Source: Leptolyngbyaceae cyanobacterium CSU_1_4 (GTDB taxonomy: Bacteria > Cyanobacteriota > Cyanobacteriia > Elainellales > Elainellaceae). From it: 59,881 bases of DNA. Each line of letters opens with the position of its first letter. Within the stretch, counting starts at the first letter, position 1. The stretch is taken from assembly GCA_012034615.1 (NCBI GenBank), contig JAAUPA010000004.1, forward strand, positions 1-59,881. Direction: 5' to 3'. Of the stretch, positions 1-59,881 are shown one piece after another. The notes beneath the pieces are model-generated. The model made no database searches, was not told where the DNA came from, and saw only the letters and a list, made by a program, of their open reading frames with translations. The position numbers were made by a program, and so were the translations under genes.

Positions 1-776
1 CGTCTGCACGACCGTGCTGGAGGTGCCTTCGGGCTATATGTCGGATCGGCTGGGGCGCAAGCTTACCCTGATGTCGGCCTGCCCTTTGCGGTGTTGCAGC
101 ACCGTTCTGCTTGTCTTGGGCGAGGGGTTCGCCCAGTTCGCGCTGGCCAACATGGTGCTGGGCGCCGGAGGGGCATTCGCGTCGGGAACAGACACCTCAC
201 TTCTTTTCGAAAGCCTCAAGGCCGAGGATCGTGCGACCGAGATCGAGGCCGCCGAACTTCGCGCTTGGCGCTTTGGTTTTGCCGCCCTGGCCCTGTCCGC
301 GCTGACGGGTGGGGTGTTTGCGCAGTACGACGAGATCCTGCCATTTCTGGCGACGGCAATCGCGGCGGCGGTACTTCTGGGCATGACCGCCCTGTTCCGT
401 GAACCCCCGCGTGCAACCCGGCGGGCCCACCGCGAGAACGTCCGCGCGCTTGGGCGCAGCTTCACCCAGCCCACGCTGATCTGGATTTTTTGCCTGGCGC
501 TGGTGATGTACGGGTTCGGCCACATCCCCCTTTGTCTTCGGCCAGCCGTTCATTCGTGAGGCACTGGCGACCGCAGGTCATGCGGCCCAGACGCCGCTTG
601 TGTCGGGTGGGGTCAGCTTTTCGATGATGGCAATCTCGGTCGCGGTGTCGCTGGTGGCGAGCCCGGTGACGGTGAGCTGGGGTGCGGGCAGCAACGCGTC
701 GACCGAGCTCGGCATCCTGTCGAACGGCGACGTCGTCACCCGCGCCGCCTCCGGCAACCGCATCAGCGTAGAATAA
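1..776 (+). CDS. MFS transporter, partial, frameshifted; foreign to the rest of the window
   Basis: A GC-rich reading frame is open from the window edge. It carries the MFS motif GYMSDRLGRK near its start, then alternating hydrophobic helices typical of a major facilitator efflux pump. At the five-C run at 526-530 the frame slips: removing one C continues it as HIPFVFGQPFIREALATAG and on to TAA at 774-776. The last ~35 residues (SNGDVVTRAASGNRISVE region) are not hydrophobic and may come from a different gene. Base composition and codon use look like a Rhodobacter-type alphaproteobacterium, and HIP1 sites are absent. I see this as contaminating or chimeric sequence, not as a cyanobacterial gene. 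The family call is sound; the organism of origin is inferred. Confidence 0.7.
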
Positions 777-1088
777 TTGACCTTTAATCTCGATACAATG
801 AGGCATATCGGCCATGCCTAGGTGGTTTTTTGGTACTTGATATTTAAGGACGTGATTCGTTTGGACAGTCGGATGATTTTTAACCGGATTCGTTGTGAGC
901 TTCTGAGCCACAGCGCTTGTTTCAGGAATTCCTTTAAAGTAAGATGCGTGATACCTATGATCCTTGACATTGTAGTTTAATCGAGGGTCTCTTCTTCGCG
1001 GGGACTCCTTTGATCCTCCTTCGCTTTTGACAGGGAACGTCGGTACTTTAAGACCCACTTTAGGACGCTTTGAAGCACTTTCATCCAT
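777..1088 (-). CDS. Unrecognised basic, low-complexity ORF in foreign block
   Basis: The frame begins with ATG at 1088 and encodes a lysine-, proline- and arginine-rich segment (for example SKRPKVGLKVP and ESPRRRDPRLN). It then runs into antisense of the MFS gene, so only the first ~105 residues could be meaningful. The basic KRPK and RRDPRL patches resemble disordered eukaryotic nuclear proteins more than bacterial ones, but I cannot name a family. There is no convincing ribosome-binding site. It may be an exon fragment from a co-sampled eukaryote or a chance frame. Confidence 0.2.
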
Positions 1089-1500
1089 GGTCTGATTGAT
1101 TTAAGAACGTTCCTGTAAAGAGAAAAAAAGTATAAGTAACGACACAAAAAAGGGTTGGATCATACACTTTGCAAGTAAAAGATGATTGTAGGTTAGATGA
1201 CTTCTTTAGGCGATGTCCTCGGGTGAAGATTTATCGAGATGAGAAGTAGTTTTTTTTGAAGGCGTGTAGATTTTAAACTTGGCTAATTTTGTCGGGATTG
1301 GGATGTCGGCAATGACCTCGTAGCATCCAGCAATGTTTGGATATAACGAAGACAAGCTCCTTCGAAAAAGTCCTCAAAACCCTTTTTCTGTTTAGGTTTT
1401 GGTTCAGAATTGTTTTTGGGAAGAAGGAACGGTTGATAACGACTTTATCACATTCCGAGGTTTTCGAGGTTTTCGGATCGGTTTTGATAGTTCAGAGTCT
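777..1500. other. AT-rich block of unknown origin between foreign and cyanobacterial DNA
   Basis: Composition drops abruptly after 776. The stretch has no HIP1 site, no recognisable bacterial gene and no clear promoter or terminator. On the minus strand, 1088 to about 777 is an open frame of ~105 codons (see separate entry). The remainder (1090-1500) is low-complexity AT-rich sequence with T runs. Its right boundary is uncertain: recognisable cyanobacterial HpsA protein begins around 1520-1560. It is probably a second foreign fragment joined during assembly. Confidence 0.5.
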
Positions 1501-1519
1501 GATTCAAAAGGAGAGTCTC

Positions 1520-2056
1520 CATTTCCTTCATCCCCACGGCAACCCCTTGACCATTCGGCAAGGTGAATATAAAGGCGCTTATAACACCATTAATGCAGGT
1601 CGTTCCCGGATTGATGGAGTTGATGGGACTCAAATGAACCTGATTATGGTCAGTGGCATTGTGCCTTCTCGTGCGGGGCAATCTTACGGCGGTTTACATA
1701 ACTTCCCCCGCTTCCTTGAGAATTGGTCAAACAGAAAACTGTTTCTCTCTGGCGCATTTCTACAGTTAAACTTCAGTACCTACGCTACTGCCCCTTTCGA
1801 CCAACAAAACTGGCAACCTGGTGATGATGCCCCCACCACTGGCGCTGGAGGAAATGAATGGATTGGTTACTACAGTCCTCCTAATCGTATTTGGGGCTAT
1901 GACGTGGGTCTTCAGTATGCGCCCGCTGGACCTGTGGCTCGACGGTTCAAGGCTTCTGTCCCTACTCGAAGCGAGTTCTATAGCGAGCCTGCCGCGAATG
2001 ACCCTTACATCAAAAACCTGTGCCGCAGTATTTCAACTCCAGCGAACTGTTCATAA
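1520..2056 (+). CDS. hpsA: Hormogonium polysaccharide biosynthesis protein HpsA, C-terminal fragment
   Basis: This is the C-terminal ~180 residues of an HpsA-type protein, recognised from the block GQSYGGLHNFPRFLENW, the following SGAFLQLNFSTYATAPF and the WGYDVGLQY segment near the end. HpsA is a large exported protein of the filamentous-cyanobacterial hps locus, needed for extracellular polysaccharide and motility. Only the 3' end is present. Upstream of roughly 1520-1560 the frame stays open but no longer resembles HpsA and merges into the foreign AT-rich block, so the 5' end is an assembly join, not a start codon. The stop at 2054-2056 lies 27 bp before the next gene, a pseudopilin, which is the usual hpsA-hpsB order. 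Confidence 0.8.
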   Translation, partial: HFLHPHGNPLTIRQGEYKGAYNTINAGRSRIDGVDGTQMNLIMVSGIVPSRAGQSYGGLHNFPRFLENWSNRKLFLSGAFLQLNFSTYATAPFDQQNWQPGDDAPTTGAGGNEWIGYYSPPNRIWGYDVGLQYAPAGPVARRFKASVPTRSEFYSEPAANDPYIKNLCRSISTPANCS

Positions 2057-2083
2057 CTCACCTTTTGTAGAAGAATCCGAGTC

Positions 2084-2854
2084 ATGTCTTCACCTCTTTT
2101 CATGTTGCAAAAACTTATCTGGCTGAGACGAGCTACTGTGGCAAAGTCTCAAGGGCAATGCTTAAAGTCTTCTGAGCAAGGACTAACTTTGCTGGAGTGC
2201 TTGATGGCGGTTATGGTCATGGGATTAACCATGGCGATGATTACTCCCCCTCTGGTTATTGCCGCTGCTACACGAGTACAAAATAGGCAAGCAGAGCAAG
2301 CCATGCAAATCGCCCAAGGTGAGGTTGATCGGGTGCGAGCTACCCTTGCTAGAGAAAATGGTCAAAACCTAACTCTGGCGCGGTTGCCTGCGATCGCCAC
2401 CGTCAGCAGCAACCTAGAAGCTGTTGCACCTCCGGCTCGACCTTCAACCAGTTCTCCGATGAAGTCTTCTGCAACAACCTGCGGGATAACCAATTACAAC
2501 AACGGTCAGCAAATTGCCATCAATCAAGGATTAAGAGTAGATGTGGATGGAGACTGCAAAGCTGATTTCTTTATGCAGACCTTTCGGACGGCGGGAACGA
2601 TTAGGGGTTCTGCCTCTACTCCGTCTGATTTTCAGCTAGGTGTTCGAGTGTATTCAATTTTGGCAGCAACCTCATCAGGCAGTTTAGAAACCAAACCTGC
2701 TTCTTTGCAAATAGTTAGCGGTCAAGGCAACCGAAGAACTCGCCCGTTAGCAGTTTTATACACTCCTTTCTCCCAAAGTGATCAGGGCAATGCCCTTTGC
2801 TCGTATCACCAACCGTCAGCGCAGACAGGGGCATTAAGCGCTGCTTGTAACTAG
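2084..2854 (+). CDS. hpsB: Hormogonium polysaccharide secretion pseudopilin HpsB-type
   Basis: 256 residues. After a 32-residue leader comes a type IV prepilin signature, EQG|LTLLECLMAVMVMG: cleavage after G by the prepilin peptidase, E at +5, then a single hydrophobic helix for assembly into a pseudopilus. A polar region rich in Q and R follows (NRQAEQAMQIAQGEVDRVR), then a globular domain with paired cysteines. Its position directly after hpsA and before two more pseudopilins matches the hpsA-B-C order described for filamentous cyanobacteria, where these minor pilins support polysaccharide secretion during gliding. The leader is longer than in typical pilins. The locus-based name is more certain than the exact role. 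Confidence 0.8.
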   Translation: MSSPLFMLQKLIWLRRATVAKSQGQCLKSSEQGLTLLECLMAVMVMGLTMAMITPPLVIAAATRVQNRQAEQAMQIAQGEVDRVRATLARENGQNLTLARLPAIATVSSNLEAVAPPARPSTSSPMKSSATTCGITNYNNGQQIAINQGLRVDVDGDCKADFFMQTFRTAGTIRGSASTPSDFQLGVRVYSILAATSSGSLETKPASLQIVSGQGNRRTRPLAVLYTPFSQSDQGNALCSYHQPSAQTGALSAACN

Positions 2855-2905
2855 GTTTAAGGAACACTTTGGTAAAACTTTGACTGAGTATTAGGCTTTA
2901 AAGCA

Positions 2906-3874
2906 ATGGCTAAACGTAGACTGTTATCTCGGTTTCAACGATTTTGGTTTGCTTCTCGTCGTAGAGATAGAATCAAAGGCTTTACGCTTTTGGAGTTGTT
3001 GGTGACCACGGCGATCGCCGGGGGCATTATTTCAGGCTTACTGTTCATTGTGGTTCAACTGATGAGCGTTGACCAACGGGAATCTGCACAATCTACAACT
3101 CAGCAGGAAATGCAGCTTGCATTGAACTACATCAGCACAGAAATGAGAGATGCGGTTTATGTTTATACTGGCACTGCCTTGGGGGCAGACCCAGGTCGTC
3201 GCAATGGACAAAGTCTCACAGATTTTCTGCCTCCTAGCTTAGTCACCAACAGCTTCCCTGTGATCGCGTTTTGGAAGCAGCAGCCCTTTCCTGATGCAGT
3301 CAAAGCTGTCTGTGCTGGAAGTACTCCGCCTGCTGGAGTGTCTTGCACCAACGGCAGCTCTTACGCTTTAGTGGTCTATTCGTTAAGTACCCACGATCCC
3401 GATGGTACTTGGAAAGGAAAGGCTCGCATTACTCGCTATGCTCTGACAGAGTTTAACGCTGCTGGCATGGCGACAGTAGGCTATGTCAATCCCGGAGTTT
3501 ATAGCAATAACTTTGATGCTTGGCCCTACGGCACAACTGAAACCGGATTAGTCAATCTCCAAACAGCTCGTCCTATTAATGTCACCCCTGCTGCCCTAGT
3601 TGATTTTGTTGATGACGCGGGTTCGGCGGGAGCCTGCCCTGATGCAACGACCACAGGTGTGAGCTATAAGATTTCGCCTACAACGGGCGTTCGGAGTTTC
3701 TATGCTTGCGTCAACGATCGCCAAACCCTTGGAGATAGCCAGGATGTCTTGATTTATTTGCGGGGCAACGTTGCAGGTAGACCTGGCTCCTCCCTTAGTC
3801 CTACTCCTTTCTTGCCAACTTTAGAGACGCGGGTTTTAAGCCGGGGTGTGTTGGGCAGAGTGCCCACCAATTGA
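2906..3874 (+). CDS. hpsC: Hormogonium polysaccharide secretion pseudopilin HpsC-type
   Basis: 322 residues. A basic leader (MAKRRLLSRFQRFWFASRRR) ends in the prepilin processing site IKG|FTLLELLVTTAIAGG, followed by the hydrophobic helix and an amphipathic segment (QQEMQLALNYISTEMRDAVYVYTG) typical of GspJ/PilW-like minor pseudopilins. The remaining ~230 residues form a large cysteine-containing globular domain. It lies 51 bp after hpsB and 25 bp before a GspH-type pseudopilin, so the three are probably co-transcribed. The product should be membrane-inserted, processed by PilD, and function at the tip of a type IV pilus-like machine. Confidence 0.8.
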   Translation: MAKRRLLSRFQRFWFASRRRDRIKGFTLLELLVTTAIAGGIISGLLFIVVQLMSVDQRESAQSTTQQEMQLALNYISTEMRDAVYVYTGTALGADPGRRNGQSLTDFLPPSLVTNSFPVIAFWKQQPFPDAVKAVCAGSTPPAGVSCTNGSSYALVVYSLSTHDPDGTWKGKARITRYALTEFNAAGMATVGYVNPGVYSNNFDAWPYGTTETGLVNLQTARPINVTPAALVDFVDDAGSAGACPDATTTGVSYKISPTTGVRSFYACVNDRQTLGDSQDVLIYLRGNVAGRPGSSLSPTPFLPTLETRVLSRGVLGRVPTN

Positions 3875-3899
3875 GTTCCTTGATTTATGCATTTGAGGC

Positions 3900-4424
3900 A
3901 TGATGAATAGACTACCGCTGAAGCGTTTAGATGAAAGTGGTTTCACGTTAATTGAACTATTGGTTGTGGTGGCGATGGTCGGCATTTTAGCGGCGATCGC
4001 TGCTCCAAGTTGGCTAACATTTTTGAATGGTCGTCGGGTTAACGCTGCTAATGACGAAGTTTTACAAGCGCTCAGGCAGGCTCAAGTACAGGCAGTCCGC
4101 ACTAAGCGGAGTCAAACTGTCGTTTTTAACACCGCTGCCAACCCGCCTACCATTACGGTATTAGGAGCAACGACTACTTTAGGAAACGGTGCCCTAAAAC
4201 CCAACATGGCGGGAATGACGATTGTTAATGGTGTAACTAGCCTTAACTGCGCAACCACATCTTGTATTGAATTTAACGCAAACGGCACTATTGCTAACAA
4301 CATTAGTGCGCAGGGCATCAAAATTGCTGTGACATCTCCTCCCAGTAGTGGAGCCAAACGCTGCGTCATTGTGCAAACGCTTTTAGGAGCAATGAGAACA
4401 GCTAAGGATACGGCATGTAATTAG
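3900..4424 (+). CDS. GspH/FimT family pseudopilin
   Basis: 174 residues. The leader ends at ESG|FTLIELLVVVAMVGILAA, a canonical type IV pilin N-terminus with E at +5. The helix is followed by a GspH/FimT-like domain (NDEVLQALRQAQVQAVRTKRS) and two C-terminal cysteine pairs. It is the third pseudopilin in a row after hpsB and hpsC; in Nostoc-type hps loci this place is held by hpsD or a FimT-like gene. ATG codons at 3900 and 3903 are both possible starts. It probably acts in the same pilus-linked secretion system. No prepilin peptidase or ATPase gene lies nearby, so it must share the cell's general pilus machinery. Confidence 0.8.
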   Translation: MMNRLPLKRLDESGFTLIELLVVVAMVGILAAIAAPSWLTFLNGRRVNAANDEVLQALRQAQVQAVRTKRSQTVVFNTAANPPTITVLGATTTLGNGALKPNMAGMTIVNGVTSLNCATTSCIEFNANGTIANNISAQGIKIAVTSPPSSGAKRCVIVQTLLGAMRTAKDTACN

Positions 4425-4558
4425 TTGACAACACTTCTGCTGTGCTCTGTTCAACTGCGTGAGTTTAATAGAAGTGGTCTGAATCAGACGTAGAACCTCT
4501 ACCCTCGGTGAGGTGTATGGCAGGCAAGATGCCCGCCTCATAAACTGATGTTAATTGC
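4425..4558. other. Convergent intergenic region with inverted repeats
   Basis: The 134 bp between the pseudopilin gene and the convergent SIMPL gene contains short G/C-rich inverted repeats (CCTCGGTGAGG at ~4503; GGCAGGCAAGATGCCCGCC at ~4519) that could stop transcription from either side. T-tracts are short, so terminator function is only suggested. Confidence 0.3.
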
Positions 4559-5302
4559 TTAGTAGCTAAATTGGAGCGTTACAGAGGTCTGCACTTCTTG
4601 TTCGCCACCGACTACTGGCGTTGGAGTCGGGGCATCTGCAACTCTAGCTGCTAATATTTCGCTTCGATAGAGTACCGGTGGTGGCGGCGTGGAGCCGTTT
4701 ATCTGAATGCTAACAACTTCTTTGCGGGCAAGACCTAAAGCGCTCAATGCCGCATCGGCTTGGGCTTGGGCATCTTGGGTTGCCTCCCGAATGGCTTGAC
4801 GTTGGGCAGTGGCGATCGCGCTTTCATCGGCAATAAAGCTTACGCCATCAATCCGAGTCGCCCCTGCCTTAACTGCATCATCCATAATGGTGCCTGCTCG
4901 ATCAGTCGGGACTTGGAAGCTAATGCTATTGGTGGCAGTATAGCCGACAATTTTTTGTTCACCGTTGTTGCTGTAGTCGTAGCGAGGGCTAAGAGAAATA
5001 CCTGTAGTTTGCAACTTGTCAACATTGCGCGATCGCACCAGTTCAACCACTGCTGCCGATCGTCGTGCGGCTTCTTGCTGAACCTTGTCTGCGGTATCAC
5101 CTTGGACTTCCACGCCAAGCTGAACGCGGGATAAGGTGGTCGGAACCATTTCTGTGCCTTGACCCGTGACCGTTAGGGTTCTCAGCATTTGTTGTTGTTC
5201 TGCCATGGCTGGATTTACCATTGTTAAGCTTAAGATTCCTACAAAAAGAGGGAGAACTGCGAGCGCGCCCATTGAGCGTTTTGAAGATATTAGAGATTTC
5301 AT
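4559..5302 (-). CDS. SIMPL domain-containing protein (DUF541, BP26/OMP28-like)
   Basis: 247 residues with an N-terminal Sec signal peptide: a basic start, the hydrophobic core LAVLPLFVGILSLTMV, and the cleavage region NPAMAEQQ. The rest is a SIMPL domain (LTVTGQGTEMVPTTLSRVQLGVEVQG near the start, VVSIQINGS and SVTLQFSY toward the end). Members are periplasmic or outer-membrane associated and have been linked to stress tolerance, but no enzymatic role is established. The ATG at 5302 is preceded by a purine-rich stretch. It stands alone, convergent with the pilin cluster and divergent from rsmA. Confidence 0.85.
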   Translation of the reverse strand: MKSLISSKRSMGALAVLPLFVGILSLTMVNPAMAEQQQMLRTLTVTGQGTEMVPTTLSRVQLGVEVQGDTADKVQQEAARRSAAVVELVRSRNVDKLQTTGISLSPRYDYSNNGEQKIVGYTATNSISFQVPTDRAGTIMDDAVKAGATRIDGVSFIADESAIATAQRQAIREATQDAQAQADAALSALGLARKEVVSIQINGSTPPPPVLYRSEILAARVADAPTPTPVVGGEQEVQTSVTLQFSY

Positions 5303-5453
5303 GGAGAACTCCTCACAAAGAATTGCATGATTAATGAGTAATCGATAGGTCTGAATGGTATCCTGATGCTCCTAATCTGGCATTTCTAACCTGTTTGGCA
5401 GGATAGGTTACTGTTTTAGAAACGTACTCTTTAATCGATTAGCTCACAATTCT

Positions 5454-6281
5454 ATGCCTCCTCAGACTCGTAAACAATTTGGTCAACATTGGTTAAAAAG
5501 CGAGGCGGCTTTGGAGGCAATTGTGGCAGCGGCGGGGGTGGGAAAGGGCGATCGCATCTTAGAAATTGGACCGGGTACAGGAATTTTGACTCGGCGTTTA
5601 TTACCTTTAGCCCAAGCTGTTTTGGCGGTGGAAATCGATCGAGACTTGTGCAAGTTGTTGGTTGAGCAGTTGGGCAAGCGGGATAATTTTCTGTTGCTCC
5701 AAGGCGATTTTTTGACGATGGATTTAGGGGATACGCTAGAAAGTTTTCCCAACTTTCAACGTCCCAATAAGGTGGTTGCTAATATTCCCTACAATATTAC
5801 GGGACCGATTTTAGAGAAGCTGCTGGGGGCGATCGCCACGCCTAATCCGAGTCCGTTCGATAGCATTGTGCTGTTGGTACAAAAAGAAGTGGCAGAGCGA
5901 TTGTCTGCGCGTCCTAGCTCTAGGGCTTTCGGCGGGCTTTCGGTGCGGGTGCAATATTTGGCAAACTGTGAATGGATTTGTGAAGTTCCAGCCAGAGCCT
6001 TTCAGCCACCGCCAAAGGTCGATTCGGCGGTGGTGCGGTTGACCCCTCGCCCCACGGAGCCGCCTGCAACGGATCCGAAACGCTTAGATGCGTTGGTGAA
6101 GATGGGGTTTGCTACAAAACGAAAAATGCTGCGAAATAATTTGACCAGTGTGGTGGAGCGCGATCGCCTTGCTCAACTTTTGGAAGAATTGGGTCTAAAC
6201 TCTCAAGTCAGGGCTGAAGATTTGAGCGTGGCGAATTGGGTGGCGCTGAGTAACCGATTAAATCAAACTGAATTCAATTAA
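5454..6281 (+). CDS. rsmA: 16S rRNA (adenine(1518)-N6/adenine(1519)-N6)-dimethyltransferase
   Basis: 275 residues, the normal RsmA/KsgA length. It dimethylates two adjacent adenines in helix 45 of 16S rRNA late in 30S assembly. It has the N-terminal FGQHWLK motif, the SAM-binding loop EIGPGTGILT (~38-47) and the catalytic NIPYNITGPILEKLL block (~109-123). A C-terminal domain ends with a basic MGFATKRKMLRNNL segment. ispE follows after 18 bp and then a DUF3082 gene, an arrangement common in cyanobacteria and likely one operon. Confidence 0.95.
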   Translation: MPPQTRKQFGQHWLKSEAALEAIVAAAGVGKGDRILEIGPGTGILTRRLLPLAQAVLAVEIDRDLCKLLVEQLGKRDNFLLLQGDFLTMDLGDTLESFPNFQRPNKVVANIPYNITGPILEKLLGAIATPNPSPFDSIVLLVQKEVAERLSARPSSRAFGGLSVRVQYLANCEWICEVPARAFQPPPKVDSAVVRLTPRPTEPPATDPKRLDALVKMGFATKRKMLRNNLTSVVERDRLAQLLEELGLNSQVRAEDLSVANWVALSNRLNQTEFN

Positions 6282-6299
6282 GGCGATTAAATCAAATAT

Positions 6300-7241
6300 A
6301 TGCACTCCTATTCTCTGATTGCCCCCGCCAAGATTAATTTGTACTTAGAAATCATTGGCGATCGCCCGGATGGTTACCATGAATTGGCGATGCTGCTGCA
6401 AAGCATTGACTTGGCAGATCGCATTCATTTGCGTCCCAATGGGATCCAAACGATTCGAGTTCACTGTGATGATCCCCAGGTGCCTCTAGACGAAAGTAAC
6501 TTGGCTTACAAAGCGGCGGCGCTGATGGCGGGTCAGTTTTCAGACGCTTATAGCCGGTATGGGGGCGTAGAAATTTCGATTCAGAAGCGAATTCCGATTG
6601 GGGCAGGGTTGGCAGGTGGCTCGACGGACGCGGCGGCGGTGTTGGTGGGATTGAACTTGATGTGGAGCTTGGGGCTGACGCAATCGGAGCTTCAAGAGTT
6701 GGGAGAAAGGTTAGGTTCTGATGTGCCGTTTTGCATTGTTGGAGGGACGGCGATCGCCACGGGGCGAGGTGAGCAGCTATCTTCGCTTCGCAGTTTGGAT
6801 CACCTCTACGCCGTTTTGGCTAAATATCGAGATCTTCCTATTTCAACCGTGTGGGCATATAAAACCTATCGCCAGCAGTTTCAAAATACCTATGTCGCGA
6901 TTAATAATTTGGTAGAACGAAAACAGCGTGTGCATTCGGGTTCCATGGTGGCGGCGATCGCCAGTCAAGATAATCAGCGGATTGGGCAGTTATTGCACAA
7001 TGATTTGGAAAAGGTGGTTCTGCCAGCCCATCCTCAAGTTGCTGAATTGCGAGATAAGCTTGGGCAACTTGAGACGCTGGGAGTGGTGATGTCGGGGTCG
7101 GGGTCAACGGTGTTTGCGTTGGTAGAGTCGCAGTTTCAGGCAGAGCGAGTTCGGCAGGAGTTACGGGAGCTGTTGCCCGATCCGAATTTAGAGCTGTGGA
7201 CTACGCGGCTCACCCATATGGGAATTCAGGTGGTTTCATAG
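6300..7241 (+). CDS. ispE: 4-(cytidine 5'-diphospho)-2-C-methyl-D-erythritol kinase
   Basis: 313 residues. IspE phosphorylates CDP-methylerythritol at the 2-OH in the MEP pathway, supplying isoprenoids for carotenoids, phytol and quinones. Features of the GHMP kinase fold are visible: the substrate-binding start APAKINLYLEIIGDRPDGYHEL, the ATP loop PIGAGLAGGSTDAAAVL at ~100-116, and the C-terminal VMSGSGSTVFAL. The start at 6300 lies 18 bp after rsmA, indicating co-transcription. The pathway product feeds two genes elsewhere in the window, chlP and crtR. Confidence 0.95.
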   Translation: MHSYSLIAPAKINLYLEIIGDRPDGYHELAMLLQSIDLADRIHLRPNGIQTIRVHCDDPQVPLDESNLAYKAAALMAGQFSDAYSRYGGVEISIQKRIPIGAGLAGGSTDAAAVLVGLNLMWSLGLTQSELQELGERLGSDVPFCIVGGTAIATGRGEQLSSLRSLDHLYAVLAKYRDLPISTVWAYKTYRQQFQNTYVAINNLVERKQRVHSGSMVAAIASQDNQRIGQLLHNDLEKVVLPAHPQVAELRDKLGQLETLGVVMSGSGSTVFALVESQFQAERVRQELRELLPDPNLELWTTRLTHMGIQVVS

Positions 7242-7325
7242 GGGATATTCCCATCCAATGCCACAACATCAGCCTACGATCAGATCAGCTAGACCGAGAA
7301 ATTTTTTAGGATAATCAGGACAGCA

Positions 7326-7666
7326 ATGGCAACTCCAACTTCCACTTCCACCAAAAATTCAGACCCTGCTCTGCCTGTCCGCAAGTCTACGCCATTGCGG
7401 TGTTTTGTCGGAGCTGTGATTTCGGGAGGTTTGGCGATCGCCCTCTATTCGCTCACTGTTTCAATTGCTCGTTCATTTGCCGCTCAACCTCTGCCTACGG
7501 GTAGTGTTGCGACTGCCAACATTGCCGTGGCGGTGCGCACCTTAGTGGTAGGGGGCAGCACGTTAGGCACCGCAATTTTGCCATTTCAACCTTGGGTCTA
7601 GGGGCATTGGGGATTCAACTGTTAATTTTGGAACTGCGTGGGGCTAAGTCAGATGGATCGGTGTAG
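7326..7666 (+). CDS. DUF3082 domain-containing membrane protein, frameshifted
   Basis: A cyanobacterial two-helix protein with transmembrane segments at CFVGAVISGGLAIALYSLTV and around AVRTLVVGGSTLGTAI. The frame slips at the T run 7576-7579. Without correction it stops at 7599-7601 after 91 residues. With one extra T it continues as FAISTLGLGALGIQLLILEL and stops at 7664-7666, giving 113 residues and a normal DUF3082 C-terminus. The corrected tail overlaps the convergent kinase gene by ~50 bp. It follows ispE as third gene of a conserved cluster. Its function is unknown. Confidence 0.75.
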
Positions 7667-9327
7667 GGCAGCGTAAACCAAAACGTCGAGCCCTCCCCAG
7701 GAGCGCTAATTACGCCAATCTCACCCCCATGGGCTGAGATAATTTGTCGGCACAAGTAGAGTCCTAGCCCAATGCCTGGAGAACGAGCGTTGCGGCGAGT
7801 ATAGCGCTCGAACAAAAAATGACAATCTTCTGCTTCGATGCCTTCACCATTGTCCTGTACGCTACACCGAATCGTGGTGCCTTCTAAAATGGCTTGTACG
7901 GTAATGGTAATGCCTCGAAGATTGTGGTTTAAGGCGTTGGTGATCAGGTTCTCGAAGACTCGTCTAATTTGAACCGGATCGGCGCTGAAGACGGGAAAGG
8001 TGGGAGCAACTAAGCAAGTGACAGTGGCTTGACTGGCGGTAATGAGGGGAGTGAGATCTAGGATGATCTGGGTAATGAGGGTGTTTAAGGGGATGGGTTC
8101 AAGGTGAAGTTCCATGCCTTGAATTTCGTTGTAGTGAGCATCTAATAAGGTGTTGAGAAGACGAAGTTGGCGATCGCTTCCTTCAATCATCCGGGTGATA
8201 ACAGTGCGCGAGATTGCCACAGAGTCGCCCGAGTGACTGAGGAGATCTTTGAGGACTAACAATGAACCCATGAGGGGCGTACGCAGATCGTGGGAAACTG
8301 CGTGGAGAAAGTTGTCTTTAAGCTGGCTAAGTTCCTCTAGTTCTTGCATTTTTTGTTGAAGTTGGGCGGTTCGTTCTTCAACTTGTTGTTCTAGGTTGGC
8401 ATTGAGCCGTTGGATTTGCTGATAAAGTTCGGTGAGAGCTGCTTCAACGACTTTGCGATCGCTGATATCGGTTTCGACGCTGGTGACAATCCAGTCACTT
8501 GCTGCTTTGTCGCGGCGAGACGTGATTGCTGAGGAAATCCAACAGAGGGAGCCGTCTTTGCGTAGGAAGCGGTACTCAATGGTAATGGGTGTGATGCCTT
8601 GAGAGATTTTGTAGTAGGTGGGAAAAATAATCCGTTCCAGATCGTCGGGGTGAATGCGCGATTGCCAAAGGTCTTTATCGTCTAAGAGTTCTTGCGGTGT
8701 GTAGCCAAACACGCGCTCGCAGCCTGCCGATCGGTAATCATAGTCCCAGGTGCCTACATCCGAAACCCGAAAGCTGGTGATGGAGGCGATCGCGCTATTG
8801 ACCACATCTTTTAGCTTTGCTTCAGATTGCTGCTGAGCTTCTTTCGCTTGCTCCAGTTTATGCACCAGTTGTGCCAGTTCTTGGTTGACTGATTGCAGCC
8901 TAAATCTTTGGGCTTCTAGCTGCTGGTCTTTTTCATAGCTGGCTATGGCTTCACTCACAATCAAGCTTAAGTCTTGAAGCTGCCAAGGTTTGGAGATGTA
9001 TCGATAGAGTTTGGCATCGCGGATCGCGTTGCTGACACCGCCTAGATCTGCCTGCCCACTCAGCAGGATGGTCAGGGTTTTGGGCGATCGCAGATGAATT
9101 TGTTTTAACAACTCATCGCCTTTCAGTCCTGGCATGAGGTAGTCTGCCAGAACCAGCACAACTTCATCGCCCGTCTTTTGCAGCCTTTCCATGAGATCAA
9201 GTGCCTCTTGCCCACTTGCCGCAGTTTCGATAAGGCAATGGTGACCCACAACCTCTTTCAGCACAATTCGTAGGCTCTCTAAGGGGAGGGGTTCGTCATC
9301 CACACAAATAATGACCGGCTTATGCAT
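7615..9327 (-). CDS. Hybrid response regulator-PAS-histidine kinase
   Basis: About 570 residues from the ATG at 9327; an ATG seven codons upstream is less likely because the receiver domain begins right at MHKPVIICVDDEP. Domains in order: a REC domain (acidic DDE near the start, phospho-acceptor Asp in VLADYLMPGLKG, Lys in YISKPW); a coiled coil; a PAS/PAC domain (WDYDYRSAGCERVFGYTPQEL, EYRFLRKDGS); a second coiled coil; HisKA with phospho-His in HAVSHDLRTPLMG; and HATPase with NALNH, DNGEGIE and SPGIGLGLYL. There are no transmembrane segments, so it is cytosolic. The REC-first layout suggests it receives phosphate from, or is tuned by, another kinase. No partner regulator lies next to it. 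Confidence 0.9.
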   Translation of the reverse strand: MHKPVIICVDDEPLPLESLRIVLKEVVGHHCLIETAASGQEALDLMERLQKTGDEVVLVLADYLMPGLKGDELLKQIHLRSPKTLTILLSGQADLGGVSNAIRDAKLYRYISKPWQLQDLSLIVSEAIASYEKDQQLEAQRFRLQSVNQELAQLVHKLEQAKEAQQQSEAKLKDVVNSAIASITSFRVSDVGTWDYDYRSAGCERVFGYTPQELLDDKDLWQSRIHPDDLERIIFPTYYKISQGITPITIEYRFLRKDGSLCWISSAITSRRDKAASDWIVTSVETDISDRKVVEAALTELYQQIQRLNANLEQQVEERTAQLQQKMQELEELSQLKDNFLHAVSHDLRTPLMGSLLVLKDLLSHSGDSVAISRTVITRMIEGSDRQLRLLNTLLDAHYNEIQGMELHLEPIPLNTLITQIILDLTPLITASQATVTCLVAPTFPVFSADPVQIRRVFENLITNALNHNLRGITITVQAILEGTTIRCSVQDNGEGIEAEDCHFLFERYTRRNARSPGIGLGLYLCRQIISAHGGEIGVISAPGEGSTFWFTLPYTDPSDLAPRSSKINS

Positions 9328-9421
9328 GGTAGCGATCGCGATTTCCACTGATGGGGACAGGTGTCCGCTCTTATCCTACTCAACCCTATGCCAAATGGGA
9401 CATTAAGAAGGCAAAATGAAG

Positions 9422-9880
9422 CTATGATATCTGCGTGATCGCTAGAAGCCGCTCTGCCACGGTTGCTGAGACGGGTAGGACGGATAGCCGGTTGCCTTGC
9501 CTCACCACTAGCAGTTCTTCGGGGGTAAAGGTTTGGCGAAGGGTTTCTAGGGTAACGATCGCAGGAAATATTTGGTCGAACTGGATGGCTACGGTTTGCC
9601 AACGAGGAGCCGTGGGGGATGATTTAGGATCGTAATATGGGCTGGTCGCCTCAAATTGGCTAGGGTCATTAATGCCGACTTCTGTGACTTTTGCCATGCC
9701 AACAATGCCGGGCGGAGTGGTGTTGGAGTGGTAATAAAAGATGCGATCGCCGGGTTGCATTGTTCGCAGAAAGTTGCGGGCTTGGTAGTTCCGAACGCCA
9801 TCCCAAATTGTGGTGCGATCGCGCTTTAAATCGGCAATGCCATAGACATCAGGTTCCGATTTGATGAGCCAGTAGTTCAT
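9422..9880 (-). CDS. EVE domain-containing protein
   Basis: 152 residues, essentially one EVE (PUA-like) domain: it begins NYWLIKSEPDVYGI, followed by WDGVRNYQARNFLR and GDRIFYYHSNT. EVE domains share the fold of YTH and ASCH proteins and are thought to bind modified bases in RNA or DNA. In bacteria they occur both as stand-alone housekeeping proteins and fused to restriction-like nucleases. This is the stand-alone form. It lies 18 bp downstream of the CNNM/CorC gene on the same strand. No modification or restriction genes are nearby. Confidence 0.88.
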   Translation of the reverse strand: MNYWLIKSEPDVYGIADLKRDRTTIWDGVRNYQARNFLRTMQPGDRIFYYHSNTTPPGIVGMAKVTEVGINDPSQFEATSPYYDPKSSPTAPRWQTVAIQFDQIFPAIVTLETLRQTFTPEELLVVRQGNRLSVLPVSATVAERLLAITQIS

Positions 9881-9898
9881 GGGGGTCTGCGTCAGAGT

Positions 9899-11402
9899 TT
9901 AAAGAAATGCGGTAGGGTTTTCTTCGGATTCGGGTGGATCTGCGGGGGAGAAGGGTTCGGAGGGTGGGGCAATGGCTGGGCGATCGTTGCCCGACGGGTC
10001 GTCTTCTCCTAATTCCTCTGGTTCTATTGTTGGCAGCCGCCGAACTTGAATTTTATCCAGACGAGGTCCTTCAGCCGTCTCTACAGTCATTTCACAGCCG
10101 TTGTAGAGGAATTGTTCTCCAACGACTGGAATTTTTTGCATTTGAAAGATCAAAAAGCCACCGAGCGTCTGGTACTCATCCGCCAGCGGTAAGTCCAGAG
10201 TGAGGAACTCATTGACTTCCTCTAAGTTCATCTGGGCTTGCACTAGGAAGGTTTGGTCATCGATCATTTGGACGCTGGGTTCGGCAGGGGCTTTCTTCCC
10301 GAGCTTCTCCAATAATTTCGGCAACCAGGTCTTTGAGAGTGACTAATCCGGCTGTGCCCCCAAACTCGTCAATGACTATAACCATGGCTTGTCTACGGTG
10401 CTGCATGAAGCTGAGGAGCTCGTTGAGCGGCATATACTCGGTGACAAATTGAGCCGGTCGAATCCAAGGGTGAATGAGACTATCTAAGGTTAAAACGCCT
10501 TGAACCAACGGTTCTGCTAATTCTTTGAAGTAAATGATCCCTAAAATCTCATCCAGCGATTCGCCCATGACGGGATAGCGAGAATGTCCAGATTCGGCGA
10601 TTTCGTGAAGCAGATCTTGGAAGGTCGCTTCTCTAGAAATTGCCATGAGGCTGGTGCGGGGCACCATGACCTCGCGGGCAGTGACTTCTGCAAATTCTAG
10701 AACGTTGGTGAGAAGTTCGCGCTCTTCTTCCTCGAGTTCGGGTGACTCTGAGGTGGTGCTAATGATGAGCTGGAGTTCTTCGGGGGTGACGCGGTTGTAC
10801 CAGCCTTGCCCGGTGTATTGAATGCCGACTAGGCGCAACAACAGGCGAGTGGACTGATTTAAGCCCCAAATGAAAGGATTGAAGAAACGAGCGATCGCCA
10901 AGCTGGGGGTGCCCAAAAATCGAGCGATCTGCTCAGGATAGAGCAGTGCCAGGGATTTGGGGCAGAGTTCACCCAACACAATTTGTAGATAAGCGATGAG
11001 GGCAAAGGCGGCAGGAATGGCGATCGAGTGGGACAACGTTTGGCGAGTGGCAAGCGGCAGCGGCAGCTTTTGAAAGAGCGTTGCCATTAATACTGCCATG
11101 GTACTTTCTCCAATCCAACCTAAAGCTAGGCTAGAGAGCGTAATGCCCAATTGGGTGGTAGAGAGCAGCCGACCCAAACCTTGTTGTAAGTGTTGAACCG
11201 TTTTTGCCTGAACGTCTCCGACGGCTGCGAGTTGGTTAATGCGCGATCGCCGCACCGAAACAATGGAGAACTCAGCCGTGACGAAAAAGGCGTTGATGGT
11301 GATCAGCAAAAATACTGCGAAGATTCGCATAAAAACATCTGACCCGGTTAAAGGGATCAATGAATCAGGGGCGATCGCGCCGACGACAAGAAAAGACGGC
11401 AT
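9899..11402 (-). CDS. Hemolysin family protein (CNNM-CBS-CorC), frameshifted
   Basis: A 500-residue protein once one extra A in the run at 10292-10294 (minus-strand GAAAG) is removed; the two pieces then join as GEAREEAPAEPSVQMIDDQTF. Domains: a CNNM transmembrane region (FAVFLLITINAFFVTAEFSIVSVRRSRI through ~200), two CBS domains (TAREVMVPRTSLMAI; MPLNELLSFMQHRRQAMVIVIDEFGG), then a CorC/HlyC FAD-fold domain. The family covers Mg2+/Co2+ efflux proteins in the inner membrane, not true hemolysins. The start ATG overlaps the stop of the upstream gene as TAATG, implying translational coupling. A stand-alone reading of the last 141 residues from an internal ATG is unlikely. Confidence 0.85.
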
Positions 11403-12075
11403 TACTTCTCCACTGGAATGCCCGACAACCGCAATTGAACCTGCTGCTCAGGATAGTCTGTTAGCGACAGAGACAAGCTTTTTGCGCCATCTAACAAGTT
11501 TAGGGGCACGGTGATTGTCCCTTGGTCGGGTTTGCCATTGGCCGCTAATTCTTCAGGCAACCCTTGGGTCGAAGCACTCAACAACCGCCCCTGATCATTG
11601 GTAATTTCCATAGAGCTATACAGAAACTGCACCGCTTTGGCGCTATTATTCTGCATACTAACGTCCAACACTAAAGCAGTCCCTTGCGTGCGAACTGCCT
11701 GCACGCCTAAGGTTACTGCTCGGCTTTCGGCAAATAAAGGCAATCCCGATGCAGCATCTGGTTTGGGGTTAGCTTGAGCAGAAGTTTCTGTTTTGACGGC
11801 TTTGTCTGAACTGGCGATCGCGTCAGCCGTTCCCCCCATGCGAGCCTTGACATTCGCCAGGATGTCACTCTCCTTTAAAAAAGCCAAATTTCCCTCTCGG
11901 CGCAAAACCTTGCCTTGTGAATCAGTAATATTATTCATGGGGCGAGTGTCGGGTTGGGTGATTCCTTCAATGCCTCTCTACCCAGCCTATATCCCCAGGA
12001 GGCGCTGGTGATGCCCGCAGCTACCATCAGGAACAACAAAATCAAGGTTAAAGTTACGGTCGGATTAACTTTCAC
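11402..12075 (-). CDS. Conserved cyanobacterial membrane-anchored protein, GTG start, frameshifted
   Basis: An internal ATG at 11938 gives a 178-residue product, but the protein clearly extends upstream. From GTG at 12075 the sequence reads VNPTVTLTLILLFLMVAAGITSASWGYRLGREALK, a single N-terminal transmembrane helix. It then needs one extra A at the AA pair near 11966 to join GITQPDTRPMNNITD. The corrected length is 224 residues. The C-terminal part is a beta-rich domain (LVLDVSMQNNSAKAVQFLYSSMEI, LSLSLTDYPEQQVQLRL) resembling extracytoplasmic FxLYD-type modules. Function is unknown. Its stop overlaps the start of the CNNM/CorC gene, so the two probably work or are expressed together. The GTG has no strong ribosome-binding site. 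Confidence 0.6.
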
Positions 12076-12170
12076 AATCTATTTTTTACAATCTATAAGG
12101 TCTAGGACTGCTTACTTATACTGCATCAGGATACAATAGGAGCCAAGTGTTAAAAGATTAAGGTTTGGTC

Positions 12171-12205
12171 AAAAGATTCTTCCTTAGAAATTGTAAGAAT
12201 CTTTT
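12171..12205 (+). terminator. Perfect 11-bp inverted repeat upstream of the tRNA
   Basis: AAAAGATTCTT (12171-12181) and AAGAATCTTTT (12195-12205) form a perfect 11-bp stem with a 13-nt loop. It ends 9 bp before the tRNA. The A/T-rich arms make it terminator-like in both directions, or it could be part of the tRNA leader. No gene on the plus strand ends just upstream. Confidence 0.5.
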
Positions 12206-12214
12206 GTGGGTCAA

Positions 12215-12287
12215 GCGCCGTTGACCGATTGGGGAGGTAGCGAACTCATAATTCGCCTTCAGGCTGGTTCGATTCCAGCACGGCGCA
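12215..12287 (+). tRNA. tRNA with CAU anticodon (elongator Met or Ile2)
   Basis: A 73-nt cloverleaf. The acceptor stem is a perfect 7 bp (GCGCCGT with ACGGCGC) plus discriminator A. The anticodon stem is a perfect 5 bp (GCGAA/TTCGC) around loop CTCATAA, anticodon CAT. The T arm is a perfect 5 bp (GCTGG/CCAGC) with loop TTCGATT. The D arm is odd: only ACC/GGT can pair around GATTGGGGA, and the variable loop is six nt. The strong G1-C72 pair argues against initiator tRNA. The CCA end is not encoded. It could be tRNA-Ile2 if the wobble C is lysidine-modified, which sequence alone cannot show. Confidence 0.75.
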
Positions 12288-12433
12288 CTCAACGTCATAA
12301 AATCTGAAGTTTGTCATCTGAAAAACGAGATTCAGAGCTAGGATAGGTCAGAATACTGAATGATCCCTTGATTTGTGGGTTCCAATTCCTAGTGATATAG
12401 CCATTTTGAGCAGTTGCTCGAACTTTATGACTG

Positions 12434-12907
12434 ATGACTTCAGCTCCGCACCAAAGCCATTTATTAATTATTGAAGATGACAAAGGACGGCGAGAATATA
12501 CGCTCGATAGTCCGGTGTACTCCATTGGCAGAGATCCTAAGTGTGATATCCGTTTGGTGTCTCAGTTTGTTTCTCGCCGCCATGCAACTTTGGTACAGCT
12601 TCCTAACGAAGATGGAAGTTGCTACTACCGCATTGTTGACGGCAATTTAAAGGGAAAGCCCAGCGCCAATGGGCTACTCATTAACGGGCGTAAGTTCCAG
12701 GCGCATGATTTACATGACCAAGATCGGGTGATTTTTGGCCCGCAGGTTCAAGCAATCTATTATTTGTTGAAGCGAGAGGCAATTACAACGGTGCCTCCTG
12801 ATGAATATGACATTACGTTGATTAGCCCTAATATGACGGATGATCCGGAGGACGAGCAGGACGACGACGATAATCCGGAGGACGAGGACGAGGAGGAGGA
12901 AGGATAG
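12434..12907 (+). CDS. FHA domain-containing protein with acidic tail
   Basis: 157 residues. An FHA phosphothreonine-binding domain spans ~8-115, with the signature YSIGRDPKCDIRL, the VSRRHATL strand and the NGLLINGRK loop; R, S and N sit at the expected phosphopeptide-contact positions. The last ~25 residues are almost entirely Asp and Glu, a disordered acidic tail. FHA proteins read Ser/Thr phosphorylation and often accompany Hanks-type kinases or secretion systems, but no kinase is adjacent here. It ends 11 bp from the convergent yidD. Confidence 0.9.
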   Translation: MTSAPHQSHLLIIEDDKGRREYTLDSPVYSIGRDPKCDIRLVSQFVSRRHATLVQLPNEDGSCYYRIVDGNLKGKPSANGLLINGRKFQAHDLHDQDRVIFGPQVQAIYYLLKREAITTVPPDEYDITLISPNMTDDPEDEQDDDDNPEDEDEEEEG

Positions 12908-12918
12908 AACGAACGAAG

Positions 12919-13161
12919 TTAACCTTCACTCCTAGAGCCTGGTTCTGGAGGGGGAACTGGATCATAGCCGCCAGGATGGAGCGGGTGACAGCGGGTGATG
13001 CGACGGAGTGCCAGCCAGCCTCCTCGCGTTGCACCAAAGCGGGCGATCGCCTCAATGGCATATTGTGAGCAAGTGGGCTGAAACCGACAGGTCGGTAGAT
13101 AAAGCGGCGAGATCAAGGTCCGATAGCCTTTAATTAATTCAATCAGCACCCATTTCATCAT
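12919..13161 (-). CDS. yidD: Membrane protein insertion efficiency factor YidD
   Basis: 80 residues from the ATG at 13161; an in-frame ATG 8 codons upstream lacks conservation. Family hallmarks are [18 protein letters not shown], the cysteine motif [11 protein letters not shown], and [24 protein letters not shown]. YidD is a small amphipathic protein at the inner face of the membrane that aids insertion of proteins by YidC. In most bacteria it lies between rnpA and yidC. Here it is separated from them, beside an FHA gene and an ABC permease. Confidence 0.93.
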
Positions 13162-13205
13162 GTTGGCGAGCCCATCAACATACACCTATCACCCTACCAA
13201 CGATC

Positions 13206-14060
13206 TTAGCCTTTAACGCCGCTACCCGAATCTGTGGGCACAATATAACGCTGCATGATGCTAAAGAAAACCAGAATGGGGGCGATCGAAATGACAGAAC
13301 CTGCCGCAATCAACCGCCAATCTAACGAGAAGGCTCCGGCAAGTTTAGCGACACCCAGGGGCAGCGTGTAATATTCTGGGCGATCTAAAATAATGAGCGG
13401 CCAGAGGAAGTCACTCCAGGAGCCAATGAACACGAAGATGGCGAGCGTGACTAATGCGGGGCGGATGGAAGGTAGCATGACAAACCACCAAATTCCTAAC
13501 TCAGTACAGCCATCGATGCGAGAGGCTTCTTCTAGCTCTTTAGGCACGCCTTGGAAAGCTTGACGCAACAGAAAAATGCCAAAGGCAGAGGCGATCGCCG
13601 GAAAAATTAACCCTAAATAGCTATTCCGCAACCCTAATTGCACTGTCAGAATATACAGCGGAATCATGACAATTTGGAAGGGAATCAGAATAGTAGAGAC
13701 GACCAGCATAAAAATGAATTCTCGTCCCCGAAACTCCAGACGCGCCAAGGGATAGGCTGCCAAGGAACAGAATAGAAGGTTTAGTCCAACCGTTAAAACC
13801 GCGACCAGCACACTATTGAAAAGGTATTGACCAAAAGGATTAGATTGCCAAACCTGTACAAAATTTTGGAAAGTAGGCTGAGCCGGAATGAATTGGGGCG
13901 GGAAGCTGAAAATATCTTCAGTGGGAGATTTGAAGGCGGTGCTGACCAGCCAGATCAGGGGCAGGAGCATGATTAGGGCGATCGCCCCCAGTACTAAATA
14001 ACGGACTAGAGTTCCCCAGGAGAATTGAACTTGTGGAGCGTCAGGGGTGCGTTCAGGCAT
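13206..14060 (-). CDS. Carbohydrate ABC transporter permease, MalG type
   Basis: 284 residues with six predicted transmembrane helices and the EAA loop EEASRIDGCTELGIWWFVMLP that docks to the ATPase. The first helix is LVRYLVLGAIALIMLLPLIWLVST and the C-terminus VPTDSGSGVKG. It belongs to the MalG/UgpE-like inner subunit group that pairs with a MalF-like permease, a periplasmic binding protein and a MalK-like ATPase to import sugars or polyols such as glucosylglycerol. None of those partners is next to it, so it is an orphan subunit. Its substrate cannot be told from sequence. Confidence 0.88.
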   Translation of the reverse strand: MPERTPDAPQVQFSWGTLVRYLVLGAIALIMLLPLIWLVSTAFKSPTEDIFSFPPQFIPAQPTFQNFVQVWQSNPFGQYLFNSVLVAVLTVGLNLLFCSLAAYPLARLEFRGREFIFMLVVSTILIPFQIVMIPLYILTVQLGLRNSYLGLIFPAIASAFGIFLLRQAFQGVPKELEEASRIDGCTELGIWWFVMLPSIRPALVTLAIFVFIGSWSDFLWPLIILDRPEYYTLPLGVAKLAGAFSLDWRLIAAGSVISIAPILVFFSIMQRYIVPTDSGSGVKG

Positions 14061-14198
14061 TACTTAAAATCGCTGCTTTTTTCAACCCCATTATGTCGTG
14101 ATTAGGCTGTTTGAACCGAACTCAAAAAAATCAGTGGCTGCGATCGTTCAGCGAAATCGGTTGTACACTCTACATAAATCTTTGCAATTGCCGCCTTC

Positions 14199-14888
14199 AT
14201 GCGTCGTCTCAAAAAACTGCGAGTTCTCCTGACTGCTCAAAACGCGATCGCCCTTCTCCTGTTGGGGGTTTGCCTCATTTCGGCGCAGAGGTTTTTATCG
14301 GTTGATATCCTCAACCCCTCCCAACTTTTGCGATCGATCCAGGACTTAGGATTGCTCGGCAAATTAATCTATGCAGGCATTTTAGTTTTGGCGGTGGTCG
14401 TCAGTCCCATTCCGGGTACACCGCTCACGGTGGCGGCAGGCGCAGTCTGGAGTCCTTGGACAGCAGGAATTTATGGCACGTTGGGGGTGTTTGTCGGAAG
14501 CTTGCTGGCTTATTTTTTAGGAAGAACTTTAGGGCGATCGCTGATTCAGGTGTTATCAGGAAAAACGATCCACATTTCCAAGCATCGCGGCGAAACTTAC
14601 ATCGGCTGGCTATTGTTTTTCAGTCACCTGTTGCCGATCGTGCCGTTCGATTTAATCAGCTATGGCGCAGGCATGATTCGTCTTTCCTTGCCGCTCTACG
14701 CAACGGCGACCTTGCTAGGCACCCTTCCCGGCACGTTTTTATTGGCGTACTTGGGGGCAAGTTTTACCCTTAGTCCTAGGGTAGGAATAGCGATCGCCGT
14801 CTTCTTTGCTCTTCTGCTGATCGGGGTGCCCTGGACAATTCATCGGTGTAACTGGTTTGGCATTCGGGATGTCATTCGGATTGAATGA
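14199..14888 (+). CDS. TVP38/TMEM64 family (DedA-like) membrane protein
   Basis: 229 residues with an N-terminal helix (ALLLLGVCLISAQRFL) and the SNARE-associated/VTT core: VVVSPIPGTPLTVAAGAVWSP, then GVFVGSLLAYFLGRTLGRS, then SHLLPIVPFDLISYGAGMIRL. This re-entrant architecture is shared with DedA and eukaryotic TMEM41/VMP1 lipid scramblases. A role in lipid or small-molecule transport across the membrane is inferred from the family. It is convergent with nurA, only 3 bp separating the stops. Confidence 0.88.
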   Translation: MRRLKKLRVLLTAQNAIALLLLGVCLISAQRFLSVDILNPSQLLRSIQDLGLLGKLIYAGILVLAVVVSPIPGTPLTVAAGAVWSPWTAGIYGTLGVFVGSLLAYFLGRTLGRSLIQVLSGKTIHISKHRGETYIGWLLFFSHLLPIVPFDLISYGAGMIRLSLPLYATATLLGTLPGTFLLAYLGASFTLSPRVGIAIAVFFALLLIGVPWTIHRCNWFGIRDVIRIE

Positions 14889-14891
14889 ACC

Positions 14892-16055
14892 CTATCGTCG
14901 TCGTGCTTTACTGACCATTTTTCGAGAAAACCGCAGCTTCAAATCTTCTTGGTCTGCCCAATCTTGCACAATGCGGAAAAATATCTGACGATCTTCAGCC
15001 TTGAGTACTGCCGTTTGGTCTGCGGTTTCAATCACATAAGGGTAGCCACCACCAATGATCACCTCGCCGCGCACCCAATCTAGAACGCGATCGCCTAGCC
15101 CTGCTTCAAACATCCACAGCGGCATTTCTAAGCGGGCAGGGAAGTTTTCTTGAGTCGTTTTGAGATAGGTAAAAGCGATGTGGTGGCGTTGTTCTTGGTA
15201 GTGTTCTAAAATGCCGTGGCGTTGGCAGAGAAACAGAGGCGTGCGATCGCCCCATTCCATATATTTATTTAAAATTTGAGCATCGTGAATCGACTCTGAT
15301 TCGGGCAATTGAAACAGGTGTTGCAACATATTCGTCAAGTCGTCAGCCTGACTGGTATCGATGTATGCCACCAACGGCACCCGATATTTCTCGCTAGCAC
15401 GGAGCAGCTCTAAGGCACAGTCTACATAAAACTGGCGGTTTTCTTCGTCGTAGCGATCGGCAAATGTCACTACCAACGACCCATCCAGAAACACCAAACA
15501 ATCGGTTCGGTTGGCATTGGCTTTCATGTAATCAATCAGCTTTTGCGTTTCCATTTCAAAACGGCGCATATTGACCCGCTGATCGGTCACTTCACCCGAA
15601 GCATCTCTTAGCTCTGAAGGAGTCATCACGTCCAAATCAGTATCTTTTTCATAGCCGCCAGCAGGTAAATGCAGATTTTCAAACCAGCCAATTTGGACGA
15701 GGGCGATCGGGATGGACAGATCTTTACCGGGATAGATTTGAGAACCATCGACCGCGAAAGTCGTAATTCCTGTGAGGCGATCGCGCACCCAAGACAAACT
15801 CTGCTCGCGGCTCTGCCACACCAATTTGCAAGGAATCACCCCATCGCTCGATTCCCCCAATGGCTCCAGCAACCTCGCCCCCACATCTAAAGGTAATTCC
15901 TGTAACTGCTCACGCAAGGCAGCTTCTTCTGGTTCTAGGCGAGTCAATACCGCTCGGTATTGCTGCAATAGATGCCAGGTTTCTTGGCTAAAAGTAGAGA
16001 ATTCTTTGCGCTTACTGTTGAGAATGTCATGGATTTGAGTAGGCTTCAGCGGCAT
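14892..16055 (-). CDS. DNA double-strand break repair nuclease NurA
   Basis: 387 residues from the ATG at 16055 (MPLKPTQIHDIL); an earlier ATG at 16100 would add a hydrophobic leader that does not suit a cytosolic nuclease. NurA-domain features: the metal-binding TFAVDGSQIYPGKDLSIP (~105-122), DCLVFLDGSLVVTF in the middle, and a late ETADQTAVLKAEDRQIFFR. Archaeal NurA is a 5'-3' exonuclease working with HerA helicase in end resection; cyanobacterial members are uncharacterised. No herA lies nearby. Family membership is clear, role inferred. Confidence 0.85.
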   Translation of the reverse strand: MPLKPTQIHDILNSKRKEFSTFSQETWHLLQQYRAVLTRLEPEEAALREQLQELPLDVGARLLEPLGESSDGVIPCKLVWQSREQSLSWVRDRLTGITTFAVDGSQIYPGKDLSIPIALVQIGWFENLHLPAGGYEKDTDLDVMTPSELRDASGEVTDQRVNMRRFEMETQKLIDYMKANANRTDCLVFLDGSLVVTFADRYDEENRQFYVDCALELLRASEKYRVPLVAYIDTSQADDLTNMLQHLFQLPESESIHDAQILNKYMEWGDRTPLFLCQRHGILEHYQEQRHHIAFTYLKTTQENFPARLEMPLWMFEAGLGDRVLDWVRGEVIIGGGYPYVIETADQTAVLKAEDRQIFFRIVQDWADQEDLKLRFSRKMVSKARRR

Positions 16056-16374
16056 GGGAAAGGCAGAAGATAGAAACAGCAGGAAACTTAAACAGAGCAA
16101 AAACTTACTCTTTATCGTTTTTTCATTTTATCAATTAAGTCAGGCACGGCTTTAAATTTGTCTAGATCTCTGAATGGGGATGCTCATTTCAATCTTTAGT
16201 TTGTTCTAAGGTTCTATGCGGTCGATTACTGCATTCGGGTGAAAAGAGGAAAACTTTATTGCAAAATATTAAGGACTGTTTCAATTGCAGGTTATCTGCA
16301 ACACAAACCCAGAAACCGCCCCAACCTCCGTGATACCATCCATTTCGTAGCGACAGGAGACTAGGAGAAGACCT

Positions 16375-17598
16375 TTGACACTACGGGTTGCTGTTGTTGG
16401 ATCGGGTCCGGCGGGTTCCTCTGCTGCCGAGACTTTGGTAAAAGCTGGAATCGAAACCTATTTATTTGAACGCAAGTTAGACAATGCCAAGCCTTGTGGT
16501 GGGGCAATTCCGCTTTGCATGGTGGCAGAATTTGAGTTGCCTCCCGAAATCATCGATCGCCAAGTGCGCAAGATGAAAATGATCTCGCCTTCCAATGTTG
16601 AGGTCAACATTGGTCAGACCCTCAAAGACGACGAATACATTGGGATGTGTCGTCGGGAAGTATTGGACGGCTTCTTGCGCGATCGCGCTGCCAAGCTAGG
16701 CGCAAAATTAATTAACGGTACGGTACACGGTGTCGATATTCCATCGAATAATACCGATCCTTACACGCTTCACTACGCCGACCACTCCGATGGCAACGTT
16801 GAAGGCACGGCAAAAACCCTGCAAGTAGACTTGATCATTGGCGCAGATGGGGCAAATTCTCGCATTGCTAAGGCGATCGATGCTGGAGACTACAACTACG
16901 CGATCGCGTTCCAAGAGCGAATTCGTCTGCCCGATGACAAAATGGCGTACTACCACGACCTCGCCGAAATGTACGTGGGAGATGATGTCTCCACCGATTT
17001 CTATGCCTGGGTCTTTCCTAAGTACGACCACGTTGCCGTTGGGACAGGCACGATGAAGGTTCACAAAGCCGACATTAAAAAGCTGCAAGCCGGAATTCGC
17101 GCCCGTGCTGCCAAACGCTTAGAAGGCGGCAAGATCATCAAGGTCGAAGCCCATCCCATTCCTGAGCATCCCAGACCGCGCCGTGTGGTGGGTCGGGTGG
17201 CACTGGTGGGCGATGCGGCGGGCTATGTCACGAAGTCTTCGGGCGAAGGCATTTATTTTGCGGCTAAGTCTGGGCGGATGTGTGCCGAAACCATTGTGGA
17301 ATATTCTATGAAGGGCGATCGCATCCCGACCGAAAACGATCTCAAGGTTTATCTGAAGCGGTGGGACAAAGCCTATGGCATCACCTACAAGGTTTTAGAT
17401 ATCCTCCAAAGCGTTTTCTATCGCTCGGATGCCACCCGTGAAGCGTTTGTAGAAATGTGCGCCGATATCGACGTGCAAAAGCTCACTTTTGACAGCTATC
17501 TCTACAAAACTGTGGTGCCTGCCAATCCCTTTGTGCAGCTCAAAATCACCGCCAAAACCCTTGGCAGCTTGCTTCGCGGAAATGCGTTAGCACCCTAA
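16375..17598 (+). CDS. chlP: Geranylgeranyl diphosphate/geranylgeranyl-bacteriochlorophyllide reductase
   Basis: 407 residues, the usual ChlP length. It reduces three double bonds of the geranylgeranyl chain to phytyl, for chlorophyll a and tocopherol, using NADPH and FAD. It has the FAD dinucleotide loop VAVVGSGPAGSSAAETL at the start, the conserved KPCGGAIPLCM block (~40-50), IIGADGANSRIAK and GRVALVGDAAGYVTKSSGEG. The start is TTG at 16375, placed by the N-terminal Rossmann strand and by a purine-rich AGGAGACTAGGAGAAG upstream. A rho-independent terminator follows at 17634. Confidence 0.95.
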   Translation: MTLRVAVVGSGPAGSSAAETLVKAGIETYLFERKLDNAKPCGGAIPLCMVAEFELPPEIIDRQVRKMKMISPSNVEVNIGQTLKDDEYIGMCRREVLDGFLRDRAAKLGAKLINGTVHGVDIPSNNTDPYTLHYADHSDGNVEGTAKTLQVDLIIGADGANSRIAKAIDAGDYNYAIAFQERIRLPDDKMAYYHDLAEMYVGDDVSTDFYAWVFPKYDHVAVGTGTMKVHKADIKKLQAGIRARAAKRLEGGKIIKVEAHPIPEHPRPRRVVGRVALVGDAAGYVTKSSGEGIYFAAKSGRMCAETIVEYSMKGDRIPTENDLKVYLKRWDKAYGITYKVLDILQSVFYRSDATREAFVEMCADIDVQKLTFDSYLYKTVVPANPFVQLKITAKTLGSLLRGNALAP

Positions 17599-17633
17599 GC
17601 TTACGAGTATTGATTCAAGGAAGGATTGATTTT

Positions 17634-17661
17634 AGGGGTAACCAAGCGGCTACCCCTTTTT
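17634..17661 (+). terminator. Rho-independent terminator after chlP
   Basis: AGGGGTA (17634-17640) pairs with TACCCCT (17651-17657) around a 10-nt loop and is followed by a T run to 17661. It lies 36 bp after the chlP stop. Just beyond it the 14-nt unit ACTCTACTTAAACG is tandemly repeated (17674-17707). Confidence 0.8.
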
Positions 17662-17755
17662 GCTGTTTAAACAACTCTACTTAAACGACTCTACTTAAAC
17701 GACTCTACGCAAAATTGGCAGTTTTTAGATTTAGCCATGCCCGTTGAGGAAGGCG

Positions 17756-18493
17756 CTACAGTTCTTCTCGCAGCATTTGCTCATAAATCTGAGGCAGGTC
17801 GTTGCTCACCGAATTTGTTTCAATGCCATAACCCAGGCTGGTCCAAGTGGGCGAAAGGATGCGAAGAACTTCATGAACTCTGCCCTCCCTCAGCATTTGA
17901 GACAGGTCAGCACCCCACGCTTGGGGGTCACTGAGCCACCGATAGGTGACTTCATCTTGATACTCGGGCACAAAGCTGTAGCTTTCCCAGGGCAAGAAAG
18001 GGGGATTGGGATGGTATTCGTGGGCTTTGTCTAGCCACGTACTGCTCAACATTTGGTAACGTCCGGCAGCAGTGGTGCAGTCGCCTAAATTAGGCCCGGT
18101 GAGAATGCGAACACATCGATCGGGATGGTTGCTCAGGCTAGTAATGTGTTCTCCCCCATAGAGCAAAGAGTAGGGGCGATCGCCACTGGCTTCACTCGCC
18201 GAAATCGTCCGCATCATTGCCCGAATATAGGGATCACCTCCCTTCATCACCAAAGGAATGGGAGAACCATTGCCTTGAGGCTCGTTGAAGGGCATCATTT
18301 GCCGCCACGACACCCCCCGCAGCCCCCCCGTCAACGTTGCAACCAGCACCAGGGCTGAACAACTAATTAAACACCACCAAATCCCTGAAGAAGATTCGGC
18401 GGAAGTTGAAACAGGGCTGCTTGCAGCGAGTTGGCTGGCGAGAGGACATGGATGCTCCGACTTTTTGCTATTGGAGGTCACGGTGGGGTGCAA
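17756..18493 (-). CDS. Membrane-anchored lambda-endolysin-like (GH104) muramidase/transglycosylase
   Basis: 245 residues. A polar, serine-rich cytosolic N-terminus is followed by one transmembrane helix (IWWCLISCSALVLVATLTGG, ~38-57), then an exported domain. That domain resembles phage lambda R endolysin: TISASEASGDRPYSLLYGGE holds the likely catalytic Glu, then SNHPDRCV, then TTAAGRYQMLSSTWLDKA. Such enzymes cleave the MurNAc-GlcNAc bond as lytic transglycosylases. Phage genes are absent around it, so it looks like a resident cell-wall enzyme tethered to the membrane. Two extra cysteines (DRCVRI and GDCTTA) could form a disulfide. Confidence 0.75.
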   Translation of the reverse strand: MHPTVTSNSKKSEHPCPLASQLAASSPVSTSAESSSGIWWCLISCSALVLVATLTGGLRGVSWRQMMPFNEPQGNGSPIPLVMKGGDPYIRAMMRTISASEASGDRPYSLLYGGEHITSLSNHPDRCVRILTGPNLGDCTTAAGRYQMLSSTWLDKAHEYHPNPPFLPWESYSFVPEYQDEVTYRWLSDPQAWGADLSQMLREGRVHEVLRILSPTWTSLGYGIETNSVSNDLPQIYEQMLREEL

Positions 18494-18565
18494 TGAGGGG
18501 ATGCGACGACGAATTTTTATTTATCATATCTTCAGTTCTTCGGCCCTAACCTAAACTGCGGCAAA

Positions 18566-19224
18566 TTAAACGGCGGCAAACAAAGCCTCAAGAGACTGAG
18601 CCGGACTGTCAGGTTTTGCCACAATTTCAACTACTTTATGGCGGGCTGCGGGCTGCAACAACGCCTCAACGCAAACTTGGGCGACCTTGGTACGAGGAAT
18701 GCTACCATCGAATAGTTTGTCTGCTCCAGTCATCACAATTTGATCTGAGTTATCTTCATTCTTCAAACCGCCAGGGCGGACAATGGTGTAAGGCACACTA
18801 CTCTTTGTAAGTACTCCTCCGCTTGCTTTTTCCAAACCAAAATTAGCCAGAACAAGTTAAGGGGATGAAACAACAAGGAAGTACAGAGCGAAGAAACCAT
18901 GACGAATTGTTGAATACCTTTTTCTTTGCCCACATCCACTAAGTTCTTGGTACCCTCGTAATCCACTTTGTAGGGACCTGTGGGGTCAAAGCTTGGAGCT
19001 GCGCCCGTGGCAGAAAGAATGACGGTGCAGTCCGCGATCGCCTCCCTTAAACTCTCTAACTTCAGCACATCGCCCACCACCAATTCCGCCTCAGCAGGCA
19101 GCATCGCTCTTGCCTTGTCCAAATCTCGGACTAAAGCCCGTACCGGAATCTGTCGCTCTACCAAAGCTTGAATAATCCGCCGACCGGTTTCACCGGTTGC
19201 CCCCGCTACAAAAGCTTTCATCAC
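18566..19224 (-). CDS. NAD(P)H-binding atypical SDR oxidoreductase, frameshifted
   Basis: The protein begins MMKAFVAGATGETGRRIIQAL, a Rossmann loop GATGETG, and continues to VWKKQAEEYLQ, where the frame slips at the AAA run 18804-18806 (plus-strand TTT). One added A joins it to SSVPYTIVRPGGLKNE and a normal C-terminus, giving 219 residues. It is an atypical short-chain dehydrogenase of the NmrA/At5g02240 type: KxxAE followed by YTIVRPGGL is characteristic. Substrates are unknown. A close relative lies at 27801-28472. ATG codons at 19224 and 19221 are both possible starts. Confidence 0.82.
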
Positions 19225-19307
19225 TCACCCCTATGTTTTGAGTAGTAAAGATTGATGTTAATCTTTTATTTAAGTTCCTTAATGGATTGTAATGAATCTC
19301 CTATTGA

Positions 19308-19565
19308 TTGCAAGACAAACCTCAAAGTTTGAATGAAGAACTTTACCCGTTTCTGTCTCTACTGACTAAAGATGAGTGGTTTTCATCACAACTGACCGGA
19401 AAAACGGGGCTTCATTGTGTTTCAGTAAATCGATTGAGGAATCTCAATGTTAGGACACTAATTAGATTGTTTTCTACGTATATTAATCATCACCCTGTAG
19501 CAATTTTGCAAGATATGCTGAATAGATTGCAATCTGCCCCTTCTCTCGATAGGCTGCTAGACTAG
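19308..19565 (+). CDS. Hypothetical 85-residue protein
   Basis: An open frame starting with TTG at 19308, no family recognised. The product is mainly helical and mixed-charge (EELYPFLSLLTKDEWFSSQL; NVRTLIRLFSTYINHH; ILQDMLNRLQSAPSLDRLLD) with no signal peptide or membrane helix. It ends 38 bp before the next plus-strand frame. Amphipathic patterning suggests it may be real, but without an ATG or a clear ribosome-binding site it stays doubtful. Confidence 0.35.
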   Translation: MQDKPQSLNEELYPFLSLLTKDEWFSSQLTGKTGLHCVSVNRLRNLNVRTLIRLFSTYINHHPVAILQDMLNRLQSAPSLDRLLD

Positions 19566-19650
19566 GCTCCAGACCTTAGCCATTCATAGAACAGCCCGTC
19601 AGTTGGAAAGACGCAACTTGATTCAAGACAGATTTTTAGGAAGACTTCGT

Positions 19651-20358
19651 ATGCAGGCAAATCCGGCTGAACAAAACGCTTTCAAAACCACACCCATTGT
19701 CTTTGGGGCTACCTCCGGTTTGATCGAAGCACAGGACAATCCAGAACTACTGACCCAGGAACAGCCCATTAGCTTCCATGGCAACTTTGAAAGCTGCATG
19801 GAAATGTATACCAACGCCCAAACGGTTGCAAATTATCTAGATGCTCATCGGAGCTGGTTTCCTCAATCTGCTCGCCCTATGAAAGCTGTTCCAATTGGGG
19901 CTAATGGCTATGACCTAACCGTAGGGCGATTTGGGGCTTTCGGCTATGAAGTGGAAGCAAAGGTTGGGCTAGACTTGCTGCCTCAGAATCAAGGCGTTTA
20001 TCGTATCCAAACGATTCCAATTCCAGGGTATCAAGCTCCAGGGTACGAGGTTGATTTTCAGGCGGCGATGCAGTTAACTGAAGCGGGAAATCAGGGATCT
20101 GAGCCGATGACCCATGTGGAGTGGGAATTGAATTTGCAAGTTACACTCCAGTTTCCCCGCTTCATCCATGCGATGCCCAGAACCTTGATTCAATCGACGG
20201 GCGATCGCCTCCTCAATCAAATTGTTCGTCAAGTGTCTCGTTGTCTCACCTACAAGGTGCAGGAAGATTTTCACCGAGCGGTTGGAGTCAAGTTTCCCAA
20301 AAAGCGACGAATGCTTTGGGCAAAACGCCAAGACGTAAAACTTGAAGCCTGCGAGTAG
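19651..20358 (+). CDS. DUF1997 domain-containing protein
   Basis: 235 residues from the ATG at 19651, preceded by AGGAAG at a suitable distance; a TTG 16 codons upstream is the alternative. It carries the DUF1997 core: ISFHGNFESCMEMYTNAQTV, LTVGRFGAFGYEVEAKVGLDLLP, and MTHVEWELNLQVTLQFPRFI. The family is found in cyanobacteria and plastid-bearing eukaryotes, has a START-like appearance and no proven function. The C-terminus is basic (KFPKKRRMLWAKR). An inverted repeat at 20379 separates it from the convergent CAP gene. Confidence 0.85.
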   Translation: MQANPAEQNAFKTTPIVFGATSGLIEAQDNPELLTQEQPISFHGNFESCMEMYTNAQTVANYLDAHRSWFPQSARPMKAVPIGANGYDLTVGRFGAFGYEVEAKVGLDLLPQNQGVYRIQTIPIPGYQAPGYEVDFQAAMQLTEAGNQGSEPMTHVEWELNLQVTLQFPRFIHAMPRTLIQSTGDRLLNQIVRQVSRCLTYKVQEDFHRAVGVKFPKKRRMLWAKRQDVKLEACE

Positions 20359-20378
20359 AATAGCTCACACAGAAGTTT

Positions 20379-20410
20379 AGAAAGCGGAGTTCTGGAGAAC
20401 TCCGCTTTCT
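20379..20410 (+). terminator. Perfect 13-bp hairpin between convergent genes
   Basis: AGAAAGCGGAGTT (20379-20391) pairs perfectly with AACTCCGCTTTCT (20398-20410) around six nt. It lies between the ends of the DUF1997 gene (+) and the CAP gene (-), so it probably ends both transcripts. T runs beside it are short. Confidence 0.65.
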
Positions 20411-20429
20411 AAGCGTTTAGCTGAATTTC

Positions 20430-21212
20430 CTATGATTTGCCAAAGTTTTGAGTCCAGTAAGTACTGTAATTCGTTGTTCCAGTATCTGCGCCCAAGAAAA
20501 AGTATCCTACCCCAATTTCTTTGACCGTAGCATTTAGGATATTTTCTCGATGTCCAGGACTTTTAATCCAAGAATTAACGACTTCACTAGGCGTGCGTTG
20601 ACCGGCTGCAATGTTTTCTGCCAGAGTGCGCCAGTTATAGCCTGCTTTAGAGGCGCGATCGCTAGCTGAAGATCCATCTTTGCCCAGATGCCCAAAAAAG
20701 TCTTGAGTCGCCATATTTTGGCTGTGAGTTTGCGCTGCCTGGCTGAGTTTGCTGTTCAGCGTCAGCGGTGCCAGTCCCTTTTGGGCACGAAATTGATTGG
20801 TGAGTTTCACCACCTGTCCTACAAAGCTCTGCACGCTCTTCGGGTCAGCACTATCCGCCGTTGCTGCCGATAGCTTCAACTGGTAAGGGCTGCCACTTCC
20901 TGCCACTTGCAGATAATAGGTTCCTAGCGCCAAATCTGCCAAGTCAAGTTTTCCAACTCTCTTTGATTTAGACGATAGGGTTTGAAAAACTTCACCCGCT
21001 TCAACCAGCCCGTTTTGATTGCGATCTTGAATCAGATTGAGGCTTGCCGATCGCCCCAAACTTTTGAATCTAAGACTCAATACCCCAGGATTGGTCAAAT
21101 TAAAACTAAAGACATCGCTTGGGTTTTTAGAACTTACTTTATCTCTAAAGGTTGTGCTGCTGGGAATTGCAACAGCCTGTCCAAGGCTAATTCCAATGGG
21201 ATTATTAGGCAT
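20430..21212 (-). CDS. CAP (SCP/PR-1) domain protein with N-terminal pre-peptidase-like domain
   Basis: 260 residues in two parts. Residues ~5-125 are a pre-peptidase-like beta domain (FRDKVSSKNPSDVFSFNLTNPGVLSLRF; ALGTYYLQVAGSGSPYQLKLSA). Residues ~135-260 are a bacterial CAP domain with AQTHSQNMATQDFFGHLG, SDRASKAGYNWRTLAENIAAG and NSWIKSPGHRENILN, including the conserved H and E residues. The pairing is typical of exported cyanobacterial proteins. No classical signal peptide is seen, so export may use another route. The substrate is unknown. Confidence 0.88.
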   Translation of the reverse strand: MPNNPIGISLGQAVAIPSSTTFRDKVSSKNPSDVFSFNLTNPGVLSLRFKSLGRSASLNLIQDRNQNGLVEAGEVFQTLSSKSKRVGKLDLADLALGTYYLQVAGSGSPYQLKLSAATADSADPKSVQSFVGQVVKLTNQFRAQKGLAPLTLNSKLSQAAQTHSQNMATQDFFGHLGKDGSSASDRASKAGYNWRTLAENIAAGQRTPSEVVNSWIKSPGHRENILNATVKEIGVGYFFLGADTGTTNYSTYWTQNFGKS

Positions 21213-21517
21213 CGTTTGATTTGCTCAGGAACTTTCTTCGATCAGTTCCAGTAAGCAAGTAAGAGCCTAGGTGAGTCACCCTAAAATATACCGAGCTTGA
21301 GCCTATTTTTTAAGTGACTCTACGGGGTTTCTCTAGCTTAAGGTTCTTTGCCTATAGGCAAAAAGAGATAAAAGCCTGAAAATCTTGATGTAAAAAACAG
21401 CTACTTTGCTTTCCGTAGGTCAATTGATTCTGAATGGTTAGAAAAAGCTTAAAAAGTTCAAAGTTCTGAGCAGGGTCTGGGAATTCGGTGTAGAGGAGCT
21501 GTTGTGTTAGGGCAAAA
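21213..21517. other. Intergenic region upstream of the CAP gene and downstream of ftsH
   Basis: About 300 bp with no gene. It holds the CAP promoter region; no clear -10/-35 pair or operator stands out. A short AT-rich palindrome (TTGCCTATAGGCAA at ~21350) is present. Confidence 0.3.
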
Positions 21518-21550
21518 TAGAGATTGCTTCAATTTCTGGAGCAATCTCTA
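21518..21550 (-). terminator. Rho-independent terminator of ftsH
   Basis: TAGAGATTGCT (21518-21528) and AGCAATCTCTA (21540-21550) form a perfect 11-bp stem. On the minus strand it is followed by TTTTGCC. It lies ~90 bp beyond the ftsH stop. Confidence 0.65.
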
Positions 21551-21637
21551 TATCAATAATGCTGAATCAATAAATACCGACTCTAGGGCAGCTTGTGCCA
21601 GCCCTCACCCCCTGAGATGACAGCGCCTGTCTATGGA

Positions 21638-23568
21638 TTAGACATTGTGGGCTGCCAATTCCTGTTTTTCTGGTAAATCTGCATATTCTGCCACCAGTTG
21701 CCTAAACTGATCGCCTTCAATGGTTTCTTGATCTAGCAAAACTTCAGCCAGCCGATCGACGAGCGGACGATTTTCTTTAATGAGGCGACGAGCTTCGGCA
21801 TGGCAGCGGAAAACAATTTCGCGGATTTGGCGATCGATCTTTGTTGCCATTTCTTCCGAGCACTCAGAAGATTGATTCATTAAATCTCGCCCTAGAAAGA
21901 CTTCGCCGCCCCCGCTTTCCAAGGCGATCGGTCCCAGATCAGACATGCCGTAGATCGTCACCATTTGACGCGCAATACTGGCGACACTGCGGACATCACC
22001 CGCCGCGCCGTCAGTCACTTCGTCGTGCCCAAACACTTCTTCCTCAGCAGCTCGCCCTCCCAAAGAAACAGTGATGCGATCAAGAATTTCGCTGCGGCTG
22101 TCAATCCTCATATCTTCACCGCTGAGCAGAGGCTTGGCAAAGCCACCAATGCCTCCTGAACGAGGAATAATAGTGACCTTATCTAGGGGATTTGTGTGGG
22201 GCAGAAGGGTCATCAGGAGGGCATGACCAATTTCGTGATAGGCAATCAGTCGCTTCTTTTTGCTGTCTAGTAGGGGTGTTAGGGTTAAACCAATGGTGAC
22301 GCGATCGATCGCATCATCAATCTCTAAACCACTGATGGCATCTTTCCGCCGTCGAGCCGTTAGAATAGCAGCCTCGTTAAGCATGTTGGCAAGCTCTGCC
22401 CCCGAGAAACCAGGAGTCCGACGGGCGATCGCCTCCATGGAGACCTCTGGTTCTAGCTTCTTGTTCCGAGCATGAACCTCCAAAATGCCTAAGCGCCCCT
22501 TATAAGTCGGCAAGTCTACCATCACCTGGCGGTCAAACCGCCCCGGACGCAGCAAAGCCGAGTCTAGTACATCTGGGCGATTGGTCGCTGCAATAATAAT
22601 GATGCCAGTGTTGCCCTCAAACCCGTCCATCTCAGTTAATAACTGGTTGAGGGTTTGTTCGCGCTCATCATTACCGCCACCAATGCCAGCGCCGCGCTGC
22701 CGACCCACTGCATCAATTTCATCAATAAAAATGATGCAGGGCGCGTTTTCCTTTGCCTTCTTAAACAGGTCACGAACGCGAGAAGCCCCAACCCCCACAA
22801 ACATTTCGACAAATTCAGACCCCGAAATACTAAAGAAAGGAACGCCTGCTTCTCCAGCGATCGCCCTAGCTAACAAAGTTTTTCCGGTTCCTGGCGGTCC
22901 GACTAGCAGCACACCCTTAGGAATCTTTGCCCCCACCGCCGTAAATCGCTCTGGCTTTTTCAAAAAGGTGACTACTTCTTGAAGCTCTTCCTTGGCTTCT
23001 TCAATGCCTGCCACGTCATCAAACATAATGCCTGTTTTGGCTTCCATTTGAAACCGCGCCCTAGACTTACCAAAGCTCATGGCTTGTCCCGAAGAACCGC
23101 CGCTCCGTCGCAAGAACATCAGCAGCGCCATAATCAATACAAAAATCAAGAGTCCATTCAAAATAAAGCCAGTGACAGCACTCCCGTCGGTCGAAGGTTG
23201 AACACTTAACTCAACGTTTTTTGTCCGAGCAAGGGCAACTAACTCAGGATTGCGATCGCCCAAAAACAAAGGCACTTCTAAAGGAGCGGTATCCCGAGGC
23301 TTGCCCTTGAGCTGCACCAGAGCCACATTACGCACCGGGTCAATCTCAACTTTATTGACTTCGCTTGCCTCAATTTTACGGAGCAAATCACTATAGCTCA
23401 GGGCTTGCTGGTGTTCCTTCGGAGCATTACCTTGCGCTAAAACCGGACTGCCTACCACACTCTGCAAAACTAACCAGAGTACGGTAGCAGCCCCAGTTAG
23501 CCGTGAACCTGTTCTGCGCTTAACACCCTGAAGAGAGAACCTTGATGTTTTTGCTCAGCCTGCTTCAT
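21638..23568 (-). CDS. ftsH: ATP-dependent zinc metalloprotease FtsH
   Basis: A membrane AAA+ protease that degrades damaged proteins such as photosystem II D1. Visible: lumenal/periplasmic region, then helix [17 protein letters not shown]; Walker A GPPGTGKT; Walker [31 protein letters not shown]; zinc site HEIGH, with distal acidic ligand in [10 protein letters not shown]. The frame in which these lie has no ATG upstream of the first helix, only TTG at 23467. The in-frame upstream residues ([25 protein letters not shown]) look like a genuine N-terminal helix. They connect to an ATG at 23568 ([10 protein letters not shown]) if one base is added near 23530, giving 643 residues. I annotate the longer form. 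The core call is secure, the start less so. Confidence 0.9.
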
Positions 23569-23819
23569 AAACTTCACTTACCTTTTGATCTCTACCAGGA
23601 CGTGCTTCTTCCATGCTAGTTCTCAGCCAAGGTTTTGACCTTAACGTAACGATACAGGAAGGGGTATTGACAAGATTTTTGGACTTACAAATATCAGTGT
23701 ACCCCTCTCATCTTAACTATGAGAGATCGATCTTTTTCTAAATCGTAGTCATATCGACTTTGACTTGTTAGGATGGAGGAGACCAATCCACCGTCTTAAC
23801 TAAAATTGCAGAGGGAATT

Positions 23820-24379
23820 ATGGTGAAAATTGTCGGAATTGTTGGAAGCTTGAGAGCCGGTTCCTATAGTCAACAGGCTCTAAAAGTTGCAGCAAAAAAA
23901 GTTGCAGATTTAGGGGCTGAAGTCGAAATTGTGGACTTGCGATCGCTCCATCTACCCTTTTGTGATGGCGGGGATGATTATTCGGCATATCCTGATGTGG
24001 AAAAGCTGAGCCAAATGGTTAAAGCCGCAGATGGTTTGATTTTAGCGACGCCCGAATACCATGGCAGTGTCAGTGGTGTTCTCAAAATGCTCTTGATCTA
24101 ATGGGGTTTGAGGAACTTTCAGGCAAAGTAACCGGGCTGATTAGTGTATTGGGTGGGCAATCCAACAGCAATGCGCTTAACGATTTGCGCACGATTCTTC
24201 GCTGGGTTCACGCTTGGACTATCCCTGAGCAAGTGGCGATCGGGCAAGCTTGGCAGGCATTTGGGAACGAGGGTGAACTGCTAGATCCCAAACTTGCTCA
24301 ACGATTTGATGCCTTTGCTCAGAGCTTAGTAGAAAATACTCAAAAGCTGCGCGGAGTTGCTTTAGCTGAGGTCAATTAA
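23820..24379 (+). CDS. NADPH-dependent FMN reductase, frameshifted
   Basis: A flavodoxin-like NAD(P)H:FMN/quinone reductase. The first piece begins VKIVGIVGSLRAGSYSQQAL (FMN phosphate loop GSLRAGSYS) and reaches ATPEYHGSVSGVLK. The frame then slips at the A run 24084-24087. One added A gives GVLKNALDLMGFEELSGKVTGLISVLGGQ and a 186-residue protein of normal length. Translation of the second half alone from ATG 24101 would lack the flavin site and is unlikely. It probably reduces flavin or quinone in oxidative defence. A hairpin follows its stop. Confidence 0.83.
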
Positions 24380-24382
24380 AAA

Positions 24383-24408
24383 AACGGGGCAAGAGTATCT
24401 GCCCCGTT
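24383..24408 (-). terminator. Rho-independent terminator of crtR (bidirectional)
   Basis: AACGGGGCA (24383-24391) pairs with TGCCCCGTT (24400-24408) around eight nt. Read on the minus strand the stem is followed by seven T residues, a strong terminator for crtR; it may also stop the FMN reductase transcript. Confidence 0.85.
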
Positions 24409-24445
24409 CAAATTCAAAAAGCACTTTAAAGTCAGATCTAGTACC

Positions 24446-25402
24446 TTAACTTCTAAGGCTCTCGCTAGAAGTATTGGGCACGATCGCGCGTTCAACCGAC
24501 GATTTGGGTTCGGTTGAGGACTCACTTGAGTGACCATGGAACCGAATTCCTAAGAACACATCATAGACAAAACTCCAGAAGTCTTTCCCCTTTAGCAGCC
24601 CTAAAGACTGATGGCATCCTTTGGCATCTAGCAGCGGCTGGATGTCGCGGTAAGCCTGTTGGTAGTTGTACCAAGGGATAGAAGGCCAGAGATGATGAAT
24701 TAAATGATAATTCTGCCCCATGATCAAAATATTGAGGATGGAATTAGGGTAGACTCTGGCATTTTTCCAGCGATCGCGCTCTTGAAAAGGACGGTGAGGC
24801 AAGTAGTCAAAAAACAGCCCTAGAGCCAACCCAACCACCAAAGCGGGAGAGAACCAGAAATTAAAAACATATCCTAAAAAATCGTATTGAACTGCCAAAT
24901 AAATGACTGTAGCAACTGCCAGGCGAGCCAAGAACCACTCCAGTAGCTCATACTTTCGCCATAATCGTCTCTTAAAAAAGAAAATTTCGTGATAGAAGAA
25001 ACGCGCCGCGATCATCCACAATGGTCCACCCGTAGAAACATAATGATCCGGATCATTCTCTGGATCATTGACATTTGCGTGATGCTGCATGTGGACACGA
25101 GTAAACACTGGGAAGGAAAATCCCAGCATTAGCGCACTGCCGTGCCCCAGAATTGAATTCATGATGCGGTTTTTATGCGCCACATTGTGTGAAGCATCGT
25201 GAATGACCGTACCCACCAGATGGAGGGCGATCGTATTAATCACGAAACAACACCAGCCCAACCAATCCCAGTACCAGTAGCCTAGGGTCGAAAAGACTGC
25301 CATGAACACTGCTAGTAGAAAAACTATCAGCGTTGGGTTAAAAGCACCCGGCGGACCTAACAACTGTCTTGGCACAGTCAGGGGCTTTATTGCCTCCGAC
25401 AT
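24446..25402 (-). CDS. crtR: Beta-carotene hydroxylase CrtR
   Basis: 318 residues from the ATG at 25402 (MSEAIKPLTVPRQ); an ATG seven codons upstream is possible. It is a membrane di-iron fatty-acid-desaturase-type enzyme with three histidine clusters: HDASHN (~85), HMQHHAN (~123) and NYHLIHHLWP (~255). Several hydrophobic helices surround them. The overall sequence (GHGSALMLGFSFPVFTRVH; STGGPLWMIAARFFYHE) matches cyanobacterial CrtR, which hydroxylates beta-carotene to zeaxanthin and deoxymyxol to myxol. The polar serine-rich C-terminus varies in the family. Confidence 0.92.
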   Translation of the reverse strand: MSEAIKPLTVPRQLLGPPGAFNPTLIVFLLAVFMAVFSTLGYWYWDWLGWCCFVINTIALHLVGTVIHDASHNVAHKNRIMNSILGHGSALMLGFSFPVFTRVHMQHHANVNDPENDPDHYVSTGGPLWMIAARFFYHEIFFFKRRLWRKYELLEWFLARLAVATVIYLAVQYDFLGYVFNFWFSPALVVGLALGLFFDYLPHRPFQERDRWKNARVYPNSILNILIMGQNYHLIHHLWPSIPWYNYQQAYRDIQPLLDAKGCHQSLGLLKGKDFWSFVYDVFLGIRFHGHSSESSTEPKSSVERAIVPNTSSESLRS

Positions 25403-25968
25403 TATGTTTTCACTCCTTAACATCCACTTTGCGTAGTATAAAATACTGGACTGCCAGAATAAAGTTTTGTTAAATCAGCTCATTTAATCAGACACCTAGC
25501 AAGAATGCTTTTCTCCCTATACGTCAAGCTCCCAAAGGTCGGAAAAGGAGAGAACTACTGAAGTTGTTTCATACCTATTCCCAAACCTCCTGTGCCTATC
25601 CAAGCTTTCCAAAATTCATCATGCCTTCATGCATGAAGGGGCAATTATTCCGGAAAGGTTTACAAAGCAGTCGAAGTTTTTCCGTAATACTACTGGAAAT
25701 AGTAAGGACTTCTGTTTGGATATAGAATTTTCTGCCCTCTTGAAACGTATTTGTTCTCTCATTATTTCTCTTCACCTGTCGGCTAAACCGGTATTCTCAG
25801 CTTTTTAGAGATTTCAGTACTTTCAACCTTACTTTCGTAGGACAGACACCTTATTAAGTGACATATAGAAACCTTTGCAGAAAACCGAAAAACTAGACAC
25901 TGCGTATAAGGGTTCTAATAGCAGATTCGCCATTCATTTCATTGGGCTCTAAACATCGTGAGGACGAC
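25403..25968. other. Intergenic region between crtR and the TPR gene
   Basis: About 560 bp without a convincing gene. It holds the divergent promoter regions of crtR and the TPR gene. A palindrome AGTATAAAATACT sits just upstream of crtR (~25434-25446). Further in, CCTTCATGCATGAAGG near 25622 is a perfect short palindrome that could be a binding site. The rest is AT-rich with no clear structure. Confidence 0.35.
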
Positions 25969-26721
25969 ATGGACATTAGCTCTTTTACGAGTCAAGGTAA
26001 GGAAACAAGACGATTAACCAGAGTCGGGGAAACAAAGTCTCAAAATACAGGCGGCTCTGCTCACAAGCGCTGGCAACCCAAGTCTTACAGAAATAATTTT
26101 AGTCATTCGCCTTCGTTGCCCTTGGTCTTTAAGCCAGAATCTGATGTGATGCTGCGCCAGAGGAGTTTGGCGAAGGCTCAAATGGGTCACTATGATGAGG
26201 CGATCGCCCTGTTTACCCAGCTCATTGAGCGCAATCCTCTGAATGCTACTGATTACAGCAACCGGGGTTTGACTTATTTTCAGAGCGGACGGCGAGCCGA
26301 AGCGTTTGCAGACTATAGTCGGGCGATCGAACTCAATCCGCGCTTGGATGGAGCTTACAACAATCGAGCGAACTACCATGCTGCCGAGGGACAATTCTTG
26401 GAGGCGATTTTAGATTACGATGTGGCGCTAGATCTCAATCCTGCAAACATTCGTGCCTGGATTAACCAGGGCATTACATTCCGGGATCTGGAGATGTATG
26501 AGCGGGCGATCGAAAGCTTCGATTTGGCGCTCCACTTAGGTCGCTTGGAAGGACATGTTTATGCGGAGCGGGGTAGAACCTATCATCTTTGTGGCGACTG
26601 GAATTGTGCGATCGCTGATTACCAAAGAGCGATCGTAGGTATTCCTGAAACGCCCGCTTCTAATCGCCTCTATGTCCAAGTCGAGCTTTGGATGGATGAA
26701 TTGCTTGCACCTTTACATTAA
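25969..26721 (+). CDS. Tetratricopeptide repeat protein
   Basis: 250 residues from ATG 25969, chosen because GTGAGGACGAC supplies a Shine-Dalgarno just before it. The first ~60 residues are polar and disordered. Then come about five TPR units, each with the W/A-G-Y-A-P pattern, for example AQMGHYDEAIALFTQLIERN, YFQSGRRAEAFADYSRAIEL and DLEMYERAIESFDLALHL. TPR proteins are scaffolds for protein complexes; no partner is evident. There is no signal peptide or membrane helix, so it is probably cytosolic. Confidence 0.85.
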   Translation: MDISSFTSQGKETRRLTRVGETKSQNTGGSAHKRWQPKSYRNNFSHSPSLPLVFKPESDVMLRQRSLAKAQMGHYDEAIALFTQLIERNPLNATDYSNRGLTYFQSGRRAEAFADYSRAIELNPRLDGAYNNRANYHAAEGQFLEAILDYDVALDLNPANIRAWINQGITFRDLEMYERAIESFDLALHLGRLEGHVYAERGRTYHLCGDWNCAIADYQRAIVGIPETPASNRLYVQVELWMDELLAPLH

Positions 26722-26796
26722 GGTTCATCTGCATGAGTGCTCACCCAGAATGTTCACCCAGCCTATTGCCTCAATCAGATATTCTAATCGGCTAGT

Positions 26797-27000
26797 TTAG
26801 TCGATATCGATCGACTGAGGACCCGTGCGCCCATTGATGTAGGTAGACGTTCCTGTTGAAGATGTATGTTGATCCAACCAGCTTTTAACCGGATCATCGG
26901 ATAAGTTTAAGCGCAACAGCCCAGAAACAAAGCCACCCAAAAACGCTACAGGCTGACCCACTAATTCTTTGACCAAAGGGGTTAGTTCAGTTAAAAACAT
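26797..27000 (-). CDS. Small conserved cyanobacterial protein
   Basis: 67 residues starting at ATG 27000 with GGAGTTCC upstream; longer forms to 27063 add an unlike basic leader. The sequence starts MFLTELTPLVKELVGQP and has one hydrophobic stretch (VAFLGGFVSGLLRLNL), then DDPVKSWLDQ and a Ser/Thr/Gly tail. I recognise this as a short family recurrent in filamentous cyanobacteria, with no assigned function. The hydrophobic segment may lie at a membrane. Confidence 0.7.
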   Translation of the reverse strand: MFLTELTPLVKELVGQPVAFLGGFVSGLLRLNLSDDPVKSWLDQHTSSTGTSTYINGRTGPQSIDID

Positions 27001-27063
27001 TCTGGAACTCCTTCCATATTTATACTTGCTGATCCTAGCGTGAAATTTGGGCAGCGCCATCAT

Positions 27064-27439
27064 GGTTCTGAAACCCCTATGTCTTGAGAAGCGTCCTCAT
27101 AGACCCACATCATTGAAAAACATTGCGTGCATTTCTGCAAGTATTTCTGATATAGAAATCTTATTGCATGGGTGAGTGAGCCTACCGATTTTTACGAGCG
27201 ATTGAGGATGGCTATAAAAGGCAATTGAGAGAAACTTTATTTCACAAATTCAATCCGTTTTTGTTTGGTGCTTGTACTAATCTACAGAGCTTCTACAGAT
27301 AGCCCTTTGCCATACATCAGACCTGTTAGCAGAAGTATGGATATTGGGCGCTCGGTTCAGGGCGTGATTTTAATTGCAACAATCCTTGCAGTTATGCCGT
27401 CTGGAAACTAGGAGCTTCAGGACAGATTTGGAGGTGCAG
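27064..27439. other. Intergenic region, no gene seen
   Basis: About 370 bp between two divergently transcribed small genes. I see no open frame with coding character and no strong inverted repeat; it presumably holds both promoters. Confidence 0.3.
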
Positions 27440-27784
27440 ATGCCAGAATCTCAAGTTTCTTGGAAGAGTTGGGTCTTAATCAGTATTGTGACGGCTGGGA
27501 TCACGCCATTGGTCATGGAATTGCTTCCTTCGATCGCCTTTGCTATTTCTAAACAATGGCATTCTTCTGCTCACTGTATCGCGGGAGTCAATCAACCGCA
27601 GTTACCGCTCAACATTCATCGGGCTCCTACTTTAGAGAGCATGGCTAGTATTTGGGCACAGCAAGGCTCTGAGGGGCAGGTGATTGTGGTGGGAGAGCGG
27701 GAAGGGTGGTATCGGATCAGTGAGCCCGCGAAAGGATGGGTCGAGCGCGAGCGCATCAGTGCCGCTTGTTTAAAGGAATTTTAG
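27440..27784 (+). CDS. Exported SH3 domain protein
   Basis: 114 residues from ATG 27440, placed by GGAGGTGC just upstream. It has a signal peptide (SWVLISIVTAGITPLVMELLPSIAFA) and then a bacterial SH3 (SH3b) domain: LNIHRAPTLESMASIWAQQG, GQVIVVGEREGWYRIS and the final GWVERERISAACL. SH3b domains bind peptidoglycan peptides or proteins in the periplasm. The single domain with no catalytic partner suggests an accessory or adaptor role. Confidence 0.75.
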   Translation: MPESQVSWKSWVLISIVTAGITPLVMELLPSIAFAISKQWHSSAHCIAGVNQPQLPLNIHRAPTLESMASIWAQQGSEGQVIVVGEREGWYRISEPAKGWVERERISAACLKEF

Positions 27785-27800
27785 GAAAAGTGGAGAAATT

Positions 27801-28472
27801 TTAGGAAAAGCTCAAAACCTCAAAGTCTGCTTGTCCGTAGGTCATTTGGCGATCGACTGCCGACAGCACCCGGTTGTCTGCCTGATCTGCATCTAGGCAT
27901 TGGCAAACCAACCTTGCCACATCAGCTCGGTGAATGGTTCCGGCGATCGTCGGATCAGGCGTTAAGACACCATTGCCCGTAGCCGGTTCAGACTTTAGCC
28001 CACCGGGACGAATAATGACATAAGTTAAGCCGCTGGCAATCAGATATTCCTCTGCCTGGGCTTTCTCAATTAATACCGGACGCAAAGTTTCTAAGGCAGC
28101 GGGAGGCAGAGCCCCGGCGCTGTTCCCACTACCAATAGAAGAGACCAGAATAAACTTTTGCACCCCGGCTTTAAGCGCCGCATCCACTAGGTTTTTGTTA
28201 CCCAAATAGTCTGCCCGTTGTCCGTCTTTGGGAAGCCCGCCAACAGTGCTAATCACTGCACCCACAGGTTCTGCCCGCATCGCTGCCTCTAGGGCGGTGG
28301 GATCAAGAGCATCGCCTCTAACGGTCGTAATGCCAAGGCTTTCTAACTCAGCTTGAGCAGCATCGGTTCGTAGAAGGGCTTTGACCGAATAGGATTTTGC
28401 AAGCAACTGGGCAACTTCTCGCCCTACGCCTCGGCTAGCTCCTGCTAGAAAGATAGATGGATTCTCAGACAC
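27801..28472 (-). CDS. NAD(P)H-binding atypical SDR oxidoreductase
   Basis: 223 residues, intact. It has the Rossmann loop FLAGASRGVGREVAQLL near the start, ISTVGG in the middle, and the family pattern KAQAEEYLIASGLTYVIIRPGGLKSEP. It is related to the frameshifted gene at 18566-19224 (same KxxAEEYL and RPGGLK blocks), both being NmrA-like atypical SDRs. Substrates are unknown; plant relatives act in chlorophyll or quinone-linked metabolism. It lies 17 bp downstream of obgE on the same strand. Confidence 0.85.
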   Translation of the reverse strand: MSENPSIFLAGASRGVGREVAQLLAKSYSVKALLRTDAAQAELESLGITTVRGDALDPTALEAAMRAEPVGAVISTVGGLPKDGQRADYLGNKNLVDAALKAGVQKFILVSSIGSGNSAGALPPAALETLRPVLIEKAQAEEYLIASGLTYVIIRPGGLKSEPATGNGVLTPDPTIAGTIHRADVARLVCQCLDADQADNRVLSAVDRQMTYGQADFEVLSFS

Positions 28473-28489
28473 TATGATTTCCTTCTGGG

Positions 28490-29542
28490 TTATGTGGGTT
28501 GTAGCGCTTCTGCAAGCTGTGCTTCGATCGCTCTCTGCACTTCTGTCTCTTCATCTAAAACCTGCCAAACCTGCTGCAACAGTGGATCTAGTCCCACCCT
28601 TGCCACCGCAGAAATGACAAAGACCGGACAGCCACTCAGGTCTTGTAATTGCGCCTTGAGCTCTTTTACTAGCGGGTCATCCGGGGCGATCGCGTCCACT
28701 TTACTCAGTGCCAAAATCTGCGGACGCTCTGGCAAGCCCCGTCCATATGCCCTCAGCTCTGCCTGAATCGTTTGGTAAGCTTCGATCGGCGCTTCCTGGG
28801 TGACATCTACTAAATGCAGCAATACCCGCGTCCGTTCAATATGTCGAAGAAAGTCATGCCCAACCCCGTCCCCAAACTGCGCGCCTTCTATTAGCCCAGG
28901 AATATCTGCAAACACAGTGCCATCTCCACTGGGCTTTTGCACGACCCCCAGGTTAGGAACCAGAGTAGTGAACGGGTAGTCTGCAACTTTGGGACGAGCC
29001 GCTGATAAGGCAGAAATGAGAGTGGACTTGCCAGCATTGGGTAGCCCAATAATGCCCACTTCTGCTAGCAGCTTCAGTTCTAGGCGAATAAATCGCTCTT
29101 CGCCGGGTAATCCTGGCAATGCTCTTTCGGGTGCTCGGTTGCTGTTGCTGAGAAAATGCTTGTTCCCCAGCCCCCCCTTGCCGCCTGATGCAATACAGAG
29201 CGTTTGGTTCGTGTTGACTAAATCGCCGATGACCTCGTCGGTGTTGGCATCGTACACGACTGTGCCGCGCGGAACTTCAATGATGCGATCGTTCCCCGAA
29301 GCGCCTGTCATATTCTTTGAGCCACCCCGTTCGCCATCCTCTGCTTTGAAAATGTGAGCATAGCGAAAGTCGAGCAGAGTTTGCAAGTTCTCAACTGCCT
29401 TCAAAATCACCGAGCCTCCTAGTCCACCGTTCCCTCCGGCTGGTCCCCCTGCGGGCACATATTTTTCTCGGCGAAAGGCGACTTTCCCATCGCCGCCGTC
29501 ACCGGCTTTAACCTGAATTTCTGCTTGGTCTATAAATTGCAT
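28490..29542 (-). CDS. obgE: GTPase Obg/CgtA
   Basis: 350 residues from the ATG at 29542 (MQFIDQAEIQVKAGDGGDG), the standard Obg start; an upstream ATG at 29590 adds 16 unlike residues. The glycine-rich Obg fold covers ~1-158. The G domain has G1 GLPNAGKST, G3 DIPGLIEGA, G4 LSKVDA and G5 ISAVA. The C-terminal extension is short. Obg is an essential GTPase in 50S ribosome assembly and stringent-response control. An SDR gene follows in the same direction. Confidence 0.95.
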   Translation of the reverse strand: MQFIDQAEIQVKAGDGGDGKVAFRREKYVPAGGPAGGNGGLGGSVILKAVENLQTLLDFRYAHIFKAEDGERGGSKNMTGASGNDRIIEVPRGTVVYDANTDEVIGDLVNTNQTLCIASGGKGGLGNKHFLSNSNRAPERALPGLPGEERFIRLELKLLAEVGIIGLPNAGKSTLISALSAARPKVADYPFTTLVPNLGVVQKPSGDGTVFADIPGLIEGAQFGDGVGHDFLRHIERTRVLLHLVDVTQEAPIEAYQTIQAELRAYGRGLPERPQILALSKVDAIAPDDPLVKELKAQLQDLSGCPVFVISAVARVGLDPLLQQVWQVLDEETEVQRAIEAQLAEALQPT

Positions 29543-29921
29543 GATGCCATGATCGAGATCTCCCACTTGCCATATTAGGTGATTTTGCACAAGTCCTGTT
29601 TCTCGAATCCGTCAATCCTTAATGAAAAACTAAGAAACTATCCGGATTTGATATTCTATTGGGTGATCACTGGAAAGCTGAGCTTTAGTTAGCTTAGCCT
29701 GAGTCGGGGGAAGTCTAGATAAGAATTATGGGCAGGATATGCGGGTCTTGGCAGGAACATTCTGCCATGGGGTTTGAAAAACTACTATCGGTTTCTTAGC
29801 CCATCAATTCTACAGATTCTACCTGGCTTACTACAATTGTGTAGCTTTAAGCACGTTCAAAAATAGAGATTCCTCGGATATCTCTTGCTACTCCCTAAGC
29901 AGTTCAGAAGGCATACCCAGC
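29543..29921. other. Divergent promoter region between obgE and gmd
   Basis: About 380 bp with no gene, between two divergent starts. AT-rich; no obvious operator or riboswitch seen. Confidence 0.3.
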
Positions 29922-31972
<2,051 letters not shown>

Positions 31973-32026
31973 GGCAAATTAGCGTTGCTATGGGGTGATG
32001 CTAACTTATTTATCTCCATCATTAGA

Positions 32027-32059
32027 AAAACCCCAGCTTTGAAAAAGGTTGGGTTTTTT
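32027..32059 (+). terminator. Rho-independent terminator after fcl
   Basis: AAAACCCCAGC (32027-32037) pairs imperfectly with GGTTGGGTT (32047-32055), followed by a T run to 32059. It lies 54 bp after the fcl stop. Confidence 0.75.
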
Positions 32060-32119
32060 ATGAGTCAGAGCTTGGAGGTTGGGTTCTCTGTGGGATAAAG
32101 AATTTTTTGAGTCGAGAGT

Positions 32120-32908
32120 TCACAAGATAGCCCAGTGGTGAATAATGGGCTGCCACAAGCCTTGCAAATTTGCATCCGCATCATGAGCGGCTAAACTGCA
32201 ACTTTCACAGCGGATTTCTATTTGTTTAGAAGTTTTAATTAACTGCTTGATTAAATCTCCCAATTGCCAGGGAATCAACGCAATGCCTGTTAAAATCATC
32301 AGCACCGTCAATAATCGACCGACTTCTGAGGTGGGTGTAATGTCGCCAAATCCTACGGTTGTCATGGTTGCCACCGAGAAGTAAATGGCATCTAAGAAGG
32401 TGCTGAACTGAGCCGGATTAACAGGATGTTCGACTTGGTAAATCAACCCAGAATACACAAAGATGATGGTAGAGAGCGTAAACAGAATTCTGACAAAAAT
32501 AACGCTGTCTTCCCGGCTAATGTAACCAAAAATGGTTCTTCCTTCGATGAAGCGGATTAAACGGAGAACTCGGAACCAACGGAATATACGAATGAAGGAA
32601 ATATCAACGGTTGTTAACAAGAACGGAAGAATGACAAGCAGATCAATTAATCCATAGAGGCTAAAGACATAATGAACTTTGCGTTCAGTGCTCCAGAGAC
32701 GCAACAGATATTCGATGGAGAACACAGCCAGGATGATTTGGTTTAAGGCATCGAGATCAATGCGAACCTGAGGTGGAATTGCGTAAGTCTCTGCTACGAA
32801 GATGGCGGAGGAGAGGAGTACTAGCCCGGTGATACCCAAGTTGATCCATCGTCCCACTGGGGTTTCGATGTCTTCTAGGTAGAATCTAACTTTTTGTTGT
32901 AATGACAT
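32120..32908 (-). CDS. Voltage-gated-type ion transporter (K+ channel family)
   Basis: 262 residues from ATG 32908 (MSLQQKVRFYLEDIETPVGRW); an ATG at 32992 would overlap the upstream gene. Six transmembrane segments are seen, with an arginine-bearing S4 (FIRIFRWFRVLRLIRFIEG). The pore loop TMTTVGFGDITPTS contains the K+ filter sequence TVGFGD. The short cytosolic C-terminus has two CxxC-like cysteines (RCESCSLAAHDADAN). It is a Kv-like tetrameric channel; gating and physiological role are inferred from family only. Confidence 0.9.
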   Translation of the reverse strand: MSLQQKVRFYLEDIETPVGRWINLGITGLVLLSSAIFVAETYAIPPQVRIDLDALNQIILAVFSIEYLLRLWSTERKVHYVFSLYGLIDLLVILPFLLTTVDISFIRIFRWFRVLRLIRFIEGRTIFGYISREDSVIFVRILFTLSTIIFVYSGLIYQVEHPVNPAQFSTFLDAIYFSVATMTTVGFGDITPTSEVGRLLTVLMILTGIALIPWQLGDLIKQLIKTSKQIEIRCESCSLAAHDADANLQGLWQPIIHHWAIL

Positions 32909-32954
32909 GATTGGGGGAAATTTGGAGCTAGGGGCGATCGGCTTTGCCGTTACC

Positions 32955-33383
32955 TCAAGGGTCGCCAATTTGGGCACAGCTTTTTTCTCCAAAAATTGCG
33001 GAAGCGTGAACGTAAAACTTAAACTCTAACAAATTATAAAAAGGATCTTCTAAGAAAAAAGTGCAATGTTCTAAGGGCGAATCGATAAATCGTTGTTTGG
33101 GCGGTTGGTAGAACTTTAATCCTTGGTTTTGCGATCGCGCCAACAAGGTTTCCCAATCTGCTTGAGCGGTAAACACTAGCCCAAAATGCCGAGGATAAAC
33201 GCCCCGCTGGGGTGCTAGGGGCTCATGAGTCATGTGGGCGACCAGTTGGTGTCCGTAGAGATTTAGAATTACCGAGTTAGCATTTTCTCGCCCGACCTGA
33301 CAGCCTAAGCCTTCTGCATAAAAGGTTTTGGTTTGGGCAATGTTGGTAATGGGGAACGCTAGGTGGAAGAGAGTGGGTTGCAT
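32955..33383 (-). CDS. VOC (glyoxalase/bleomycin resistance) family protein
   Basis: 142 residues. It has two beta-alpha-beta-beta-beta units typical of VOC metalloenzymes: LFHLAFPITNIAQTKTFYAEGLG at the start and HFGLVFTAQADWETLL after. HCTFFLEDPFYNLLEFKFY supplies the C-terminal metal ligand Glu; His in the first strand is another. The exact reaction (dioxygenase, glyoxalase or resistance) cannot be assigned. It lies just upstream of the ion channel on the same strand. Confidence 0.85.
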   Translation of the reverse strand: MQPTLFHLAFPITNIAQTKTFYAEGLGCQVGRENANSVILNLYGHQLVAHMTHEPLAPQRGVYPRHFGLVFTAQADWETLLARSQNQGLKFYQPPKQRFIDSPLEHCTFFLEDPFYNLLEFKFYVHASAIFGEKSCAQIGDP

Positions 33384-33445
33384 AAGTTTAACGGTAAAGA
33401 GCCTGTTTTTAAGACATTGGCGATCGCTAGTTTTGTAAGACTTGG

Positions 33446-34258
33446 TTAATCGATTTCAGCCGCTACAATGTCAGCTCCCGACAACGACAAAACTTTTACA
33501 ATTGCGCCTCCAATGACCATGAAACTAATCATGCAAAAGCCAATTCCAAGTAGGCTGGGAACTGAAAAAACTGCTTCGATATGATTCATGGCTCCTGGCT
33601 TTAATTTCCATACCACTTGCCCCTCGCTTTGATAAGGTTTGGAAGCCAACGGGGCGATCGCCTTAGGCAACTGTGCGCCCCAAGGAGTTTTGAGCTTGAA
33701 TTCGAGCAGGATTGATTCGCTGAGATCGGCTTGGAGAGTGGCTCGGAGCGATCGCAAGTCCAAGTCATATTGTAAATAATGGCGCTGCCACATCAGCCGA
33801 TTTTGTGTTTTGATTTGCAATCGAGACGTGGGCAATTGTGATTTTTGCGTGGATTGCGATCGAAATAATTGGTTAAACTTTGCCTCTAAGTCTTTGGCGT
33901 TATGAAACGGAATCGTGATGAGCCATTCTTGGGCTTGAGGATGGCGAGTTGTACCGCCTAATACTTTTGTGCGTTGCTCCAAACTCTCGCCCCAAGCAGT
34001 GGCGATCGCCTCATTCAAATTAGAATTAGGACCAGAACTCTGAGGTTTGAAACGGATGTGTTGTATAATTTCTCCATGATTAGCATCAGAAAAACTAATA
34101 CTGAGATCATCATGAACACAGCCGGAGAGGAATAGGGCTGCAACCAGAATAAACCACAAAAAACGCAGTTTAATAAACTGATGAAGGATGGTATTTGGAA
34201 TAGATTTTAGAATAAAACGGAACAATCTTTTTGGTGTCTGAGAAGAAATGCGCATCAT
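33446..34258 (-). CDS. DUF3153 family lipoprotein
   Basis: 270 residues. A long N-terminus precedes the lipoprotein signal FLWFILVAALFLSGCVHDD, so the mature protein should be lipid-anchored at Cys. The true start may be internal, closer to that helix. The mid region (IIQHIRFKPQSSG; LSESILLEFKLKTPWGAQLP) is characteristic of DUF3153, a family limited to cyanobacteria and plastids. A C-terminal transmembrane helix (LGIGFCMISFMVIGGAIVKVL) gives a second anchor. Function is unknown. The Nudix gene lies 9 bp upstream. Confidence 0.8.
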   Translation of the reverse strand: MMRISSQTPKRLFRFILKSIPNTILHQFIKLRFLWFILVAALFLSGCVHDDLSISFSDANHGEIIQHIRFKPQSSGPNSNLNEAIATAWGESLEQRTKVLGGTTRHPQAQEWLITIPFHNAKDLEAKFNQLFRSQSTQKSQLPTSRLQIKTQNRLMWQRHYLQYDLDLRSLRATLQADLSESILLEFKLKTPWGAQLPKAIAPLASKPYQSEGQVVWKLKPGAMNHIEAVFSVPSLLGIGFCMISFMVIGGAIVKVLSLSGADIVAAEID

Positions 34259-34267
34259 CTTAGTTCT

Positions 34268-34798
34268 CTAACGCAAAAGCTCATACAATTTGTAATAACC
34301 AATTTGACAGCCCGAATAATCGCAAGTCTTCAGAAAATCAAGGGGTTTCCATTCATTTTTACTGATAGATTCAAAAAAAGATCCATCTTGGGTTGCCGCT
34401 TGAGGTTCCATCTCTGTCACATCCTGCCAAAACAGATAAACTGTCTCATCAGTTTGAGTTCCTACAATATATTTACCCAAATCTTGCACCCCAGAAAGCG
34501 CGTAGCCTGCCTCTTCTAGCACTTCTCGAATCGCGCATTCACCCGGCAACTCATCAGGAGTATCTAGACCTCCGGTAATTGGACAAGGATACAACCGAAA
34601 CTCATCATCTAAATCTGCATTATGAACCGGTAGAGGCTGCATTCTAACCAAAACCTCCCAGGTCTGTTCTAGAGTTTGACGGACTAAAAACACGCCAACA
34701 GAATCTTTATGCTTACGGCGTAAATAGTAGAACTTTCTGGGTGTTTCAATGACTTGCACCCAAGCCTTAGGACTTTCAAAAATCACTGTCTCCGCCAT
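34268..34798 (-). CDS. Nudix hydrolase
   Basis: 176 residues. A perfect Nudix box GX5EX7REVLEEAGY is present around residues 78-100 (from GLDTPDE to REVLEEAGYA), giving the Mg2+ site. The N-terminal strand YYLRRKHKDSVGVFLVR and later YIVGTQTDETVYLFWQDV fit the fold. Substrates are nucleoside diphosphates linked to another moiety; the exact one cannot be told. It is followed by the DUF3153 gene after a 9-bp gap. Confidence 0.88.
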   Translation of the reverse strand: MAETVIFESPKAWVQVIETPRKFYYLRRKHKDSVGVFLVRQTLEQTWEVLVRMQPLPVHNADLDDEFRLYPCPITGGLDTPDELPGECAIREVLEEAGYALSGVQDLGKYIVGTQTDETVYLFWQDVTEMEPQAATQDGSFFESISKNEWKPLDFLKTCDYSGCQIGYYKLYELLR

Positions 34799-34831
34799 GT
34801 TTTAATCCTTCTTGATCGCCCGTTGTTAGAC

Positions 34832-35110
34832 TTATCCACCCTTCTGTTGAATCAACGTCTCTACAATTCCTACTAGCCGCGTAATATTTTGCTCTTGCCG
34901 CTCGGCAGTGAGTCGAATCTCAGTCAAGCCCGTAGTCATTAGCCTCACCTGCTGGGTCAGGGCTTTCATCTCGCTAGAAAGGGATTTCGTCTCACTAGAA
35001 ATAGATTTTACCTCTTCTGAAATCGCCTCAACGTTATTCGCCGTCCGTTCAACAACAGCCGTCAGCCGTTCTAGCCTCGCGTCAATCACATCCAACCGCT
35101 CTGTGCTCAT
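34832..35110 (-). CDS. Small coiled-coil protein, tandem paralogue A
   Basis: 92 residues, almost wholly coiled coil (MSTERLDVIDARLERLTAVV to ITRLVGIVETLIQQKGG). It is a near-identical duplicate of the next gene at 35196-35432. Compared with it, this copy has 14 extra residues (two heptads) made of a 21-bp unit repeated imperfectly at about 34970-35030. No enzymatic domain. Similar short proteins are common in cyanobacteria and sometimes sit by toxin or endonuclease genes; none is adjacent here. Confidence 0.75.
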   Translation of the reverse strand: MSTERLDVIDARLERLTAVVERTANNVEAISEEVKSISSETKSLSSEMKALTQQVRLMTTGLTEIRLTAERQEQNITRLVGIVETLIQQKGG

Positions 35111-35195
35111 GCTCCGCCCTCAGTTAAAATTCTTAGGATTTTCTGTCAACCTTGCTTTACAGAAACTTTGAGATTGAACTCTATGATTTGCTAAG

Positions 35196-35432
35196 CTATC
35201 CGCCCTTTTGTTGAATTAACGTCTCTACAATTCCTACTAGCCGCGTAATATTTTGCTCTTGCCGCTCGGCAGTGAGTCGAATCTCAGTCAAGCCCGTAGT
35301 CATTAGCCCCACCTGCTGGGTCAGGGCTTCCATCTTCTCTGAAATCGTCTCAACGTTATTGGCTGTCCGTTCAACAACAGCCGTCAGCCGTTCTAGCCTC
35401 GCGTCAATCACATCCCACCGTTCCGCACTCAT
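35196..35432 (-). CDS. Small coiled-coil protein, tandem paralogue B
   Basis: 78 residues, coiled coil throughout. The sequence is the same as paralogue A apart from a few substitutions and the absence of two internal heptads. The last ~100 bp of both genes are virtually identical, separated by 364 bp, so the duplication is recent or maintained by gene conversion. Function is unknown. Confidence 0.75.
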   Translation of the reverse strand: MSAERWDVIDARLERLTAVVERTANNVETISEKMEALTQQVGLMTTGLTEIRLTAERQEQNITRLVGIVETLIQQKGG

Positions 35433-35466
35433 GTTCTGTCCTTAATCCGGTTTTTAGCATTTTATA

Positions 35467-36777
35467 TTAACCTTGTCTGGCAGAAACTCCTAGCCTTGAA
35501 AACAGCAGGCTAGGCAAATAAGAGCCGCCGCCCACCCATTCGGGCGTATCGCCCAAGTCTACTAAATTTTGGAATGCTTCAAAAATGCTGCCCGCAACCA
35601 TGGTGTTTTTCACCCGCCCCACAATCTTACCTTGCTCGACTTTGTAGCCCAAATCGAGGTTGACCGAAAACTCTCCAGCGAGTTGGTTCGATTGTCCGGC
35701 ACCCAAAACCTGATCGACAATAATGCCTTCGTCTATGCTGGCAATCAGGTCGGCGGTGGAAGTGCTGCCTGGAGCTATGCAGATGTTAACCATGTCGGGA
35801 GAGGGACGAGATAAGCCGCCCCGGAAGCCGTTGCCTGTTGATTCACGCCCGGCGCGGGCTGCCCAGCGACGATCCCAGTAGAAGCCTTTGACAGTGCCGT
35901 TTTCGATATAGGCTTTGCGGCTGGTGGGGGTGCCTTCGTCGTCGAAGGTGCGGGCGCTGATGCCGAGGCTGGGGTCTTCAAAAAGGGTGAGGCGAGGATC
36001 GAACAGGGTTTCGCCGATTTTGTCGGCAAGGGGGGAAGATTTTTGGACGACAGTTTGTCCTGAGAGAACGGTGTCGAATAGTCCGGCGATCGCGCTGGCT
36101 ACTGCTCTAGGGGTAAACAGCACGGGATAAGAGCCGCTGGTAATGGTGGCGTTGTGTTCGGCGCGGCGATATTTTTCTAATAACTCTGCCAAAATGCGAT
36201 CGGTGTCGAGGGGGCGATCGTTTGCCACATCGAAGCTATAGGCTTGTAAAAAGTCTTCACCGCGCACAAGATTACCGGAAATGCTAACACTGGTGGTGCG
36301 GCTAGTGCGTTCGGCGTATACGTCATTGCTGGTAACGATTTTGACGGTGCCAGAGCGCGCGTGAAAACTTACGTCTACCAAAATTTCGGCGTTGTAATCG
36401 TGGACTTGTTGAATGAGGCGATCGCCCACTTCTACTAATTCTTCAGTTTTGGGTGGCGCGTAGTTTGCTCCGCCGCTCTCTATCTGATGAAAATTTGAGG
36501 CAAACTCAAACTCTGCTGGGCTACCAATTTCAGCAGTCTGCACGGCGGCATCGACCAGATCTTCTAGCCGGGTGAGATCGGTAGAACTGGCAAACCCAAA
36601 CCGACCGTTGCAAATAACCCGAAGTGCCACACCTTGCAGCGCTTTAGTTTGCAACGACTTGAGGCGATTATTCTCAAATTCGATCGGTGTATCTTCGCTA
36701 GAGACAAAGTAGATTTCAGCCGCTTGCGATCGCGGTTTGGCAAGTTGAAGAATAGTTTCTAAAGTGGAATCGTTCAT
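35467..36777 (-). CDS. TldD/PmbA family protein (TldE-like)
   Basis: 436 residues. It begins TLETILQLAKPRSQAAEIYF and has the family blocks ALRVICNGRFGFASSTDLTRLEDLV (~50-75), SGSYPVLFTPRAVASAIAGLF and GQSNQLAGEFSVNLDLGYKVEQGK. No HExxxH motif is visible, so this is the non-catalytic TldE/PmbA-type subunit. That subunit pairs with metalloprotease TldD to degrade unfolded or modified peptides. A tldD partner is not in the window. The start ATG overlaps the stop of the upstream coiled-coil gene (ATGA). Confidence 0.88.
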   Translation of the reverse strand: MNDSTLETILQLAKPRSQAAEIYFVSSEDTPIEFENNRLKSLQTKALQGVALRVICNGRFGFASSTDLTRLEDLVDAAVQTAEIGSPAEFEFASNFHQIESGGANYAPPKTEELVEVGDRLIQQVHDYNAEILVDVSFHARSGTVKIVTSNDVYAERTSRTTSVSISGNLVRGEDFLQAYSFDVANDRPLDTDRILAELLEKYRRAEHNATITSGSYPVLFTPRAVASAIAGLFDTVLSGQTVVQKSSPLADKIGETLFDPRLTLFEDPSLGISARTFDDEGTPTSRKAYIENGTVKGFYWDRRWAARAGRESTGNGFRGGLSRPSPDMVNICIAPGSTSTADLIASIDEGIIVDQVLGAGQSNQLAGEFSVNLDLGYKVEQGKIVGRVKNTMVAGSIFEAFQNLVDLGDTPEWVGGGSYLPSLLFSRLGVSARQG

Positions 36778-37043
36778 TCGTTTAAGTCTTCTTTATTCAG
36801 TAAATGATCCAAAATTCTACGGTTTTCGGTTTGCAAACCTCTAACTTCGCCCTGTATTTCTCGGATGATAGCCCGGTCTTCGTCAGCACTTTGGGCTAGA
36901 ACCGTAATCATGCTTACCACATCACGAATGTTGGTACGCATTTCTTGATGATTGCTTCCTTGCTGATGGGCAAGCTGTTGTATGGCAAGTAAAGTGGTTT
37001 CTGCTAGGGCTTCTAAGCGATCCAGGCGTTCTTCAGTGGTCAT
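36774..37043 (-). CDS. Small coiled-coil protein C
   Basis: 89 residues, highly helical and charged (TTEERLDRLEALAETTLLAIQ; EDRAIIREIQGEVRGLQTENRRILDHLLNKED). It is less similar to paralogues A and B but of the same general type. Its stop overlaps the TldE-like start by 4 bp, implying translational coupling and perhaps a joint role. Function is unknown. Confidence 0.7.
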   Translation of the reverse strand: MTTEERLDRLEALAETTLLAIQQLAHQQGSNHQEMRTNIRDVVSMITVLAQSADEDRAIIREIQGEVRGLQTENRRILDHLLNKEDLNE

Positions 37044-37093
37044 AATTTCTTCGTTGCTTGATAAACTAATCCTAAAGGATTTCTGAGGGGATC

Positions 37094-37260
37094 TAGGAGG
37101 ATGTTTGAAAAGTCAAAATTGTGCTCCGGAACCGCCCCCTAAGTCCCAAAATGGGGGAATTTTCAGCCAATTCTTGTTCAAAGTCCCCCATTTTGGGGGA
37201 CTTTGGGGGCGAGGGTAAGAGGCTCTGATACTTTTCAAATATTCTCTAAATATCCTCTAA
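37094..37260 (+). repeat. Fold-back repeat element, copy 1
   Basis: A ~167-bp non-coding unit. Outer ends are imperfect inverted repeats (GAGGATGTTTGAAAAGT at left; its counterpart ATTCTCTAAATATCCTCTAA at right). The centre has a strong inverted repeat around CCCAAAATGGGGGA and TCCCCCATTTTGGGGGA. Related copies are at 46342, 48843 (opposite strand) and 59788. Size, terminal repeats and lack of coding potential resemble a MITE or REP-like element. Confidence 0.75.
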
Positions 37261-37389
37261 GGACGCTTGACGAAATTAGCTGAACTAAGGCGATCGCCCC
37301 AATCAACCCAACAGAATGTACCGAAGTTCATAAGAAATTAAGTGCATTCCGGTTGGGCAACCCCTTGCGGGTATCTCGAAGCGCGCGCT
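37261..37389. other. Intergenic spacer
   Basis: Short spacer between repeat copy 1 and the small gene, containing one HIP1 octamer-like site. No clear terminator. Confidence 0.25.
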
Positions 37390-37653
37390 TTATGCCAAGC
37401 GATAACGAATCAGCACACTCATCACTTCACCCGGATTGGGCGCAGGCAATAACCCACTCCAGTTTCCCGCTTCGGCATAGCCCCGCCTGTGCAATTCGTG
37501 AATGTTCTCGCGCACGCCCTCCGGGGAGCCAATCAGCAGCACTGCCAACTGTTCTCGGTGAGGAGTCGGCTGGGGCAAGGGATTCGTTTGAGCATCAACC
37601 CCTGTCTGAATGGGCAGTTTGCTGCGTAGCTTGGTTCGCAATGTCGTATTCAT
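37390..37653 (-). CDS. Small protein of a cyanobacterial family with structured leader (member 1)
   Basis: 87 residues. A basic N-terminus (MNTTLRTKLRSKLP) and a polar linker lead to a compact C-terminal domain with LAVLLIGSPEGVRENIHEL, RRGYAEAG and LLPAPNPGEVMSVLIRY. A related protein is encoded at 59237-59437 (shared LIG, V-x3-I, PAP and MSVL-x-R positions). I know no function for the family. A ribosome-binding site AAAGGA lies before the ATG. Upstream is a long, highly structured leader, which suggests RNA-level control. Confidence 0.7.
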   Translation of the reverse strand: MNTTLRTKLRSKLPIQTGVDAQTNPLPQPTPHREQLAVLLIGSPEGVRENIHELHRRGYAEAGNWSGLLPAPNPGEVMSVLIRYRLA

Positions 37654-37861
37654 GGGTAATCATCCTTTGAGTTTCTGAGAACAGAAAACCCAAAACCTAG
37701 CCGCCCATCATAGTCGTAGCGAATCAGGGCGGCTAGGGGATGGTAAAATCTCCGACAGCCACCAGACTGCTTGTAACAGTTTGGGGGTTAGCCGTCCATC
37801 TGCTGCTGGTAACAGCGATGGGCGGTGCTAGGTTTTTGGGGTCTGGCTGCGTTAAATAGAA
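37654..37861 (-). promoter_or_regulatory. Structured 5' leader of small-protein gene with alternative stems
   Basis: Read on the minus strand, this region holds a chain of inverted repeats. A 5' strand at 37839-37817 (CCTAGC-AC-CGCCCATC core) pairs with 37709-37690, a stem of ~20 bp with a two-nt bulge. The same 3' strand can instead pair locally: CCTAGCCGCCC at 37737-37727 with GGGCGGCTAGG at 37706-37696, a perfect 11-bp hairpin. Both stems cannot form at once. Inside are smaller hairpins GCTG-TTAC-CAGC and ACTG-TTACAAG-CAGT, and a GGCTG/CAGCC hairpin at the 5' edge. Switch-like leader is an inference. Confidence 0.5.
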
Positions 37862-37977
37862 CACAGCCTTAGCTTTGGAGAATACCGAGATTTGGGAGTG
37901 AAAGTCAAGGGGATGAAGGATCTCTGTACCCTAATGTTGCGATTGAAGGAAGGGGCGATCGCTCCCCCATAAAATTG

Positions 37978-37989
37978 CAGTATTTACTG
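37978..37989. promoter_or_regulatory. Palindromic site CAGTATTTACTG, copy 1
   Basis: A 12-bp palindrome (CAGTA-TT-TACTG) 10 bp before the ATG at 38000. An identical site lies at 38154-38165 before the next small ORF. The shared position suggests an operator or promoter element duplicated with its gene. Confidence 0.4.
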
Positions 37990-37999
37990 ATCCCAAACC

Positions 38000-38134
38000 A
38001 TGACTGAACCGCTGCGACAAGCGAGCACTTCGAGATACCTACAAGCGATCGCTCAACGCCAACAACTCCTACCCCATCAGGGCAAAGGCATAGCGATCGC
38101 CCTTCTCATCGCAACGGCGATCGCTCTTCTCTAG
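38000..38134 (+). CDS. Short ORF, possible degraded antitoxin
   Basis: 44 codons: MTEPLRQASTSRYLQAIAQR followed by a hydrophobic tail made largely of HIP1-type repeats. The start resembles the N-termini of small cyanobacterial antitoxin-like proteins, but the end does not. It is preceded by palindrome copy 1. It could be a decayed remnant or non-coding. Confidence 0.25.
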   Translation: MTEPLRQASTSRYLQAIAQRQQLLPHQGKGIAIALLIATAIALL

Positions 38135-38153
38135 AATTAAGAGGCTAACATTA

Positions 38154-38165
38154 CAGTATTTACTG
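38154..38165. promoter_or_regulatory. Palindromic site CAGTATTTACTG, copy 2
   Basis: Identical to copy 1 at 37978, here 12 bp before the ATG at 38178. A short match (AC-rich) continues on both sides, so the whole upstream segment appears duplicated. Confidence 0.4.
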
Positions 38166-38177
38166 CTGTCGAACATC

Positions 38178-38342
38178 ATGACCCCCTATCTAGAAGCCGC
38201 GATCGCTGCCATTCAACCGCTCTCACCCACAGAGCGTCATCAACTGCTCCAAATCCTGATTCAATGCGATTCATCTGCAACTCAAACTGAACTCAGAACA
38301 CTCAGCACCCAGTTTTGGCAAGGTACTCCGAACCCTAATTGA
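38178..38342 (+). CDS. Short antitoxin-like protein, probably truncated
   Basis: 54 residues: an amphipathic start (MTPYLEAAIAAIQPLSPTER), HQLLQILIQ and a final LSTQFWQGTPNPN. The sequence up to QFWQG is like small cyanobacterial proteins that precede PIN-type toxins; the usual extension after QFWQG is missing, so it is likely cut short. No PIN toxin follows. Function inferred weakly. Confidence 0.4.
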   Translation: MTPYLEAAIAAIQPLSPTERHQLLQILIQCDSSATQTELRTLSTQFWQGTPNPN

Positions 38343-38430
38343 ACTGCCTCAATAAGCGCGCTGCTTCATAGAGGCTGAAAGCGATCGCCCAAATTGAAAA
38401 GCTTCTGTCCGATTAACAAAAAGACGAGTT

Positions 38431-38631
38431 ATGAAAGTTAAAGCATTAATTTGGCAAGAAGATGGAGTATGGTGTGGCTCTGTGCCCGCCCTGCCCGGTT
38501 GCCATACGTGGGGAGAGAGTTATGAGCAGTTGCTAGAGATGCTCAAAGACGCTGTTCAGGGCTGGCTTGAGGTGGCTAGCGAAGAGAATGAACTAGAGCC
38601 AGAGAAACAGTTGATCGAACTATCTTTATGA
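38431..38631 (+). CDS. HicB family antitoxin
   Basis: 66 residues, a minimal HicB fold: MKVKALIWQEDGVWCGSVPALPGCHTWGESYEQLLEML, with the conserved P-x-L-P-G-C-x-T/W-x-G-x-S turn. HicB neutralises the HicA mRNA interferase. The stop overlaps the start of the hicA remnant by ATGA, the usual coupled arrangement, though here antitoxin comes first. It lacks a DNA-binding C-terminal extension. Confidence 0.85.
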   Translation: MKVKALIWQEDGVWCGSVPALPGCHTWGESYEQLLEMLKDAVQGWLEVASEENELEPEKQLIELSL

Positions 38632-38800
38632 AGTCTGTTTCTGGTAAGGCGCTTTGCAAAGTTATTGAACGCTGCGTTGGCAGTTGAAACCTATCACTAA
38701 CAGTCATCACATCTACTCAAAGGTAGGCGCTATTATCTCCATTCCCGTTCATGGAAATCGAGATTTGCCTTACACATCTAAATTCACTCACTCAATATAA
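38628..38800 (+). pseudogene. HicA family toxin, frameshifted and 3'-truncated
   Basis: From ATG 38628 the frame reads MKSVSGKALCKVIERC, the HicA start. One missing G near 38676 then breaks it. With the base restored it continues WQLKPITNSHHIYSKVG and IPVHGNRDLP (catalytic His in SHHIY). It ends early in YTSKFTHSI, lacking the usual C-terminal helix (typically LRAILRQAGL). The last 13 bp overlap mutS2 on the other strand. The indel may be sequencing error, but the missing C-terminus is not explained by one base, so the toxin is probably inactive. Confidence 0.65.
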
Positions 38801-41196
38801 GCCACCGTCACCCCTGTTCCCCCATCCGCCTGCGCCGCCGCCTCAAATCGAGCCACTTGCGGATGCCGCTTCAAAAATTCCTGCACCCCTTGCTTCAACT
38901 TGCCCGTCCCATGACCGTGAATAATCCATAAGCAACCCGCATCCGCCGCCGCAATCTTTTGCTCCAAAACAACCTCAGCATCCGCAACGCGACTGCCCCG
39001 AATATCCAGGGTATTGCGAGAAGTGCGAACTTGGGGCGCAGGCGCTGGGGGCGCAGACGGCTCTGGTGAAGGCTTGGGCGGTTTGGCAGGAATGTCTACC
39101 TTTTCGCCTTGAAGCGACTCTACATCTTTTAGCGAAACCATCATTTTCATCAAGCCAAATCGGACGGAGAGTTCGCCATCGTCATTAGGATGGGTCAGGA
39201 CTTCGGCAGTTTGCCCCAAGCGGGGAATCCGCACCCGATCGCCCAGTTTCGGCATAAATCCAGGCTTGGGTGGCTTTGGTTGCTGACGCGAGGGCAACCG
39301 TTCGGCAATTTGGTTTAGCCCCTCAGTTGCCTGTTGCGCATCTTGCGCCGTCACCGAACCTTTTTGCAATTTGCGAATCACCTGGGCAATTTCACCTTTG
39401 GCTTGGGCGATCGCTTGCTGCACGGCTTGTTCTTGCTGCTGTTGTAATTCTCGTTCTCGCAGCCGCAGCATTTCGGCTTTTTGCGTAATTTCTTGATTCA
39501 ATCGCTCTGCTTGTTCAACAATTTGCGTGGCTGCTAGTGCCTTCTCTTCCTGTTGGCGGCGCTGTGCCTCTAGCCCCGCAATAACTTGGTTGATATCTTC
39601 AGAAGAGCTTAGCCCCACATGGCTTTGGGCGCTTTCAACAATTTCTGCCTTCAGCCCCAGCCGCCGCGCGATCGCCAAGGCGTTCGATCGCCCCGGAATG
39701 CCCCACAGCAACCGATAGGTGGGCGAGAGGGTGACATCGTTAAATTCGACCGAGGCATTTTCAAAGCGATCGTCTTGATATTTCAGAGCTTTGAGTTCGC
39801 CAAAGTGAGTCGTGGCAATGGTGAGTTGGGCGTGGTCGGCAAGGTAGCTGAGGAGCGCGATCGCCAGGGCGCTACCCTCAGACGGATCGGTGCCCGCACC
39901 GACCTCATCTAATAATACCAAGGAGCGGTTTGACGGTTCTTCATCCTGTTCTCCCAACGCTTCTAAGACGCGACTAATCCGCCGAATATGCCCTGAGAAG
40001 GTCGATAAACTTTGCTGCAAAGATTGCTCGTCGCCAATGTCCGCCAAAATTTGATCGAACCAGGGCAATTCGACAGGCTCACGAGCGGGCACAAATAAGC
40101 CGACTTTTGCCATGAGAACCGCAAGCCCTAGAGTTTTGAGCGTGACGGTTTTGCCGCCTGTATTAGGTCCTGTAATAGCAACGACTCGAATGTGGGGCTG
40201 AATCACCAAATCGATCGGCACCACTTCTGTCCCTTGCTCGTGGCGCTGCTGCCAAACCAAGAGGGGATGGCGGAGCCGCCGCAGCGTAATGGATTCGGAG
40301 TGGGGCTGGCAAAACTGGATGAATCGGGGTGGATTTGCCTCCAGCCAAAGGGAATATCGGGCTCTGGCTGTGGCTAAATCGAGGGTGGTCACGATCGCCA
40401 AAAGCCGCTCTAAATCTGGTGTTACTTCTGCTACTTGTGCCGTCAAATCCCGCAGCACCAACTCTTCTTCCCGCTGTTCTTGGCGAGTCAGTTGGCGCAA
40501 TTGGTTGCCCAAACTCACCACGCTGTGCGGCTCAATATATAGCGTCATGCCGCTGGTAGAAGTGTCGTGGACAATGCCAGGAATGGCATCTTTTTGGGGT
40601 GCTTTGACCGGAATCACAAAGCGATCGCCCCGTTGGGTAATCACGGCTTCCTGAATGGCGTTGGCATGACGCTGCAATAGTTTATGAAGGGTTTGATAAA
40701 TGCGATCGCGTACTTGCCGCAACTCGCCCCGCACTGCTTCTAGCTTGACGCTGGCGCGATCGGTCACCTTACCGCGATCGTCAATGCAATGGTGAATGGC
40801 TTGTTCTAGCTCGGGGTAAGTCCGAAGCTCAGACACCAGCTCATTCAGCACCAGCAAATCAGGCTGATGATCAATCACTCGGCGCAACTGCCTTGCACCC
40901 GCCAAAGTGGTCGCCAATTCTAGCAGATCAGCACCGCTCAAAATGCCCTGTCGCTCTGCCCGTTCCAGCGCATCGCCAATATCGTAAATGCCATCGAACG
41001 AAAGCCCGTGAGCCAGCTCACTCTCAAGCTGATAAACCTCCTGGGTTTGCGAGAGCAGCGCTTGACTTTCGACCAGGGCAGTGGGAATGCGTAAATGGCT
41101 GGCGGCTCTTGTCCCTAGCTTCGTGGCGGCAAAGGTAGCAAGATGCTGGCACAGGCGCGACCATTCTAATAGTTCTAAAGTTTCGGCTTGAATCAA
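38788..41196 (-). CDS. mutS2: Endonuclease MutS2
   Basis: 802 residues. MutS2 acts on recombination intermediates and stalled or collided ribosomes, not in mismatch repair. It has core and lever regions (1-~310), then the MutS ATPase with Walker A ITGPNTGGKTVTLK, Walker B LVLLDEVGAGTDPSEGSALA and ATTHFGELK. A long coiled coil (QAERLNQEITQKAEMLRLRERELQ) and a Smr nuclease domain at the end (TLDIRGSRVADAEVVLEQ, LWIIHGHGTGKLKQGVQ) complete it. The N-terminal mismatch-recognition domain of MutS is absent, as expected. Confidence 0.95.
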   Translation of the reverse strand: MIQAETLELLEWSRLCQHLATFAATKLGTRAASHLRIPTALVESQALLSQTQEVYQLESELAHGLSFDGIYDIGDALERAERQGILSGADLLELATTLAGARQLRRVIDHQPDLLVLNELVSELRTYPELEQAIHHCIDDRGKVTDRASVKLEAVRGELRQVRDRIYQTLHKLLQRHANAIQEAVITQRGDRFVIPVKAPQKDAIPGIVHDTSTSGMTLYIEPHSVVSLGNQLRQLTRQEQREEELVLRDLTAQVAEVTPDLERLLAIVTTLDLATARARYSLWLEANPPRFIQFCQPHSESITLRRLRHPLLVWQQRHEQGTEVVPIDLVIQPHIRVVAITGPNTGGKTVTLKTLGLAVLMAKVGLFVPAREPVELPWFDQILADIGDEQSLQQSLSTFSGHIRRISRVLEALGEQDEEPSNRSLVLLDEVGAGTDPSEGSALAIALLSYLADHAQLTIATTHFGELKALKYQDDRFENASVEFNDVTLSPTYRLLWGIPGRSNALAIARRLGLKAEIVESAQSHVGLSSSEDINQVIAGLEAQRRQQEEKALAATQIVEQAERLNQEITQKAEMLRLRERELQQQQEQAVQQAIAQAKGEIAQVIRKLQKGSVTAQDAQQATEGLNQIAERLPSRQQPKPPKPGFMPKLGDRVRIPRLGQTAEVLTHPNDDGELSVRFGLMKMMVSLKDVESLQGEKVDIPAKPPKPSPEPSAPPAPAPQVRTSRNTLDIRGSRVADAEVVLEQKIAAADAGCLWIIHGHGTGKLKQGVQEFLKRHPQVARFEAAAQADGGTGVTVAYIE

Positions 41197-41393
41197 GGGG
41201 CGTTAGGGGGAGACAGAAGGGGAGCTACAGACATGAACTAGCCTACATTCTATCGAAATCTGATGCTCCTAACAGCGCCTCTATCGAACGATGACTTAAT
41301 TACTCTTAAGCAAAAGATTATGAGTTGTTAATCTCGCCATGAGATTTTATGTGCAGGTTACTTGCCCCGAAAATCTCACCCAGAAACAAAGTT

Positions 41394-44007
41394 ATGGCTA
41401 TTACTTTACAAATTTTGCACGCCTCTGATTTTGAAGCGGGCATTCCAGCGATCGATGACTCCATCGGTTTTTCTGCCATTTTGGAAGGCTTTAGAACCAA
41501 CGATGTTGCCGATCAATTCAAAGCTTCCCCGACAGCATTAGCAAACACCCTGACGCTTTCATCAGGTGATAATTACATCCCGGGTCCTTTTTTCAATGCG
41601 TCTAGCGACACCAGCCTCAATGGGGTAGGCGGCTTAACATCCTCGACGGCTCCTACCATTGGACGGGCAGATGTCGGGATTCTAAACGCCTTTGGAGTTC
41701 AAGCCTCGGTTCTGGGTAACCACGAGTTTGACCTTGGCACCCGGCAAGTCCGGGATATTTTGCGATCGGGCAGCGGTAGCCCAGGTCTAAACTTTCCCTA
41801 CCTCAGCACCAACCTCAACTTTGCACCCGACGAAAACCTTAGAACTGAGCTAGCCACCAATCAAAACACCGCAGAAGCAAGCACCATTAAAGGCAAACTT
41901 GCTAAAAGCACCGTCATCACCGTGGCAGGCGCAGACAATATTTTGGGCACACCAGATGATGAAAAAATCGGCATTGTCGGAGCCACAACCCCCACCCTGC
42001 GCAGCATCTCATCACCTGGCGCAGTCGGCGTTTTACCCGCAAATGCGACGGATTACGTTGCCCTTGCCGCCGAGATTCAAAAATCGGTCGATGCCTTGAC
42101 CAGTACAGGCATCAACAAAGTGATTTTGCTGGCTCACATGCAGCAGTTGAACATTGAACGGGATGAACTTGCCCCGCGCTTAAAAAAACGTCGATATCAT
42201 CATTGCTGGCGGCTCGCACACGCCTTTACTAGATGCAAACGATCGCCTTCGCCCTGGCACAATCGACGCGGGCGACTATCCCATCCTTAGAAAAGATGCC
42301 AATGGACAAGATGTGCTTGTCCTGAACACCGATGCCAACTATCGCTACGTCGCTCGAACCGTAGTAGGCTTTAACGACGCGGGCAACCTAGATCTCAGCA
42401 GCCTGAACAGTACCCTCAACGGGGCATTTGCCACCGATGGCGCAGGCGTAGATCTGGTTTACGGACGCGATGTTAACCCCACCGCCGAAGCCAACGCCAA
42501 TGTCGTTGCAATCTCTAATGCGCTCCGAGCCGTGGTTTCTGCTAAAGACAATAATCTAACGGGCAAGACCAACTTTTTCCTCAATGGTGCGCGGGAAGAT
42601 ACCCGGACTCAAGAAACCAATTTGGGCAATCTTACTGCCGATGCGAACCTAGCTTACGGTCGTTTAATTGACCCAACAGTCACGATTTCGCTTAAAAATG
42701 GCGGGGGCATCCGAGACAATATTGGCGTAGTGTCTGCGAGCGGCGGCGCAACGACTGCGGGCGACGTGCAAAAACTCCCCCCCCAGCCCAACGCCCTTGC
42801 CCCCAATAAGCAAGTTGGCAGCGTTTCTCAACTGGATATTGAAAACTCTCTGCGGTTCAATAACGGTCTTTCTCTCATTACCGTTACGACCCAGCAGTTG
42901 CTGCAATTGCTAGAACATGGGGTGAGCGACACAAGCCCTGGCGCGACACCTGGTCGCTTCCCGCAAGTGAGCGGCATTACCTTTAGCTTTGATACGTCTA
43001 AGCCTGCGGCTGAGGATACGAACGGGGATGGAATTATTAACACTGGAGAGGACAAGAATGGGAACGGCAGACTAGATGCAGGGCAACGGGTGCGATCGCT
43101 GGCTTTGCTCAATGATCAGAACAAAGTTACTCAGGTGTTGGTGGAAAATGGCGCGATCGTTGGCGACCCCAATCAAACCTTCCGCGTCATTTCCCTCGAC
43201 TTTTTGATAGGCACCACCCAAACCTCAGGCGGCGATGGCTATCCTTTTCCACAGTTCATTGCCGCCAACCCAACCCGCGCTAACCGGGTGGATATTAAAG
43301 GCGAAACGACCATTGACCTCAATCGCAATGGCAGAATTGACGGCGCTGTGGCATTTCCAGTCGGCAGTTCTACCTTCTCTGGCATTGGCACCGAGCAAGA
43401 TGCTTTGGCAGAATACCTAATTCAAACCGGCACTTTTAATCAGCCAGACACCGCTCCTGCCCAAGACTTACGCATTCAAAACCTGAGTGCGCGTCAAGAC
43501 ACGATCCTTTCCCTGGGGCGGGCTTTGACCGGCACCAGTAGCCGAAATGTGCTGAGGGGGGCGATCGGCGATGATGATCTAAACGGGTTGGGCGGCAGAG
43601 ATACCCTAATTGGCTTTGCGGGCAACGATATCCTGACGGGCGATGCGGGAGACGACAATCTCAAAGGCAACGATGGAGACGACCAACTTTTGGGCGGTAA
43701 CGGCAAGGATAAAATGTTTGGCGGCAAAGGCAAAGACACCTTCTTAGGCGGTCTAGGCGACAACCTCTTTGTCGGCAACCAGGGTGCAGATACCTTTGGT
43801 CTAGAAGTCGGCAAAGGTCGTGCCCTGATCCGCGACTTCCAAAATAACACCGACGAACTAGGGCTAACGGGCAGATTAAGGTTTGGCAACCTGTCTATTG
43901 AACAGTCTGGAAGAGATACAGTAATTAGCCGGGGCAGTGATGTGTTGGCAATTCTCAAAGGAGAGTCTGCTAGCGGTATCACTAAGGCTGATTTCACAAA
44001 GTTCTAG
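41394..44007 (+). CDS. RTX-tailed bifunctional metallophosphatase/5'-nucleotidase, frameshifted
   Basis: About 870 residues from ATG 41394 (MAITLQILHASDFEAG). The calcineurin-like N-domain has HASDFE, VLGNHEFDLG and, after correction, IIAGGSHTPLL. The frame slips at the seven-A run 42182-42188; removing one A joins LKNVDIIIAGGSHT. Next is the 5'-nucleotidase C-domain (NGAREDTRTQETNLGNLTADA, KNGGGIRDNI). A Ca-binding insert (DTNGDGIINTGEDKNGNGRLD) follows. Five or six RTX nonapeptides (GGNGKDKMFGGKGKDTFLGG type) close the protein. No signal peptide is seen, which fits type I secretion via the RTX end. It probably scavenges phosphate from nucleotides outside the cell. Confidence 0.85.
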
Positions 44008-44049
44008 TAAGCCTTCTTGGAATGTTTGAACGGGCTTGAATGATTCTGA

Positions 44050-44094
44050 CCAGTTCCCCTTTTTTATTTAAGAGAGTAGGGGAACTGGTTTTTT
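44050..44094 (+). terminator. Rho-independent terminator
   Basis: CCAGTTCCCC (44050-44059) pairs perfectly with GGGGAACTGG (44079-44088), followed by TTTTTT. It ends the nucleotidase gene; with a T-rich loop side it may also serve the convergent ureC. Confidence 0.85.
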
Positions 44095-44105
44095 ATGACT
44101 TGCCT

Positions 44106-45842
44106 TCAACAATGCTGAAATCTTTGGTGATCATCAAACAAGAAATATCGCTGTGCCATAGGCAAAACGGTTGCGGGTTCACAGGTAAGCAGTTCGCCAT
44201 CGGCCCGAACTGCGTAAGTTTCTGGATTAACTTCCATGTGTGGCATTGCGTCGTTTAATTTCATGTCTCGCTTCGAGAGTTGGCGAATATTGCCGACCGC
44301 GACGGCTGTTTTTTGAAGCTTTAATTGATCTGAAATACCATTTTTGAGAGCAGCTTGCGATACAAAGGTGAGAGAAGTGGCTGTCCTGGCTCCGCCATAG
44401 CTGGCAAACATGGGACGCATGTGAACGGGCTGGGGGGTGGGAATGCTGGCGTTGGCATCGCCCATTTGTGCCCAGGCAATCATGCCGCCTTTAATCACCA
44501 TTTCGGGCTTAACGCCAAACATTGCGGGTCGCCACAGGCACAGGTCGGCGAGTTTACCTGCTTCAATGGAGCCAACGTGGTTGGCAATGCCGTGAGTAAT
44601 GGCGGGGTTGATGGTGTATTTGGCAATGTAGCGTTTGGCGCGGTGGTTGTCGTTGCGATCGCCATCTTGCGGCAATGCCCCCCGTTGCACCTTCATTTTG
44701 TGTCCAGTTTGCCAGGTGCGAATGATCACTTCGCCAATGCGCCCCATGGCTTGCGAATCAGAAGAGATCATACTAAAGGCTCCTAAGTCGTGCAGAATAT
44801 CTTCAGCGGCGATCGTTTCTCGACGAATGCGAGATTCGGCAAATGCCACGTCTTCTGGGATGCCGCGATCGAGGTGATGGCAGACCATGAGCATATCCAG
44901 ATGTTCTTCGAGGGTGTTGACGGTGTAGGGGCGGGTGGGGTTGGTGGAGGAGGGCAAGACGTTGGCTTCGCCACACACTTTGATAATATCGGGGGCGTGT
45001 CCGCCGCCTGCGCCTTCGGTGTGGTAGGTGTGAATGACACGATTTTTGAATGCCGCGATCGTATCTTCTACAAAGCCCGATTCGTTGAGGGTGTCGGTGT
45101 GGATTGCCACTTGCACATCGTAATCATCGGCAACATTGAGGCAATTATCGATTGTCGCGGGAGTGGTGCCCCAGTCTTCATGCAGTTTCAGCCCGATCGC
45201 CCCGGCTTCTACTTGCTCGACCAAACCTTCGGGCAAGCTGCTATTGCCCTTTCCCAAAAAGCCTAAGTTGATCGGAAAGGCATCGGCGGCTTGCAGCATT
45301 CGGTACAGATTCCAAGGACCAGGAGTACAGGTGGTGGCGTTCGTTCCGGCTGCGGGTCCTGTGCCGCCACCGATTAACGTGGTCACGCCCGATGCGATCG
45401 CCACTTCGATTTGCTGCGGACAAATAAAGTGAATATGAGTATCAATGCCGCCCGCCGTCAGAATCATGCCTTCCCCGGCGATCGCCTCGGTTCCAGGACC
45501 AATAATAATATTCACATGGTCTTGAATGTAAGGATTTCCGGCTTTGCCAATGGCAAAAATTTTGCCGTCCTTAATGCCCACATCGGCTTTGACAATGCCC
45601 CACCAATCTAGAATCAGCGCATTGGTAATCACCGCATCCACTGCCCCGTTCGCATTCGTAATCGGCGATTGCCCCATCCCGTCTCGAATCACCTTGCCGC
45701 CGCCAAATTTCACCTCATCACCGTAGGTTGTGTAGTCTTGCTCCACTTCAATGATGAGCTCGGTATCGGCAAGGCGAACGCGATCGCCCACCGTCGGTCC
45801 AAAGGTTTCGGCATATGCTCGACGATCCATACGGTAGCTCAT
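44106..45842 (-). CDS. ureC: Urease subunit alpha
   Basis: 578 residues, slightly longer than typical because of a C-terminal [13 protein letters not shown]. It is the catalytic Ni-containing subunit that hydrolyses urea. Nickel ligands and active-site blocks: [14 protein letters not shown]; the carbamylated lysine in [36 protein letters not shown]-type region ([19 protein letters not shown]); and the flap Cys/His. ureA and ureB are not beside it; the upstream 700 bp hold only a repeat, so urease genes are split in this genome, as known in other cyanobacteria. Confidence 0.96.
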
Positions 45843-46341
45843 GTATTTCTCCTCTCACGGGTGCAGTCAGCCCCTTATTATCCGTCAAATGGCTCAACAT
45901 TTTCAGTTCATCGGGGCAAAGGCAAAAATAGTAACTTTAGACAATGAACCGGGTCTGACAAAAACAGCTTAGAGATTAAATTTTGAATGATTTTATGAAC
46001 TAAAAATATACTTATTAGGAATTGGACGATGAATCAAATTATTCATTAAAATACGACTTTAAAAACTAACAAAACAATAATAAAAAACTTTGATTAGAAC
46101 AAAGAGCAGAATTCATGAGCACAGTTCTAGCTCAAGCCGAAATTTAATGCATGACATCACCATAGGAATAAGTAGATTATCTTAGAAAATACCGATCTCT
46201 TTAACCGATCGCTTCAACTAAGGGCTTAAGCTCCTTGCCTATTCACGTTAAATTCATCGAGCATTAGCTGCCATAAAAATTACCAACGGCGTGATTCTAA
46301 TTGACCTGTTGGGCACACTGAAAAACATATTGAGTCATACC
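45843..46341. other. Intergenic region upstream of ureC
   Basis: About 500 bp, notably AT-rich (45960-46100), with no gene recognised. It holds the ureC promoter. I do not see a clear NtcA site (GTA-N8-TAC). Confidence 0.35.
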
Positions 46342-46520
46342 CTCAGAGGTTATCTAAAAAGTCTAGATTGCTGCCCGTTAGCGAAGCTGTTCGCAGAAAT
46401 CCGCCCCCTCAATCCCCCATTCTGGGGAACTTTGAAAGAGGACGGGTTCGGAAGTCCCCCAAATCGGGGGCGAGTGTAAGCATCTTTGAGACTTCTCAGA
46501 CTTCTCAGACATCCTCTCAG
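46342..46520 (+). repeat. Fold-back repeat element, copy 2
   Basis: A diverged member. The left end CCTCAGAGGTTATCTAAAAAGTCT matches the inverted right end (AGACTTCTCAGACATCCTCT). The core has CCCCCATTCTGGGGAACTTTG and TCCCCCAAATCGGGGGCGAG, as in copy 1. It includes GCTGCCCGTTAGCGAAGC, also seen in part in the 50947 element. A short tandem (GACTTCTCA twice) is near the right end. Confidence 0.65.
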
Positions 46521-46559
46521 GAACCCTCAGGGATAACGTTTTAAATAGGTAGAGATAAG

Positions 46560-47737
46560 ATGTTCAACGTGGTAGTAGGTCATAGCGACGACCCAGATAG
46601 CCAATCTGCTATTGAGAGTGTTTTGGAGGAATGTCTGGAAGAGTTGACCCACCTGTTGCCCCAAGCTGGAATCTTATTTGCGGCGATCGATTTTGAGCAC
46701 GCTCTGATTCTCCAGAAAATTCGCCAGACATTCCCCAATCTAGAACTCATTGGTTGCACCACCGATGGCGAAATGTCTTCTAAATTAGGGTTCCAGCAAG
46801 ACTCTTTAACGCTAATGCTGTTTTGCTCCGACAACGTGCAGATCAGGGCGGGCGTTGGATATGAAACCCAGAACAACCCCACAGCCGCCGCCCAACAAGC
46901 CGTGCAGCAAGCCATGCAAACCGAAAGCACCAAGCCTAAACTCTGCATTGTCTTACCTTCTAGCTATACAGCAAACGGGGCAACCACCAGCGGCGAAGCT
47001 ATGCTGGCAGGCTTGACCCTGGCTTTAGGAGATCAAGTGCCTGTTGTAGGGGGCACTGCGGGCGACCAATATCGCTTCAAAACAACCTATCAGTTTTTTC
47101 ATACTGAGGTGCTCACCGATGCCCTGCCCATTTTAATTTTTCAGGAGATCTCCAGGTTTCCTACGGGACAGCGTGTGGATGGACCCCCATGGGATCTCAA
47201 GGCGTAGTGACAAAAGCTCGGGGCACCGTTCTGTATGAAATTGATGGAAAGCCTGCGGTGGACTTCTATCGGCGCTATTTGGGCGATCGCCCCCCTTCCG
47301 CAGAAAATCCATTAGCTGTTTATGAGGCGGGCAGCGATGGCTCCGACAGTTACTATATGCGAGTGCCCAACGCCTCCAATGCCGAGATTGGCAGCATCCA
47401 CTTCTTATGCGGTATTCCCGAACAAGCCAGGGTACAGTTGACCGACATCAGCCGCGATATCCTCATTGCAGCGGCTGAGACCTCTTTCCAAACTGCCCTT
47501 TCTCGCTATCCTGGCACCACGCCCGCAGCAATTTTTATTGTTTTCGTGTTGCTGTCGGCGTTGGATGCTGGGCACCCGTGCCAAAGAAGAATATCAAGGG
47601 TGAAAGAGGCTCTGGCGACCGCAATTCCCACCTGTGGATTCTATACCTATGGCGAATTTTCACCCCTCGAACCCCAAGGCAAAACTTATTATCACCAAGA
47701 AACTTTTGTCACTTTGTTAATGGGCACAGCGTCATAA
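46560..47737 (+). CDS. FIST N/C domain signal-transduction protein, multiply frameshifted
   Basis: A FIST sensory protein of 392 residues once three indels are corrected: one T missing at 47137-47141, one extra T at 47541-47544 and one G missing at 47598-47600. It begins MFNVVVGHSDDPDSQSAIE, with FIST_N blocks GCTTDGEMSS and GGTAGDQYRF. After correction YGTACGWTPMGSQGVVTKA continues to FIST_C (VDFYRRYLGDRP; RRWMLGTRAKEEYQGVKEAL; CGFYTYGEFSP). FIST domains bind small ligands such as amino acids and signal through kinases. The next gene, 32 bp on, is a histidine kinase, its likely partner. Confidence 0.8.
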
Positions 47738-47769
47738 TTTTTACCCAAGTGGGTAAATAGAAGAAACCT

Positions 47770-48809
47770 ATGGAACCAACTGATGACCTTACCCGAATTA
47801 AGGAGTTAGAGAGAAAGGTGCGGACTTTAGAACGAAAGCTGATGCGTTCTGAAACCGATCGCCAAGAGCTTGAGAAAGCCAGTGAAGTTCGAGAAGTTGT
47901 TCTTAAAAATGTCATTCGAGAATTGGAAGAGTCGAAAATAGTCTTAGAAGATCGAGGAGACGACCTAGAGGCGACCCTAACTAATCTCAAAACTTTACAG
48001 GTGAAATTAGTTGAATCTGAAAAAATGTCAGCGCTGGGGATTTTGGTGGCAGGCATTGCCCATGAAATCAATAACCCAGTTAGTTTTATCTATGGCAATA
48101 TGCCCTACGCCAAAGCCCATGTGCAAGATTTGCTGAGGCTGATCCGTCTTTATCAACAGCAATATCCTGAGCCGACAGCAGCAGTGCGCCATGAATTAGA
48201 CGCGATCGATTTAGAATTTTTGGAGTATGATTCGGCGCGGATGTTTCAGTCGATGACGGTGGGAGCTGAGCGGATTCGGGAAATCGTTAAATCGCTGCGC
48301 ACGTTTTCGCGGTTAGATGAATCCGGATTTAAAGTGGCTGATATTCATGAAGGGCTAGAAAGTACGTTAGTGATTTTGAATAGTCGTCTAAAGTCGTTTT
48401 ATCCTAACGGCATTCAACTTATTAAAGAGTACAGTTCCTTGCCCTCGATCGCCTGCTATCCGGGGGCGCTCAACCAAGTTTTTTTGAACATTATCGTCAA
48501 CGCCATTGATTCTTTAGAAGAGCGAGTTGCTCTGGATCATCACCCAGATCCCACCATTGCATTCGGACTGAACTTGAGCAAGAAAAATGGGTCAAAATTG
48601 GCATGGCTGATAATGCCTTGGGCATGAGTGAAATGGTGCGATCGAAGTTGTTTGACCCCTTCTTTACGACCAAGCCAGTGGGCAAGGGCACTGGGCTAGG
48701 GTTGGCGATTGCCCGTCAAATTATTGTGGAACAGCACCAAGGCTCTCTCGAAGTTTCTTCTGTGGTGGGGCAGGGTTCGGAATTTACCATCAGGCTGCCT
48801 CTTCGTTAA
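47770..48809 (+). CDS. Sensor histidine kinase, frameshifted
   Basis: 346 residues after correction. The N-terminal ~80 residues are a coiled coil (TRIKELERKVRTLERKLMRSE). Then the H box AGIAHEINNPVSFIYGNM, and the HATPase with NAIDSLEERV. A slip near 48559-48563 (one A missing in GCAATT) is followed by VKIGMADNALGMSE, the F box LFDPFFTTKPVGKGTGLGL and a C-terminal FTIRLPLR. No membrane segments or own sensor; the FIST protein before it most likely supplies the input. Translation from ATG 48603 alone would lack the H box and N box and is not a separate gene. Confidence 0.83.
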
Positions 48810-48842
48810 CGTTGCGTTCTTTCGTTGATGCGTTCCTGCGTT

Positions 48843-48997
48843 AAGAGGATGGTTGAAAGTATCAGAGTCTCTTACACTCGCCCCCCAACCCCCCAGAATG
48901 GGGGACTTTTAAGCCAATTCTTGTTCAAAGTTCCCCATTCTGGAGGATTTAGGGAGCGGTTCGGGGCATAATTTTGACTTGTCAAACATTCTCTAAG
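48843..48997 (-). repeat. Fold-back repeat element, copy 3
   Basis: Reverse orientation relative to copy 1. End AGAGGATGGTTGAAAGTATC matches inverted GTCAAACATTCTCTAAG at 48981-48997. The core has CCCCCCAGAATGGGGGACTT and TTCCCCATTCTGGAGGA flanking AGCCAATTCTTGTTCAAAG, the last shared exactly with copy 1. Its right end overlaps the last codon and stop of the aldo/keto reductase gene. Confidence 0.7.
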
Positions 48998-50116
48998 ACC
49001 AAAGTCTTCGTCTGGGTTCTCCCTGGAGGCGATCGCTGGTATCTCTTAATAATTTCGGAATATCCAAATTCTCGGGGCACCGAGGCAAACAATCGCCGCA
49101 GTCGGTACAGCGATCGCCTTTGCGTCCGGCAAACCAATGTCCTGCATTTTCAAACATGCCGTAGCGATATTTCCCAAAAGCAGTCATTTCATAAGCCACT
49201 GCCAAATTTCGCAGCCGCAACACTTCAGGAATATGGATAGCTTCTGGGCAAGGCAAGCAGGCGTAACACTGGCTACACTGGTCGGTTCCAAGCACTGCTT
49301 TTTGATGGGTTTGCAGCCGTTCCAAAGCCTCTTTTTCTGTCGCCTCTAGGGGCTGATCTATGTCGGCAACTTGAAGCGGTTGGTCAAGTTCAGCCGGGTT
49401 GGCTGCGCCCAAGCTTAGCGTTGTAATGCGGCGATCGCCCAACAGAAAGCGGTAGTTGAGCGCTAGGGGCGAGTGGGGATAGCACAGATCGAGCAAGGTT
49501 GAAGAGGGGCTGTGGAGCATTCCGCCTTTGTCGGCTGGGGAAATAATGAAGATACCCATTTGCTGTTGGTGTGCCAGGGCGATCGCGGCTTCATTCCTCT
49601 GAAAAAAGTAATTGTAATGAAGATTGACGAACTCAAATTGATCCGTGGCGATCGCCCGCAAAATCACATCTAGAGCAGCGTGGGTCGAAAAGCCAATATG
49701 CCTGATTCGTTGATCTGTCACCGCTTGCCGCACCGCTTCCATACAGCCGTTAGCAGCTTCGATCCAACCCAGATGTTCCTCGGTATTCAGCCCATGAATC
49801 GCAAAACAATCGAGGTAATCCACTCCAAGCGCTTCTAAGGACTGGTTGATATTCTGGGTCATCGTGGCAGCATCGGCACAGGGGGGCGCTTTGCTGGTGA
49901 TGTAGAGCGCGGCGCGATCGATTCCCGACTTTAAGGCAACTCCTAGATATTGTTCGGCTTTGCCATACCCCCGTGCGGTTTCGATATGGTTGATACCCGA
50001 GCGATCGCCCGTTGAATCGTGTTTACAGCATTTTCCTGAGAAGCCAGACAGCGCATGGTTCCTAGGGAAAAAACCGAAAAAGGCAGGTTAGTTTTTCCAA
50101 AAGAACGGTATTTCAT
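48993..50116 (-). CDS. Aldo/keto reductase with C-terminal 4Fe-4S domain, frameshifted
   Basis: 374 residues after adding one G at the CCC run 49996-49998 (plus strand). It begins MKYRSFGKTNLPFSVFSLGTM (ATG 50116) and joins as AIARGINHIETARGYGKAEQYLG. TIM-barrel blocks include the DYLDCFAIHGLN region. The C-terminal ~90 residues hold two ferredoxin-like cysteine clusters, CSQCYACLPCP and CTDCGDCLPRCPENLDIP. This class pairs an NADPH-dependent barrel with iron-sulfur centres; substrates are unknown. The stop codon lies within the end of repeat copy 3, so the original C-terminus may have been replaced. Confidence 0.82.
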
Positions 50117-50146
50117 GCTGCCCAGAACATCCACAGGAAAACATCG

Positions 50147-50656
50147 CTACTGGAACTCGCCGGGGCTGCTAGATTTGCCACCTTGTTTGAAATCCTGTGG
50201 ACGCAAATTAGAAATGAAATCTCGGAAAGCCCGACGCTCGGCTTCATCGGCATCCCGATCGACGGGCATAGAGGCATCGGCAACCACTTCTTCCATCACC
50301 CAAATGGGGCTTTTAGTGCGAATGGCAATGGCGATCGCATCACTCGGACGGGCATCAATCTCTTTAAGGGTTTCCCCTTGGCGCATTTGCAAAATGGCGT
50401 AAAAAGTATTATCTTGCAAAGAATGAATAATGATGCGCTCTAGATCCATGTTCCACTCATCCATCATGTTAACCATCAGGTCGTGGGTGAGGGGGCGAGG
50501 GGGTGCCTGGTTTTCTAGGGCGCTAATAATGGCTCTCGCCTGGTCTTGCCCAATAAAAATAGGGAGTTGGCGGCGTTCTGTGGCATCTCTGAGCAGGATG
50601 ATGGGACTGCGTGAGACTGCATCCAGGGCAATTCCAGCGACTTTCATCTCTATCAT
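50147..50656 (-). CDS. Bifunctional nuclease family protein (DUF151)
   Basis: 169 residues. BFN domain ~1-140: MKVAGIALDAVSRSPIILLRD, RRQLPIFIGQDQARAI, RPLTHDLMVNMMDEW and the signature IDARPSDAIAIAIRTKSPIWV. Plant BFN proteins show RNase and DNase activity in defence; bacterial roles are unclear. The tail (DFKQGGKSSSPGEFQ) is variable. It is upstream of the aldo/keto reductase on the same strand with a 30-bp gap. Confidence 0.9.
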   Translation of the reverse strand: MIEMKVAGIALDAVSRSPIILLRDATERRQLPIFIGQDQARAIISALENQAPPRPLTHDLMVNMMDEWNMDLERIIIHSLQDNTFYAILQMRQGETLKEIDARPSDAIAIAIRTKSPIWVMEEVVADASMPVDRDADEAERRAFRDFISNLRPQDFKQGGKSSSPGEFQ

Positions 50657-50946
50657 GGGCTTAGCCTCTAGAATCCTTTAAGGAAAAGAAGGGACAACGG
50701 AACCGACGCACCAAAGCAATAACCTAGAACCTACGATTTCTATTATGGCGGTGACGAAGCACTTACAGACTTTGTGTCAATGAATTTATCTATTTTTAAC
50801 TATCTGTAAAGTATTCGTTAGCGCAATCTGAAGAATTTTTCCTGGTTTGCTTCAACCAGCTTAGGTCAGTCTTTCAAAAAAAGGTTAAATGCTTAGTGAA
50901 TTTTCTGACTTCCAGTATGCCCTGAGCTTCTGCTCAATCCATAGCC
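50657..50946. other. Intergenic region, no gene seen
   Basis: About 290 bp between the DUF151 gene start and the inverted-repeat element. AT-rich with T-runs; it presumably contains the DUF151 promoter. No structure recognised. Confidence 0.3.
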
Positions 50947-51131
50947 CTAAGCTCGACTTTATCCATTTTAGATGGAAGCTATTTTCGGCAGTGGCTGGAT
51001 CGTAGACAGGCTCTCAAACTTTTTCGGATGTCTAGGGTTTACGTCGATATCAAGAAAAGTCTAGAGGCTATCCAACAGCCCACAACCGTTGCCCATTAGC
51101 GGACTCTGCAAATGGATAAAGTCGAGCTTAG
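50947..51131. mobile_element. 185-bp element with perfect 22-bp terminal inverted repeats
   Basis: The ends 50947-50968 (CTAAGCTCGACTTTATCC...) and 51110-51131 (its exact reverse complement) match over 22 of 22 bp. The 141-bp interior is non-coding. Part of it (AAAAGTCTAGAGGCTATCC and TTGCCCATTAGCG) resembles repeat copy 2. Perfect termini, small size and no gene fit a MITE mobilised by a transposase elsewhere. No target-site duplication is evident in the immediate flanks. A long RNA hairpin or gene-end terminator is a less likely alternative. Confidence 0.65.
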
Positions 51132-51138
51132 ATTACTG

Positions 51139-51627
51139 CTAGATTCCGACTAGTTCAAAAAATCCATCGTCTAGCTCATAGCCCAGCATTTGGGTCATAA
51201 ATTTAAGCTTGGTACGGCTCGTAATATTGTGTTGTTGCATCCAGTTTGCTAAGACAAACACTTTGTGCATCATGAAAATTTCTAGGGCTTCGGGGTTAAA
51301 CTGAATACCTTCGGAGGGGCTGAACTGATGGGGAACCAACATGGCGACGTAGCGGGCGAGTTCTCCGGCTTCCCAGTCTAAAACGTAGGGAAGCCAAGGA
51401 TATTGGGCATCTAGGCGAATGAACCAGAGGCGAACTTCGGGAACTTCGGAGAGTTCGCGGGGATCCTGGGGTTCGCGGGGGAGGTCGATCGCAAAGCTGA
51501 GTTTGGGGTCTGGGGTCGCGCTGCTTTTGAGCAAAAGATCTTTGAGCAAAGGATCAATAATGGCTTGGGCGGAGGAGAGGTTGAGGTTTTGGAGATCGGC
51601 AGCGGTGAGAGTAAGGTTTGTGGTCAT
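51139..51627 (-). CDS. CRR6 family NdhI maturation factor
   Basis: 162 residues. The conserved core has IDLPREPQDPRELSEVPEVR, LWFIRLDAQYPWLPYVLDW, ELARYVAMLVPHQF and FNPEALEIFMMHKVFVL; the end is MLGYELDDGFFELVGI. CRR6 is a cyanobacterial and plastid protein needed to mature NdhI and assemble the NDH-1 complex. Its stop lies 8 bp from the right end of the 185-bp inverted-repeat element. Divergent from rplI. Confidence 0.9.
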   Translation of the reverse strand: MTTNLTLTAADLQNLNLSSAQAIIDPLLKDLLLKSSATPDPKLSFAIDLPREPQDPRELSEVPEVRLWFIRLDAQYPWLPYVLDWEAGELARYVAMLVPHQFSPSEGIQFNPEALEIFMMHKVFVLANWMQQHNITSRTKLKFMTQMLGYELDDGFFELVGI

Positions 51628-51754
51628 GGTGAGGGGGAGATTGGAGAAAGACGTTGAGGGAGAATCTCTAGACAGGGGATTGCGATCGCCCCATCTGTTT
51701 CGCTACTATACTAGACTGTGAGAAAAATCAAGGGACATAGCGTAGGTAAGGTTC

Positions 51755-52216
51755 ATGGCGAAGAAGCGGACTCAGTTGGTTCTTAGTAAAGATGTCAGTA
51801 AGCTTGGCAATTCGGGGGACTTGGTAGAAGTGTCTCCGGGCTATGCTCGCAATTTCCTCATGCCTCAGGGGCTGGCGGTGCGGGTGACTCCAGGGATTTT
51901 GAAGCAAGTGGAGCGCCGACGGGAAATAGAGCGTGTCAGGCTGTTGGAACTTAAAAAGGTTGCTGAGACGCAAAAGGCAACTCTCGAAAAGTCGGGTCAG
52001 TTCTCGATTGAGAAACAAGTGGGCGAAAATGATGCCATTTTTGGAACCGTGACGAATCAAGAAGTTTCGGATGTGATTAAGGCTGTAACCGGTCTGGAAA
52101 TCGATCGCCGAGGCATCACCGTTCCGGAAATTCATAGCCTCGGCACTTACCGAATTGAACTGAAGCTGCATCCTGAAATCAGTGCGACGATTGAGATCCA
52201 GGTGGTTTCTAACTAA
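51755..52216 (+). CDS. rplI: 50S ribosomal protein bL9
   Basis: 153 residues. It has the bL9 signature [25 protein letters not shown] (~18-42), a long connecting helix ([24 protein letters not shown]) and C-terminal domain ([35 protein letters not shown]). It binds 23S rRNA near the L1 stalk. dnaB follows on the same strand, the common rplI-dnaB order. Confidence 0.96.
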
Positions 52217-52237
52217 GGTTGAATGTGGGGTGTTCGG

Positions 52238-52271
52238 CACCCTGGCTTCTTTTAAGAGGTCAGGGTGTTTT
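52238..52271 (+). terminator. Terminator-like hairpin between rplI and dnaB
   Basis: CACCCTG (52238-52244) pairs with CAGGGTG (52261-52267); the intervening TTCTTTTAAGAGG adds an inner stem. TTTT follows. It lies 21 bp after rplI and likely limits read-through into dnaB. Confidence 0.65.
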
Positions 52272-52386
52272 GGTGGGGCACAGGCTGCGAATTGGCGTTG
52301 AGTTTTGTAACGGAGCGGCAAGAGGAGAAGGAAGGAAGCAAGCTACAATACTCGGACGGCTACTCATTCTTCAATTTTTCACTCCA

Positions 52387-55025
52387 ATGGTTCAAGAACT
52401 TAGCTTCCAGGGTTATAGCGATCGCGTTCCGCCTCAAAACGTCGATGCCGAGGAAGCAATTTTGGGCGGTATTCTCCTCGACCCGGAGGCGATCGGTCGA
52501 GTCACAGAGCTGTTGCGTCCGGAAGCGTTTTACACGACGGCTCACCAGGAAATTTATAAGGCGGCGATCGCGCTTCAGGCTCAAGGCAGACCCACGGACT
52601 TGATGAGCATTACAAGCTGGTTGAGCGATCGGGGGATGCTGGACAAAATTGGTGGGCAGGGGCGCTTGGCGCAATTGGTCGATCGCACCATTAGCGCCGT
52701 TAATATTGACCAATACGCCCAACTGGTGACCGAAAAATATACCCGCCGCAAGCTGATTCAAGCGGGTACAGAAATTGCTCAACTGGGCTATGACACGAGC
52801 GCTTCCCTTGAGAAAATCTTGGATCAATCTGAGCAAAAGGTTTTTGGTCTGGCTCAAGATCGAGGGAATCGGGGGCTGGCTGCGACGGCAGATATTTTAA
52901 CGTCTACTTTTTCGGATATTGAAAGCCGTTCTTTGGGGTTGGTGCTGCCCGGAATTTCCTGCGGGTTTTATGACCTGGATGCGATGACTCAGGGGTTTCA
53001 GCGATCGGATTTAATTATTGCAGCGGCGCGTCCGGCAATGGGAAAAACCAGTTTCGTTTTGAACATTGCTCGAAACATTGCGGCTTTTCACAAAATCCCG
53101 ATCGCGGTTTTTAGCTTAGAAATGTCTAAGGAACAGTTGGTTTATCGCTTATTATCTAGCGAAGCCCAGGTGGAAAGCGGTCGATTGCGCGCGGGCAGAA
53201 TCAGTCAAACGGAGTGGGAACCGTTGGGTCATGCCATCAGCGTTTTGTCTCAATTGCCTTTGTTTATCGATGATACGCCTAACATTACGGTCTCAGAAAT
53301 GCGGTCTAAGGCGCGGCGGTTGCAGGCTGAAAATGGCGGGGCGTTGGGGCTGATTATGATTGATTATTTGCAGCTAATGGAAGGCGGCGGCGACAACCGG
53401 GTGCAGGAATTATCGAAAATTACGCGATCGCTGAAAGGACTTGCCCGCGAACTCAATGTGCCGATTATTGCCCTGTCTCAACTCAGCCGAGGCGTAGAAT
53501 CTCGGACTAACAAGCGCCCGATGATGTCCGACCTGCGTGAATCAGGCTGTATTAGTGGCGATAGTTCAATTACTTTGGCAGATAGCGGTGCTCAAGTGCC
53601 CATTCGTGAATTAGTTGGAAAATCAGGCTTCTCGATCTGGGCGATTAACGAAGCGACGATGCAGCTAGAAAAGGCAGTCGTCAGCCGAGCATTTGCAACT
53701 GGAACGAAACCCGTTCTTCAGCTTAGGACAGCTTTAGGGCGTAGCATTCGGGCTACTGCTAATCATAAATTTCTCACCATACACGGATGGAAACGTTTAG
53801 ATGAATTATCGGTTGGCGATCGCATTGCGTTGCCACGCCAGTTGACGAGTTCTTCAGTGCAAACTGTTAATGATGCCGAACTTGCCCTCCTGGGGCATCT
53901 CATTGGTAATGGTTGTACTTTGCCTCGTCATTCTATTCAGTACACCACTAGAGAAAAAGACTTGGCTGACATTGTTTCCTCTCTAGCTTCTCAGATCTTT
54001 GGTAGCCAAATTAGCCCACGCATTGTAGAAGAACGAGACTGGTATCAAGTTTATCTCTCTGCCAGTCAGCGTCTAGCTCCCGGAATTCAGAATCCTATTA
54101 CTAAATGGTTGACAGATCTAAATGCGTTTGGATTCAGATCTTACGAGAAAGTTGTACCCAGCCAGGTATTTGAGCAGCCTCAAGAGCGATCGCCCTCTTT
54201 TTACGTCATCTTTGGAGTACTGATGGCTCTATCAAAATGGTTGCAGGTCTTAGTCCTCGTCCAATTGCTTACTATGCTAGCCATAGCCCCCAACTTGCTT
54301 GTGATGTTCAATCTTTACTGCTAAGAGTTGGAATTAATGCTCGACTCAAAGTAAGCCCTCAATTGGGTAAAGGGCGCGACCAGCATCAAGTTATCGTTAC
54401 TGGAAAACTTGATTTAGAGAGATTTGTTCAGCTAGTGGGTGCCGTTGGTGAATATAAGCAGAAATCGCTCGAAGAAATTGCAGCGCATATTTCAACCCGA
54501 ATCGCCAACACAAATCGGGATGTGATTGATCACTACGTTTGGAGAATGTATGCAGTTCCAGCAATGCAAATTGCAGGTGTGACATCCCGCCAAATGCAAG
54601 CTCAACTAGGCATGTCATATTGTGGAACCGGAATTTATAAGCAAAACATTAGCCGTGAACGTGCGACAAGACTTGCTCAGGCAGTACGGTCTGCCGAACT
54701 ATCGTTACTGGCAAACAGCGACATTTATTGGGATCAAATTCAATCGATCGCGCTGGATGGCGTAGAGGAAGTCTTTGATTTAACGGTTCCAGGTTTACAT
54801 AACTTTGTAGCGAATAATCTTATTGTTCATAACTCCATTGAGCAAGACGCAGACCTAATTATTATGCTGTATCGGGACGAATACTATAACGAAGATACGC
54901 CCGATCGCGGCATTGCGGAAGTGATTATTACAAAACACCGGAATGGACCAGTCGGCACCGTTAAGGTTTTATTCGAGCCACAGTTTACGCGATTCCGCAA
55001 CTTAGCCTCTCCTAATCGCCCTTAA
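52387..55025 (+). CDS. dnaB: Replicative DNA helicase DnaB with in-frame intein, frameshifted in the intein
   Basis: Starts at ATG 52387 (MVQELSFQGYSDRVPPQNVDAEEAILGG). Removing the intein leaves ~450 residues, the normal DnaB length. The N-domain is followed by the RecA-like ATPase with Walker A RPAMGKTSFVL, the block IDYLQLM, and SQLSRGVESR. The intein interrupts after DLRESG and the extein resumes SIEQDADLIIMLYRDEYYNE. A single missing base near 54187 breaks the frame within the intein. Because DnaB is essential and everything else is intact, that indel is most likely an error in the sequence. DnaB unwinds DNA ahead of the replication fork. Confidence 0.93.
53548..54833 (+). other. DnaB intein (LAGLIDADG-containing, endonuclease residue altered)
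   Basis: The intein starts at Cys (TGT 53548; CISGDSSITLADSG) and ends VANNLIVHN at 54833, then Ser+1. With one base restored it is 429 codons. Splicing elements are complete: Cys1, the B-block TxxH in ATANHKFLTIHGW, penultimate His, terminal Asn and Ser+1. The central endonuclease has LLGHLIGNGCT in place of the usual GDG (Asp to Asn), and a second motif LWSTDGSIK. The same insertion site holds inteins in other cyanobacterial DnaB proteins. Splicing should be intact while DNA cleavage is probably lost. Confidence 0.9.
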
Positions 55026-55056
55026 TCAAAACATTGTTTTTAATTAAAACACCCGC

Positions 55057-55371
55057 CTAAAACGGTTTGACGCGGTGTGCTGTTGGCACAGAGAAGGCAT
55101 CAGACACGTAGCAAACGCCGCCATACTTATCAAGAATGGGTTTAACTGCATCGACAATGAGCTGCATTTTTTCTTCAGGGCAAAACGAGATGATGTAAGA
55201 GTTACCGAGCATGGTGACTGGTAAATCATCGTCAACGCTGCCCCATTGGCTCTTGCCAGCCACATCTCGGATGAGGGTATACCCTGGAGCGCCTGCTTTT
55301 TCCATTCGCTCTAGAATGCGACTGGTTTCATGGGAGCTGGCAATAATTTCGATTCGTTTAACAGGTTGCAT
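55057..55371 (-). CDS. PII-like signalling protein, SbtB type
   Basis: 104 residues with a PII fold: KRIEIIASSHETSRILERMEKAGAPGYTLIRDVAGK, a T-loop region SQWGSVDDDLPVTMLGNSY, and YIISFCPEEKMQLIVDAVKPILDKYGGVCYVSDA. SbtB proteins bind cAMP, AMP or ADP and regulate the bicarbonate permease SbtA. The gene starts only 3 bp after the permease, which supports this role. The C-terminal CGxCG redox loop seen in some SbtB proteins is absent; the end is PTAHRVKPF. Confidence 0.85.
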   Translation of the reverse strand: MQPVKRIEIIASSHETSRILERMEKAGAPGYTLIRDVAGKSQWGSVDDDLPVTMLGNSYIISFCPEEKMQLIVDAVKPILDKYGGVCYVSDAFSVPTAHRVKPF

Positions 55372-55374
55372 AGT

Positions 55375-56342
55375 CTATCTCCAGAACAGGTTAATACACG
55401 ATAGGTATAACGGAATGCCGATAATAATATTGAATGGGAAGGTGATGGCGAGGGCACTGGTTACATAAAGGCTGGGGTTAGCCTCTGGAACCGTCATTCG
55501 CATTGCGGCGGGAACGGCAATGTAAGAGGCGCTGGCACAGAGCACTGAAAACAACAGTGCATCCCCTTTATTCATACCGAGTAAGGTGGCTAGTAAGACT
55601 CCAACTACGGCGTTGAGCAGTGGAATCAGAATAGCAAACGAAATTAGGAACTGACCCGATTTTCCTAGATCTTTGATTCTTCTGGCGGCGACTAAGCCCA
55701 TGTCGAGGAGGAAAAAAGTCAAGACTCCATAAAAGATATCGTAGGCGAAGGGTTTCAAAACTTCTTGACCATGTTCGCCGGTTAACACCCCAATGACGAG
55801 GCTGCCGACTAACAAGAAGACTGAACTGTTGAGGAACGCTTCTCGTAATACTTCTGACCAGGATACTTCACCCTGATTTCGATCGCCAAATAGGTTCACT
55901 AAGATTAATCCGACAATGATGGCGGGCGACTCCATTAACGCTAGGGCTGCCACCATGTAACCATCGAAGGGAATGCTGAGTTCGTCTAGGAAAGAACTGG
56001 CTGTGATGAAGGTGACTGCGCTAATTGAGCCATAGGTTGAGCGATCGCGGCTGCATTGTAAATGTCAAACTTTACTTTGAGAATGAAGAAGGTGTAGAGC
56101 GGCACTAAGCACGCCATGAGAATAGATGCCAGGATGGTTAAAAATACGGCTTGGTTGAGTCCGCTTTTGGCTAGTTCTACACCGCCTTTAAAGCCGATGG
56201 CAAAGAGCAAGTAGAGGGAGAATAGTTTGGGTAAAGGCTGGGGAATTTCTAGATCTGATTTTACGGCGACCGCCAGCATTCCTAAAAAGAAAAATAAAAT
56301 GGGCGGACTTAAAAAGTTTGACAAAATCAGATTGATATCCAT
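55375..56342 (-). CDS. Sodium-dependent bicarbonate transport family permease, frameshifted
   Basis: 322 residues after restoring one base near 56039, where the protein joins as YNAAAIAATYGSISAVTFITASSF. About ten membrane helices: LSPPILFFFLGMLAVAV, LYLLFAIGFKGGVEL (family motif), ALALMESPAIIVGLIL, FLLDMGLVAARRI, FSVLCASASYIAVPAAMR and others. It belongs to the SbtA/DUF897 group but is shorter and lacks the long central cytosolic loop of Synechocystis SbtA, so it is a paralogue class whose substrate is inferred. The SbtB-type gene follows directly. It is part of, or modelled on, the CO2-concentrating system. Confidence 0.85.
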
Positions 56343-56444
56343 TCAAGCTTTTCTCCAATCGGGTAGGGGATACATAACGGTATTTCCATATGATCTAATG
56401 TACGGCAATATGGGCGACCTGCACGGGTGCGTTGTTGGGGCGGG

Positions 56445-58220
56445 TTAGGCGGGCGATCGCTTCACTTGGGATTCTAAAATAGCGCCATAGAGGGGGCTTG
56501 TGCTCATGAGTTGCTCATGATTTCCTTGTGCCACTAGCCGTCCTTTATCAATGAGAAAAATGCGATCGGCGTTTTGCACGGTGCTGATGCGCTGGGCGAC
56601 GACAAAGGTTGTGCAAGCTTTTTGCTGCATTAAGTCATCGAGGGCGGCTTGAATTTGGGCGGCGGTTTGGGCATCTACGGCTGAAGTGCTGTCATCTAGA
56701 ATCAGAATACTGTAATTTGTCAGCAGGGTTCGGGCGATCGCAATGCGCTGTTTTTGTCCACCCGATAGCCCTACGCCCCGTTCTCCCACGAGGGTTTCAT
56801 AGCCTTGGGGCAAGCTCGTAATGAAGTCGTGGATTTGGGCGGTCTTTGCCACGTCTATGACTTCTTCGAGGGAGGCATGAGCTTTGGCGTAGGCAATATT
56901 TTCCCGAAGGGTGCCCGAAAATAGGGTGGTTTCTTGAAACACAATGCCAATTTGCGATCGCAAGCTGGCTAGGGTAAAGTCGCGCACGTCGCGCCCATCA
57001 ATTCGCACTGAACCCGCTGTCACATCGTAAAAGCGAGGAATCAAATTCATGATGGTGCTTTTGCCCGAACCTGTCATGCCCAACACGGCAATCAGTTCTT
57101 TGGGTTTCGTTTCAAAAGAGACGGCTTTGAGGGCTTCGGTGGGAGCGCCGGGGTAGCGGAAGGAAACGTGCTCGAAGGTAATTCGACCGGAACAACTTTT
57201 GAAGGGAATGGCGTGGGGGCGATCGCGGATTTCTATTTCAGCATCCACGACTTCGTAGATTCGTTCGGCAGAAGCGGCGGCTTGGGCGATCGCGGGGGCA
57301 GCAAAGCCTAGTAACAAAACGGGCTGAAGAATCAGCAGCAGGTAAGAGTTGAATGCCACCAGCTCGCCAATGGAAAACTGTCCTTGAATGACTTCTGAAC
57401 CACCATAGCCAAAGACGACCAACGTAACTAAGTTGCTGAGCAAAAAGATGAGGGGGAAGGTATTGCGAATGGCTCGGATGGTTTTCATGTTTGTCCGAAC
57501 CAGAACTTGGTTGAGATCGGTGTAGCGTTGCGCCTCGGTTGTCTCGCGGACAAATGCTTTGACGACTCGAATCCCCACTAGGTTCTCTTGCAAGACTGCG
57601 TTGAGGTCACTCAGTTGTTCTTGAACTTGTCGAAACAAGTCACCATTCTGGGTGAAAAATTGGGCAAGCAACCATCCGGCAGCCGGTACAACGGTGAGGG
57701 TAATAATGGCTAGCTGCCAGTTCATCAGCAGTAGGACGATCGCAATTGCCAGCAAGGTCACAATAGAGCTAACGACTTGAACCAGACTTGTTCCTAAAAA
57801 CGTTCTGACTTGTTCGATATCACTGGTCACACGAGTGAGTAATTGCGAGGTTTGAGACTGGTCATGGTAGCTAAAGCTGAGGTTTTGAATTTTGCTGAAA
57901 ATCTTGTTGCGCAGGTCGTATGCTACGCCCTGGGAAGCGGCTTCTGCCCAGAAACTTTGCCCAAAATTGAATAAACCCCGGGCGATCGCAGCAATTACCA
58001 TTGCCCCAGCGCCATAGAGCACCACCTGCAAATCTTTTTTGGCAATGCCTTGGTCAATGCCCCAGCGAAACAATTGCGGCGTTGCGGCATTTGCCACCGT
58101 TAACAGCAACAAACTGGCGATTGCGCCAAGCGACAGCCAACGATATGCCCTCAGGCTTTTGAGAACGCGCTGGAGCGATCGCATGGAGGATGGTTCAGAT
58201 GCTTCGAGTTGCTGCGTCAC
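56445..58220 (-). CDS. ABC transporter ATP-binding protein/permease (exporter)
   Basis: 591 residues, a half-transporter of the MsbA/LmrA type. The six-helix membrane domain (~30-330) starts LRAYRWLSLGAIASLLLLTVAN. The ATPase has Walker A LGMTGSGKSTIMNL, signature LSGGQKQRIAIARTLL, Walker B SILILDDSTSAVD and H-loop region FVVAQRISTV. The switch His is replaced by Gln (VAQR instead of the usual AHR), which is common in cyanobacterial members. It works as a dimer exporting lipids or drugs. No partner half is adjacent, so a homodimer is likely. Confidence 0.92.
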   Translation of the reverse strand: MTQQLEASEPSSMRSLQRVLKSLRAYRWLSLGAIASLLLLTVANAATPQLFRWGIDQGIAKKDLQVVLYGAGAMVIAAIARGLFNFGQSFWAEAASQGVAYDLRNKIFSKIQNLSFSYHDQSQTSQLLTRVTSDIEQVRTFLGTSLVQVVSSIVTLLAIAIVLLLMNWQLAIITLTVVPAAGWLLAQFFTQNGDLFRQVQEQLSDLNAVLQENLVGIRVVKAFVRETTEAQRYTDLNQVLVRTNMKTIRAIRNTFPLIFLLSNLVTLVVFGYGGSEVIQGQFSIGELVAFNSYLLLILQPVLLLGFAAPAIAQAAASAERIYEVVDAEIEIRDRPHAIPFKSCSGRITFEHVSFRYPGAPTEALKAVSFETKPKELIAVLGMTGSGKSTIMNLIPRFYDVTAGSVRIDGRDVRDFTLASLRSQIGIVFQETTLFSGTLRENIAYAKAHASLEEVIDVAKTAQIHDFITSLPQGYETLVGERGVGLSGGQKQRIAIARTLLTNYSILILDDSTSAVDAQTAAQIQAALDDLMQQKACTTFVVAQRISTVQNADRIFLIDKGRLVAQGNHEQLMSTSPLYGAILESQVKRSPA

Positions 58221-58317
58221 GGAAACCTCGCCAGAAATTGGGGCTTCTCTTAGGTTACCGTTTTCTTTACCTTTGGCACCTGTTAAAACTAGCCCAAGCG
58301 CCTTCTAACCATTGCCT

Positions 58318-59091
58318 ATGGCTTCGCTATTGCCGCTCCCGCAAACTGCAATTTCTCAAAGAGCTGAAGTCGTTTATCCAAGCTTGGATGGTGAACCTTT
58401 GGCTGAGACTTCTGTTCATATTGATGCCATTATTCATTCGGTGGTGGCGTTGCGAAATTATGTCGAGGGGCAGCAGGCGATCGTTTTAGCCGATCAGTTT
58501 CTCTATTACGTGCAAGGGTTTCCCAAGTTTTGGGTGGCACCGGATGTCATGGTAATTTTCAATGTGCCGCCCGGAGCGCGAGACAACTATAGGGTTTGGG
58601 AGGAAGCGCAGGTGCCCTCCGTCATTTTTGAAATGACTTCTGCGGGGACGAAAGAGCGCGATGAGATTGTCAAGAAAGATTTGTATGAAAGTTTGGAGGT
58701 GGCGGAGTATTGGCAGTTTGACCCGAAGGGAGAATGGATTGCTGAAAAGCTGAGGGGATATCGGTTAGGGGAGGGCGTTTATGTGCCGATTACGGATGGT
58801 CGGAGTGAGCCGTTGCACCTGCGCTTAGAAGTGGATGGGGCGCTGATTGCTTTTTTTCGGGAAGATACGGGGGAGAAGTTGCTGGCGGCTGAGGAGTTGG
58901 TGCAGGCGTTGCGGCAGGAGACTTTGGCGCGGCAGGAGGCTGAGGCTTTGTTGGAACAGGAAAGAACGCGGGCAGAACAGGAGCGCGCGCGGGCGAATCA
59001 GGAGCAGCAACAGGCGGAACAGGAGCGACAGCGGGGCGATCGCTTGGCGGCGAGGTTGCGGGAGTTGGGGGAAGATCCAGATTTGATGTAG
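58318..59091 (+). CDS. Uma2 family (DUF820) putative endonuclease with coiled-coil tail
   Basis: 257 residues from ATG 58318. The PD-(D/E)XK-like Uma2 domain covers ~20-190: VYPSLDGEPLAETSVHI, YVQGFPKFWVAPDVMVIFNVPPG (Asp of the core), PSVIFEMTSAGTKERDE (E-x-x-S) and LYESLEVAEYWQFDPKG. The tail is an Arg/Glu/Gln-rich coiled coil (RTRAEQERARANQEQQQAEQ) ending LRELGEDPDLM. These are very abundant in filamentous cyanobacteria and their role is unknown; the nuclease idea comes from fold alone. Confidence 0.9.
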   Translation: MASLLPLPQTAISQRAEVVYPSLDGEPLAETSVHIDAIIHSVVALRNYVEGQQAIVLADQFLYYVQGFPKFWVAPDVMVIFNVPPGARDNYRVWEEAQVPSVIFEMTSAGTKERDEIVKKDLYESLEVAEYWQFDPKGEWIAEKLRGYRLGEGVYVPITDGRSEPLHLRLEVDGALIAFFREDTGEKLLAAEELVQALRQETLARQEAEALLEQERTRAEQERARANQEQQQAEQERQRGDRLAARLRELGEDPDLM

Positions 59092-59194
59092 TTCTTAGTG
59101 GGTGGGGAAAGGGGAGTGAATTCAAAATTCAAAATTCAAGGCTGTTCGTTTTGACTTTTGAATTGATCATTTTGAATTCGATTGTCTCTCCCTT

Positions 59195-59238
59195 GGGGCT
59201 ACGGCATTAAGAGAGGGTAGCCCCGGCGGTTTTGTTTT
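59195..59238 (+). terminator. Rho-independent terminator after the Uma2 gene
   Basis: GGGGCTAC (59195-59202) pairs perfectly with GTAGCCCC (59217-59224), followed by GGCGGTTTTGTTTT. It overlaps the stop of the convergent small gene. Confidence 0.75.
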
Positions 59239-59437
59239 ATCGGACTAGGACGCTCATGTACTTGCCGCTGGCAAAGGGGGCGGGAATGATGGGCGTGAAA
59301 TGAAGGCGGTCACTGGCAATCCGCTTAACGTAGAACTCGGTGATGAGGTGCGTTACCTGATCGCGTGTGCCGATGAGCCAGACTTGCGCTTTGTCGCCGT
59401 GCGCGATCGACAGCAGTTCGTTGAACTCTGAAGTCAT
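59237..59437 (-). CDS. Small protein of a cyanobacterial family with structured leader (member 2)
   Basis: 66 residues. It begins MTSEFNELLSIAHGDKAQVW and continues LIGTRDQVTHLITEFYVKR, RLHFTPIIPAP and KYMSVLVR. It aligns with the protein at 37390-37653 over the C-terminal ~50 residues (LIG, V-x3-I-x-E, PAP, MSVL-x-R). No known domain. Its Shine-Dalgarno GAGGA is inside a 13-bp stem of the upstream leader, so translation is likely regulated. Confidence 0.7.
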   Translation of the reverse strand: MTSEFNELLSIAHGDKAQVWLIGTRDQVTHLITEFYVKRIASDRLHFTPIIPAPFASGKYMSVLVR

Positions 59438-59647
59438 TGCTATTTTCCTCGCTAATGTTGGTGAGAAGAAAAGCTTAAGGCGTGGTATTCCTAGACCACT
59501 TGTAACATTAGCGAGGTGAAACGATAAAATCGTTGCAGCCTAGCTTTCTGGTACGTTCAGAAAGTCAGGTTAGCTGGTTAGGAGTGTTGCAAGCACTTCT
59601 AGCCAGTGTCCTCACCTTAAGCCTGTCTACTGGTATCTAAAAACCAG
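59438..59647 (-). promoter_or_regulatory. Structured 5' leader with ribosome-site-sequestering stem
   Basis: On the minus strand six consecutive hairpins are seen: ACTGGT/ACCAGT (59647-59629), TGGCTAGAAGTG/CACTCCTAACCA (59605-59575), CTTTCTG/CAGAAAG (59564-59544), AACGAT/ATCGTT (59534-59520), and a perfect 13-bp stem CCTCGCTAATGTT/AACATTAGCGAGG (59516-59504 with 59459-59447) that encloses GTGGT/ACCAC. The last stem ends in GCGAGG, overlapping the ribosome-binding site of the small gene. GCTTAAGG at 59622-59615 can also pair with CCTTAAGC at 59480-59473 inside the 13-bp stem's loop, a possible long-range or pseudoknot contact. I match it to no known riboswitch. Confidence 0.6.
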
Positions 59648-59787
59648 TGTTGATTAGCATAAGGGTAAAGACGGCACTAATACAAGGGTGTGTGAGCAAA
59701 TGTTGATGGTATAGAGGCTGGGGGGGAGACCTTGCCGGGGTGTTGCCGGGGTTTGATGGGGGGCGATCGCTGAGAGTGTGTTGGTAA
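59648..59787. other. Upstream region of the structured leader
   Basis: Holds the presumed promoter for the small gene on the minus strand. A direct repeat TTGCCGGGGT occurs twice near 59735, and there is one HIP1 octamer. No gene. Confidence 0.25.
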
Positions 59788-59881
59788 TTATGAATCATGC
59801 CCCGATCTGCCCCCTAAATCCTCCAGAATGGGAGACTTTGAAGCTATTGATTCGGAGCGGAGTTCTTTGGAGGGGGGGTGG
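59788..59881 (+). repeat. Fold-back repeat element, copy 4, cut by window edge
   Basis: ATCATGCCCCGATCTGCCCC and CTAAATCCTCCAGAATGGGA match the left half and core of copies 1 and 3 (same orientation as copy 1). The right half runs off the window. The middle (AAGCTATTGATTCGGAGCGG) differs from the AGCCAATTCTTG core seen elsewhere. Confidence 0.6.

Follow-up and report, generated by a model that had tools for sequence, protein, structure and literature searches.

The window, the whole 59,881-nt stretch of DNA analysed here, carries one copy of a ~500-base unit that is present in up to ~64 copies per genome in some cyanobacteria. The unit consists, in order, of a promoter, a leader and a 66-aa open reading frame (ORF), and many copies have a further hairpin past the stop codon. 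We consider that it is probably a dispersed, self-contained module of two RNAs and one protein. The comparison of copies supports the leader as a conserved cis-regulatory RNA that contains a pseudoknot and buries the Shine-Dalgarno, and it shows that two leader hairpins, P2 and P3, are selected on the strand opposite the leader. The multicopy, dispersed nature of the whole unit is beyond what a sequence-only reading of this single window had covered.

A dispersed unit with a sharp 3' edge

Searching at the DNA level, we recovered from the genome that contains the window 3 further near-full copies (81-85% identity; 4 near-full copies in total), together with 2 copies truncated at contig ends, 1 leader fragment, and 2 decayed copies of the ORF. 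Copies of the encoded protein family number 14 in the second genome of the window's genus, 41 in another genome, and ~64 in Elainella saxicola E1; the family is present in 23 to 26 of the 36 genomes of the taxonomic family. A profile search across 388 genomes of the class added a few genomes in one other family (f14), where genome G434 has 55 copies of a distant subfamily. No relative was found in the viral contigs or the phage and plasmid collections searched, so nothing points to an origin from a plasmid or a phage.

In copies that are >90% identical, the shared span runs from roughly -300 to +201, counted from the ATG. The 3' edge is sharp, with matches ending at the stop codon and unrelated flanks beyond, and nearly all DNA matches in genome G302 are full length, with leader and ORF together. 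There are no terminal inverted repeats in the dispersed unit and no target-site duplications at its copies (4.82 common bases observed versus 4.99 shuffled). An empty-site comparison between the two genomes of the window's genus found rearranged flanks and no clean empty site. After the stop codon in the window lies a terminator-like hairpin, GGGGCUAC...GUAGCCCC (59195..59224, minus strand), that is common to other copies of the genus; it has no T-run and was thus not scored as an intrinsic terminator.

Several other elements were seen in or near copies. In genome G323 (L097, L157, L133, L160, L161, and L162), arrays of near-palindromic short repeats (CAATGCCATTGT / CAATGCGATCGC, ~20 nt spacing) lie downstream of units, following the terminator hairpin in many copies of the genus. 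One copy in genome G302 (L169; C182, 1258-2952) is interrupted within its leader by a ~1.2 kb insertion that by eye resembles an IS630-type transposase gene. In the window, an imperfect A-T-rich inverted repeat, GAATTCAAAATTCAAAATTCAAGG...TTGAATTGATCATTTTGAATTC (59119-59179), sits between a Uma2-like gene and the unit. Positions 45401-45686 (plus strand), far from the unit, match RF02514, the cyanobacterial 5' ureB small RNA family, with 112.5 bits, and an ORF at 54237-55025 (plus strand) resembles by eye an intein end fused to the C-terminal portion of DnaB, the replicative helicase. In genome G321 (L103, L122, L153, L155, and L156), a tyrosine recombinase gene that resembles an integron integrase, either intact or fragmented, is found upstream of several copies at about -1450 to -300 and is duplicated along with them. 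The unit may be self-dispersing; the integrase-like gene adjoins copies in one genome only.

The unit encodes a conserved 66-aa protein

The 66-aa ORF (59237..59437, minus strand; ATG at 59437) is under purifying selection and is a real protein, because differences among copies are concentrated at third codon positions, with a dN/dS of 0.07-0.14. The AlphaFold model (pLDDT 81) has an N-terminal helix followed by a beta-alpha-beta-beta arrangement, and the protein is mildly basic, non-hydrophobic, and predicted to be soluble (pI 8.2, GRAVY 0.11). Sequence searches of Pfam, NCBIfam, PHROGs, PADLOC, and PDB returned no family: there was no Pfam or NCBIfam match above cut-off, and the best PADLOC profile score, E 0.024 to GajB, occurred in 2 of 32 family members, with no match for the window's protein. 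Foldseek with the AlphaFold model gave no match at E <= 0.001, and the best VIA-align score (Z 4.2) was to unrelated folds and is uninformative, with no RNA-binding fold detected. Judged by these searches, the protein appears to represent a new family.

Type I toxins are typically small hydrophobic membrane proteins, with SymE and RalR as exceptions. The 66-aa protein does not have this hydrophobicity, and we infer that it is perhaps toxin-like in nature. Its sequence varies in length among copies. Several copies (L159-L162 and L021) share a 24-base in-frame insertion (DPCGICEAAR) at the same place in mid-protein, and others have different short in-frame insertions near the N terminus. Most copies in genome G316 (L109 and L136-L145) have lost the stop codon, and their frames read into their own flanks to the next stop, so the tails differ from copy to copy.

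A conserved promoter precedes a pseudoknotted leader

Upstream of the leader we identified a -35 box, TTGTAT (59680..59685, minus strand; TTGTG[TC] in most copies), and a -10 box, TATGCT (59656..59661, minus strand). The pattern CTTGnnn-14..19-TAnnnT occurs at this position in 104 of 117 copies, and its spacer is most often 17-18 nt long. The conserved -35/-10 pair places the predicted transcript start at the base of the first hairpin, near 59649 and not downstream of 59504, in keeping with the leader as the sequence-only reading had drawn it.

All six of the ordered hairpins that this reading had described are present; two of them, P2 and P3, pair better on the plus strand (see below). P1 (59627..59649, minus strand; ACTGG...CCAGT) is the 5'-terminal hairpin. 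P4 (59520..59534, minus strand) is kept in a distant clade of copies and has an invariant AUnnUA in or beside its loop. P5 (59482..59499, minus strand; GUGGU...ACCAC) is a local hairpin whose 3' arm overlaps the end of a long-range helix, PL. Homologs keep related upstream sequence, and an alignment of 41 divergent leaders gave a covariation score of 0.225 for the whole structure versus 0.145 when shuffled (0/500), with slid partners scoring at most 0.089.

The last hairpin, P6, is a perfect 13-bp inverted repeat with its 5' arm, CCUCGCUAAUGUU, at 59504..59516 and its 3' arm, AACAUUAGCGAGG, at 59447..59459 (both minus strand). As had been read from the window, it buries the Shine-Dalgarno: GCGAGG at 59447-59452 forms the end of the 3' arm, 9 nt before the ATG. 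P6 also covaries among the 41 leaders, although one Elainella subtype has a weak P6 or has lost it. The proposed link between the far-5' GCTTAAGG and CCTTAAGC in the loop of this stem is likewise real, and turned out to be the core of the longer, 13-position helix PL, which joins GCUUAAGGUGAGG (59610..59622, minus strand) to CCACGCCUUAAGC (59473..59485, minus strand; within the P6 loop and followed by a pyrimidine tract, CUUUUCUUCU). The first 8 pairs of PL, the core, are standard in 41/41 leaders, with compensatory and G.U changes. Since PL ties the 5' part of the leader to the P6 loop, the two helices make a true pseudoknot. When PL and P6 are instead treated as alternative nested states, their energies are nearly equal, at -63.7 versus -62.5 kcal/mol in the window and with a mean difference of -3.1 across copies (sd 4.9, n = 35).

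In the distant clade, PL is formed by CCCAAAAAUUAA/UUAAUUUUUGGG, a sequence unlike that of the window, and the Shine-Dalgarno is hidden by another partner, GGGAUUUCUUCC/GGAGAAAUCCC, which again adjoins PL. A layout that is kept while its letters change is strong evidence, at the level of sequence comparison, that the plan of the leader is functional.

The earlier view that no known RNA consensus fits also held, as no Rfam 15 family reached its gathering score over the leader, either in the window or at 31 related loci. A downstream-peptide/glutamine riboswitch was rejected, there being no Rfam hit for one. Taken with the protein searches, the RNA and small-protein unit appears to belong to no Rfam, Pfam, NCBIfam, PHROG, or PADLOC family.

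P2 and P3 are selected on the opposite strand

To assign each stem to a strand, we used the fact that a stem selected as RNA tolerates G.U on that RNA, and that the complement strand then shows A.C. Scored on the sense strand, with G.U and A.C treated in the same way, G.U outnumbered A.C in PL (63:7), P4 (61:16), P1 (48:27), and P5 (18:9). P6 as a whole had no strand preference (36:34), and its Shine-Dalgarno-proximal pairs keep G.U on the minus strand. The ratio was reversed in P2 (59573..59608, plus strand; 5 G.U versus 74 A.C), where it is the antisense pairing that is preserved, and in P3 (59539..59569, plus strand; 31 versus 74), where the pairing is mainly antisense.

This bias was consistent across several comparisons. 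First, counting events on the tree by parsimony gave G.U:A.C ratios of 30:5 for PL and 2:20 for P2 (binomial p = 2e-5 and 1e-4). Second, the distant clade repeated the split, with 27:13 for PL and 47:9 for P5 versus 1:37 for P2 and 3:36 for P3. Third, the P2-P3 segment folds better as antisense in 41/41 copies (by 9.7 kcal/mol) and in 25/25 distant-clade copies (by 9.4 kcal/mol); taken singly, P2 folds better on the plus strand in 41/41 copies and P3 in 35/41. Meanwhile, P4 folds better on the sense strand in 31/41 copies, as does the P4-P5 segment in 24/25 distant-clade copies. Against dinucleotide shuffles, the z-score of the region is -3.3 for the minus strand and -6.1 for the plus strand. 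The latter value prompted us to consider the whole structure as a plus-strand one, an assignment that we rejected because in PL, P4, and the Shine-Dalgarno-proximal part of P6 it is the minus strand that retains G.U.

These statistics bear on what kind of regulator the leader is. The sequence-only reading had offered an undescribed riboswitch or riboregulator, and a cis-regulatory RNA is indeed supported. A metabolite riboswitch specifically is not, given that P2 and P3 bear the mark of opposite-strand selection. In such a riboswitch, a ligand would stabilize PL and so hide or free the Shine-Dalgarno in P6, P2 and P3 would be part of the aptamer, and their A.C oppositions would be functional non-canonical pairs. 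A pseudoknot that covaries, a Shine-Dalgarno in a second helix, invariant loop residues (AUnnUA), and the balance between PL and P6 would all suit this design. We nevertheless regard it as unlikely: the excess of A.C in sense P2 (74 to 5, and 37 to 1 in the distant clade) has no fixed non-canonical pair in common, up to 64 copies all precede one small protein rather than varied metabolic genes, and Rfam has no match. Antisense control fits the data better.

The strand reversal of P2 and P3 is also left unexplained if the 66-aa protein binds its own leader and represses its translation, as L20 or S15 do with theirs, with no antisense RNA involved. The protein is small, mildly basic, and non-hydrophobic, as such a repressor could be, and leader and ORF are kept together in nearly all copies; the failure to detect an RNA-binding fold carries little weight either way. 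On balance, autoregulation of this kind seems quite improbable.

Alternatively, the plus-strand hairpins could be single-stranded DNA structures that mobilize the unit, comparable to the ends of IS200/IS605 elements or integron attC sites, with the leader doubling as a recombination site. Folded single-stranded DNA tolerates G.T pairs, neither terminal inverted repeats nor target duplications accompany the dispersal of the unit, and several copies in one genome are preceded by an integron-integrase-like gene or fragments of it. However, the hairpins sit inside the unit, some 75-150 nt in from its 5' edge, the unit has no HUH or tyrosine recombinase of its own, the integrase is missing from most of the neighborhoods examined, and no attC core consensus was recognized by eye. 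We therefore hold a role in mobilization to be very unlikely. The mark of opposite-strand selection in P2 and P3 points, rather, to a cis-antisense RNA.

A predicted antisense RNA opposite the leader

We predict that a cis-antisense RNA of ~75 nt, comprising the two hairpins P3 and P2, is transcribed opposite the leader (59537..59610, plus strand; 3' end uncertain). Its predicted minimum free energy is -39.5 kcal/mol, versus -23.4 for the sense complement. A candidate promoter, GTAACA-17-TAAAAT (59502..59530, plus strand), has its -10 at 59525-59530, inside P4. It is the only sigma70-like site found in 59100-59881, where 0.5 such sites are expected by chance. The -10 is invariant as TAnnAT across copies, the distant clade included, and lies just upstream, on the plus strand, of P3 and P2; the same letters also fall within the real sense hairpin P4, and their invariance may reflect an RNA loop motif. 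No conserved -35 for this promoter was seen among the copies, and no clear terminator was found for the predicted RNA.

In one copy (L021), the symR model (RF01809) aligns end to end with antisense P3-P2, from the predicted antisense start to the end of P2, with 36.8 bits. This score is below the gathering score of 61, and there was no such match in the window or the distant clade. The match is a lead and not a sign of membership.

A proposed model for the unit

We suggest the following model. Transcription from the sense promoter (59656-59685) would yield an mRNA with a ~215 nt leader and the 66-aa ORF, in which PL and P6, as a pseudoknot or as two near-isoenergetic alternatives, would set the level of translation. 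The plus-strand promoter inside P4 would produce the ~75 nt RNA, a perfect complement of the central part of the leader, and this RNA might kiss and then pair with the P2/P3 region of its mRNA. Such pairing would prevent or resolve the PL pseudoknot, and we infer that translation of the small protein would be held low as a result, as antisense RNAs do for TisB, SymE, and RepZ. As the copies are similar, their antisense RNAs could also act across copies.

We tentatively propose a broader interpretation, that the unit represents a new class of high-copy, self-dispersing module of cyanobacterial chromosomes that combines a protein gene, an mRNA pseudoknot switch, and its own cis-antisense RNA, with copies regulating one another in trans, and that it acts genome-wide as a selfish element, either copy-number-controlled or toxin-antitoxin-like. 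If it is a selfish element, its protein is unusually small for such a unit. The databases searched thus lack a family of structured RNA and small protein that several cyanobacterial genomes carry in dozens of dispersed copies. Within ~200 nt it brings together a strongly covarying pseudoknot and a predicted opposite-strand RNA, in DNA where both strands are apparently under selection for folding. Confirmation would make the unit a rare example of a module under antisense control that spreads within cyanobacterial chromosomes, and would illustrate how the statistics of A.C versus G.U can assign each hairpin to its strand from genome sequence alone.

Comparison with known systems

The IS200 tnpA mRNA is opposed by an antisense RNA, art200. 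The 5' part of the tnpA RNA is structured (PMC12594629), and the unit resembles IS200 in being small and dispersed with a structured leader and an antisense RNA, here predicted, opposite that leader. Unlike IS200/IS605 elements, it has neither an HUH Y1 transposase nor TnpB, its only ORF is the 66-aa one, and no IS200 ends were found. In cyanobacteria, the MsoT1/MsoA1 pair of Microcystis was reported in 2025 as a candidate type I system (PMC12390103). It pairs a small protein with a two-hairpin cis-antisense RNA, as is predicted for the unit; however, MsoT1 is predicted to be a membrane protein of two helices, the antisense RNA there spans the end of the ORF together with the 3' UTR, and we claim no similarity between the two.

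TisB/IstR-1 (PMC4147584) likewise has a long leader in which the true ribosome-binding site is sequestered, and its antisense complementarity falls within the 5' UTR ahead of the start, as is predicted for the unit. The TisB product, though, is a membrane peptide, IstR-1 is divergently encoded, and there is no pseudoknot of the unit's kind. The repZ gene of the IncI plasmid ColIb-P9, controlled by a pseudoknot and an antisense RNA (Asano and Mizobuchi 1998, cited in PMC10286972), has a leader pseudoknot that acts as a translational switch and an antisense RNA opposite the leader. There the product is a plasmid replication initiator and a leader peptide is involved, whereas the unit is chromosomal and dispersed and has a 66-aa product. 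SymE/SymR (RF01809; PMC4147584) differs in that SymR overlaps the start codon, whereas the antisense RNA predicted in the window lies in mid-leader, and in that SymE has 113 aa, compared with a 66-aa protein of beta-alpha-beta-beta type present in up to 64 copies per genome. What the two share is a small, non-hydrophobic protein and a two-hairpin cis-antisense RNA of ~75 nt opposite the 5' region of the mRNA, which in the unit is predicted.
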